A DNA stretch of 34,296 bases from NCBI RefSeq assembly GCF_000787855.1, contig NZ_BBPQ01000003.1, positions 169,914-204,209 on the forward strand, written 5' to 3'. The translations under genes and the position numbers were made by a program. Source of the stretch: Streptacidiphilus anmyonensis. Lineage in GTDB: Bacteria > Actinomycetota > Actinomycetes > Streptomycetales > Streptomycetaceae. The notes below the pieces were generated by a model. It was given only the letters and a program-made list of their open reading frames with translations. It did not search any database and was not told the origin of the DNA. Shown piece after piece: positions 1 through 34,296 of this stretch. The stretch's first letter is position 1, and each line of letters opens with the position of its first letter.

Positions 1-88
1 GGGGGGGGGGGGGGCGGGGGCGGCCGACGGCCGTCTCGTACCCGCTCCCGCCGCTCCGGTCACCTGTCCGGGCGGACCGGAGGCCGGG
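1..88. other. G-rich flank with a run of 14 G
   Basis: The window opens with 14 consecutive G residues, then a second G-rich stretch and a short CGGCCG/CGGCCG hairpin-like element downstream of the permease stop. No gene is seen. The homopolymer could be genuine or a sequencing or assembly edge artefact. Confidence 0.5.
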
Positions 89-1630
89 TCAGGAGCCGCC
101 CAGCTCCCGCTCGACAGCGGCCAGTTCCTCCGCCGAGCCCTGCACCTTGGGGCCGGTGAACCACTTGTGCGCCGAGGCCGCCCACCAGACGCCCGCGAAG
201 CCCAGCACCACCAGCACCGCGATCGGGGCGTAGTTGAAGTTCGCCGCAGTGACCGGGTTGGCCGTCGGCAGCATGAACAGCACGGTGATCACGACGACCC
301 AGGTCACCGCCGCGATGCCGATCGGGCGGCTCCAGCGCCCGAGGTGCCAGGGCCCGCGCACGAAGGACTCGCCGAGCCGCACCCGCAGGAACGTCGGGAT
401 CACGTAGGCGATGTAGAGGCCGATGACCGCGATCGAGGTCACGGCCGTGTACGCGGTCGCGTTCCACAGCGCGGGCAGCCCGAGCAGGAACGCGCCGACG
501 GCCGCCAGCCAGACGCCGTTGGTGGGCGTCCGGGTGCGCGGGTTGATCTGGTGCCAGAGCCTGGAGCCCGGCAGCGCGCCGTCACGGGAGAAGGCGTAGA
601 TCATGCGGGAGTTGGCGGTCACCGAGCTCATCCCGCAGAACAGCTGCGCGCCGATCGCCACCAGGAGCAGCAGCTTGCCGCCGGTGGCGCCGACCGCGTC
701 CATGAAGATCTGCGCGGTGGCCACGCCCGTCGCGCTGCCCACCTCGCCCTTGTAGTCCTGGATCGCGAAGGTGATGCCGATCAGCAGCACCCAACCGGCC
801 AGCAGCGAGACGAGGATGGACATCACGATGCCCTTGGGGCCGGAGCGGGCGGCGTCCTTGGTCTCCTCGGTCATGTGCGCGGAGGCGTCGTAGCCGGTGA
901 AGGTGTACTGCGCCAGCAGCAGGCCGAGCGCGGCGACGTAGATCGAGCTGCCCCAGCCGGTGCTGTTGACGAAGTGCCCGAAGACGAAGCCCGCGGACTG
1001 GTGGTGGCTCGGCACGATCGCGAGGACGCCGGTGATCACCAGCACGCCGAGCACGTGCCACCACACGCTGACGTTGTTGAGCAGCGCCACCAGCTTGACG
1101 CCGAAGGTGTTGAGCGCGCCGTGGACCAGCAGGATCAGCCCGAAGATCAGCACGGTGTGCGCGGCGCTGGCCGGGAACCAGCCCTGGAGGTCCAGCAGGG
1201 CGTTGATGAACTGCGCCGCGCCGAAGTCGATCCCGGCGGTGACCGCCACCTGGCCGAGGAAGTTGAACCAGCCGGTGAACCAGCTGAACACCGGCCCGTT
1301 GTTCGGCGAGAGCTTCGCCGCCCAGTAGTAGAGCCCGCCCGCGGTCGGGTAGCTGGAGCAGACCTCGGCCATGGCGAGGCCGACCAGCAGCGTCAGCAGG
1401 CCGACGACGGGCCAGCCCCAGACGATGACGGCGGGGCCGCCGGTGCCCATGCCCGTGCCGTAGAGGGTGAGGCAGCCGGAGAGGACGGAGATGATCGTGA
1501 AGGAGACCGCGAAATTGGAGAAGCCCGACATGGTTCGGGCCAACTCCTGCGCGTATCCGAGCTCGTGGAGGCGTTGCTCGTCGCTTGGAGGGTCTTTGGG
1601 GGAGAGCGCGGTGGGTTCTGTGGACGACAT
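89..1630 (-). CDS. APC-superfamily amino acid permease
   Basis: A 513-residue polytopic membrane protein, probably a proton-coupled importer of amino acids or related amines. After a polar N-terminus comes the typical APC start (LGYAQEL, FSNFAVSFTIISVLSGCLTLYGTGMGTGGP), then about 12 hydrophobic segments including GYDASAHMTEETKDA, which is characteristic of GABA/amino-acid permeases of the APC family. Length is usual for the family. I use the ATG at 1630 because an AGAGGTG Shine-Dalgarno precedes it and the 24 residues upstream look non-native. It lies 61 bases downstream of a LysR gene on the same strand, so control by, or co-transcription with, that regulator is likely. Substrate cannot be told from sequence. 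Confidence 0.93.
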   Translation of the reverse strand: MSSTEPTALSPKDPPSDEQRLHELGYAQELARTMSGFSNFAVSFTIISVLSGCLTLYGTGMGTGGPAVIVWGWPVVGLLTLLVGLAMAEVCSSYPTAGGLYYWAAKLSPNNGPVFSWFTGWFNFLGQVAVTAGIDFGAAQFINALLDLQGWFPASAAHTVLIFGLILLVHGALNTFGVKLVALLNNVSVWWHVLGVLVITGVLAIVPSHHQSAGFVFGHFVNSTGWGSSIYVAALGLLLAQYTFTGYDASAHMTEETKDAARSGPKGIVMSILVSLLAGWVLLIGITFAIQDYKGEVGSATGVATAQIFMDAVGATGGKLLLLVAIGAQLFCGMSSVTANSRMIYAFSRDGALPGSRLWHQINPRTRTPTNGVWLAAVGAFLLGLPALWNATAYTAVTSIAVIGLYIAYVIPTFLRVRLGESFVRGPWHLGRWSRPIGIAAVTWVVVITVLFMLPTANPVTAANFNYAPIAVLVVLGFAGVWWAASAHKWFTGPKVQGSAEELAAVERELGGS

Positions 1631-1691
1631 GCGCACCTCTGGTCTGTGGGGTGCGGACCGCTCAATGGTATGAAGGCAGTCCATTGGCGCC

Positions 1692-2606
1692 CTATTCAGC
1701 ACCGCCCGCTACGGTGCCGTCAAGAGGTCGACCATGTTCCGGTCCTTCGAGTAGGCGCGCCCAGGCCGTTCCCTCGGCCGCCGCGAGGACCAGGCGTTCG
1801 CGCGGCGGGTTCGGCCCGACCGGCAGCCACGCGAGCGCGTTGTCGTCGGCGAGGGCCGCCTGCGGGCGCAGGGCCACCAGGTGGTCGTCGCTCAGCAGCG
1901 CGTGCCGGAACAGGCTGTGGCCGCCGCCGACGTCGACCACGGTCTCCGGCTCCCAGCCGTGCGCGGACAGCTGCGCGAGCACGGCGGCGGCGTAGGCGGG
2001 GGCGCGGGAGGCCGGGAACCACAGCAGGCGGTGGCCCGCCAGCGCGCCCCATGTCAACTCACCGTCCTCGCGCGCGCGTCGTACGAGCGGATGGCCCCGC
2101 GGGACCACGACGCCGAGCGGCGCGTCGTGCAAGGTGCGCAGCAGCAGGCCGGTCGTGTCGACGGGGTCGCGCTGCACGCCGAAGGCGAGCTCGCCGCTGC
2201 GCAGCAGCGTCGCCTGGCGGGCCGAGTCGACCGGCGAGAAGACCAGCCGGACGCCCTCGCCGACCGCCGCGGCGGCGGCGTCCAGCACCGGGAGCGGCAC
2301 GCCCCGGCACAGCCCGGTCGCCGCCTCCGGCACGGCTCCCCGGATGCGGCTGACCGCGTCGTCGATCTCGCCGAAGGCCCGACGGACGGCGAGCAGCAGG
2401 GTCTGTCCCGCCTCGGTCGGGGTCATGCCCTGGCGGCCGCGGTGGAACAGCGGCGCGCCCACGCGCCGCTCCAGCGCGGCGATCTGCTGGCTCAGGCTCG
2501 GCTGGGCGATGTGCAGCCGGGCGGCGGCGCCGGTGACGGTTCCGGCCTCGGCGACCGCGAGGAAGTAGCGCAGGTGCCGGAGTTCGACACCGGGCAGTTC
2601 GTCCAT
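1692..2606 (-). CDS. LysR-family transcriptional regulator
   Basis: A 304-residue LysR protein. The N-terminal winged helix-turn-helix is clear: ELRHLRYFLAVAEAGTVTGAAARLHIAQPSLSQQIAALERRVGAPLFHR, followed by the usual TPTEAG linker helix. The remaining ~210 residues form the periplasmic-binding-like effector domain. Start at ATG 2606 fits the family N-terminus; the 24 codons upstream are not family-like. It precedes the amino-acid permease by 61 bases in the same direction and is divergent from a YCII-like gene 70 bases away, so either neighbour could be a target. The effector is unknown. Confidence 0.93.
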   Translation of the reverse strand: MDELPGVELRHLRYFLAVAEAGTVTGAAARLHIAQPSLSQQIAALERRVGAPLFHRGRQGMTPTEAGQTLLLAVRRAFGEIDDAVSRIRGAVPEAATGLCRGVPLPVLDAAAAAVGEGVRLVFSPVDSARQATLLRSGELAFGVQRDPVDTTGLLLRTLHDAPLGVVVPRGHPLVRRAREDGELTWGALAGHRLLWFPASRAPAYAAAVLAQLSAHGWEPETVVDVGGGHSLFRHALLSDDHLVALRPQAALADDNALAWLPVGPNPPRERLVLAAAEGTAWARLLEGPEHGRPLDGTVAGGAE

Positions 2607-2676
2607 AGGCGCGATCCTATGGTCCGCCCGGGATCCGGTCTTGGCCAGGAGACGGCCCGGGCGGGAGGCTGGACAC

Positions 2677-2946
2677 ATGTTCCTGATCTCCCTGACGTAC
2701 GTCGCTCCGCTGGACGCCGTCGACGCCCTGAAGGACGCTCACTACGCCAACCCCGACGGCGTCTTCGCCAAGGGGCTGGTCCGGCTGGCCGGCCGGCTGG
2801 TGCCGCGCACCGGCGGCCTGGTCGTCGCGGAGGGGACGCGGGAGGAGGTCGAGGCCGCGGTGGCGTCCGACCCGTTCGTCGTCCACGGGGTCGCGACCGT
2901 GGAGATCACCGAGTTCGAGCCGACCTGGAGCGTCGCGGCCGCCTGA
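2677..2946 (+). CDS. YCII-related small protein
   Basis: An 89-residue protein beginning MFLISLTYVAPLDAVDALKDAHYA, with RTGGLVVAEG and a C-terminal DPFVVHGVATVEITEFEP. These match the YCII fold: a ferredoxin-like dimeric domain with a conserved His near the N-terminus (here in KDAHYA) and an Asp-Pro-Phe near the C-terminus. ATG 2677 is preferred over TTG 2641 because GGGAGG lies just before it. YCII proteins are often of unknown function, some being small dehydrochlorinase-like or stress enzymes. It is divergent from the LysR gene, whose product may regulate it. A strong hairpin follows the stop. Confidence 0.85.
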   Translation: MFLISLTYVAPLDAVDALKDAHYANPDGVFAKGLVRLAGRLVPRTGGLVVAEGTREEVEAAVASDPFVVHGVATVEITEFEPTWSVAAA

Positions 2947-2954
2947 CGGGCTCC

Positions 2955-2983
2955 GCCCCGCCGGGACGGGGGTCCGGCGGGGC
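2955..2983. terminator. Bidirectional terminator-like hairpin
   Basis: Arms GCCCCGCCGG (2955-2964) and CCGGCGGGGC (2974-2983) pair perfectly over 10 bp around a 9-base loop. It lies between two convergent genes and has no T-run, as is common for GC-rich actinobacterial terminators. Confidence 0.65.
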
Positions 2984-3003
2984 GGTGGGGGAGCGCGGGG
3001 ACG

Positions 3004-4683
3004 TCAGTGGTAGCGCGGCGCCTCGGAGGGCATCGGGGGGACCTGGGGCGCCGCGGGCATCGGCGGCAGCTCGACCGGCGGCAGGTCCAGCCGGGAGTGC
3101 TCGATCGCCGAGAGGTGGCCCAGGTCGCCGAGGTTGGCCACGAGCGTCGGCTCGGCGGGGTGCGCGGCCTGCGGGACGGGGGCGAGGTCCGCGGTGCTCT
3201 CGGTACGGGTGTCCGCGTGGGGGAGCAGGGCGATGACCGCGTCGCGCTGGTCGACCGGGGCCTCGTCGTCCAGCGGGTCCGGCGTCGCCGGGACCTGGAG
3301 CCGGACCGGGGCCGCGCCGCCGAGGCGGGCGTAGCCCCGCCCGGGCGGGGTGTGGCTGGACGGGGTGATGTCCAGCGGACCGCCCAGCGCGTCGAGCGCC
3401 ATGTGCTGGCTCAGCGGCCCGAGGACGACACGCGCCTTGCACGCGGTCCGGACACTCGGGCGGATCCGCTCCAGCGCGTCGAGGCGGTCCACCACCACGA
3501 CGGTGACGTGCGCGCTGCGGCCGTGCCGCAACGGGGTCTCCAGCAGCTCCTGGGGGTCGGGACGGCCCTCCGCCTGGGCGAGCTCGGTGAGTTCGGAGGG
3601 GTGGTCCAGCAGCAGCCACAGCGGGCGCACGGTGTCCGCGGGCGCGATGCTGCCGGTGCGCTTGGCGTGGTTGTGCGCGTCCAGACGGCGCTGCGTCTCG
3701 GTGGCCGCCCACTCCAGCGCGGCGAGCGCGCCGTGCAGGCTGGTCTCCACGGTCAGCACGCCGGGACGGCCGACCAGGCAGGCGTGCTCGCCGGTGCCCG
3801 CGCCGTCCACGACGACGATCTCGGCCTGCGGCAGCGCCTGGAGCGCCAGCGAGCGCAGCAGCGTCGAGGTGCCGAAGCCGGGCGCGCCGAGCGCGAGCAG
3901 GTGCGGCTCCGCCGAGCGCGGCCCGGTGCGCCACAGCACCGGCGGCTGGTGCGTCTGCGCGCCGTCCTGCTGCACCGGGATCATCCGGTTGGTGCTGGTG
4001 GTGTCGGTGAACCCGAGCACCAGCTCGCCGGCGGCGGTGACGAAGCGCTGCGCCGCGATGTCGCCCGGCAGCGGCGGGAGCGCGCTGATCTGGAGGCGGT
4101 TGACCTCCTCGTCCCAGGTGAAGCGGTACTCGCGGCTGCGCCCCACCTTGCCGTGGATCACCTGCTCGATCCTGGCCCGGGACTGCGGCTCGGTGTCGGT
4201 GAAGTACGCCGGGTAGCGCAGCTCCAGCCGCACCAGCCGGCCCTCCTCGTCGAACTCCCAGCTGTTGAACGCGTCCTTGAACTCCCCGCCGTGCGCGTAG
4301 AGCGGATCCGGGTCCGACTCGTGGACCAGGTACGGCGTCAGGGCGGTGTAGATCGCGGCCAGTTTGAGGTTGCTGGTGTCCGGCGCGGGGGGCGTCGGGG
4401 CGACGCGTTCGCGCCCGGCCCACGCGGCGCTGCCCATCAGGGCGAGCAGGGCCAGCAGCGGCCCGTACGGCAGCAGGGCGACGGCGGCGATCACGGCCAG
4501 GACCAGGAACAGCGCCGGGCCGCGCTTGTCCTTGGGCGTGGTGGCCCACCAGTTCTTCGCCCAGGCCGCGTGGGCGCGCAGGCCGCGGCCGATGGTGATC
4601 ATCGGGCCGAACATGTCGGCGGCGTGATCCCCGGCCGTCCGGGCCAGACTGCGGCCTCGGGCCAGGTGTTCGGTGAAGGTCAT
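3004..4683 (-). CDS. FtsK/SpoIIIE-like (SffA-like) membrane ATPase with degenerate P-loop
   Basis: A 559-residue protein with two N-terminal hydrophobic segments (about residues 56-88), a middle region of ~170 residues, then an FtsK/SpoIIIE-like P-loop domain. Walker B-like strands are visible (EIVVVDG around 288-293, PLWLLLDH around 354-361). The Walker A is GAPGFGTST at 266-274, so the catalytic lysine is replaced by Thr272. The C-terminal 80 residues are Pro-rich. It follows a 64-residue membrane protein by 28 bases. This arrangement matches smeA-sffA of Streptomyces coelicolor, where SmeA brings the SpoIIIE-like SffA to sporulation septa. By analogy it acts in chromosome segregation or septation. 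Without the P-loop Lys, ATP hydrolysis may be lost. A paralogous operon of the same type is an alternative assignment. Confidence 0.75.
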   Translation of the reverse strand: MTFTEHLARGRSLARTAGDHAADMFGPMITIGRGLRAHAAWAKNWWATTPKDKRGPALFLVLAVIAAVALLPYGPLLALLALMGSAAWAGRERVAPTPPAPDTSNLKLAAIYTALTPYLVHESDPDPLYAHGGEFKDAFNSWEFDEEGRLVRLELRYPAYFTDTEPQSRARIEQVIHGKVGRSREYRFTWDEEVNRLQISALPPLPGDIAAQRFVTAAGELVLGFTDTTSTNRMIPVQQDGAQTHQPPVLWRTGPRSAEPHLLALGAPGFGTSTLLRSLALQALPQAEIVVVDGAGTGEHACLVGRPGVLTVETSLHGALAALEWAATETQRRLDAHNHAKRTGSIAPADTVRPLWLLLDHPSELTELAQAEGRPDPQELLETPLRHGRSAHVTVVVVDRLDALERIRPSVRTACKARVVLGPLSQHMALDALGGPLDITPSSHTPPGRGYARLGGAAPVRLQVPATPDPLDDEAPVDQRDAVIALLPHADTRTESTADLAPVPQAAHPAEPTLVANLGDLGHLSAIEHSRLDLPPVELPPMPAAPQVPPMPSEAPRYH

Positions 4684-4711
4684 CGGGTGCTCCGGGGCAG
4701 GTGCGGTCGCG

Positions 4712-4906
4712 TCAGAACTTGATGCCGCCGAGCAGGCTGGCCAGGCTGGCGCCGCCGGCCTTGATGCTGGGGGCGATCGCGGTACCCGCGAGATAGAACC
4801 CGAAGAGGGCGCAGACGACGGCGTGCGAGAGTTTGAGGCCGTCCTTGCGGAAGAACAGGAACGCGATGATTCCCAGCAGGACGACTCCGGAGACGGAGAG
4901 GATCAC
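4712..4906 (-). CDS. SmeA-like small membrane protein
   Basis: A 64-residue protein with two hydrophobic segments: ILSVSGVVLLGIIAFLFF at the N-terminus, then after a KDGLKLSH loop AVVCALFGFYLAGTAIAPSI. Length and order fit SmeA of Streptomyces, a small septal membrane protein needed to localise an FtsK/SpoIIIE-like protein during sporulation. The start is GTG at 4906 with GAGGAG six bases before it. It is the first gene of a two-gene operon with the FtsK-like ATPase, 28 bases apart. Family assignment rests on size, topology and operon partner, so a close paralogue of SmeA is possible. Confidence 0.75.
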   Translation of the reverse strand: MILSVSGVVLLGIIAFLFFRKDGLKLSHAVVCALFGFYLAGTAIAPSIKAGGASLASLLGGIKF

Positions 4907-5223
4907 GAGTGGCTCCTCGGCTTAGGGACAGCGGGCTGGGGGTGGGTGCGCGCCGCGCCTGGTGGGACAGGACCGCCGCGCCTTCCGTTGTCACGCACTG
5001 TCGAACAGTCGTGACGAAAAGTAATACGTACTGGATAGCATGAGATCTGGTGATTCGCCGGGTCTGCACCTGCTTGTACGGTGATCGTGTCCCGTGTCGC
5101 CCGCCTGGACGCGGCGGCGCGCGGGAGGTTCGCCCGGATGGCTGATCACTCGTTCGGTGGCTGGCGCGGCCCGTAGGCTGTGGTCCGGCCGACCGGTTCC
5201 AGCGACAGAGAGCGCGGTAGACG
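4907..5223. other. Divergent intergenic region, smeA-like operon / ankyrin gene
   Basis: 317 bases without a gene. They hold the inverted repeat at 4990-5015 and a locally AT-rich stretch (5016-5055) that probably carries the promoter of the leftward operon. A TAGGCT hexamer at 5174-5179 is a possible -10 for the rightward ankyrin gene, about 45 bases before its start. No good WhiG-type (TAAA/GCCGATAA) promoter was seen. Confidence 0.5.
4990..5015. promoter_or_regulatory. Inverted repeat, probable operator
   Basis: Left arm GTCACG + ACTGT (4990-4995 and 4997-5001, with a single C between) is complementary to right arm ACAGT + CGTGAC (5005-5015), with CGA at the centre. That gives 11 paired positions in 26 bases. 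It lies 84-109 bases upstream of the smeA-like start, next to an AT-rich stretch, as expected for a regulator site. Confidence 0.5.
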
Positions 5224-5601
5224 ATGAGTGACCAGATCGACCCCCAGGTCCTGGAGTTCGCGGCCAAGGTCTTCGACCTCGCGCGCGGCGGCGACGCCGC
5301 GACGCTGGCGGGCTACCTCGACGGCGGTGTCCCCGCGGACCTCACCAACGAGGCCGGCGACAGCCTGCTGATGCTCGCCGCGTACCACGGCAACGTGGCC
5401 GCGGTGCGGGCGCTGCTGGCCCACGGCGCGGACGCGAACCGCGTCAACGACCGCGGCCAGACGCCGCTGGCCGGCGCGGTCTTCAAGGGCGAGCGCGAGA
5501 TCGTCGCCGCGCTCCTCGCCGCCGGCGCGGACCCGGACGCGGGAGCGCCGTCCGCGCGCGCGGCGGCGGAGATGTTCGGCAAGACCGACCTGCTGGGGTA
5601 G
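5224..5601 (+). CDS. Ankyrin-repeat protein
   Basis: A 125-residue soluble protein. Two clear ankyrin units are visible: GDSLLMLAAYHGNVAAVRALLAHGADANRVNDR and GQTPLAGAVFKGEREIVAALLAAGADPDAG, with degenerate caps on both sides (ARGGDAATLAGYLDGGVPADLTNEA before; a PSARAAAEMFGKTDLL cap after). Such short ankyrin proteins act in protein-protein binding; no catalytic motif is present and the partner is unknown. The start is ATG 5224 with AGAGAG upstream. It stands alone between a divergent operon and the GNAT gene. Confidence 0.9.
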   Translation: MSDQIDPQVLEFAAKVFDLARGGDAATLAGYLDGGVPADLTNEAGDSLLMLAAYHGNVAAVRALLAHGADANRVNDRGQTPLAGAVFKGEREIVAALLAAGADPDAGAPSARAAAEMFGKTDLLG

Positions 5602-5603
5602 CA

Positions 5604-5645
5604 CCACCGCCTCCCGCGCGTCCACCCACCGCCTCCCGCGCGTCC
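5604..5645. repeat. 20-bp direct repeat, two copies
   Basis: The 20-base string beginning CCACCGCCTCCCGCG occurs at 5604-5623 and again at 5626-5645 (period 22), just after the ankyrin stop codon. No function is evident; replication slippage is the simplest origin. Confidence 0.7.
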
Positions 5646-5713
5646 GCCCGCCCGTGACCCGGGGCGGGCGGGTCCGCCTCCGGTGGCGTGCGGGGGCCGC
5701 CGTCGGCGCTGCG

Positions 5714-5743
5714 TAGACTCGATCGTCGCCAGATTGATCGAGT
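5714..5743 (+). promoter_or_regulatory. Promoter -10 overlapping an inverted repeat
   Basis: TAGACT at 5714-5719 is a good TAnnnT -10 for the GNAT gene. It overlaps the left arm of a perfect 8-bp inverted repeat, ACTCGATC (5717-5724) and GATCGAGT (5736-5743), spaced 11 bases apart. The repeat covers the expected transcription start and reaches the Shine-Dalgarno, so it could be an operator or a leader hairpin. Confidence 0.5.
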
Positions 5744-5756
5744 GGAGAGTGTGCGC

Positions 5757-6236
5757 GTGGAGCAGATACGAGTCGTCGGGTACGCCCACCCGGACGCGCA
5801 GCTGCTGATGGCCGAGGTACAGCAGGAGTACGTGCGGCGATACGGCGACGGGGACGCGACCGTCCTGGACGCGGGCGAGTTCGAGCCGCCGAACGGCGTG
5901 TTCGCCGTGCTGTACGACGCGGACGGCGTCACGCCGCTGGGCACCGGCGCCTGGCGGGCCCAGGAGGGCGGCGAGATCGGGCTGTCGGACGGGGACGCCG
6001 AGCTGAAGCGGATGTACGTCCGCGCCACGGCGCGGGGCCGGGGCCTGGCCCGCCGGATGCTCCGCCACCTGGAGGAGGACGCCCGCCGGGCGGGCCGACG
6101 CCGCATGATCCTGGAGACCGGCGACCAGCAGCCGGAGGCGGTCGCGCTCTACAGGTCCGAGGGCTACGCGCCGATCCTGAAGTTCGGCTACTACCGCGAG
6201 TACGACTCGGCAATCTGCCTCGGCAAGGAGCTCTGA
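5757..6236 (+). CDS. GNAT-family N-acetyltransferase
   Basis: A 159-residue acetyl-CoA-dependent N-acetyltransferase. The core motif A is clear: LKRMYVRATARGRGLARRMLRHLEEDAR, with the RGRGLA acetyl-CoA pyrophosphate loop. It is followed by motif B-like ILETGDQQPEAVALYRSEGYAPI. The acceptor substrate cannot be told. I use GTG 5757 because GGAGAG lies 8-10 bases before it; GTG 5751, two codons upstream, is the alternative. It is a single gene with its own -10 and inverted repeat. Confidence 0.9.
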   Translation: MEQIRVVGYAHPDAQLLMAEVQQEYVRRYGDGDATVLDAGEFEPPNGVFAVLYDADGVTPLGTGAWRAQEGGEIGLSDGDAELKRMYVRATARGRGLARRMLRHLEEDARRAGRRRMILETGDQQPEAVALYRSEGYAPILKFGYYREYDSAICLGKEL

Positions 6237-6405
6237 CGTCGGAGGCGGTCGCGACGCTGCCGCCGCCGACCCGGGCGGCCTAACCCGGGCGGCGGGGCGG
6301 CGACCGACGGCCAAGACTGGAGGGGTCTGCGTTCCAGGCCGGACGCGGCGTCGGCGTGCGTGAGCGCGTGCCGGCGGCGCGTCCGGTTCACGAAAGGATG
6401 ACGCC

Positions 6406-6981
6406 ATGGCCTGCCTGAACCGCAAGGACCTCGGACTGCTGGCCCTGCGCCTCGGTACCGGCGGCGTGCTCTTCGCCCACGGCTCGCAGAAGTTGTTCGG
6501 CTGGTTCGGCGGCGGCGGCCTCCAGGGCACCGCGAAGGCGATGGAGTCCATGGGCTTCCACCCGGGCGGTCAGGCCGCCCTCGCGGCGGGGCTGGGCGAG
6601 GCGGGCGGCGGCGTGCTGCTCGCGCTCGGCGCGGCGACGCCGCTGGCCGGCGCGTCGGCGGCGGGAGCCATGGCCGGCGCGGTCTCGGTGCACCGCCCCG
6701 GCGGCTTCTTCGCCATGAAGGGCGGCTACGAGTACCCGGCCTTCCTGGGCTTCGTGGCCGCGGGTCTGGGCCTCGCGGGGCCCGGTCGCTACTCCTTCGA
6801 CCACCTCACCCGCCACCGGCTGGACCGCCCGGCCATGGTGCTGCTCGCCTTCGCCGCGAGCGCCGCCGCGGCGGCGGCGGTCGTGAGCCGCCGCGAGTCG
6901 GTGGTGGCGGAGCAGGCCGCCGCCGCGGAGCGTGAGGCGGACGCGGAGGCCCAGGCGGAGGGCCCCACCGGCTCCGCCTGA
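6406..6981 (+). CDS. DoxX-family membrane protein
   Basis: A 191-residue membrane protein of the DoxX family. The N-terminus DLGLLALRLGTGGVLFAHGSQKLFGWFGGGGLQGTAKAMESMG is diagnostic, and is followed by hydrophobic segments GLGEAGGGVLLALG, ASAAGAMAGAVSVH and a DoxX-type C-terminus. The last ~45 residues (ASAAAAAAVV then an Ala/Glu-rich cytosolic tail) are an extension. DoxX proteins are linked to quinone or thiol redox homeostasis in some actinobacteria; the exact role here is unknown. ATG 6406 has GAAAGGA at good distance. It is monocistronic, and the tandem repeat follows downstream. Confidence 0.9.
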   Translation: MACLNRKDLGLLALRLGTGGVLFAHGSQKLFGWFGGGGLQGTAKAMESMGFHPGGQAALAAGLGEAGGGVLLALGAATPLAGASAAGAMAGAVSVHRPGGFFAMKGGYEYPAFLGFVAAGLGLAGPGRYSFDHLTRHRLDRPAMVLLAFAASAAAAAAVVSRRESVVAEQAAAAEREADAEAQAEGPTGSA

Positions 6982-7053
6982 AACGGGGCTCCGCCCGGTA
7001 GCCGGGCCCAACGGCACGGCAGCGCGCCCCGCGCCGCCGCGGCCCCAGCCGCC

Positions 7054-7230
7054 CCGTGCGCTGTCGCGGACCCTGCCGCGCCCCGCTGTCGCGGGCTCGC
7101 GTGCCGTGCGTTGTCGCGGACCCTGCCGCGCCCCGCTGTCGCGGGCTCGCGTGCCGTGCGTTGTCGCGGACCCTGCCGCGCCCCGCTGTCGCGGGCTCGC
7201 GTGCCGTGCGTTGTCGCGGACCCCGCCGCG
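7054..7230. repeat. 50-bp tandem repeat, about 3.5 copies
   Basis: Direct repeats with an exact 50-base period start at 7054, 7104, 7154 and 7204 (the last partial, to about 7230). Copies differ by single bases, such as C/T at 7061 and C/T at 7224. Each unit contains two related half-units with TGTCGCGG cores, and degenerate copies continue to about 7285. Fifty is not a multiple of three, so no frame stays constant, which argues against coding. It fills the 6982-7534 gap between doxX and the thioesterase gene, which otherwise shows no gene. Confidence 0.85.
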
Positions 7231-7521
7231 CGCCGCGTTGTCGCAGGCTCTGCCGCGTCGTGCGCTGGCGCGGACCCCGCCGGGACGCGGTCGGGGGTCC
7301 CGCCTCTGGCGCGGTCGCCGCGCGTCGAATCCGGAGAGCGGACCGGCCCCTGCGGGGCCGCAGGTTCCGCTGCTTCGCCCGCTGCTCAGCCGCCCACGTG
7401 AGCGGCGCATCCCTGCCGGGTCGTCCGCCGCGAGCTTGCCCGCAGCGGGGTGCCGCCGGGCCCGCGGCCAGCGCGTTCACGTCCGCGGGGGGCGGGCGGT
7501 GCGCGATTAGCTACTCATGGG

Positions 7522-7527
7522 TAATAT
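7522..7527 (+). promoter_or_regulatory. -10 element of a probable leaderless transcript
   Basis: TAATAT at 7522-7527 is followed by exactly 7 bases and then ATG 7535. There is no Shine-Dalgarno before either ATG 7517 or ATG 7535. The -35 region shows no good consensus. Confidence 0.55.
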
Positions 7528-7534
7528 CGCTCGC

Positions 7535-8002
7535 ATGACGCAAGCCATGCCCTCGATCGCCGAACTGCTGCCCGCCACCGTGCCGATGGTCCGGACCCTC
7601 AACCTCGCCTTCGACGAGTGCACCGCCGACCGCGCGGTCCTGCGGATGCCCGACCAGCCCGCGTTCCACAACCACGTCGGCGGCCCGCACGCGGGCGCGA
7701 TGTTCACCCTGGCCGAGTCCGCGAGCGGCGCCGTCGTCCTCGCCGCCTTCGGCGACCAGCTCTCGCGTGCCGTCCCCCTCGCCGTCGACGCCCGCATCGC
7801 CTACAAGAAGCTGGCCATGGGCGAGGTGACCGCCACCGCGGAACTCGGCCGCCCGGCCGCCGACGTCGTCGCCGAGCTCGACGCCGGCCAGCGCCCTGAG
7901 TTCCCCGTCGAGGTGACGATCCGTCGCCCGGACGGCGAGGTCACCGGCGAGATGACCATCACCTGGACGCTGAAGCCCAACCGGGTCCCCGAGCAGGGCT
8001 GA
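7535..8002 (+). CDS. Hotdog-fold protein, PaaI/DUF4442-type thioesterase
   Basis: A 155-residue protein with the hotdog signature FHNHVGGPHAGAMFTLAESASGAVVLAAFG, corresponding to the catalytic loop and central helix of PaaI-like acyl-CoA thioesterases. It continues with VDARIAYKKLAMGEVTATAEL and a C-terminal PVEVTIRRPDGEVTGEMTITWTLKP strand pair. It probably hydrolyses an acyl- or aryl-CoA thioester, but close DUF4442 relatives are uncharacterised. ATG 7535 is chosen because the TAATAT hexamer sits 7 bases before it; ATG 7517 would add six residues. Confidence 0.85.
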   Translation: MTQAMPSIAELLPATVPMVRTLNLAFDECTADRAVLRMPDQPAFHNHVGGPHAGAMFTLAESASGAVVLAAFGDQLSRAVPLAVDARIAYKKLAMGEVTATAELGRPAADVVAELDAGQRPEFPVEVTIRRPDGEVTGEMTITWTLKPNRVPEQG

Positions 8003-8107
8003 CGTCACGACGCGCGGCAGCGCCGGGGCCCGGTCGACGGCTCGGCGTCGCCGCGCGGCGGGGCGCTCACCGGTTCGGCCGCTCAGGCGACAAATCGGGC
8101 AGGGCGC

Positions 8108-8113
8108 TAAAAT
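8108..8113 (+). promoter_or_regulatory. -10 element of a probable leaderless operon transcript
   Basis: TAAAAT at 8108-8113, then 7 bases (CCGAACC), then ATG 8121. It is a near-consensus -10 placed so that transcription would start at or next to the A of the ATG. No Shine-Dalgarno is present. This would drive the FHA-ABC/kinase operon. Confidence 0.65.
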
Positions 8114-8120
8114 CCGAACC

Positions 8121-10505
8121 ATGGCAGAGCGCTCGGCAGCTCCGCAGCTTCTGCTGGAGATCGACGGCGAAGCGCAGCTCATCAGCCCGGACCACAGCTA
8201 CCGTCTCGGGCGGGATCCGGACAGCGACGTGGTGCTCGCCGATCCGCGGGTCTCCTGGCACCATGCCGTGCTGCACACCGCACCCGACGGCCACTGGATG
8301 CTCGACGACGAGGGCAGTACCAACGGCACCTATGTCGACGGTCACCGCGTCCGGCATCTCGACGTGCGCCCCGGGACGGTGCTGCACTTCGGCGACGCGG
8401 TGGACGGAGCGTACGCCAAGGTCGCGGCGGTGCCCCCGCCGACGACGGTGAACCGGCGGCCCTCCGCGCTCACCGTGCTCACCGGCTCCTACCGGCAGCC
8501 CACCCGGATCGCGCCGCTGCCGCAGCGGGTGCTGCGGATCGGACGCGCGGGCGACAACGACCTGGTCGTGGACGACCTCGTGGTCTCCCGGTACCACGCC
8601 CAACTGCTCGCCGACCCGCTCGCCGGCACCTACGAGATCGTCGACCTGGGCAGCCACAACGGCACCTTCGTCAACGGGCAGCCGGTCGGCCGCGCGCCGG
8701 TCGGGCCGACCGACCTGATCGGGATCGGCCACTCGCTGTTCTGCCTCGTCGGCGACCAGCTTCAGGAGTACGTCGACACCGGCGCCGTCGGCCTGGACGT
8801 CACCGACCTCACCGTCCGCGTCGGCGCCGGCAGGGACGGGCGGACGCTGCTGGACGGCGTCACCTTCCCCGTCGCCGAGAAGTGCCTGCTGGCCGTCGCC
8901 GGGCCCAGCGGCGCGGGCAAGTCGACGCTGCTGAACGCCCTCACCGGGCTGCGCCCGGCGGAGGAGGGCAGCGTCCGCTACGACGGCCGCGACCTCTACC
9001 GCGACTACGCGGAGCTGCGGCAGCGCATCGGCCTGGTGCCGCAGGACGACATCCTGCACACCCAGTTGACCGTCCGCCGCGCCCTCGGCTACGCCGCCGA
9101 GCTGCGCTTCCCCGGCGACACCAGCAAGGGCGAGCGACGCGCCCGGGTCACCGAGGTGATCTCCGGACTCGGCCTGGAGCAGCGCGCCGACCAGGTCATC
9201 TCCTCCCTCTCCGGCGGCCAGCGCAAGCGCGTCTCGGTGGCCCTGGAGCTGCTGACCAAGCCGTCGCTGCTCTTCCTCGACGAGCCGACCTCCGGGCTCG
9301 ACCCCGGCATGGACCGCTCGGTGATGCACATGCTGCGTCGCCTCGCCGACGACGGCCGGACCGTCGTCGTGGTCACCCACAGCGTGCTCAGCCTCGACGT
9401 GTGCGACCGGCTGCTGCTGCTGGCCCCCGGCGGCCGGATCGCCTTCTACGGGCCGCCCGACGAGGCGCTGCCCTTCTTCGGCTTCCCGGCCTGGCCGGAC
9501 GCCTTCGAGGCGTTCGAGGAGGACCGCTCCCGGGACTGGGCGGGGGAGTACCGCGGCTCGGCGCCGCACAGCCGCTACATCACGCAGGCCATGTCCCGTC
9601 CCGCCCTCGCGAGCGCCGCGATCGCCGCGACCGGGGCGACGGGCACGGCGGCCGGCCCCGAGGCCGAGCTCGCGCCGCCGCCTCCGCCCGCGCAGAGTTG
9701 GGGTTCCCAACTGGGCACGCTCATCCGCCGTTACAGCGCCGCGCTGGCCGCCGACCGGACCTTCCTGATCATCATGATCGCGCTGCCCTTCGTCATGGGC
9801 GCCATGGCCCACGCGCTGGCGGGCAGCAAGCTCGACCAGAACAGCGCCCTCAACGCGCTGCTGATCCTCTGCGTCGGCGGCGTGCTGACCGGCGCCGCCA
9901 ACTCGGTGCGCGAGCTGGTGAAGGAACGGACGATCTACCAGCGCGAAAGAGCCGTCGGCCTGTCTCGTTCGGCCTACCTGTGCTCGAAGATCGTGGTGCT
10001 GGGGACGGTGACCGTGGTGCAGGCGGTGGTGCTCACCCTGGTCGGCCTCTTCGGCGTCCGGCTGCGCCCGCACGGCGGGGGCGGGGTGCTGATGCCGCCG
10101 CTGCTGGAGATCACGATCACGGTCGCGCTGCTCTCCTTCACCGCCATGATGCTGGGCCTGGTGATCTCCGCGCTGGTGCGCAAGGAGGAGGTCACCATGC
10201 CGCTGCTGGTGCTCGTCGCGATCGTCCAGGTGGTCTTCTGCGGCGCGCTGCTGAAGCTGAACGGCGTCCCGGTGCTCAACCAGCTCTCGTGGCTGGTCCC
10301 CTCGCGCTGGGCGCTCGGGGCCATGGCCGGCACGATCGACCTGCACAGCGTCGTGCCCAGCACGCTGACCGGCGATCCGCTGTTCCGGCACCGCACCGGC
10401 ACCTGGCTGCTGGACATCGGCATGCTGCTGGTCCTCTCCGCGGTGTTCGCCTTCGTCGTCGCCCGGCTGCTGCGCCGCCACGAGCCCGTGGTGATGCGGG
10501 GTTAG
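8121..10505 (+). CDS. Double-FHA ABC transporter (ATPase fused to membrane domain)
   Basis: A 794-residue fusion. FHA domain 1 spans about residues 25-100 (LGRD 29-32, SWHH 45-48, GSTNGT 65-70) and FHA domain 2 about 120-215 (IGRA 140-143, SRYH 156-159, GSHNGT 177-182). The ABC ATPase domain follows: Walker A GPSGAGKST 261-269, signature LSGGQ 363-367, Walker B LLFLDE 383-388, H-loop His420. The C-terminal ~250 residues form an ABC2-type membrane domain with about six segments. The order matches Mycobacterium tuberculosis Rv1747, an ABCG-like exporter whose FHA domains bind phosphothreonine made by the kinase PknF. A kinase gene lies two genes downstream in the same operon, so phospho-control is very likely. 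Substrate is unknown; a cell-envelope component is a reasonable guess. Confidence 0.93.
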   Translation: MAERSAAPQLLLEIDGEAQLISPDHSYRLGRDPDSDVVLADPRVSWHHAVLHTAPDGHWMLDDEGSTNGTYVDGHRVRHLDVRPGTVLHFGDAVDGAYAKVAAVPPPTTVNRRPSALTVLTGSYRQPTRIAPLPQRVLRIGRAGDNDLVVDDLVVSRYHAQLLADPLAGTYEIVDLGSHNGTFVNGQPVGRAPVGPTDLIGIGHSLFCLVGDQLQEYVDTGAVGLDVTDLTVRVGAGRDGRTLLDGVTFPVAEKCLLAVAGPSGAGKSTLLNALTGLRPAEEGSVRYDGRDLYRDYAELRQRIGLVPQDDILHTQLTVRRALGYAAELRFPGDTSKGERRARVTEVISGLGLEQRADQVISSLSGGQRKRVSVALELLTKPSLLFLDEPTSGLDPGMDRSVMHMLRRLADDGRTVVVVTHSVLSLDVCDRLLLLAPGGRIAFYGPPDEALPFFGFPAWPDAFEAFEEDRSRDWAGEYRGSAPHSRYITQAMSRPALASAAIAATGATGTAAGPEAELAPPPPPAQSWGSQLGTLIRRYSAALAADRTFLIIMIALPFVMGAMAHALAGSKLDQNSALNALLILCVGGVLTGAANSVRELVKERTIYQRERAVGLSRSAYLCSKIVVLGTVTVVQAVVLTLVGLFGVRLRPHGGGGVLMPPLLEITITVALLSFTAMMLGLVISALVRKEEVTMPLLVLVAIVQVVFCGALLKLNGVPVLNQLSWLVPSRWALGAMAGTIDLHSVVPSTLTGDPLFRHRTGTWLLDIGMLLVLSAVFAFVVARLLRRHEPVVMRG

Positions 10506-10515
10506 GGAGGGGCCC

Positions 10516-11187
10516 ATGGAGCCCGTGGAGGTACCGGCCGACTTCCGGCCGACCCACGTCGCGCCGACGGACGGTCTGGCGACCTGGGCGCATCCCGACT
10601 TCTCGGAGCCGAGCGCCCGGCTCGACCCGCTGCTGCCGGTCCGGGTCGCCGACGTCCGCGGGGACTGGGCCCGCGTCGTCTGCTCCAACGGCTGGACCGC
10701 CTGGGCCGACGGACGGATGCTGGTCCCCCTGCCGCAGCGCCCGCCGTCGGCGGGCCGGCAGCCGCTGAGCTTCGCGGCCGACCCGCGACCGCTGCTCCAG
10801 CGGCTGGAGCACGCGCTCACCCAGTACCGCGAGGCGGCCGAGGACCTCGCCGACGGCACCATCGACCTGGAGACCTTCCGGCACCTCACCCACGGCCTGC
10901 GGCTGGGCGCGGTGCTGGACGGCGAGGCGGGCTGGCTGCTCGACCTCGACGAGGGCCGCTGGTACTACTGCGACGGCCTGCGGCTGCGCACGCTGGCCAC
11001 CACCGACCCGCCGTCGGCCTCGGGCGCGCGGTCCGCCTCCGACCCGGCGTCGCCGTCAGAGCCGCGGTCCGGTTCGGACCCCCGATCGGCCTCGGAGACG
11101 CGGTCCGACGTCGACCCGCCGTCCGCTCCGCTGACGGAGGCGTCCTCCGAACGCGCGGCTGAACCGCCGCGGCGAGGCACGGTCTGA
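10516..11187 (+). CDS. SH3-like domain protein of the FHA-ABC/kinase operon
   Basis: A 223-residue soluble protein I do not recognise by name. Residues ~12-72 (THVAPTDGLATWAHPD, LLPVRVADVRGDWARVVCSNGWTAWADGRMLV) read as a bacterial SH3-like beta barrel. A helical middle follows (LLQRLEHALTQYREAAEDLADGTIDLETFRHLTHGLRLGAVL), then a WLLDLDEGRWYYCDGLRLR strand segment. The last ~55 residues are a low-complexity Ser/Asp/Pro tail with repeated SASD/SGSD units, which could accept phosphate. It starts 10 bases after the transporter, and its TGA overlaps the kinase ATG (TGATG), so it probably serves the same complex as adaptor or kinase substrate. Confidence 0.8.
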   Translation: MEPVEVPADFRPTHVAPTDGLATWAHPDFSEPSARLDPLLPVRVADVRGDWARVVCSNGWTAWADGRMLVPLPQRPPSAGRQPLSFAADPRPLLQRLEHALTQYREAAEDLADGTIDLETFRHLTHGLRLGAVLDGEAGWLLDLDEGRWYYCDGLRLRTLATTDPPSASGARSASDPASPSEPRSGSDPRSASETRSDVDPPSAPLTEASSERAAEPPRRGTV

Positions 11188-12299
11188 TGTCGACCGCCCC
11201 GGACCGTCCCATCCCTCCCGGTACCCCGTCGGGCCTGACCGGTCGCCGCATCGCCGGCTACCTGCTGGAGAACGAGCTCGGACGCGGCGGCATGGCCGTC
11301 GTCTACCGGGCGCGCGACCTGCGCCTGGAACGCACCGTCGCGATCAAGCTGCTCGCGCCGCAACTCGCGCTCGACGACACCTTCCGACGCCGCTTCGAGC
11401 ACGAGTCGCGGGTGGCGGCCGCCATCGACCATCCGAACATCGTCCCCGTCTTCGAGGCCGGGGAGGCCGACGGGGTGCTGTACATCGCGATGCGCTACGT
11501 CCAGGGCCGCGACCTCGCCGCGCTGCTGGACCGCGTCCGGATGCTGCCGTCCGCGCAGGCGGTCCGGATCGCCACCCAGGTGGCCTCCGCGCTCGACGCC
11601 GCGCACGCCCACGAACTGGTCCACCGCGACGTCAAACCCGGCAACATCCTGCTCGCCGAGGGGACCGACCCCGACCACCCCGAGCACGTCTACCTCACCG
11701 ACTTCGGCCTGACCAAGAAGACGCTCTCGCTCAGCGGCTTCACCACGGTGGGACAGTTCGTCGGCACCCTCGACTACGTGGCGCCCGAGCAAATCAGCGG
11801 TAAGCCGGTGGACGGGCGCTGCGACGTCTACAGCCTGGCCTGCGTCGCGTTCGAGATGCTCACCGGCGCTCCGCCGTTCCGCCGCGAGGACGACCTGGCG
11901 CTGCTCTGGGCGCACCAGTACGACACCCCGCCGCTGGCCAGCGAGCTGCGCCCGCAGCTGCCGGAGGCTGTCGACGCGGTGCTGGCCCGCGCGCTGGCCA
12001 AGACCCCCGGGGAGCGCTTCGACAGCTGCCTGGAGTTCGTCGCCGCCCTGCGCGTGGCCTCCACGGGTGCCACGGTGGGGCCCGCCCCGGAAGGGCACGC
12101 GCCCACGCAGGTGGTCACCGCGCCGCGCCGCCACGGATCGGGCATCGCTGAGCGGGCGGACGAGCGGTCGGACGAGCGGACCGGGGAACGGACCGGCGAG
12201 CGGACCGGCGAGCCGCGCGGCCGGCGGAGCGACGAGCGGACGGGTCCGCCGCCCTCCCCGCCGACCTGGGCCCGGCCGGTCTACGCGCCGGACGACTGA
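11187..12299 (+). CDS. Ser/Thr protein kinase (Hanks-type), no membrane anchor
   Basis: A 370-residue kinase. Subdomains are intact: glycine loop LGRGGMAVVY 31-40, catalytic Lys54 in VAIKLL, HRDVKPGN 146-153 with Asp148, DFG 172-174, activation segment with Thr residues (SGFTTVGQFVGTLDYVAPEQ). The kinase domain ends near residue 285. The rest is a Pro/Arg-rich tail with tandem RTGE units (about 330-350) and no transmembrane segment or PASTA domain, so it is probably cytosolic. The start overlaps the upstream stop (TGATG), indicating translational coupling. Likely substrates are the FHA-ABC transporter and the SH3-like protein encoded just upstream. Confidence 0.93.
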   Translation: MSTAPDRPIPPGTPSGLTGRRIAGYLLENELGRGGMAVVYRARDLRLERTVAIKLLAPQLALDDTFRRRFEHESRVAAAIDHPNIVPVFEAGEADGVLYIAMRYVQGRDLAALLDRVRMLPSAQAVRIATQVASALDAAHAHELVHRDVKPGNILLAEGTDPDHPEHVYLTDFGLTKKTLSLSGFTTVGQFVGTLDYVAPEQISGKPVDGRCDVYSLACVAFEMLTGAPPFRREDDLALLWAHQYDTPPLASELRPQLPEAVDAVLARALAKTPGERFDSCLEFVAALRVASTGATVGPAPEGHAPTQVVTAPRRHGSGIAERADERSDERTGERTGERTGEPRGRRSDERTGPPPSPPTWARPVYAPDD

Positions 12300-12319
12300 C
12301 CACCTCCTGAACTGGCTGT

Positions 12320-12366
12320 TTGACGAACCGTCGGGCTTCCATCACTATTCCACTAACAGATTAGTG
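12320..12366 (+). promoter_or_regulatory. Promoter and overlapping GntR operator
   Basis: TTGACG (12320-12325), a 17-base spacer and CACTAT (12343-12348) form a plausible promoter. Just downstream is the perfect inverted repeat CACTAA (12351-12356), CAGA, TTAGTG (12361-12366), with an extra CACTA half-site at 12343-12347 inside the -10. This is the layout expected for autorepression by the GntR protein encoded 17 bases further on. Confidence 0.65.
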
Positions 12367-12382
12367 AAAGGGTGGTGCCGAG

Positions 12383-12814
12383 GTGATCGAGTACCGGATC
12401 GACCGGCGCTCCGGCGTCGCCACCTACCAGCAGATCGTCCAGCAGACCAAGCAGGCGCTGCGGCTCGGCCTCCTGCAGCCGGGAGACAAGCTCCCGACCG
12501 CGCGCGAGGTCGTCGAGGCCACCGCCATCAACCCGAACACCGTCCTCAAGGCCTACCGGGAGCTGGAGCGCGAGGGGCTGGTCGAGCCGCGACCGGGCCT
12601 CGGCACCTTCGTGCAGCGTTCGCTCGGCAACGCCGACGCGGCGGGCGACGCGGCGCTGCGGGCCGAGCTCGCCGCCTGGGTGGACCGGGCCTTCGCCGTG
12701 GGCCTGGACCGCGAGGACGTGACGGCGTTGACGACCGCCGTCCTGGACGCACGCGAACAACGGACGTCCGCCCCGGCCGACCAGGCCGGCGGCGGCAGGG
12801 AGGGGGCACGTTGA
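12383..12814 (+). CDS. GntR-family regulator, YtrA type
   Basis: A 143-residue repressor. The N-terminal winged helix (TYQQIVQQTKQALRLGLLQPGDKLPTAREVVEATAINPNTVLKAYRELEREGLVEPRPGLGTFV) is typical of GntR, and the short ~65-residue C-terminus places it in the YtrA subfamily, which normally controls an adjacent ABC transporter. It starts at GTG 12383. Its TGA overlaps the TTG start of the ABC ATPase (TTGA), so the two are coupled. It very probably binds the palindrome at 12351-12366. The inducer is unknown; YtrA-type systems often answer cell-envelope stress. Confidence 0.93.
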   Translation: MIEYRIDRRSGVATYQQIVQQTKQALRLGLLQPGDKLPTAREVVEATAINPNTVLKAYRELEREGLVEPRPGLGTFVQRSLGNADAAGDAALRAELAAWVDRAFAVGLDREDVTALTTAVLDAREQRTSAPADQAGGGREGAR

Positions 12815-13743
12815 ACGGGGAAGCACGCGTGGGGGACGAGGGGACGACGCCGGAGGCGGCGTTCGCCGCGAACGGGCTCGGCAGGCGCTACCGGCGCCGA
12901 TGGGCGCTGCGCGACTGCGCCTTCGCGATACCGGCGGGGGCGGTCTGCGGTCTGGTCGGCCCGAACGGCTCCGGCAAGAGCACCCTGCTCACGCTCGGCG
13001 CGGGCCTGCGGCAGCCGACGGCCGGTGAGGTGCGCGTGCACGGCCTGCGGCCCGGCCTGGACCCGGAACTGCGCGAGCGGATCGGCTTCGTCGCCCAGGA
13101 CAAGCCGCTCTACCCGCGCCTGACCGTCGCCGAGACCCTGCGGTTCGGCCGGGAGCTGAACCCGCGCTGGGACCAGGAACTCGCCCTCCAGGTCGTACAG
13201 CAGGGACGGCTCCCGCTCACCACACGCGTCGGCGAGCTCTCCGGCGGCCAGCGCACCCGCGTCGCGCTCGCGCTGGCCCTCGGCAAGCGGCCGGACGTGC
13301 TGCTGCTCGACGAGCCGATGTCCGACCTGGACCCGCTCTCCCGCCACCAGCTCATGGGCACCCTGATGGGCCAGGCCGCCGAGCACGGCACGACCGTGGT
13401 GATCTCCACGCACATCCTCAGCGAGCTCGACGGCGTGATCGACCACCTGCTCCTCGTCGACGGCGGGCAGGTGCGGCTGGCGGGCCCTGTCGAGGAGATC
13501 CTGGGCGCGCACCTCCTGCTGGACGGCGCGGAGGGCCTCCCGCTCGAACCGCACACGGTGCTGGAGGTCCGCCACACCGGCCGTGGCGTCTCCGCGCTCG
13601 TCCGACCGGACGGGCCCGTCGCGGAGGGCTGGCGGGCCGAGTCGCCCGATCTGGAGCAGTTGCTCCTCGCCTACCTGCGCTCGCCGGAGGCCGCCCCGCT
13701 CAACACCACCGTCCCCTCGACCCCGCTGGAGGTCGCCGCGTGA
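12811..13743 (+). CDS. ABC transporter ATP-binding protein
   Basis: A 310-residue ATPase. Walker A is GPNGSGKST, then Q-loop GFVAQDKPLY, signature LSGGQRTRV, Walker B DVLLLDEPMSDLDP and switch His in VVISTHILSE. The C-terminal ~90 residues are a variable extension. The start is TTG 12811, overlapping the GntR stop as TTGA, with GGGAGGGGG before it; GTG 12829 is an alternative. It ends in a GTGA overlap with the permease gene, so GntR, ATPase and permease form one tightly coupled operon. This is the energising subunit of a YtrB-like exporter or antibiotic-stress transporter. Confidence 0.92.
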   Translation: MNGEARVGDEGTTPEAAFAANGLGRRYRRRWALRDCAFAIPAGAVCGLVGPNGSGKSTLLTLGAGLRQPTAGEVRVHGLRPGLDPELRERIGFVAQDKPLYPRLTVAETLRFGRELNPRWDQELALQVVQQGRLPLTTRVGELSGGQRTRVALALALGKRPDVLLLDEPMSDLDPLSRHQLMGTLMGQAAEHGTTVVISTHILSELDGVIDHLLLVDGGQVRLAGPVEEILGAHLLLDGAEGLPLEPHTVLEVRHTGRGVSALVRPDGPVAEGWRAESPDLEQLLLAYLRSPEAAPLNTTVPSTPLEVAA

Positions 13744-14732
13744 GCAGCGCCGTCCTTGCCACCCGCGAAACGTCCGCCGCCCCACGCAGCGGGCTCCGCC
13801 CGCGCGGCGTCACGTGGCTGACCTGGCGTCAGACGCGGGCCGCGCTGTTGGTCGTGACGCTCGGCTACGCCGCCGCGCTGGCCTACCTGCTGTACCAGCA
13901 CCACCAGTTCGACGTGACGACCGTGCGACTCCGGGGTCTGCACTGCAGCACCGACACGCGGGACCCCGTCAGCGTCATCACCGCGAACTGCAACCTGGCG
14001 GCGCTGGCCGTGATGCAGGCGGCCAGCGGCGTTCACCGGCTGGCGACCGTCGCCCTCGCCGCGCCTGGGCTGCTGGGCGCGGTTCTCGCCGCGCAGCCGC
14101 TCGCCGTGGACCTCGAGCGCGGCCGTCACCGACTGCTGTGGAGCCAGTCCGTCTCCCCACGCCGCTGGTTCACGCAGCGCATGTTGCTTCCGGCCGCGAT
14201 CCTGCTCGTGCTGAGCGCTGTGCTGTCCGTCGCGTTGCGCTGGGCCGTCCTCTGGACGCACCCCGCGCTGCCGATCGAGGACTGGAGTTTCGACAACGCC
14301 TCCGATGCCCTGGCGCCTGTCTATCCGCTGCTGACGCTGGCCGCCTTCGCCCTCGGTGCCGTCGTCGGCCTGCTGCTGCACCGGGTGATCGCGGCTCTCG
14401 GGATCACCCTGGCCCTCTACGGTGTTCTGCTCTACGGGATGGCGCAGGTGCGCCCCTACCTGGTCCCGCTGCACCGGAAGGTGGTCGGTCCAGGGGATCC
14501 CTGGCCGAGCGGCGACTGGGTGTACGACTCCGGCCCCGTGGTCCATGGCAAGGACTTCTCCTACAGCGCCTGCCCGGTCGCCACGGGCTGTGACAAGGAA
14601 CCCAGTTGGATCCTCTACCACCCGCTCTCCCAGTTCGGGCCGATGCTGTGGGTCGAGACGGGCATGCTCGCCGCGCTGACGGCCGGTCTGGTCGCCCTCG
14701 CGTACCGGCGGCTGCTCGCGCTCACCCGCTGA
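13740..14732 (+). CDS. ABC transporter permease
   Basis: A 330-residue membrane protein with about six hydrophobic segments, for example ALLVVTLGYAAALAYLLY, LATVALAAPGLLGAVLAAQPLA, LLPAAILLVLSAVLSVALRWAVLW and the C-terminal MLAALTAGLVALAYRRLLAL. It has the ABC2-type pattern: first segment after a basic WLTWRQTR motif, a long external loop with Cys residues, and LAVDLERGRHRLLWSQSVSPRRWFTQR between segments 2 and 3. The start is GTG 13740, overlapping the ATPase stop (GTGA). It is the membrane partner of the preceding ATPase. The substrate is not evident. Confidence 0.9.
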   Translation: MSSAVLATRETSAAPRSGLRPRGVTWLTWRQTRAALLVVTLGYAAALAYLLYQHHQFDVTTVRLRGLHCSTDTRDPVSVITANCNLAALAVMQAASGVHRLATVALAAPGLLGAVLAAQPLAVDLERGRHRLLWSQSVSPRRWFTQRMLLPAAILLVLSAVLSVALRWAVLWTHPALPIEDWSFDNASDALAPVYPLLTLAAFALGAVVGLLLHRVIAALGITLALYGVLLYGMAQVRPYLVPLHRKVVGPGDPWPSGDWVYDSGPVVHGKDFSYSACPVATGCDKEPSWILYHPLSQFGPMLWVETGMLAALTAGLVALAYRRLLALTR

Positions 14733-14840
14733 GCGTGAGCGGGGGGAGCAAGGGCGTCCGGCCCGGGGACGTCGGACCGGACGTCGCGTATATTGAACAG
14801 CGTCCAGATCTGTGAACGCGTAGGGATGAAGGAACGCCCG

Positions 14841-15623
14841 ATGGCGCAGCCGCCGAGCACCGCCGCAGCCGCCGGCGGCAACGTCAAGTCGGCCGTGCGG
14901 ACCGTCGAACTCCTGGAGTTCTTCGCCGGCCGACCCGGGCTGCACAGCCTGGCCGAGGTGCAGGAGGCGCTCGGCTATCCCAAGAGCAGCCTGTACATGC
15001 TGCTGCGCACCCTTGTCGAGCTCGGCTGGGTCGAGACGGACGTCACCGGCACCCGCTACGGCATCGGCATGCGGGCGCTGCTGGTCGGCACCGCCTACAT
15101 CGACGGCGACGAGGTGGTCGCGGCGACGCGTCCCGTCCTCGACCGCCTCGCCGACGAGACCACCGAGACCATCCACCTCGCGCGGCTCGACGGCACGGAC
15201 GTCGTCTACCTCGCCACCCGCGCCTCCCAGCACTACCTGCGCCCCTTCACCCGCGTCGGCCGTCGCCTGCCCGCGTACGCGACCTCGCTGGGCAAGGCGC
15301 TGTTGGCCACGCACACCGACGAGGAGCTGGAACAGCTCCTCCCGGAGCGGCTGGAGCCGTTGACCGAGCACACGCTGACGACGCGTGCGGCACTGCTGGA
15401 GGAGCTGCGCGCGATCCGGGAGCGCGGCTACGCCACGGACCGCGAGGAGAACACCGTCGGCCTGTGCTGCTTCGCCGTCGACATCCCCTACCGGACGCCC
15501 TCGCGCGACGCGGTCAGCTGCAGTGTCCCGGTGGCCCGGCTGACCCCGGGCCGGGAGCAGATGATCCGTGACGCGCTCCTCGCCGCCCGCGAGCGGCTCG
15601 CGCTGGCGACGCGCCACCTGTAG
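14841..15623 (+). CDS. IclR-family transcriptional regulator
   Basis: A 260-residue regulator. The N-terminal winged helix is VKSAVRTVELLEFFAGRPGLHSLAEVQEALGYPKSSLYMLLRTLVELGWVE; the C-terminal IclR effector domain includes RVGRRLPAYATSLGKALLA and RERGYATDREENTVGLCCFAVDIPY. ATG 14841 is used because GAAGGA sits about 6 bases before it; ATG 14826 is in frame but its TAGGG is too close. It faces the KdgD operon tail to tail. IclR proteins commonly control sugar-acid catabolism, so it is the likely regulator of the uronate genes. A GTGAACG motif in its own upstream region (14812-14818) recurs in the kdgD/udh divergent promoter. Confidence 0.92.
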   Translation: MAQPPSTAAAAGGNVKSAVRTVELLEFFAGRPGLHSLAEVQEALGYPKSSLYMLLRTLVELGWVETDVTGTRYGIGMRALLVGTAYIDGDEVVAATRPVLDRLADETTETIHLARLDGTDVVYLATRASQHYLRPFTRVGRRLPAYATSLGKALLATHTDEELEQLLPERLEPLTEHTLTTRAALLEELRAIRERGYATDREENTVGLCCFAVDIPYRTPSRDAVSCSVPVARLTPGREQMIRDALLAARERLALATRHL

Positions 15624-15663
15624 CCCGCGCGCGGCTTCCCCGGTCGGGCCCGCGAGTTGCGCC

Positions 15664-15695
15664 GCTCCGGCACGTCCTCGGACTCCGGCCGGAGC
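15664..15695. terminator. Terminator-like hairpin between convergent genes
   Basis: GCTCCGG (15664-15670) can pair with CCGGAGC (15689-15695), and a perfect 12-bp palindrome CTCCGGCCGGAG lies at 15683-15694. It sits in the 168-base gap between the IclR gene and the leftward operon. There is no T-run. Confidence 0.4.
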
Positions 15696-15791
15696 GTGCG
15701 GCCGGTGCGGGCCCGGTCCCGCGCGATCCGGACGAGGCAGGCGACCCGGACGGCGTGCGTCGCCCTGGCGCGACGGGGATGCCGCCACGCC

Positions 15792-16985
15792 TCAGCGCAG
15801 TGCGGCTGTCGCCTTCCGCATGGCCTCCAGGTCGGTGGCGGAGGCCAGTCCCGGGTGGTAGAAGCGCAGTTCGGTCGCGCCCGCGTCGGTCAGGTCGGCG
15901 CACCAGGCGGTCAGGTCGGACGGGTCCGCGCCCAGGCCCTGGACCGCCGCCACCGTCGCGACGACGCGGCGGCCGTTCCCCGCGTACGCGCGGACCGCGT
16001 CGAGCGCGGCGTCGCTGCGGGTGGGGCAGAGCAGGACCGGCGCGTCGGCGAGGGCGTGGGCGGTTTCCGGCGGGAGGCCGGGGGAGGCGCCGCAGGCGAG
16101 TGGGTCGGGATGGGCGTGCAGGAGGACGGGGAGGTCCGGGCGTTCGGCCCGGACCGCGCTGACGGCGCGCTCGCGCAGGCGGGTGGCGATGGCGGTGCGC
16201 ATGCGCGCGACCGCCCCGCTCTGCTCGTCCGGAAGGTGCGCGTCGTCCGCCGTGCCGGCGAAGACGGGGTCCAGTGCGGCTCGCACGTCCGCGCGCAGGC
16301 GCGCGGGATCGGCGCCCGCCTCGCGGTAGGCGTCCTGGCAGGCGGGACAGAAGCAGAGCGAGAACAGCAGCTTCGCGCTCGGCGGCAACAGGACGCCCGC
16401 GCTCTTGTCGTGGGCGTGCAGGTGGTCGAAGCCGTACCAGCCGCAGGACTCCAACTCCACCCCGGCCAGCCCGGGTTGGCTCGCCGCTTCGGCCGCCAGC
16501 GTGGCGCAGTGGCGCTGGACCTGCTCCTGGGCGATGCACAGGGCCCACGGATAGCGGTCGCCGTAGGCGTTGACGACGGTCGCCTCCGGCTCGCGCAGAC
16601 CGAGGCCGTCGTTGTGCGCGAGGATCGTCCACGCGTAGACCTCGACCCCGGCGTCGTTCAGCGCCGTCACGGCCGGGCCGAAGGAGTGCCAGGACCACGC
16701 GGCCTCCACCGGGCGCAGGCGGTCCGCGCTGCTCCAGCGCGCGGGGTCGAGGGGGAAGTAGACGGCCGAGCGGTCCGCCGTCACGACCTTGTGGTGCGGG
16801 TGACGCGGCGTCAGGGCCCGCACGGCGTGGTAGGCCGCCGCGACGCAGGCGCGGCGGACGCCGAGGGCGGCCAGCCGGTCGGCCGCCGCCGGATCCCCGT
16901 CGACGTCCCAGGGGTACACGTACGCGCCGAGCTGCGGCCTGCGTGTCATGCCGACGCCTTTGGCGCCGGCGCCTGCGCCGTTCAT
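15792..16985 (-). CDS. Uncharacterised enzyme-like protein coupled to kdgD
   Basis: A 397-residue soluble protein, not assigned to a characterised family. Conserved-looking blocks are LGAYVYPWDVDGDPAAADRL near the N-terminus, AAYHAVRALTPRHPHHKVV, VEVYAWTILAHNDGLG, NAYGDRYPWALC, and VELESCGWYGFDHLHAHDK around 175-194. A CFCPAC motif at 211-216 could bind metal. The alternation of strands with acidic residues at strand ends (WTILAHND, VELES) suggests a TIM barrel of glycoside-hydrolase-like type; this is inference. ATG 16985 overlaps the kdgD stop (ATGA), favouring it over ATG 16949, which lacks the GAGAGAKG extension. Its coupling to kdgD places it in uronate or oligo-uronide catabolism. Confidence 0.75.
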   Translation of the reverse strand: MNGAGAGAKGVGMTRRPQLGAYVYPWDVDGDPAAADRLAALGVRRACVAAAYHAVRALTPRHPHHKVVTADRSAVYFPLDPARWSSADRLRPVEAAWSWHSFGPAVTALNDAGVEVYAWTILAHNDGLGLREPEATVVNAYGDRYPWALCIAQEQVQRHCATLAAEAASQPGLAGVELESCGWYGFDHLHAHDKSAGVLLPPSAKLLFSLCFCPACQDAYREAGADPARLRADVRAALDPVFAGTADDAHLPDEQSGAVARMRTAIATRLRERAVSAVRAERPDLPVLLHAHPDPLACGASPGLPPETAHALADAPVLLCPTRSDAALDAVRAYAGNGRRVVATVAAVQGLGADPSDLTAWCADLTDAGATELRFYHPGLASATDLEAMRKATAALR

Positions 16986-17914
16986 GCCAGCGCCTCGCGC
17001 GTGCGCTCCAGCAGCGCGAGCAGCGCCGCGACATGGGCCGGGTCCGGCTCCGACAGCGGCGCGCGGACCTCGCCGACGGGGTGGCCGGCCGCCCGTGTCG
17101 CGGCCTTGACCAGGGAGACGGCGTAGCCGGGTCGTTGGCGGCGCAGTTCGACGTAGGGGCGCAGGAAGGTGTCGGTGAGCAGGGTGAGGGTGACCCTGTC
17201 GCCCTTCTCCAGGGCCCGGTGGAAGGCGAGGGCGAGGTCGGGTGCGAAGCAGAAGACGGCCGAGGAGTAGAGCGGGACGCCGATGGCGCGGTACGCCTGC
17301 TGGGTGGCCTCGGCGGTGGGCATGCCGTTGAAGAAGAGGAAGTCCTCGGCCCCGGCCGTGCGCACCGCGCTGACGATGCGCAGCATCAGGTCGAGGTCGC
17401 CGCGGCCGTCCTTGAAGCCGACGATGTTGGGCGCCTGGGCGAGCCGGGCGACGGTGTCCGGGGTGAAGGCCAACTGGTCGCGCTGGTAGAGGATCAGGTC
17501 GAGCGGGGTGGACTCGGCGAGCGCCGTGTAGTGGCGCAGCAGTCCGTCCTGGTCGGCGTCGACGCCGGTGGGCGGCAGCACGAGCAGCGCGTCCGCTCCG
17601 CAGGACTCGGCGGCGCGGGCGTACTCGCGGGCGAGCGCGGTGCCGTAGCCGGTGCCGCCGACGACGGGGACGCGGCCCGCGGTGGCGGCGACGGCGGTGC
17701 CGAGGACCTGGGCGTACTCGCTCGGCGCCAGCGCCGGGAACTCGCCGGTGCCGCAGGCCGCGAAGACGGCGCCGGGCCCGTCGGCCAGGCGGGCCTGGAG
17801 GTGGGTCCGGTAGCCGCCGGCGTCGAAGCGGCCCGCCGCGTCGAACGCCGTCACGGGGAAGAAGAGCAGGCCGTCGAGTCGGCGGGCGAGCGGCGGGGCG
17901 GGGTGCTCGGTCAC
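16982..17914 (-). CDS. kdgD: 5-dehydro-4-deoxyglucarate dehydratase
   Basis: A 310-residue class I aldolase-like enzyme of the DapA family. It converts 5-dehydro-4-deoxy-D-glucarate to 2,5-dioxopentanoate with loss of water and CO2. Diagnostic motifs: GLLFFPVTAFD near residues 15-25, FAACGTGEFPAL 51-62 with GTGEF, ILYQRDQLAF with catalytic Tyr143, and VGFKDGRGD with Schiff-base Lys168. Length is usual. GTG 17914 has AGAGGGA 8 bases before it and is preferred over TTG 17938. It is divergent from uronate dehydrogenase and coupled (ATGA) to an unknown enzyme downstream. Together with Udh it marks the oxidative uronate/aldarate pathway; glucarate dehydratase and the semialdehyde dehydrogenase are not in this window. 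Confidence 0.92.
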   Translation of the reverse strand: MTEHPAPPLARRLDGLLFFPVTAFDAAGRFDAGGYRTHLQARLADGPGAVFAACGTGEFPALAPSEYAQVLGTAVAATAGRVPVVGGTGYGTALAREYARAAESCGADALLVLPPTGVDADQDGLLRHYTALAESTPLDLILYQRDQLAFTPDTVARLAQAPNIVGFKDGRGDLDLMLRIVSAVRTAGAEDFLFFNGMPTAEATQQAYRAIGVPLYSSAVFCFAPDLALAFHRALEKGDRVTLTLLTDTFLRPYVELRRQRPGYAVSLVKAATRAAGHPVGEVRAPLSEPDPAHVAALLALLERTREALA

Positions 17915-17940
17915 GGGCGGGATCCCTCTCTCCGGCAACC

Positions 17941-18052
17941 ATGTACGTGGATCGTGTGCATGGACGTGAACACGGTCGAGCGTAGGTCGCGCTCAGGTGC
18001 GGGTCAAGGATCCAGCGTTCGTGTATGTGAACGAGAGCCTCCCTTGTGAACG
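17941..18052. promoter_or_regulatory. Divergent kdgD/udh control region with repeated GTGAAC motifs
   Basis: Between the two divergent genes, GTGAAC occurs at 17966-17971, 18027-18032 and 18046-18051. The second lies in an inverted repeat CGTTC (18016-18020) and GAACG (18029-18033). A looser palindrome with CCATG/CATGG ends spans 17939-17963. The same GTGAACG is found upstream of the IclR gene at 14812-14818, making this the best candidate for an IclR operator region. Confidence 0.5.
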
Positions 18053-18120
18053 CGGCGGGCTTCTGTGAGCATGAACGGCACACGAGTCGACACCACGAGC
18101 CGACATCACGAGGAGACTCC

Positions 18121-18942
18121 GTGTCCCGGATTCTGATCACCGGCGCGGCGGGCGGCGTCGGAACCCTGCTGCGACCCCGCCTGGCCCGGCCCGGACGGAC
18201 CCTGCGGCTGCTGGACATCGCCGAACTGACGCCGGGGGAGGGCGAGGAGGCGGTCCGCGCCTCCGTCACCGACCTGGACGCCACGACGCGGGCCTGCGCC
18301 GGCGTGGACGCCGTCGTCCACCTCGGCGGCATCTCGGTCGAGGCGCCCTGGGCGGACATCCTCGACGTCAACATCAACGGCACCTGGACCGTCTTCGAGG
18401 CCGCCCGGCGGGCCGGTGTGCCGCGCGTGGTCTTCGCCTCCTCCAACCACGCCGTCGGCTACCACACCCCGGACGAGTACCCGCTCGGCGCGGACGCCCC
18501 GCCGCTGCCCGACACCTACTACGGCGTCTCCAAGGTCGCGGGCGAGGCCCTCGGCGCGCTCTACCACCACCGCTACGGGCTGGACGTCGTCTGTGTCCGC
18601 ATCCTCACCTGCTCCCCGGAACCGCCCGACCCGCGCGCGCTCGCCACCTGGCTCTCGCCCGACGACTGCGCCCGGCTGATGGAGGCGTGCCTGACCGCGC
18701 CCAGCCCCGGCTACCGGATCGTGCACGGCGTCTCCCGCAACACGCGCGGAGGGTGGGTCTCCCTGGAGGAGGCCGCCGAGCTCGGCTACACCCCGCAGGA
18801 CGACGCCGAGACCCACGCGGAGGCGGTCCTCGCCGAGCACGGCGCCCCCGACCCCGACGACCCGGTCTTCGCCCACCTGGGCGGGTGCTTCACCTTCCAC
18901 ACCTTCGACGCCGACCGTTTGGGCGGCCCGGCCGAGGAGTGA
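18121..18942 (+). CDS. udh: Uronate dehydrogenase (NAD-dependent)
   Basis: A 273-residue extended SDR enzyme that oxidises D-galacturonate or D-glucuronate to the aldarolactone with NAD+. The Rossmann motif GAAGGVG is at residues 8-14. VVHLGGISVEAPWADILDVNINGTWTVFEAARRAGV and VVFASSNHAVGYH are close to characterised Udh proteins. The catalytic pair is Tyr134-x3-Lys138 (YGVSK), and RILTCSPEPPDPRALATWLSPDD matches the Udh C-terminal half. GTG 18121 is preceded by GAGGAG. It is divergent from kdgD, giving steps of one pathway: Udh, lactone opening and dehydration (elsewhere), then KdgD. Confidence 0.93.
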   Translation: MSRILITGAAGGVGTLLRPRLARPGRTLRLLDIAELTPGEGEEAVRASVTDLDATTRACAGVDAVVHLGGISVEAPWADILDVNINGTWTVFEAARRAGVPRVVFASSNHAVGYHTPDEYPLGADAPPLPDTYYGVSKVAGEALGALYHHRYGLDVVCVRILTCSPEPPDPRALATWLSPDDCARLMEACLTAPSPGYRIVHGVSRNTRGGWVSLEEAAELGYTPQDDAETHAEAVLAEHGAPDPDDPVFAHLGGCFTFHTFDADRLGGPAEE

Positions 18943-19074
18943 GCACGCCTCCGAGGGCGGCGCGGAGTGGACGCCTCGTCAGGAACGGCCGGGCCGCTGT
19001 GCTCACGATGCCCGGTCTGTTCACTTTTTGAGACGGTTCGTCCCGCGGCATGGATGTCCTGCCATGCTGGCCGG

Positions 19075-19356
19075 GTGAGCACGGTCCTTGAAACCCTCGT
19101 CCCGCGCCCGGCTCGCGTCGCGACCGGGCCGACCCTGATCGCGACCGCCGTCCCCGGCGGCCGCCTGCTCGGCCGCCTCGCCGCGGTGCTGAGCGTGCAC
19201 CCCGTCCAGGCCCTCGCGGTCCGGACCGAGCAGGCCGGACCGGCGATCGTCGAGATCACCGTCGCCGAGTCCCACCGGGCGCGGGTCCGCGCCAAGCTGC
19301 TGCGCATGGTCGACGTGCTGGACGTCGTCGACGGCGTCGCCGGCGCTGACGCCTGA
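19075..19356 (+). CDS. Small conserved protein of unknown function
   Basis: A 93-residue protein I do not recognise. It reads as an alpha/beta domain: TLIATAVPGGRLLGRLAAVLSVHPVQALAVRTEQAGPAIVEITVAESHRARVRAKLLRMVDVLDVVDGV. The beta-alpha-beta pattern with a helix after PGGRLLGRLAAVL and a strand pair (ALAVRTEQ, AIVEITV) resembles a ferredoxin-like or ACT-type fold, but no diagnostic motif is seen. The start is GTG 19075; the in-frame extension upstream is Cys-rich and unlikely. Adjacent to a DUF4242 gene, it may share its transcript. Codon bias supports it being real. Confidence 0.6.
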   Translation: MSTVLETLVPRPARVATGPTLIATAVPGGRLLGRLAAVLSVHPVQALAVRTEQAGPAIVEITVAESHRARVRAKLLRMVDVLDVVDGVAGADA

Positions 19357-19435
19357 GGTCCGCGACGCCCGGGGGGCCGCGTCGGCGGTGAAGGCGCATC
19401 CTGGAAGCATCTGTTCCGAGGAGGTGCCACACGTC

Positions 19436-19684
19436 ATGACGCTCTTCATGGACGTCCACCGTGGGATGACCGGGATCACCGCCGACCAGCTGGCGGCGGC
19501 GCACCAGGCCGACCTCGCGATCGAGGCCGACGAACACGTCCACTTCAAGCAGGCATGGGCCGACCCCGAGTCGGGCACCGTCTACTGCCTGTCCGAGGCG
19601 CCCTCGATGGACGCCGTCAAGCGCATCCACGAACGCGCCGGCCACGCCGCCGACGAGATCCACCCGGTCTCGTTGACCGTCTGA
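19436..19684 (+). CDS. SCO4226-type nickel-binding protein (DUF4242)
   Basis: An 82-residue protein, the same length as Streptomyces coelicolor SCO4226, whose structure shows a ferredoxin-like dimer that binds nickel. Characteristic parts are MDVHRGMTGITADQLAAAHQADLAIEADEHVHFKQAWADPESGTVYCLSEAPSMDAVKRIHERAGH and a C-terminal ADEIHPVSL. The His-rich positions (DVHRG, AAHQ, EHVHFK, IHERAGH) are plausible metal ligands. ATG 19436 is used, with GAGGAGG about 11 bases before it. It is followed by a clear terminator. It may act in nickel handling or be a small regulatory metal sensor; no operon partner settles this. Confidence 0.88.
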   Translation: MTLFMDVHRGMTGITADQLAAAHQADLAIEADEHVHFKQAWADPESGTVYCLSEAPSMDAVKRIHERAGHAADEIHPVSLTV

Positions 19685-19708
19685 CCGCGTCCGACCACGT
19701 TCCGCCAC

Positions 19709-19734
19709 GCCCCCGGCCGCGCGCCGGGGGCTTT
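19709..19734 (+). terminator. Rho-independent terminator
   Basis: Arms GCCCCCGG (19709-19716) and CCGGGGGC (19724-19731) with a 7-base loop, followed by TTT. It lies 25 bases after the DUF4242 stop, between convergent genes. Confidence 0.8.
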
Positions 19735-19768
19735 CGCGCGCACCGACACCGGGCTCACCGGCTCGGCT

Positions 19769-20389
19769 TCAGCGCCGCGGGCGGCGGAACGGCAGCAGGG
19801 CCGGGACGCGGCGGCGGTAGTCGAGGTACCGGTCGCCGAACTCGGCGGCCATCAGGCCGTCCTCGACGCGGACACGGCGCAGCAGGAACGGCACGGCGAC
19901 CGCGGTGACCGCCACCCACACGCCGAAGCCGTAGCCGAGCGTCGCGCCCACCACCAGGCCGAGGAGCCCGGTGTAGATGGGGTGCCGCACATAGGCGTAC
20001 GGCCCGTTCGTGCGCAGCTCGTGGCCCTCCTGGACCAGTGGGACGCTCGCCCACATCGCGCCGAGCACCAGCCGCGCCCAGACCAGCAGCGCCGTCGACG
20101 TGACGGCGAGCGCCGCGCCGAGGATCCCGACCGCCGGGTTCCAGTCGTGCAGGTGGCGCCAGAACGGGCTGTGCGCGGGACCGGTCAGCACGATCACCAC
20201 CGCGATCCCGACCGTCAGGGCGATCCGCGCCGGCAGCGAGGTGCGCAGTCCGCGCAGCCAGCCGCGTGCCCGCTCCCGGGAGCCGTGCGCGACCAGGCCG
20301 AACCAGAGCGCGCCCAGCAGCCAGGTGACGCCGAAGACCACGATGCAGCCGCTCACGACGCCCTGTACGGCTGTCTGCACTCCGCTCAT
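19769..20389 (-). CDS. PEMT/ICMT-like membrane methyltransferase-family protein
   Basis: A 206-residue membrane protein with about five hydrophobic segments. The C-terminal part carries the isoprenylcysteine/phospholipid methyltransferase signature: LRTNGPYAYVRHPIYTGLLGLVVGATLGYG, then RRVRVEDGLMAAEFGDRYLDYRRRVPALLPF. The RHPIY and EFGxxYxxYRxxVP motifs form the S-adenosylmethionine site in this family. It probably methylates a lipid or small molecule in the membrane; the substrate is not known. ATG 20389 is chosen with CTGGAG before it. It stands alone, tail to tail with the DUF4242 gene. Confidence 0.88.
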   Translation of the reverse strand: MSGVQTAVQGVVSGCIVVFGVTWLLGALWFGLVAHGSRERARGWLRGLRTSLPARIALTVGIAVVIVLTGPAHSPFWRHLHDWNPAVGILGAALAVTSTALLVWARLVLGAMWASVPLVQEGHELRTNGPYAYVRHPIYTGLLGLVVGATLGYGFGVWVAVTAVAVPFLLRRVRVEDGLMAAEFGDRYLDYRRRVPALLPFRRPRR

Positions 20390-20512
20390 GGCTCCAGCGT
20401 CGCCCCGGTCGTGACCCCTGGGCACCACCTGGGGGTGGAGATCCGGGTGGAGGGATGGAGAGGTTCGGGACGGTTTGGGCGGATCGTGTCACCGGGGTTT
20501 TCGGCACCGCAG

Positions 20513-20542
20513 TTGATCCGGTCACGATCCGGCAACTATGGT
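20513..20542 (+). promoter_or_regulatory. Promoter of the NlpC/P60 gene
   Basis: TTGATC (20513-20518), an 18-base spacer, then TATGGT (20537-20542). This is a good match to the vegetative actinobacterial promoter, about 270 bases upstream of the coding start, leaving room for the riboswitch leader. Confidence 0.55.
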
Positions 20543-20639
20543 TCAGCTTCGAACCGTTGTGCAGTCGATCGTCCGACCGGACATCCACGACGGTTCCCGT
20601 CGAGTCTGTCGAGGACTTCGGGACGATCCGCGCAGGTCG

Positions 20640-20800
20640 CGCGGGGCGTGCGGAGGACGAGACGGAGCCGGGGACCCACGTCCCCCGGGGTGAATCGGCA
20701 TCAGGGCGACTGCGACGCGTGCGTGCACGCGAGGTGGCCGTGAGGTGTCGTAGGGCGAGACTTCCGGCCCGAACCCGTCAGCTCACCCGGTAGACGGCCA
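20640..20800 (+). promoter_or_regulatory. c-di-AMP riboswitch (ydaO/yuaA class)
   Basis: The leader contains the conserved core blocks of the ydaO class in order: GGAGCCGGGGACCCA (20664-20678), GGGGTGAATC (20687-20696), AGGGCGA (near 20752) and CCGAACCCGTCAGCT followed by CACCCGG (20769-20790). These match the class as known from Streptomyces cell-wall hydrolase genes and Bacillus ydaO. The 5' boundary (P1 strand) is uncertain and could lie nearer 20600. It directly precedes an NlpC/P60 endopeptidase, the classic actinobacterial target. High c-di-AMP is expected to switch expression off. Confidence 0.88.
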
Positions 20801-20820
20801 GGAAGAAGGAGCCCGTCCAG

Positions 20821-21831
20821 GTGGCGTCCCACCGCCGTCCCGCCGCGCCCAGTCGCACCCGTACCCGAATATCCGCGCTCACCGTCGTCGCCGCCACCAG
20901 CGTCGGCCTCGCCACGCAGTCGGCGCAGGCGGCCCCGCAGCCCAGCACCTCCCAGCTGAAGTCGCAGCTCGACCAGCTCAACGGCCAGGCGGACAAGGCG
21001 ATCGAGGCGTACAACCAGGCGCAGGCGCAGCAGCAGCAGCTCCAGCAGAAGGTCTCGATCCTCCAGGACGAGATCGCGCGGAACCAGGCGAAGGCGAACC
21101 AGCTCCTGGACAGCGTCGGCGCGATCGCCCAGAGCCAGTACGCCTCCGGCGCGGTCGACCCGACGGTTCAGCTGATGCTCACCAGCAACCCGGGGGAGTT
21201 CCTGCAGAAGGCCTCCTCCATGAACCAGCTGACGAGCAACGAGGCGTCCCAGCTGAACCAGCTCCAGGCCGAGGAGGACACCCTCGCCAAGGAGAAGGCC
21301 GAGGCCGAGCAGGAGCTCCAGGCCCTCCAGGCCCTCACGCAGAAGGCCCAGGCGCTGAAGAACTCGGCGGCGGCCAAGGTCAAGGCGACCCAGAAGCTGC
21401 TCGACTCCGCCACGGCGAGCCAGCGCACCGCCCTGGTCGGCGGCACCGGCAGCAACCTCCACTACGGCGGCGCGGCCGGCGACTCCATCGAGGCCGCGGC
21501 CTTCGCGGCCGCCCAGACCAAGATCGGCTCCCCCTACCACTGGGGCTCGACCGGTCCGAGCGAGTTCGACTGCTCCGGCTTCATGATGTGGTCCTACGAG
21601 CAGGCCGGCTACCAGCTCGGCCGCGACACCTACGCCCAGATGGGCGACGGCACCCCCGTCGCCTCCGTCTCCGACCTGCGCGTGGGCGACCTGGTCTTCT
21701 TCAACGGCGGCGAGCACGTGGGCATGTACGCCGGCAACGGCATCGTCCTGCACGCCCCGCACACGGGCGCGGTGGTGCGCTACGAGTCGATCTCGACGAT
21801 CGGCTCGATCTACATGATGCGGCACATCTGA
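20821..21831 (+). CDS. Secreted NlpC/P60 peptidoglycan endopeptidase
   Basis: A 336-residue secreted cell-wall hydrolase. It has a Sec signal peptide (RTRTRISALTVVAATSVGLATQSAQAA, cleavage near residue 38) and a long Gln/Ala-rich coiled coil (about 42-200), as in RipA/PcsB-type hydrolases. The NlpC/P60 domain follows, with catalytic Cys251 in FDCSGF, His299 in GEHVGMYAG and third residue His311 in VLHAPH. It cleaves D-Glu-DAP type stem-peptide bonds. The start is GTG 20821 with AAGGAG upstream. Expression is under a c-di-AMP riboswitch, linking wall remodelling to osmotic or envelope signalling. A strong hairpin terminator follows. Confidence 0.95.
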   Translation: MASHRRPAAPSRTRTRISALTVVAATSVGLATQSAQAAPQPSTSQLKSQLDQLNGQADKAIEAYNQAQAQQQQLQQKVSILQDEIARNQAKANQLLDSVGAIAQSQYASGAVDPTVQLMLTSNPGEFLQKASSMNQLTSNEASQLNQLQAEEDTLAKEKAEAEQELQALQALTQKAQALKNSAAAKVKATQKLLDSATASQRTALVGGTGSNLHYGGAAGDSIEAAAFAAAQTKIGSPYHWGSTGPSEFDCSGFMMWSYEQAGYQLGRDTYAQMGDGTPVASVSDLRVGDLVFFNGGEHVGMYAGNGIVLHAPHTGAVVRYESISTIGSIYMMRHI

Positions 21832-21849
21832 GCCGCGGGCAGCAGCATC

Positions 21850-21890
21850 GGGGCCCCTGCCCGGCGGACTGACCGCCGGTCAGGGGCCCC
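21850..21890 (+). terminator. Long nested hairpin terminator
   Basis: Outer arms GGGGCCCCTG (21850-21859) and CAGGGGCCCC (21881-21890), inner arms CCGGCGG (21861-21867) and CCGCCGG (21873-21879), with one unpaired base on each side between them and loop ACTGA. It starts 19 bases after the NlpC/P60 stop. Seventeen pairs make it the most stable hairpin I saw in the window. Confidence 0.8.
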
Positions 21891-21959
21891 TCCCACGTGC
21901 CCGCCCAGCGGACGCAGGCCTGTGCGCCGGCGTTCTCGCGCTCGGAGCCAGGTACGAGA

Positions 21960-21989
21960 GGCCGCCCGTCCGCGGGCGGCCGGACGGGC
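21960..21989. other. Two mutually exclusive perfect hairpins
   Basis: Hairpin 1 pairs GGCCGCCCG (21960-21968) with CGGGCGGCC (21973-21981). Hairpin 2 pairs GCCCGTCCG (21964-21972) with CGGACGGGC (21981-21989). They share bases and cannot form together. They lie in the 21832-22098 gap, about 110 bases beyond the stop of the leftward PP2C-like gene, and may simply end its transcript. Confidence 0.5.
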
Positions 21990-22098
21990 GGAGCGGGCCT
22001 TCGGGGCGACGGTTGGCCCGGGAGGCCCAGGAGGCGGCTGCGGACGGCCCGGACCGACCAGGATCCGGAGGACCGGTAGCGGGAACCCGGCGCCGCGG

Positions 22099-22848
22099 CT
22101 ACGGCCGCCAGTGCAGAGCGGACGCGTCGTCGTGACGCTTGCCGCGGAACGTGCCCTCCGGGAGCGCGAGTTCGGACTTGCGGACGGCGTCCACAAGGTG
22201 GTTCGGGCCGTCGGTGGCGAGGGCGTCGAGGAGTTCGGTCCAGGTCCAGCCGAAGCGGTCGACGAGCCGGGTGACGCCGTCGGAGAGCGCGGCGGCGTCG
22301 CGGACGTGGGTGAGCGGGAACGACGCCAGGACGGCGTGCTCCGCCGCGTCGGGGCGGGTGGAGGCGACCCAGAAGCCGCCGGGCGCGTTGCGCAGCGCGC
22401 TGACCGAGTCGCGGTCGTAGGCCGGGAGATGGTCGATGCGGTCGTCCGCGACGATGTCGACGTGGCCGTCGGCGGTGCGGACGACCACGGGGGAGTCCGC
22501 GAGGACCAGGCAGTCGAGGCGGTCGGCCACGGCGTCCGCGCGCAGCAGGGCGACCGTGCTGGACGGGCTCTCGGGGTTGCCGTGGTCGCACCGGGGATGC
22601 AGGTCGCGGGTGCGCAGGATGGCCTGCCGCAGCACCTCCTGGAGCGGCTCGTCCGGGTGCGCGAGCAGGAACGCGGCGACCTGGCCCGCCAGGCGGGAGA
22701 CGAACCACCGGACGTCGTGGACGCAGCCGGTGGGCAGGCCGCTCGGGGTCGCGCCGTCCAGGACCAGTGCGAAGTCCGGTCCGGCGAGGACGAAGTCCTC
22801 GCAGGCCAACGCGTCCGGGCTCGGCTCGCAGCTGTAGCGGATCTCCAC
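22099..22848 (-). CDS. PP2C-like phosphatase-domain protein
   Basis: A 249-residue protein with the outline of a PPM/PP2C Ser/Thr phosphatase: CEDFVLAGPDFALVLDGAT (metal-binding Asp-Gly), SSTVALLR, LVLADSPVVV, ALSDGVTRLVDRFGWTWTELLDALATDGPNHLVDAVRKSE and the C-terminal GKRHDDAS (metal-binding Asp). It is shorter and more divergent than canonical PP2C proteins, so activity is not certain. GTG 22848 (GAGGAG before it) fits the family start VEIRY; ATG 22881, with its own GGAGAAGG, would add 11 residues. It is divergent from a small unknown gene. Confidence 0.8.
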   Translation of the reverse strand: MEIRYSCEPSPDALACEDFVLAGPDFALVLDGATPSGLPTGCVHDVRWFVSRLAGQVAAFLLAHPDEPLQEVLRQAILRTRDLHPRCDHGNPESPSSTVALLRADAVADRLDCLVLADSPVVVRTADGHVDIVADDRIDHLPAYDRDSVSALRNAPGGFWVASTRPDAAEHAVLASFPLTHVRDAAALSDGVTRLVDRFGWTWTELLDALATDGPNHLVDAVRKSELALPEGTFRGKRHDDASALHWRP

Positions 22849-22936
22849 GGCTCTCCTCGGACTCGGCCCCGTGCGGGGCATATGCGACCTTCTCCGATCA
22901 TGCCCCGAGTGGCCCCGGAGAAGCGTGAGGCTTCTC

Positions 22937-22942
22937 TACGCT
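22937..22942 (+). promoter_or_regulatory. -10 element of a probable leaderless transcript
   Basis: TACGCT at 22937-22942, then 7 bases (GGCTGTC), then ATG 22950, with no Shine-Dalgarno. The layout equals that before the genes at 7535 and 8121. Confidence 0.5.
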
Positions 22943-22949
22943 GGCTGTC

Positions 22950-23336
22950 ATGGAGCGTAATCCGGAGTCGGAGCCCGCGCTCGGCCCGCGGCGGCTGGCC
23001 CCGCCCGCCGCCGCGGCACTGCTGCGGCTGGCCGCCCGTGTGGAGCGCGACCTGCTGACGGCGGGGCTCAACGCCAAGCCCTACGAGGTGACCCCGTCCT
23101 CGCTGGCCGGGGTCGAGGTGGAGGTCGACGCCTTCGACGACGCCGTGGGCGGCGTCTGGCTCCACTGGAGAACCCACCCGTCCGTGCGGCCGGACGGCCC
23201 GGACTCCCTCTCCGTCCGCGTGGTGATGGCCGAGGCGCTGGTCCGCACACTCGCCGCCCTCGGCTACGCCGCCGAGCACGGCGACGACAGCCTGCGTCCC
23301 TTCGCCGTCCGCGTCCTGGCCGGGCCCGACGACTGA
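22950..23336 (+). CDS. Small conserved protein of unknown function
   Basis: A 128-residue soluble protein I do not recognise. After a short polar N-terminus it has a helix (AAAALLRLAARVERDLLTAGLNAKPYEV), a strand region VEVEVDAFDDAVGGVWLHWRTHPS, a helix with VRVVMAEALVRTLAALGYAAEH and a final strand FAVRVLAG. No catalytic or metal motif is evident. It is divergent from the PP2C-like gene and probably leaderless. Codon use is typical of its neighbours. It may pair functionally with the PP2C-like protein, but only position suggests this. Confidence 0.7.
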   Translation: MERNPESEPALGPRRLAPPAAAALLRLAARVERDLLTAGLNAKPYEVTPSSLAGVEVEVDAFDDAVGGVWLHWRTHPSVRPDGPDSLSVRVVMAEALVRTLAALGYAAEHGDDSLRPFAVRVLAGPDD

Positions 23337-23343
23337 GCCCGGC

Positions 23344-23358
23344 CGGCCCGCGGGGCCG
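23344..23358. terminator. Short hairpin between convergent genes
   Basis: CGGCCC (23344-23349), loop GCG, GGGCCG (23353-23358), directly between the stops of two convergent genes. It is a modest candidate. Confidence 0.4.
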
Positions 23359-23925
23359 TCATGCGACCGGCGCCGGCGGTCGCAGTTCGCAGAAGCCGTC
23401 GGAACCGATGTTCAGCGCGTGGTTGCTGATGTTGTAGACGTGCTCGCTGGCCACCAACCAGACCAGGTCGCAGATCTGCCGCTCGCCGTAGTGCCGGGCC
23501 AGCCGTGCGAAGGTCTCAGGCCGGACGTGCCTCTCCTCGGCCACCTCGCGCACGTAGTCCAGCGCGGCGCGCTCGGCCTCGCTGAACAGCCCGCTGGTGC
23601 GGTACTCCGGCAGGGCGTCCAGCCGCTCCGCGCCGACCACCCGCTTGCGCAGCGCGTACCAGCGCGTCACGTCCTGGCAGAAGAGGCAGCCGTTGGCGTC
23701 GGCGACCGTCTCGCGGACCAGCACCACGGTCTCGGCGGGGAGGGTGAGCTTCCGGTCCAGCCGGTTGATCTTCGTGTAGAAGCCGAGGAAGGCGAACGGC
23801 ATGCGCGCGCTGAACACCGTGAACGGCGTCGGCACCTTGCCGAACTGGCGGCGGCAGAAGGCGAACATCAGGCGCAGGGCGAGGCTGCGCGGCTTCTCGA
23901 TCGGGGTGAGGAACGGCGTCGACAT
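23359..23925 (-). CDS. Carboxymuconolactone decarboxylase/AhpD-family protein
   Basis: A 188-residue protein of the CMD/AhpD alkylhydroperoxidase-like fold. The diagnostic region is LPAETVVLVRETVADANGCLFCQDVTRWYALRKRVVG, with the CxxC pair in GCLFCQD. A helical segment with RHYGERQICDLVWLVASEHVYNISNHALNIG follows. Such proteins reduce peroxides or act on small ring substrates. ATG 23925 has GGGAGG about 9 bases before it. It is divergent from an ECF41-type sigma factor, and CMD genes (with oxidoreductases and epimerases) are the standard partners and targets of ECF41 sigmas. A candidate ECF41 promoter faces it. Confidence 0.9.
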   Translation of the reverse strand: MSTPFLTPIEKPRSLALRLMFAFCRRQFGKVPTPFTVFSARMPFAFLGFYTKINRLDRKLTLPAETVVLVRETVADANGCLFCQDVTRWYALRKRVVGAERLDALPEYRTSGLFSEAERAALDYVREVAEERHVRPETFARLARHYGERQICDLVWLVASEHVYNISNHALNIGSDGFCELRPPAPVA

Positions 23926-24001
23926 GGCGGGCCGCCTCCCTTTCGCTCGACGGGGTGGGGCGCCGGGTGCGGCACCCGGGCACGGCACGGGTCACTGCTA
24001 T

Positions 24002-24028
24002 GACACCGCGCGCCCGGCCGGTGTGACG
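24002..24028 (-). promoter_or_regulatory. Candidate ECF41-dependent promoter for the CMD gene
   Basis: Read on the minus strand: CGTCACA (24028-24022), a 16-base spacer, then TGTC (24005-24002). The ECF41 consensus is TGTCACA, about 16 bases, CGTC, so each element differs by one base. It lies about 77 bases upstream of the CMD start. The same stretch has GACACC/GGTGT symmetry. Confidence 0.55.
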
Positions 24029-24060
24029 GGTACGCCGAATCCCGTGCCAGACTGGGCGCG

Positions 24061-24942
24061 ATGGACGACGACACGTGGTTCGCGCAGCGGTTCGAGGAGC
24101 ACCGGCCCCGGCTGCGGGCCGTGGCCTACCGGATGCTCGGCTCCTTCGCCGACGCCGAGGACGCCCTCCAGGACGCATGGCTGCGGATCAGCCGAGCCGA
24201 CGTGCGCCCCGCGGCGATCGACAACCCCGCGGGCTGGCTGACCACGGTCGTCGGCCGGGTCTGCCTCAACGCGCTGCGCAGCCGGCGCACCCGCGCCGAG
24301 GAGCCCTGGGACGGTCACCTGCCCGACCCCGTCGTCGCCGACGACGGTCCGCCCACGCCGGAGGACGCCGCGCTGCTCTCCGACGACGTCGGCCTCGCCC
24401 TCCAGATCGTCCTCGACACGCTCTCGCCGGACGAGCGGCTGGCGTTCGTGCTGCACGACATGTTCGAGGTGCCGTTCCCGGAGATCGCCACCGTCCTGGA
24501 GCGCGAGGACGCCGCGACCCGCCAGCTCGCGAGCCGGGCGCGCAAGCGCGTCTCGACGACCCGGATCCCCGAGCAGCAGCGGGACGTCGCCCAGCAGCGC
24601 GAGGTGGTCGACGCCTTCTTCGCCGCGGCGCGCGAGGGTGACCTCGACGCGCTGGTGTCCGTGCTGCACCCGGACGTCGTGGCCAGGGCCGACTTCGGGG
24701 CGGCGCGGCCCGCGCTGGTGCGCGGCGCGCGGACGGTCGCCGAGAACGCCAGGATCGGCTACGTCCCGGCGGCGGAGCTGCGGCCGGTGCTGGTCAACGG
24801 CGCCGCCGCCGCGCTGGTCGTGCGCGGCGGACGGCCCACGAACATCATGGCGTTCACCGTCGTCGACGGCCTCATCACGGCCCTCGACATCTACGGCGAC
24901 CCGGACCGGGTCCGCGAACTCGCCGCGCCCGTGCTGTCCTGA
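24061..24942 (+). CDS. sigJ: ECF41 sigma factor (SigJ-like) with fused SnoaL-like domain
   Basis: A 293-residue sigma factor. Region 2 spans about residues 10-70 (EEHRPRLRAVAYRMLGSFADAEDALQDAWLRI, GWLTTVVGRVCLNALRSRR). Region 4 is about 115-165 (TLSPDERLAFVLHDMFEVPFPEIATVLEREDAATRQLASRARKRV). The C-terminal SnoaL/NTF2-like domain (about 175-293) is the built-in control module of ECF41. The C-terminal DPDRVREL corresponds to the NPDKL motif of the family; the DGGGK-type motif is degenerate here (DFGAA). A weak CAGACT lies 7 bases before the ATG, and no Shine-Dalgarno is seen, so it may be leaderless. It is divergent from its probable target, the CMD gene. Confidence 0.93.
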   Translation: MDDDTWFAQRFEEHRPRLRAVAYRMLGSFADAEDALQDAWLRISRADVRPAAIDNPAGWLTTVVGRVCLNALRSRRTRAEEPWDGHLPDPVVADDGPPTPEDAALLSDDVGLALQIVLDTLSPDERLAFVLHDMFEVPFPEIATVLEREDAATRQLASRARKRVSTTRIPEQQRDVAQQREVVDAFFAAAREGDLDALVSVLHPDVVARADFGAARPALVRGARTVAENARIGYVPAAELRPVLVNGAAAALVVRGGRPTNIMAFTVVDGLITALDIYGDPDRVRELAAPVLS

Positions 24943-24973
24943 CGCCGGATCGGCGGGGTGTCGGTGCTGCCCG

Positions 24974-26110
24974 TCAGTTCTGGCGCAGCGGCGGCATCGG
25001 CACGGGGGCGCCGTAGGTGGAGGACCCGACGCCGACGCCGCCCTGGCAGCTGTCGGGCGGGTCGGTGGTGACGCCCTTGGTCGAGGGCGTCTCCGCCGCC
25101 CAGAACATGTAGCCGAGCATGCCGGGGGTGGCGCCCGCCCCGGCGGGGGCCGCGCTCTGGACCCACGAGCCGGTGCTGTCCTCCACCGAGGTCGAGAAGC
25201 TGGTGCACTCGGGCCGGACCGAGGAGCCCTCGGCGATGTAGAGGCTGCCGGTGAACTTGGCCGGGGCCAGCGGCGGGATCGGCGGGTTGTAGGTGGGCTT
25301 GCCGGTCAGGTGCTCCTGCCAGTTGGACTCGGCCGAGGAGGCGTTCGGCTGCTTGCTCGGCACCATGGCGTTGGCGTAGTCGAGCACGGGGCTGCCGGTG
25401 GTCAGCCAGTTCGCGGTCGCGTACTGGGTGAGGCCGACCAGCCAGCGGTCGCCCGCGGCGAGGTCGATGGTGAGCCGCGCGGTCGGGTCCGCGCCGGTGG
25501 CGTCGTAGGGGTGGACCGCACGGTAGGCGGAGACGAAGGACTGGAGACCCGTCAGGTTCGGGCTGGAGGAGTTCTCGTAGTCGATCTCGATGCCGACGCC
25601 GAGCTGCGTCGCGAGCGCCGCGGCCTTCTGCCCGAGCAGGGTGGGGTTCTGCGCGAGGGCGGTGTCCCAGTCGTTGACGTAGGTGATGCCGCCGATCGAG
25701 AGCATCACGCGGATGCCGTGGCTGGTGAAGTAGTCGACGATCGCCTGGGTCATCCCGTTCGGGACGCCGTTGGTGTCGCCGGCGTCTGTGGTGCCGTCCA
25801 GCAGGCGCAGCGGGTTGACGAAGCTCAGCACGACGAGGTTGACGGAGGGGTGGCCGTCGCCCCGGTCGATCAGCCAGTGGTTCTTCTGGTCGAAGTCCGT
25901 CATGTCGCGGACCGTCGCCCAGGTGCAGGCGTCGTCGGAGCAGTGCCAGGCGCCGTACACCTGGATGGGGCTGGTGGCTGCTGCGGCCCCGCCCGCGGCA
26001 GCGGTCCTCGGGGCGGCTTGCCCCGGGACGGCGCCGCCGAGGGCGGCGGCCGCGAGGGCGAGGGTTCCGGCGGCGAGCAGGGTGGGGGTTCTGCCAACGT
26101 GCATGCGCAT
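24974..26110 (-). CDS. Secreted GH18-like (chitinase-type) protein
   Basis: A 378-residue secreted protein. A signal peptide ends near AVPGQAAPRTAAA. The rest reads as a GH18-type TIM barrel: IQVYGAWHCSDD, VNLVVLSFVNPL, GIRVMLSIGGIT (the SxGG motif of strand 3) and VGIEIDYEN, corresponding to the DxxDxDxE catalytic motif. Only the last Asp and the catalytic Glu are conserved; Gly and Glu replace the earlier Asp positions. A C-terminal MLGYMFWAAE matches the strand-8 Trp region. It probably binds or cleaves chitin or peptidoglycan-like glycans. ATG 26110 has GGGAGG upstream. It is divergent from the TetR gene. Confidence 0.75.
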   Translation of the reverse strand: MRMHVGRTPTLLAAGTLALAAAALGGAVPGQAAPRTAAAGGAAAATSPIQVYGAWHCSDDACTWATVRDMTDFDQKNHWLIDRGDGHPSVNLVVLSFVNPLRLLDGTTDAGDTNGVPNGMTQAIVDYFTSHGIRVMLSIGGITYVNDWDTALAQNPTLLGQKAAALATQLGVGIEIDYENSSSPNLTGLQSFVSAYRAVHPYDATGADPTARLTIDLAAGDRWLVGLTQYATANWLTTGSPVLDYANAMVPSKQPNASSAESNWQEHLTGKPTYNPPIPPLAPAKFTGSLYIAEGSSVRPECTSFSTSVEDSTGSWVQSAAPAGAGATPGMLGYMFWAAETPSTKGVTTDPPDSCQGGVGVGSSTYGAPVPMPPLRQN

Positions 26111-26223
26111 CCACGCCTCCCGGCGAAGAGGGCTCGACAGGTCGCCCCAAGGGTGGTGACGCGCACCAGGCCTGTCAATGGTACGGACCAATCCCTGCCC
26201 GGGTGGAGGTCGACCGAGCTGCG

Positions 26224-26239
26224 GACTGCATTTTCAGTC
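26224..26239. promoter_or_regulatory. TetR operator, copy 1
   Basis: Imperfect palindrome GACTGCATTTTCAGTC, 45 bases before the TetR start. Its reverse complement matches the palindrome at 29290-29305 in 15 of 16 positions. It lies just upstream of the TetR -35 region (-10 TAAGGT at 26270-26275), so it fits autoregulation. Confidence 0.75.
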
Positions 26240-26283
26240 AGTCTCTTCGTCGGCGACCGATCACACGTGTAAGGTGCCGGATT

Positions 26284-26868
26284 ATGGCCGACCGTAGAAC
26301 GACGATGCTGGAAGCGGCCGCCCGGGTCATCGCCCGGCGGGGGGTCCGCGGGCTGCGGGTGGAGGAGCTCGCCGCGGAGGCCGGGGTCTCCACCGCGCTG
26401 ATCTACTACCACTTCAAGAACCGTCAGGGCATCCTGCGGGCCACCCTGGACTTCATCAACGACCGGGCCGGCGTCTACACCACCGACCGCGATCCGGACG
26501 CCCCGCCGCTCGACGCGCGCGGCGAGTTGGAGCAGACCCTCCTGCTCGAACTCCAGGACAGCCCCCAGGTGCGGGAGAACAGCACCGCCTGGGGGGAGCT
26601 GCGCGCGAGCGCGGTCTTCGACCCCGACCTGCGGGAGGACCTGGCCCGCGCCACGCTCGTCTGGGACCAGGAGATCGCCGAACTGCTGGGCAAGGTGCAC
26701 CCGACGGCCGGAGCCGGCGCCCTGGCGCAGGCGGCGGAGCGGCTGACGGCCCTGCTGGAGGGGCTCAGCACGCGGTGGCTCAGCGGCAGCCTCCCGCTCT
26801 CCCACGCCAGGACGCTCATGGCGGAGGCGATCGAGGTGGAGCTGTCCCGGCTGAGCCGGGCGGTCTGA
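26284..26868 (+). CDS. TetR-family regulator of the deiminase cluster
   Basis: A 194-residue regulator. The N-terminal helix-turn-helix is RTTMLEAAARVIARRGVRGLRVEELAAEAGVSTALIYYHFKNRQGILRATLDFI, typical TetR. The remaining helices form the ligand-binding and dimer domain. ATG 26284 follows TAAGGT by 8 bases with no Shine-Dalgarno, so the message may be leaderless. A 16-bp palindrome before the gene recurs in the deiminase promoter at 29290, which makes it very likely the repressor of both. The inducer is unknown; agmatine, another guanidino compound or a polyamine is a reasonable guess from the target genes. Confidence 0.93.
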   Translation: MADRRTTMLEAAARVIARRGVRGLRVEELAAEAGVSTALIYYHFKNRQGILRATLDFINDRAGVYTTDRDPDAPPLDARGELEQTLLLELQDSPQVRENSTAWGELRASAVFDPDLREDLARATLVWDQEIAELLGKVHPTAGAGALAQAAERLTALLEGLSTRWLSGSLPLSHARTLMAEAIEVELSRLSRAV

Positions 26869-26885
26869 CCCGGCCCGGATTCCCC

Positions 26886-26915
26886 CGACCTCGTTCGACC
26901 TCGGTCGACCTCGCT
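26886..26915. repeat. 10-bp tandem repeat, three copies
   Basis: Three units of the form CGACCTCGNT occupy 26886-26895, 26896-26905 and 26906-26915, between the TetR gene and the convergent deiminase, touching the latter's stop codon. Confidence 0.65.
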
Positions 26916-28105
26916 CAGGACTGGGCCGGGGTGCCGGGCTGGTCGTGGGTGGAGCAGTGGATGCCGCCGCCGCCCGAGGCGATGTTGTCGATGTTCAGGG
27001 CGACGACGTCGCGGTTCGGGAAGTGGTCGCGCATGATCTGCTGGGCGTTGGCGTCCGCGTCCCCGTCGCCGAACTTGGGGATGAACACCGCCCCGTTGGC
27101 GACGAAGAAGTTGATGTAGGAGGAGACGAAGGCGTCGCCCCGCCCGGTGATCCTGTCCGGGTCGGGCTCCTGGACCTCGATGACCTGCAGCGGCTTCCCG
27201 CGCGCGTCGGTGGCCTGGCTCAGGACGTCCTTGGCCTGGGCCGCCGCCTCGGACCACACGTCGGCCGGGGCGCCGGGGAAGGGCTTGTCGAGCAGGACGA
27301 CGCCGGGGCCGGCGAAGCGGACCAGGCAGTCGACGTGGGCGTCGGTGATGTCCTTGCCCTTGACGCCCTTGAGCCAGATCACCTTCGTCACGCCGAGGGC
27401 CTTCATCAGCTCGGCCTCGATGTCGTCGCGGCTCATGTCCGGGTTGCGGTTGTCGTTGACCACCGAGCTCTCGGTGACGAGCAGGGTGCCCCGGCCGTCG
27501 GTCTCGAACGCGCCCCCCTCCGCGACGACCGGGGTCTGGATGCGCGGTATCCCGTACTTGGTGAGCAGGGCCGCGGCGAGGGCCGAGTCGTCGCCGTGCT
27601 CCTTCTGCTTCCCGCCCCAGCCGTTGAAGTTGAAGTCGACGCCCTTGAGCGTGCCGCCATCGTGGACGAAGACGGGGACGGTGTCGCGGGCCCACAGGTC
27701 GTCCACCGCCAGCGGCACGACCTCGACGCTGTTGCCGACCGCCGTCTGCGCGTCGTCGGCCTGCTCGGGACGGGCGAACATCACCACCGGCTCGTAGCCC
27801 GCGACCGCGCGGGCCAGCCGCGTGATGTCGGAGCGCACGCCGGGGAGCTGGTCGCCCCAGACGTTCGTGGACGCGGGCCAGCTCATGAAGGTCCGTGCGT
27901 GCGACTCCCACTCGGCGCCGAAGACCCGGCCGCCGGTCCCGCCGGTCCCGCCGGTCCCGCCCGTGGACGCGGTCGCCGAACTCATGCCGCCGGCCTGGCC
28001 GCTGCCGCGCGAGGCCGAGGAGGAGCAGGCGGCGGTTCCGAAGGCGAGCAGGCCGAGCCCCGCGAGGGACTGCAGCATCATGCGTCGGGACATGGCAGAG
28101 GTCAT
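26915..28105 (-). CDS. Agmatine deiminase/PPAD-family lipoprotein (copy 1)
   Basis: A 396-residue member of the PAD_porph (agmatine deiminase and Porphyromonas-type peptidylarginine deiminase) family. It hydrolyses a guanidino group to a ureido group plus ammonia. The N-terminus MSRRMMLQSLAGLGLLAFGTAAC is a Tat-like (SRRMML) signal with lipobox Cys27, then a Gly/Thr linker. Catalytic motifs are intact: DDLWARD 135-141, EGG 196-198, HVD with His257 and Asp259, and nucleophile Cys384 in GGGGIHCST. So it should be an active enzyme on the outer face of the membrane. ATG 28105 has CAGGAG upstream. It follows copy 2 by 63 bases, under the TetR-controlled promoter at 29279-29307. Confidence 0.92.
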   Translation of the reverse strand: MTSAMSRRMMLQSLAGLGLLAFGTAACSSSASRGSGQAGGMSSATASTGGTGGTGGTGGRVFGAEWESHARTFMSWPASTNVWGDQLPGVRSDITRLARAVAGYEPVVMFARPEQADDAQTAVGNSVEVVPLAVDDLWARDTVPVFVHDGGTLKGVDFNFNGWGGKQKEHGDDSALAAALLTKYGIPRIQTPVVAEGGAFETDGRGTLLVTESSVVNDNRNPDMSRDDIEAELMKALGVTKVIWLKGVKGKDITDAHVDCLVRFAGPGVVLLDKPFPGAPADVWSEAAAQAKDVLSQATDARGKPLQVIEVQEPDPDRITGRGDAFVSSYINFFVANGAVFIPKFGDGDADANAQQIMRDHFPNRDVVALNIDNIASGGGGIHCSTHDQPGTPAQS

Positions 28106-28168
28106 GGATCAGCACTCCTGGGCAGGGCAGGGCAGAGCAGGAAGGAGGAAGAAGGGAAGGGCCGGGCG

Positions 28169-29248
28169 TCAGGCGCGGGGCTGCTGCATGGTCGAGCAGT
28201 GGATGCCGCCCCCGCCGGCCATCAGCCGGTCGACGTCCAGCTGGACGACCTCGCGGCCGGGGAAGGCGGCGGCCAGGGCCTGCCGGGCCTCCTCGTCCTT
28301 CACCACGTCGCCGAACTGGGCCGTGACGACACCGCCGTTGACGAGGTGGAAGTTCAGGTAGGAGTCCACGAAGGTGGACTTGCGTGAGCGCACCCGCTCC
28401 GGGCCGTCGACGCGGATCACCTGGAGGCGGCGTCCCCGGGCGTCGACGGCACTCTCCAGGAGCGCCAACTGCTCGCGGGCGTCGCGCGCCCACACGTCGT
28501 GCCGGTCGGCGGGCGGCACCTGGACCATGACGACGCCGGGCCGCACGAAGCGGGAGGTCACGTCGATGTGGTCGTCGGTGATGTCGCGGCCCTTGACGCC
28601 CCGGACCCAGATCATGCGGTCGGCCCCGTAGGCGTCCAGCACCGCCCGCTCGATCTCGTCGCGGCTCATGCCGCGGTTGCGGTTGCGGTTGACCAGGCTG
28701 CTCTCGGTGGCCATCACGGTGCCGTCGCCGTCGGTCTCGACCGCCCCCGCCTCGCCGACGAACGCGGCCGCCTCGAACGGCAGGCCCTCGCGGGCGGCGA
28801 CCGCGCGGGCCACGGCGGCGTCCCGGTCGTGGGCCTGCTTGCGGCCCCAGCCGTTGAAGTTCAGGCCGACCGCGTCGAGGGAGCCCCGCGGGGTCCGGCG
28901 GAAGGCGGCGCAGGTGTCGCGCATCCACAGGTCGTCGGTCGGGATGGAGCTGATCACCTCGACCCGGTCGCCGCACAGGGCGCGGGCGGCGACGGCGGCG
29001 CGCTCGTCCGGGGCGCACAGCGTCACCGGTTCGAAGCGGGCGACGGTCCGCGCGATCAGCGCGATGTCCTGCTGGACGCCGTCCAGTTGCCTGCCCCAGA
29101 CGGAGCGCGAGGCGGGCCAGGACATCCAGGTGCGGGCGTGCGGCACGTCGTCGGCCTCGACGCGCGCCCGCGGCCCCGCCGGGATCGTCTCCTCGGGCTG
29201 CTGCGGCGCGCCGAAGAGGCGGCCGAACAGGGAGCGCGGGTCGTTCAT
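28169..29248 (-). CDS. Agmatine deiminase/PPAD-family protein, cytosolic (copy 2)
   Basis: A 359-residue paralogue without signal peptide or membrane segment, of the size of classic agmatine deiminase (AguA). Motifs: DDLWMRD 105-111, DITDDHID with His227 and Asp229, Cys351 in GGGGIHCST. The usual EGG is EAG here (166-168). The N-terminal 35 residues are a variable extension. It is the first gene of the leftward transcript, with GGAGG before ATG 29248. By location it could act on imported or internal agmatine (to N-carbamoylputrescine), while copies 1 and 3 act outside. Whether the substrate is agmatine, arginine peptide or another guanidine cannot be settled here. Confidence 0.92.
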   Translation of the reverse strand: MNDPRSLFGRLFGAPQQPEETIPAGPRARVEADDVPHARTWMSWPASRSVWGRQLDGVQQDIALIARTVARFEPVTLCAPDERAAVAARALCGDRVEVISSIPTDDLWMRDTCAAFRRTPRGSLDAVGLNFNGWGRKQAHDRDAAVARAVAAREGLPFEAAAFVGEAGAVETDGDGTVMATESSLVNRNRNRGMSRDEIERAVLDAYGADRMIWVRGVKGRDITDDHIDVTSRFVRPGVVMVQVPPADRHDVWARDAREQLALLESAVDARGRRLQVIRVDGPERVRSRKSTFVDSYLNFHLVNGGVVTAQFGDVVKDEEARQALAAAFPGREVVQLDVDRLMAGGGGIHCSTMQQPRA

Positions 29249-29278
29249 GGGGGCCTCCGGACGTTCGACGACAGTCCC

Positions 29279-29307
29279 ACAGTGGCATCGACTGAAAATT
29301 CAGTCAA
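29279..29307 (-). promoter_or_regulatory. Deiminase promoter with overlapping TetR operator (copy 2)
   Basis: On the minus strand, TTGACT (29307-29302), a 17-base spacer and CACTGT (29284-29279) form a promoter about 31 bases before ATG 29248. The palindrome GACTGAAAATTCAGTC (29290-29305, arms GACTGAA/TTCAGTC) covers most of the -35 and spacer, the classic position for a repressor. A TAGGGT at 29364-29369 could be the -10 for the rightward copy 3. Confidence 0.78.
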
Positions 29308-29437
29308 GCGAGCCCCTCGCCCACTCGGCCGAAGTCCGACAAGAGGGCCACGCCGTCCGGACATAGGGTCCGAAGAGCAGCGACACGATGAAGCAGCACG
29401 ACGGGACGCCGTCGGGACGCCGTCGAACGGGGCAGCC

Positions 29438-30640
29438 ATGCACCACTCCAGCCTGACCCGCCGGACCCTCCTGCGCACCGGGGCCGGGCTCGCCGCCGCT
29501 GTCGTCCTGGCCGGGTGCAGCTCCAGTGGCGCGGACTCCGGCGCCTCCGACTCGGGCTCGTCCGGCCCAGGGGGCGGCGGCACGGACGCGCCCGGCGCGG
29601 CCGCCCAGGGCGCGTCCGCCTCCGGCTACGCGATGCCCGCCGAGCAGTTGGAGCACGAACGCACCTTCATGGCCTGGCCCGCCCTCGCCGAGGTCTGGGG
29701 CGACCAGCTCCCCGACGTCCGCACCGACATCGCCAACCTGGCCCGCGCCATCGCCCAGTACGAGCCCGTCGTGCTCATGGCCCGGCCTGACCAGGCCGAC
29801 CAGGCGCAGCAGCAGGTCGGCAACAGCGTCGAGGTGATCGCGCTCCAGGTCGACGACCTGTGGGCGCGCGACACCGGCCCCACCTTCGTCACCGGACCGT
29901 CCGGACTCGCCGGGGTCGACCTGAACTTCAACGGCTGGGGCGGAAAGCAGACCCACGCCGACGACGCCCACGTGGCCGCGAACCTGCTGGCCCACTACGG
30001 GATCCGGCGCATCCAGGCCCCGATCACCGGCGAGGGCGGCGCGATCGAGGTGGACGGCGACGGCACCCTCATGGCGACCGAGAGCTCCCTGGTCAACGCC
30101 AACCGCAACCCGGGCCGCAACCGCGACGAGATCGAGGCCGACCTGAAGTCCCTGTTCGGCGTGAGCAAGGTCATCTGGTTCCAGGGCGTCGCCGGCAAGG
30201 ACATCACCGACTGCCATGTCGACGCCCTGGCCCGTTTCGTCACCCCCGGCGTCGTCGCCCTCCAGCGCCCCGGCCCCGGCGCTCCGCCCGACATCTGGTC
30301 CGCCGCCTCCGACCAGGCCCTCTCCGTCCTCCGGCAGGCCACGGACGCGCGGGGCCGCTCGCTGCGCGTCGTGGAGATCACCGATCCGGACCTCGACCAG
30401 ATCCCGGGCGCGGGGCAGGACTTCCTCGCCACCTACCTCAACTTCTACGTCTGCAACGGCGCCGTGATCGTGCCCCGCTTCGGTGACCGGCAGGCCGACG
30501 ACAAGGCCGTCGCCACCCTGCGCGACCTGCACCCCGACCGCGACGTCGTCCAGGTGTCCATCAACGCCATCGCCTCCGGGGGCGGCGGCATCCACTGCTC
30601 CACCCAGCAGCAGCCCACGACGGGCGCGGCGTCCTCGTGA
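29438..30640 (+). CDS. Agmatine deiminase/PPAD-family lipoprotein (copy 3)
   Basis: A 400-residue exported paralogue. The N-terminus LTRRTLLRTGAGLAAAVVLAGC is a twin-arginine lipoprotein signal (TRRTLL, lipobox LAGC with Cys27), followed by a Ser/Gly-rich linker to about residue 65. Catalytic motifs: DDLWARD 139-145, EGG 199-201, CHVD with His260 and Asp262, Cys387 in GGGGIHCST. It is more like copy 1 than copy 2 (WGDQLPxVRxDI, GVDxNFNGWGGKQ), so the two lipoproteins look like recent duplicates. ATG 29438 has only a weak GGGG Shine-Dalgarno. It overlaps the DUF4436 gene (GTGA), and is divergent from copies 2 and 1 across the TetR operator. Confidence 0.92.
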   Translation: MHHSSLTRRTLLRTGAGLAAAVVLAGCSSSGADSGASDSGSSGPGGGGTDAPGAAAQGASASGYAMPAEQLEHERTFMAWPALAEVWGDQLPDVRTDIANLARAIAQYEPVVLMARPDQADQAQQQVGNSVEVIALQVDDLWARDTGPTFVTGPSGLAGVDLNFNGWGGKQTHADDAHVAANLLAHYGIRRIQAPITGEGGAIEVDGDGTLMATESSLVNANRNPGRNRDEIEADLKSLFGVSKVIWFQGVAGKDITDCHVDALARFVTPGVVALQRPGPGAPPDIWSAASDQALSVLRQATDARGRSLRVVEITDPDLDQIPGAGQDFLATYLNFYVCNGAVIVPRFGDRQADDKAVATLRDLHPDRDVVQVSINAIASGGGGIHCSTQQQPTTGAASS

Positions 30641-31509
30641 GGCTGCCGCGCCGCCGCAGGATCCCGCGGTACGTCCTGGTGCTGGCCCTGGTCGCCGTGC
30701 TCTGCGGCACCGGCATCGGCCTCTACCTCAACGAGCGCAACAGCCGCCAGCAGGTCAGCGTCGTGGGCAACCCCACCGCCGAGGACTGGATCGAACTCGA
30801 CGTCACCGCCCAGGGCGTGGACACCTCCGCCCTGGAGCTGTCGCTCTCCGTCGTCGCCATCCCGCACGGGAGCCTCGCCGCGGAGCCGGACTCCCTGGTC
30901 TTCACCCGTGACGTCGAGATCACCTCCGTGGGCCTGACGACGTCGTCCTTCCACACCACGCCGGGAGACGTCGCCCCGCTCCAGGTCGTCACGGCCGGGC
31001 TCAACAACGGCACTCCCACCGACTATCCGTTCGACCACTACGACGTCTCCGCCGGCTGGGTGGCCACCGACCAGGGGCGGCCCGTCCCGCTGTCGCTCAC
31101 CTACACCGACTCCGACCCGTTCTTCCTGGTCCGCCCCACCAAGTCGGCCGCCGGCGGCACCGTCGCGCGGTTGGACGCGCGGGCCGGGCGGACCCGGGCC
31201 ACCTTCATTCTGGCCTGGTTCATGATGGCGGCCATGTGGGCGCTGGCCCTCGCCGTCCTCGGCGGCGCGGAGGTCCTCGCCCGCAAGCGCCAGGGGGTGG
31301 TCTGGCCGGCGCTGGGCTGGATGGCGGCCACCCTGTTCGCCCTGGTCGGGCTGCGCAACGCCGCGCCCGGAGGGCCGCCCATCGGCTCGTTGATGGACTA
31401 CGTCGCCTTCTTCTGGGCCGAGGGCATCATCGCCGCCAGCCTGGCCGTCACGGTCGCCCTCGCCGTCCGCAACGAGCGCCGCGACATGGCCGCCGACGGA
31501 AGCCGGTAA
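30637..31509 (+). CDS. DUF4436 membrane protein
   Basis: A 290-residue membrane protein with one N-terminal segment (YVLVLALVAVLCGTGIGLYL), a ~155-residue external beta-rich domain (about 35-190), then three or four C-terminal segments (FILAWFMMAAMWALALAVLGGAEVLA, VVWPALGWMAATLFALVGL, YVAFFWAEGIIAASLAVTVALAV). The LxxAAPGGPPIGSLMDYVAFFWAE block is typical of DUF4436, whose function is unknown. GTG 30637 overlaps the stop of deiminase copy 3 (GTGA), so the two are translationally coupled and probably work together at the membrane, perhaps as anchor, sensor or transporter for the product. Confidence 0.88.
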   Translation: MRLPRRRRIPRYVLVLALVAVLCGTGIGLYLNERNSRQQVSVVGNPTAEDWIELDVTAQGVDTSALELSLSVVAIPHGSLAAEPDSLVFTRDVEITSVGLTTSSFHTTPGDVAPLQVVTAGLNNGTPTDYPFDHYDVSAGWVATDQGRPVPLSLTYTDSDPFFLVRPTKSAAGGTVARLDARAGRTRATFILAWFMMAAMWALALAVLGGAEVLARKRQGVVWPALGWMAATLFALVGLRNAAPGGPPIGSLMDYVAFFWAEGIIAASLAVTVALAVRNERRDMAADGSR

Positions 31510-31654
31510 CGACGCGCGGAGCCGAACGCGCGGCGGCCGCAGATGAACTGAGGGGTTCTCGGGCGTCCCGCGCGTTTCCCTGCCGGTTGCCGACTGTGCA
31601 ACCGGCCGACCTGTTCCGACACGCCCACGAGGGCCCACAATCGAGTGCCCGAGC

Positions 31655-31720
31655 ATTGGGCTAGCCCAATAGTCCGGCAGTCCAACACCCCGGCAGCCCC
31701 AACAGCCCGACAGCCCACGC
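31655..31720. promoter_or_regulatory. Perfect palindrome followed by CCGGCAG repeats
   Basis: ATTGGGCTAGCCCAAT at 31655-31670 is a perfect 16-bp palindrome containing CTAG, a rare tetramer in this DNA. From about 31674 to 31720 follow three imperfect 16-base units built on CCGGCAG/CCCGACAG. They lie in the 31510-31774 gap before the secreted phosphoesterase. No PHO box (GTTCACC repeats) was seen there. Confidence 0.5.
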
Positions 31721-31774
31721 GCAGCTCCATGCAGGTCCCGTCATGCGCCCCCCTCCGTCAGAAGGACGCCCGCG

Positions 31775-34237
31775 ATGAGACGATCCGCCCCGCCGTCGCC
31801 CACCACCGCACGACGCACGTCCCGGCCACGCCCGGCGACCCTCGCCGCCGCCGCGCTGACCGCGCTGGCCGCCGCCGTCACGCCCGCCCTCGTCGGGCCC
31901 GCCCAGTCCGCCTCGGCCGCCACCCAGAGCGCGAACCTGCTGCTCAACGGCAACGCCGAGACCTCGCAGTGCAGTCCGGGCGGCTGGGAGGAGACCACCG
32001 TCCCCGGCTGGCAGATCACCTCCGGCGACCCGGTCGTCAACTGCTACGGCGTGCCCACCGGCGCCTCCACCAGCACGCCGGGCTCGCCGACCAAGGGCAC
32101 CGCCTACTTCCAGGGCGGCTCGCGCGGCTCCTCCGAGATGACGCAGGCCACCGACGTCTCCTCGGCCGCCACCGCGATCGACGCGGGCGGCGTCCACGCC
32201 ACCCTCTCCGCCTGGCTCGGCGGCGTCAGCAGCTACAACGACGCCGCCGCGGTCACCATCACCTACCGCAACGCCGCCGGCGCCTCGCTCGGCACCGCCT
32301 CGATCGGCCCGGTGCTCGCCGCCGACCGCGGCAGCACCACCGAGTTCCTCCAGCGCAGCACCACCGCGGCCGTGCCCGCGGGGACCCGCTCCATCCTCAC
32401 CACCGTCGACTTCACCATGACCGGCACCCAGAACGACGGCATGGCCGACGACCTGTCCCTCACCCTGGACACCCCGACCACCGCACCGACGCTGAACGTG
32501 CCCGCGTCGACGGTGCCCGGGTACGACCACGTCTTCGTCGTGATGATGGAGAACAACAACTACTCCGCGTCCTCCAACACCGCCGACGGCGGCGCGGGCA
32601 TCATCGGCAACTCCAGCGCGCCCTACATCAACAACACCCTGGTGCCGATGGGCTCGCTGCTGACCAACTACCACGCCAACACGCACAGTTCCGACCCGAA
32701 CTACGAGGCCATCGCGTTCGGCAACTCCTACGGGCGCAGCAACAACAGCAACCCCGGCGCCGACTGCATCACCAACACCGCCTGCGCGGCGACCAACAAC
32801 GGCCTCAACGACAACCTCGACGCGGCCGGCAAGAGCTGGAAGCAGTACGTCCAGAGCCAGACCAGCAACTGCCAGACCGGCAACAGCGGCAACTACGAGT
32901 CCGACGACGTCCCGTTCTACTACGACCCCAAGATGCAGAGCGACAACGCCTACTGCCAGGCGCACTGGCAGCCGCTGCCGCAGCTGCTGAACACCGACCT
33001 CAAGTCGACGTCCACCACTCCGGCCTTCGTCTGGGCCGACGCCGACTCCTGCAACGACATGGAGGGCTGCGGCATCGCCGCCGGCGACACCTGGCTCAGC
33101 CAGACGCTGCCGACCCTCTTCGCCTCCCCGGCCTGGACCCAGCAGAAGTCCCTGCTGGTCCTCACCTGGGACGAGGACGGCAGTGGCGGCCCCGGCGGCT
33201 TCGGCCCCGGCCAGAGCAACCAGGTCGCCACGATCGTGATCGGCTCGCAGGGCACGGTGAAGGCCGGCTACCAGGACGCCACCCGCTACGACCACTACAG
33301 CACCGCCCGCGTCATCGAGGGCGCGCTCGGCCTGCCGAGCATGACCAACAACGACAAGTGGGCCACCCCGTACAACGAGGTCTTCACCGGCGCCCAGTCG
33401 GGCGGCAACACGGTGACGGTCACCAACCCCGGCAGCCAGACCGCGACCGCGGGCACGGCGATCTCCTCGCTCCAGCTCGCCGGCAGCGACTCGGCGTCCG
33501 GGCAGACCCTCAGCTGGTCGGCCACCGGCCTGCCCGCCGGACTGTCCGTCAGCAGCTCCGGCGCGATCACCGGGACGCCGACCACGGCAGGCACCTACCA
33601 GGTGACCGCCACCGCGACCGACGGCACCGGCGCGTCCGGCTCGGCGGGCTTCACCTGGACGGTCGCCGCCTCCGGCACGGCGTTCCAGCTGCCGATCGCC
33701 AACCCGGGCGCGGAGACCGGCTCCTGCGGCAGCGGCACCGGCGGCTACCCGGCGCAGGCCTGGACCGCCACCTCCAACCTGCCGCAGCAGGTCTGCTACG
33801 GCGCGCCGTCCTACCCGACCACCGCCCAGGGCCCGAAGGCCCCGGCGACCCCCGGCAACGCCTTCTTCGACGGCGGCCCCTACGCGTCCTCGCAGATGAC
33901 GCAGACGGTCGACGTCAGCAGCCAGGCCGCGCAGATCGCGACCGGCACCCTGCCCTACAACCTCTCGGGCTGGATCGGCGGCTACAGCAGCCAGGGTGAC
34001 AAGGCCGGCGTCGTGGCGACGTTCCTGAACGCCTCCGGCACCTCCCTCGGCACCGCCACCCTGGCCCCCGTCACGGCGGCGCAGCGCAGCAACCAGACGG
34101 AGCTGCTCCTGGAGCAGGCCACCGGCACCGTCCCGCAGGGCACGACGTCGGTGAAGTTCACCGTCTCCTTCACCCGCTCGGCCGGGACCGACGACGACGG
34201 CTACGTCGACGACCTCGGCATGACGTTCGGCAGCTGA
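31775..34237 (+). CDS. Secreted phosphoesterase with flanking duplicated domains
   Basis: An 820-residue exported enzyme. A long signal peptide ends near residue 49 (SASAA). Residues ~52-232 form a beta-rich domain (NLLLNGNAET ... DGMADDLSLTLD). The phosphoesterase domain (acid phosphatase/phospholipase C-like, PF04185) spans about 248-545: DHVFVVMMENNNY with Asp251, Glu259 and Asn260, HSSDPNYEAIAFG, LLVLTWDEDG and DHYSTARVIEGALGLP. A putative Ig-like domain follows (about 555-645, AGTAISSLQL, GLPAGLSVSSSGAITGTPTTAGTY). The last ~165 residues repeat the first domain (PIANPGAET ... DGYVDDLGMTF). The flanking copies are probably glycan- or surface-binding. ATG 31775 has AGAAGGA upstream. Substrate may be a phosphomonoester or phospholipid. 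Confidence 0.92.
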   Translation: MRRSAPPSPTTARRTSRPRPATLAAAALTALAAAVTPALVGPAQSASAATQSANLLLNGNAETSQCSPGGWEETTVPGWQITSGDPVVNCYGVPTGASTSTPGSPTKGTAYFQGGSRGSSEMTQATDVSSAATAIDAGGVHATLSAWLGGVSSYNDAAAVTITYRNAAGASLGTASIGPVLAADRGSTTEFLQRSTTAAVPAGTRSILTTVDFTMTGTQNDGMADDLSLTLDTPTTAPTLNVPASTVPGYDHVFVVMMENNNYSASSNTADGGAGIIGNSSAPYINNTLVPMGSLLTNYHANTHSSDPNYEAIAFGNSYGRSNNSNPGADCITNTACAATNNGLNDNLDAAGKSWKQYVQSQTSNCQTGNSGNYESDDVPFYYDPKMQSDNAYCQAHWQPLPQLLNTDLKSTSTTPAFVWADADSCNDMEGCGIAAGDTWLSQTLPTLFASPAWTQQKSLLVLTWDEDGSGGPGGFGPGQSNQVATIVIGSQGTVKAGYQDATRYDHYSTARVIEGALGLPSMTNNDKWATPYNEVFTGAQSGGNTVTVTNPGSQTATAGTAISSLQLAGSDSASGQTLSWSATGLPAGLSVSSSGAITGTPTTAGTYQVTATATDGTGASGSAGFTWTVAASGTAFQLPIANPGAETGSCGSGTGGYPAQAWTATSNLPQQVCYGAPSYPTTAQGPKAPATPGNAFFDGGPYASSQMTQTVDVSSQAAQIATGTLPYNLSGWIGGYSSQGDKAGVVATFLNASGTSLGTATLAPVTAAQRSNQTELLLEQATGTVPQGTTSVKFTVSFTRSAGTDDDGYVDDLGMTFGS

Positions 34238-34296
34238 CGCGCCCGGCGCCGCTGCGGCGTCGCTCCACGGGAGGGGCGGCGGCCGGCCTTCGGGCC
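34238..34296. other. 3' flank
   Basis: 59 GC-rich bases after the phosphoesterase stop; a CGCCGC/GCGGCG stem may belong to a terminator. Nothing else can be called before the window ends. Confidence 0.4.

Follow-up and report, generated by a model that had tools for sequence, protein, structure and literature searches.

The three deiminase genes that lie side by side in Streptacidiphilus anmyonensis constitute, judged by their sequences, a satellite of a bigger gene cluster; on balance, they probably belong to a TetR-controlled regulon through which Streptomycetaceae use agmatine or a closely related guanidino compound. Across five genera, members of one TetR family and a 16-bp palindrome accompanied deiminase units, genes for an Opp-type importer and, in most loci, ureAB-ureC. 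The deiminases possessed intact catalytic residues and several types bore Tat signals.

Organization of the deiminase locus

The three PF04371 deiminase genes, the TetR gene and the DUF4436 gene of the original prediction were all present in the window, i.e. the whole stretch of 34,296 nucleotides that was analysed (Table 1). A single operon was ruled out, as these genes form two divergent units: copies 2 and 1 are transcribed leftward, convergently with the TetR gene, and copy 3 and the DUF4436 gene rightward, both units starting in the same intergenic region. The source genome harbours seven PF04371 genes instead of three. The importer and the urease are lacking from the window locus and both occur on another contig (C44), which begins within ureAB; ureC of the atypical type was absent from the assembly of this genome. 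The promoter scan returned no promoter-like sites and one terminator-like site (0.8 expected), and a c-di-AMP riboswitch was the sole match in the riboswitch scan of the window.

Table 1. Features of the deiminase locus (positions within the window)
Feature	Positions	Strand	Remarks
Operator 1, GACTGCATTTTCAGTC	26224..26239	.	44 bases 5' of the TetR start codon; 1 mismatch to GACTGAAnnTTCAGTC
TetR-family regulator	26284..26868	+	Profile matches to TetR_N and TetR_C_6
Copy 1 (PAD1), PF04371 deiminase, predicted Tat-exported lipoprotein	26915..28105	-	396 aa; 354 bits
Copy 2 (PAD2), PF04371 deiminase, exported-clade member without signal	28169..29248	-	359 aa; 318 bits
Operator 2, GACTGAAAATTCAGTC	29290..29305	.	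Palindrome without mismatch in the promoter region of both divergent units; 41 bases 5' of copy 2, 132 bases 5' of copy 3
Copy 3 (PAD3), PF04371 deiminase, predicted Tat-exported lipoprotein	29438..30640	+	400 aa; 367 bits
DUF4436 membrane protein	30637..31509	+	195 bits; start overlaps the copy 3 stop

Phylogeny and catalytic residues of the deiminases

All three copies scored far above the PF04371 cut-off (25 bits), and the catalytic residues claimed for them were confirmed: the five alignment positions that we take to be catalytic (Asp, Glu, His, Asp, Cys) are kept in each copy. Among the aligned sequences, these positions were intact throughout the exported clade (68/68) and the AgD-type group (36/36, two solved chains included). 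Copies 1 and 3 were 62% identical over 333 residues and copies 2 and 3 47% identical over 329 residues. The cut-off of the agmatine deiminase equivalog TIGR03380 (381.8 bits) was missed by copies 1 to 3 (256, 220, and 273 bits), but this says little here, because AguB-linked relatives (L042 and L083; 307 and 262 bits) fail as well, as does the core AguA of the genus (320 bits).

In a tree built from the window plus 39 out of 104 loci, from which matches shorter than 850 bases were left out, PADc, the core deiminase of the cluster, and core AguA fell on one branch with three solved agmatine deiminases (SH-aLRT 100). The exported deiminases formed a deep and separate branch, and their substrate may therefore differ from agmatine. 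As a single alignment column passed the diagnostic filter between the AgD-type and the exported clade (Ser217 versus Cys), the substrate cannot be read from the sequence.

Citrullination of peptides, foreign or on the surface, by copies 1 and 3 is improbable, be it in the manner of the peptidylarginine deiminase PPAD of Porphyromonas gingivalis or of the citrulassin-modifying PAD of Streptomyces. Their export to the surface would suit such a role; PPAD is exported too, and the family of Opp-type importers transports peptides. Moreover, excerpted reports describe a Streptomyces PAD that modifies citrulassin lasso peptides (PMC8498205, PMC9266682, PMC12971885), an enzyme likened here by activity and not by protein family. 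A profile built from the proteins under study matched both solved agmatine deiminases and PPAD, which acts on peptidyl-arginine, but with 339 versus 55 bits. The neighbouring genes are devoted to transport and ammonia release, and the peptide citrullination proposed originally was thus not borne out. PPAD is described, in the text available, as an extended agmatine deiminase (PMC8826395), whereas the copies end where the PF04371 domain ends and were neither closer to PPAD nor provided with a C-terminal extension. Finally, peptide citrullination leaves the co-regulation with urease unexplained.

Export signals

The N-termini of copy 1 (MTSAMSRRMMLQSLAGLGLLAFGTAAC) and copy 3 (MHHSSLTRRTLLRTGAGLAAAVVLAGC) display a Tat signal and a lipobox-like Cys. 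As the twin arginine, the hydrophobic stretch, and the Cys are kept in orthologues, both copies are predicted to be lipoproteins exported by Tat. All signals were judged by eye from the N-termini; automatic Tat tallies were not used, since read-through into upstream sequence had caused PADc and PAD2 sequences to be labelled as Tat-bearing by mistake. Copy 3 has a clean lipobox, whereas that of copy 1 (TAAC) is less canonical. Among 17 copy-1 sequences, RR was visible in 14 and Cys in 15, the remaining lines being cut or unclear; in Kitasatospora relatives of copy 3, the Cys follows DG or EG, which makes a weaker lipobox. Copy 2, predicted to be cytosolic, lacked a signal but probably does not represent a separate cytosolic lineage, as it sits in the exported clade. 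The phylogeny and the Tat signals present in the L029 and L038 orthologues of copy 2 ruled out an independent cytosolic origin; the orthologue in L039 had an RR start in the part shown. Probably, copy 2 was once exported and its signal was subsequently lost.

A TetR family and its operator

The palindrome GACTGAAnnTTCAGTC was found 5' of the TetR gene and between copies 2 and 3 (chance expectation in the window, 0.04 at up to two mismatches) and, in relatives, 5' of TetR genes and deiminase units. The TetR protein of the window was 71 and 78% identical to paralogues in the same genome (contigs C44 and C108, respectively) and 46% identical to its counterpart in Sciscionella. In 19 cluster loci (356 kb; one locus, L043, being excluded because of frameshifts), 51 operator sites with at most one mismatch were counted, with a mean of 0.0 in 20 Markov controls. 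The 25 core aguA loci examined (485 kb; ureAB-ureC present in 24) contained none. Within the genus, 17 of 20 operator sites adjoined PF04371 genes, and the operator was absent from six of the seven cluster-free genomes. Among 394 genomes of the class, perfect sites lay beside genes of this system in 10/10 cases inside the family (including the two sites of the source genome that served to derive the motif) and in 0/5 cases outside it; two family genomes of this draw (G141 and G151) had a copy-1-like match and no perfect operator. Together, the operators in the window, the genus, the cluster loci, and the class genomes argue for one TetR regulon, as foreseen.

The combination of a TetR gene adjoining the deiminases and palindromic promoter sites conforms to an AguR-type regulon. 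In the aguBA operon of Pseudomonas aeruginosa, agmatine relieves repression by the TetR-family repressor AguR (PMC4287709, in excerpt). By analogy, the TetR protein of the window would repress its targets until a guanidino effector binds, most likely agmatine.

Distribution of the wider cluster

The bigger cluster, spread across five genera, comprises non-exported and Tat-exported deiminases, an Opp-type importer, TetR genes, ureAB-ureC, and sometimes a DUF4436 gene. It was missing from 7 of 14 genomes of the genus and was also present in Kitasatospora, Streptomyces, and Yinghuangia. The importer was retrieved in all 20 cluster loci and ureAB-ureC in 13 of them; the seven loci without such a urease include three full-length ones (L029, L032, and L039). 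All five importer subunits scored below every listed NCBIfam cut-off (NikABCDE and Opp), the lists for the two ATPases consisting of the best 25 families. A close homologue of PADc occurred in 56/394 family genomes and copy-1-like proteins in 84/394; in 49 of the 56 PADc-bearing genomes, a gene of the copy-1/copy-3 type lay roughly 8 kb or less from PADc on one contig (counted by hand). Adjacency by chance in one strain thus has a negligible probability, as it is refuted by the conserved synteny and the operators, and nothing was found in its favour. The three genes form part of an extended gene set that is conserved in soil actinobacteria and governed by one DNA control switch, which points to a new layout for the use of agmatine-like compounds.

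An atypical urease, possibly in place of AguB

According to the excerpted literature, the agmatine deiminase pathway consists of an AguA-AguB pair. Outside the family, 32 of 35 relatives were located beside an AguB homologue; inside the family, none of 45 was, and 37 of these 45 had an atypical urease, whose nickel ligands are intact but whose pocket is altered. The cluster and core ureC products missed the TIGR01792 cut-off of 680 bits (626, 638, 643, 634, and 585 bits), whereas canonical ureC of the same genus scored 863 and 867 bits. They did match the broader subfamily PRK13207 and kept the residues at aligned positions that we presume to bind nickel; family models name them simply urease subunit alpha. 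Tentatively, it is possible that this urease-family enzyme has replaced AguB in Streptomycetaceae and some other actinobacteria, hydrolysing N-carbamoylputrescine or a similar ureido product of the linked, partly surface-located deiminases. The proposal concerns ureAB-ureC, with its intact dinickel site, changed pocket and flap residues, and sub-equivalog score.

Streptomyces and Streptacidiphilus also possess a core ureAB-ureC-aguA operon (L046-L070, L073, L077, L106, and L107). It shares the AgD-type deiminase and the atypical urease with the cluster, but differs by the absence of an operator of this type in 25 loci; no exported deiminase or Opp importer was matched there, except for a weak ATPase match in L060. 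In Sciscionella (L083), a single case, the related TetR gene and a perfect operator are followed by a permease-AguB-AguA series, the AguB scoring 192 bits versus a cut-off of 410. An AguB-like gene found in 13 of 14 genus genomes, at 255-265 bits and never above the cut-off, was rejected as part of the agmatine route and read as belonging to pyrimidine or hydantoin catabolism; in L105, its neighbours were aminotransferase-like and dihydropyrimidinase-like (one genome, by eye).

Alternatively, the regulon may release ammonia under pH or nitrogen stress, the deiminases being co-induced with an ordinary urease, the substrate being secondary, and the urea coming from agmatinase or the environment. 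This is rather unlikely, although several observations fit it. The name of the genus refers to acid tolerance, the operator is common to urease in many loci, and 7 of 14 genus genomes, among them the source genome, encode an agmatinase scoring above the cut-off. AgD pathways have, in addition, been proposed for acid resistance in acidophiles (PMC9543262, in excerpt). However, the cluster extends to other genera and is missing from half of the genus genomes, cytosolic buffering needs neither an importer nor surface lipoproteins, and the urease departs from canonical ones at pocket positions. Furthermore, the AgD-linked urease occurs without any agmatinase match in 5 of 14 genus genomes; such a match was absent from 5 of 14 (one being 76% complete), which did not track with the cluster.

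A second alternative, which we consider very improbable, is a pathway for free guanidine, in which the PF04371 enzyme splits guanidine into urea and ammonia and the linked urease completes the degradation. Guanidine is the only substrate that would give urea as a direct deiminase product, and ABC import, guanidine hydrolysis, and urease form a known design, namely the GdmH pathway of Synechocystis (PMC12186494, in excerpt). The latter relies, however, on a nickel-dependent enzyme of the arginase family and a riboswitch, as opposed to PF04371 and TetR here (PMC12186494, in excerpt). No guanidine riboswitch was retrieved in the five sources scanned (the window, L011, L017, L028, and L046), and exported copies would give off urea outside the cell. 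Also, we know of no PF04371 member that acts on guanidine.

Proposed pathway and comparison with known systems

In the preferred reading, the use of agmatine or a close guanidino compound, the exported deiminases, among which copies 1 and 3 would be anchored to the surface as lipoproteins, would convert guanidino into ureido groups, releasing ammonia outside the membrane, and the importer would bring in the substrate or the product. Deiminases without export, namely copy 2 and the AgD-type PADc, would act inside, and the urease-family enzyme would remove the last ammonia from urea or a ureido product. The staged processing originally envisaged fits the wider cluster, with its importer, signal-less AgD-type deiminases, and, often, urease; the surface pair plus a cytosolic enzyme turned out to be part of the set of seven.

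None of the literature matches listed describes a system with this layout, in line with the original prediction. The agu2A' product of P. aeruginosa PA14 may carry a Tat signal. AguR-controlled aguBA is alike in placing a TetR-family repressor over an agmatine deiminase unit and differs in combining the deiminase with AguB; export, urease, and an importer are unmentioned in the excerpt (PMC4287709). Similarly, agu2ABCA' of PA14 is a second, accessory agmatine operon linked to environmental agmatine, but it occurred in about 20% of the isolates screened, and urease and surface lipoproteins are unmentioned in the excerpts (PMC4287709, PMC4211729).

A regulon in which deiminases are exported and joined by an importer and a distinct subfamily of urease would provide soil bacteria with a new route to guanidino nitrogen, possibly from agmatine of plants or neighbours. 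A replacement of AguB by the urease-family enzyme would entail a urease that is no urease and an agmatine pathway beginning outside the membrane. If the atypical urease cuts substituted ureas, the name urease subunit alpha misleads across a large group. The operator renders the regulon experimentally testable.

The DUF4436 protein

The start of the DUF4436 gene overlaps the stop of copy 3 by four bases (GTGA), and the translational coupling predicted for this pair is therefore plausible. DUF4436 may be an accessory membrane partner of copy 3, perhaps a sensor; a candidate fold for it is one like that of ligand-gated channels. A sequence search linked it to no solved protein (best E 0.53). When TetR, two or three PAD_porph genes, and DUF4436 were surveyed together, the deiminases and TetR proved co-conserved and DUF4436 partly so: it adjoined a gene of the copy-1/copy-3 type in 11 of 27 DUF4436-bearing genomes (among 121). 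A low-confidence model of the protein comprised one N-terminal helix, a beta domain, and three C-terminal helices.

Deiminase genes and their origin

The three full-length deiminase genes (PF04371) predicted to lie side by side were indeed retrieved there (see the table), and no copy has lost any of the catalytic residues (Asp, Glu, His, Asp, and Cys). Copies 1 and 3 contained a Tat lipoprotein-type start (RR motif, hydrophobic stretch, and Cys), as had been proposed, making both proteins candidates for export; this compartment and the chemistry of the enzymes are predictions from sequence. Copies 1 and 2 are read leftward and are likely a pair, with TetR facing copy 1; copy 3 and the DUF4436 gene are read rightward and share four bases at the copy 3 stop. 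The 9.39-Mb genome of S. anmyonensis (G000; window at G000:C151:169914-204209) contained seven PF04371 genes over four contigs.

Coordinates of features in the window and in two related loci
Feature	Position	Strand	Remark
c-di-AMP riboswitch	20667-20791		49 bits versus gathering threshold of 38; directly before NlpC/P60 protein gene
NlpC/P60 protein	20821-21831		Preceded by riboswitch
405-aa secreted-looking protein	24974-26191	-	No match in Pfam/NCBIfam search (E 1e-3)
Operator	26224-26239		Before TetR
TetR	26284-26868	+	
Copy 1	26915-28105	-	
9-base tandem repeat	27930-27961		Encodes Gly-Gly-Thr linker after lipobox of copy 1
Copy 2	28169-29248	-	
Operator	29290-29305		Between copies 2 and 3
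Copy 3	29438-30640	+	
DUF4436	30637-31509	+	
Phosphoesterase-family protein with Ig-like domain	31775-34237		After DUF4436
Further Tat deiminase with own TetR	L013:7264-9321		Also in L017 and L023
Ser/Thr kinase in cluster	L011:7840-9378		Also in L025, L028, L029, L030, L034, and L041

In a tree built from 105 sequences by a quick method, with SH-aLRT as the sole support measure and with long-branch warnings, three solved agmatine deiminases, core AguA, and PADc, the AgD-type deiminase of a larger cluster, fell on one side, and copies 1 to 3 with two further Tat types on an exported side (68 rows, support 100). Orthologues of copy 1 formed one clade (support 100), as did those of copy 2 (support 98). 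The cytosolic location predicted for copy 2 agrees with its lack of a signal, but a separate origin does not hold, since copy 2 sits inside the exported side. Given this nesting and the Tat-type signals at the start of its orthologues from S. goshikiensis (L029) and Yinghuangia (L038, and L039 in the part covered), loss of the signal in copy 2 is the most likely history.

A shared operator

A palindrome was common to the region upstream of TetR and that between copies 2 and 3. With one mismatch allowed, GACTGNATTTTCAGTC occurred three times in the whole genome, namely at these two sites and on contig C44, where the opening 75 bases belong to the start of ureAB. Besides a second TetR (71% identical to the window TetR) and PADc without signal, C44 encodes one more Tat deiminase and the parts of an importer (an SBP_bac_5 binding protein, two permeases, and two ATPases). 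At the same tolerance, 20 distinct sites were found in eight of the 14 genus genomes, 17 of which adjoin PF04371 genes by our own count (one, on G005:C38, about 1.8 kb off); the other three were in G009 (one) and G011 (two). Nineteen cluster loci (356 kb, L043 omitted) held 51 sites and 20 Markov controls 0.0, and none was present in 25 core aguA loci (485 kb; 24 with ureAB-ureC). The perfect palindrome occurred 15 times, in 13 of the 394 class genomes scanned. All ten sites inside the Streptomycetaceae (two being those of S. anmyonensis) lay beside genes of this system, and none of the five outside did, two of these being near a distant TetR-like gene (29-30% identity). No perfect operator was found in G141 and G151, two family genomes of the class draw with a copy-1-like match. 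The operator is solid. The TetR of the further Tat deiminase in L013, L017, and L023 is 78% identical to the window TetR, and the operators there are weak (2 mismatches).

Distribution of the cluster

All 14 genus genomes contained at least one PF04371 gene, and seven the accessory set (G000, G001, G003, G005, G006, G009, and G013). In S. fuscans (L018), ureC and ureAB come first, then copies 1 and 2, TetR with an operator on either side, PADc, the importer genes (for a binding protein, two permeases, and two ATPases, in this order), copy 3 with DUF4436, another type of TetR, and lastly a Tat deiminase that has no lipobox. L019 is without copies 1 and 2, and its urease lies at the operator that these adjoin in L018; the genome of L015 has copy 3 and DUF4436 elsewhere (L021). 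Damage was seen in copy 2 of L018 (broken), in DUF4436 of L016 (a remnant), and in L020 (frameshifted). Among the best 80 of 138 PADc relatives from a scan of genome contigs, 20 had PADc with the importer, in Streptacidiphilus (four, from genomes already counted in the genus survey), Kitasatospora, Streptomyces, Yinghuangia, and Streptantibioticus. Importer, TetR, and one or more operators were present in each of these loci, ureAB-ureC in 13, and DUF4436 in five (one as a remnant); exported deiminases numbered one to four per locus, in stretches of at most 21 kb. Of 394 family genomes, 56, from seven of 17 genera, contained PADc (E 1e-130, passing over the frameshifted G013), and 84 a copy-1-like protein (E 1e-105, which also lets in copy-3 types). 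In 49 of the 56 PADc genomes, as checked by hand, the two were no more than about 8 kb apart on the same contig; S. anmyonensis is among the other seven. Cluster and synteny are solid, and no paper on this cluster appeared among the matches listed by a literature search, in the text available for them. Where the cluster contains a Ser/Thr kinase gene, an operator precedes it in L030, L034, and L041.

Agmatine and an atypical urease

A profile of all seven PF04371 proteins scored 339 bits with solved agmatine deiminases versus 55 with the peptidylarginine deiminase of Porphyromonas gingivalis. None of copies 1 to 3 passed the agmatine deiminase equivalog cut-off, and relatives adjoining AguB homologues were also below it. 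Outside the Streptomycetaceae, an AguB homologue lay within 3 kb of 32 of 35 relatives, the other three being Paracoccaceae, and the urease type of the cluster within 12 kb of none. Sciscionella (L083) has a series that runs from TetR and a perfect operator through a cytosine/purine-type permease to an AguB homologue (192 bits versus a cut-off of 410) and AguA. Because of these AguB links and this series, agmatine is the favoured candidate substrate, in line with AguR, the TetR-family repressor of aguBA in Pseudomonas aeruginosa. An agmatine-type pathway as a whole is plausible.

Inside the family, AguB accompanied none of 45 relatives and the cluster-type urease 37. Contig ends cut four of the other eight (L026, L027, L034, and L040), L055 has a weak fragment only, and three full-length loci (L029, L032, and L039) were without urease. 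The most interesting claim, that of an atypical urease in the place of AguB, is a candidate one. Compared with two canonical genus ureC and one solved urease, the 35 cluster and core ureC (one gapped at the flap, a few with small variants) read PR for PQ, GQEFGP for GGGxGP, HEDMG for HEDWG, HxDGLNE for HTDxLNE, GCGGGHVPN for GAGGGHAPD, S[AV]H for VCH, and SDAQGMG for SDSQAMG. The urease-alpha equivalog cut-off was passed by both canonical ureC but not by five atypical ones. The nickel ligands are kept in cluster and core ureC. Speaking against a new activity, the enzyme may cleave urea in the ordinary way, for which agmatinase, over its cut-off in seven of the 14 genus genomes, S. anmyonensis included, would be a urea source. 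Of 18 additional outside-family ureC of the same type, more variable at these motifs, ten lay no more than about 3.3 kb from an AgD-type deiminase and none had an AguB match nearby.

Among the other eight, L132, from a small actinobacterial genome, has neighbours resembling, by eye, a spermidine/putrescine importer; in L133 and L134 the corresponding position matches an ATPase, possibly the same arrangement. In 11 of 12 same-family core operons (g9; L110-L121), a permease-like gene diverges from ureAB-ureC-aguA, similar to the cytosine/purine-type permease that goes with AguB-AguA in L083.

DUF4436

The DUF4436 model, a beta domain followed by helices, is weak, with a mean pLDDT of 67 from five sequences. 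Nearly all of the 50 Foldseek matches listed were pentameric ligand-gated channels (E 5e-8 at best, with TM scores of 0.2-0.4 and an rmsd from about 10 upward), a resemblance that may serve as a low-confidence lead. The invariant TDYPFDxY stretch is like the loop motif (PFD) of these channels; the sequence search gave no match backing this likeness. DUF4436 occurred in 27 of 121 family genomes, and a check by hand placed it directly beside a gene of copy-1 or copy-3 type in 11 of these 27. In S. jiangxiensis (L021), the same copy 3-DUF4436 pair is followed by an 85% identical phosphoesterase-family gene.
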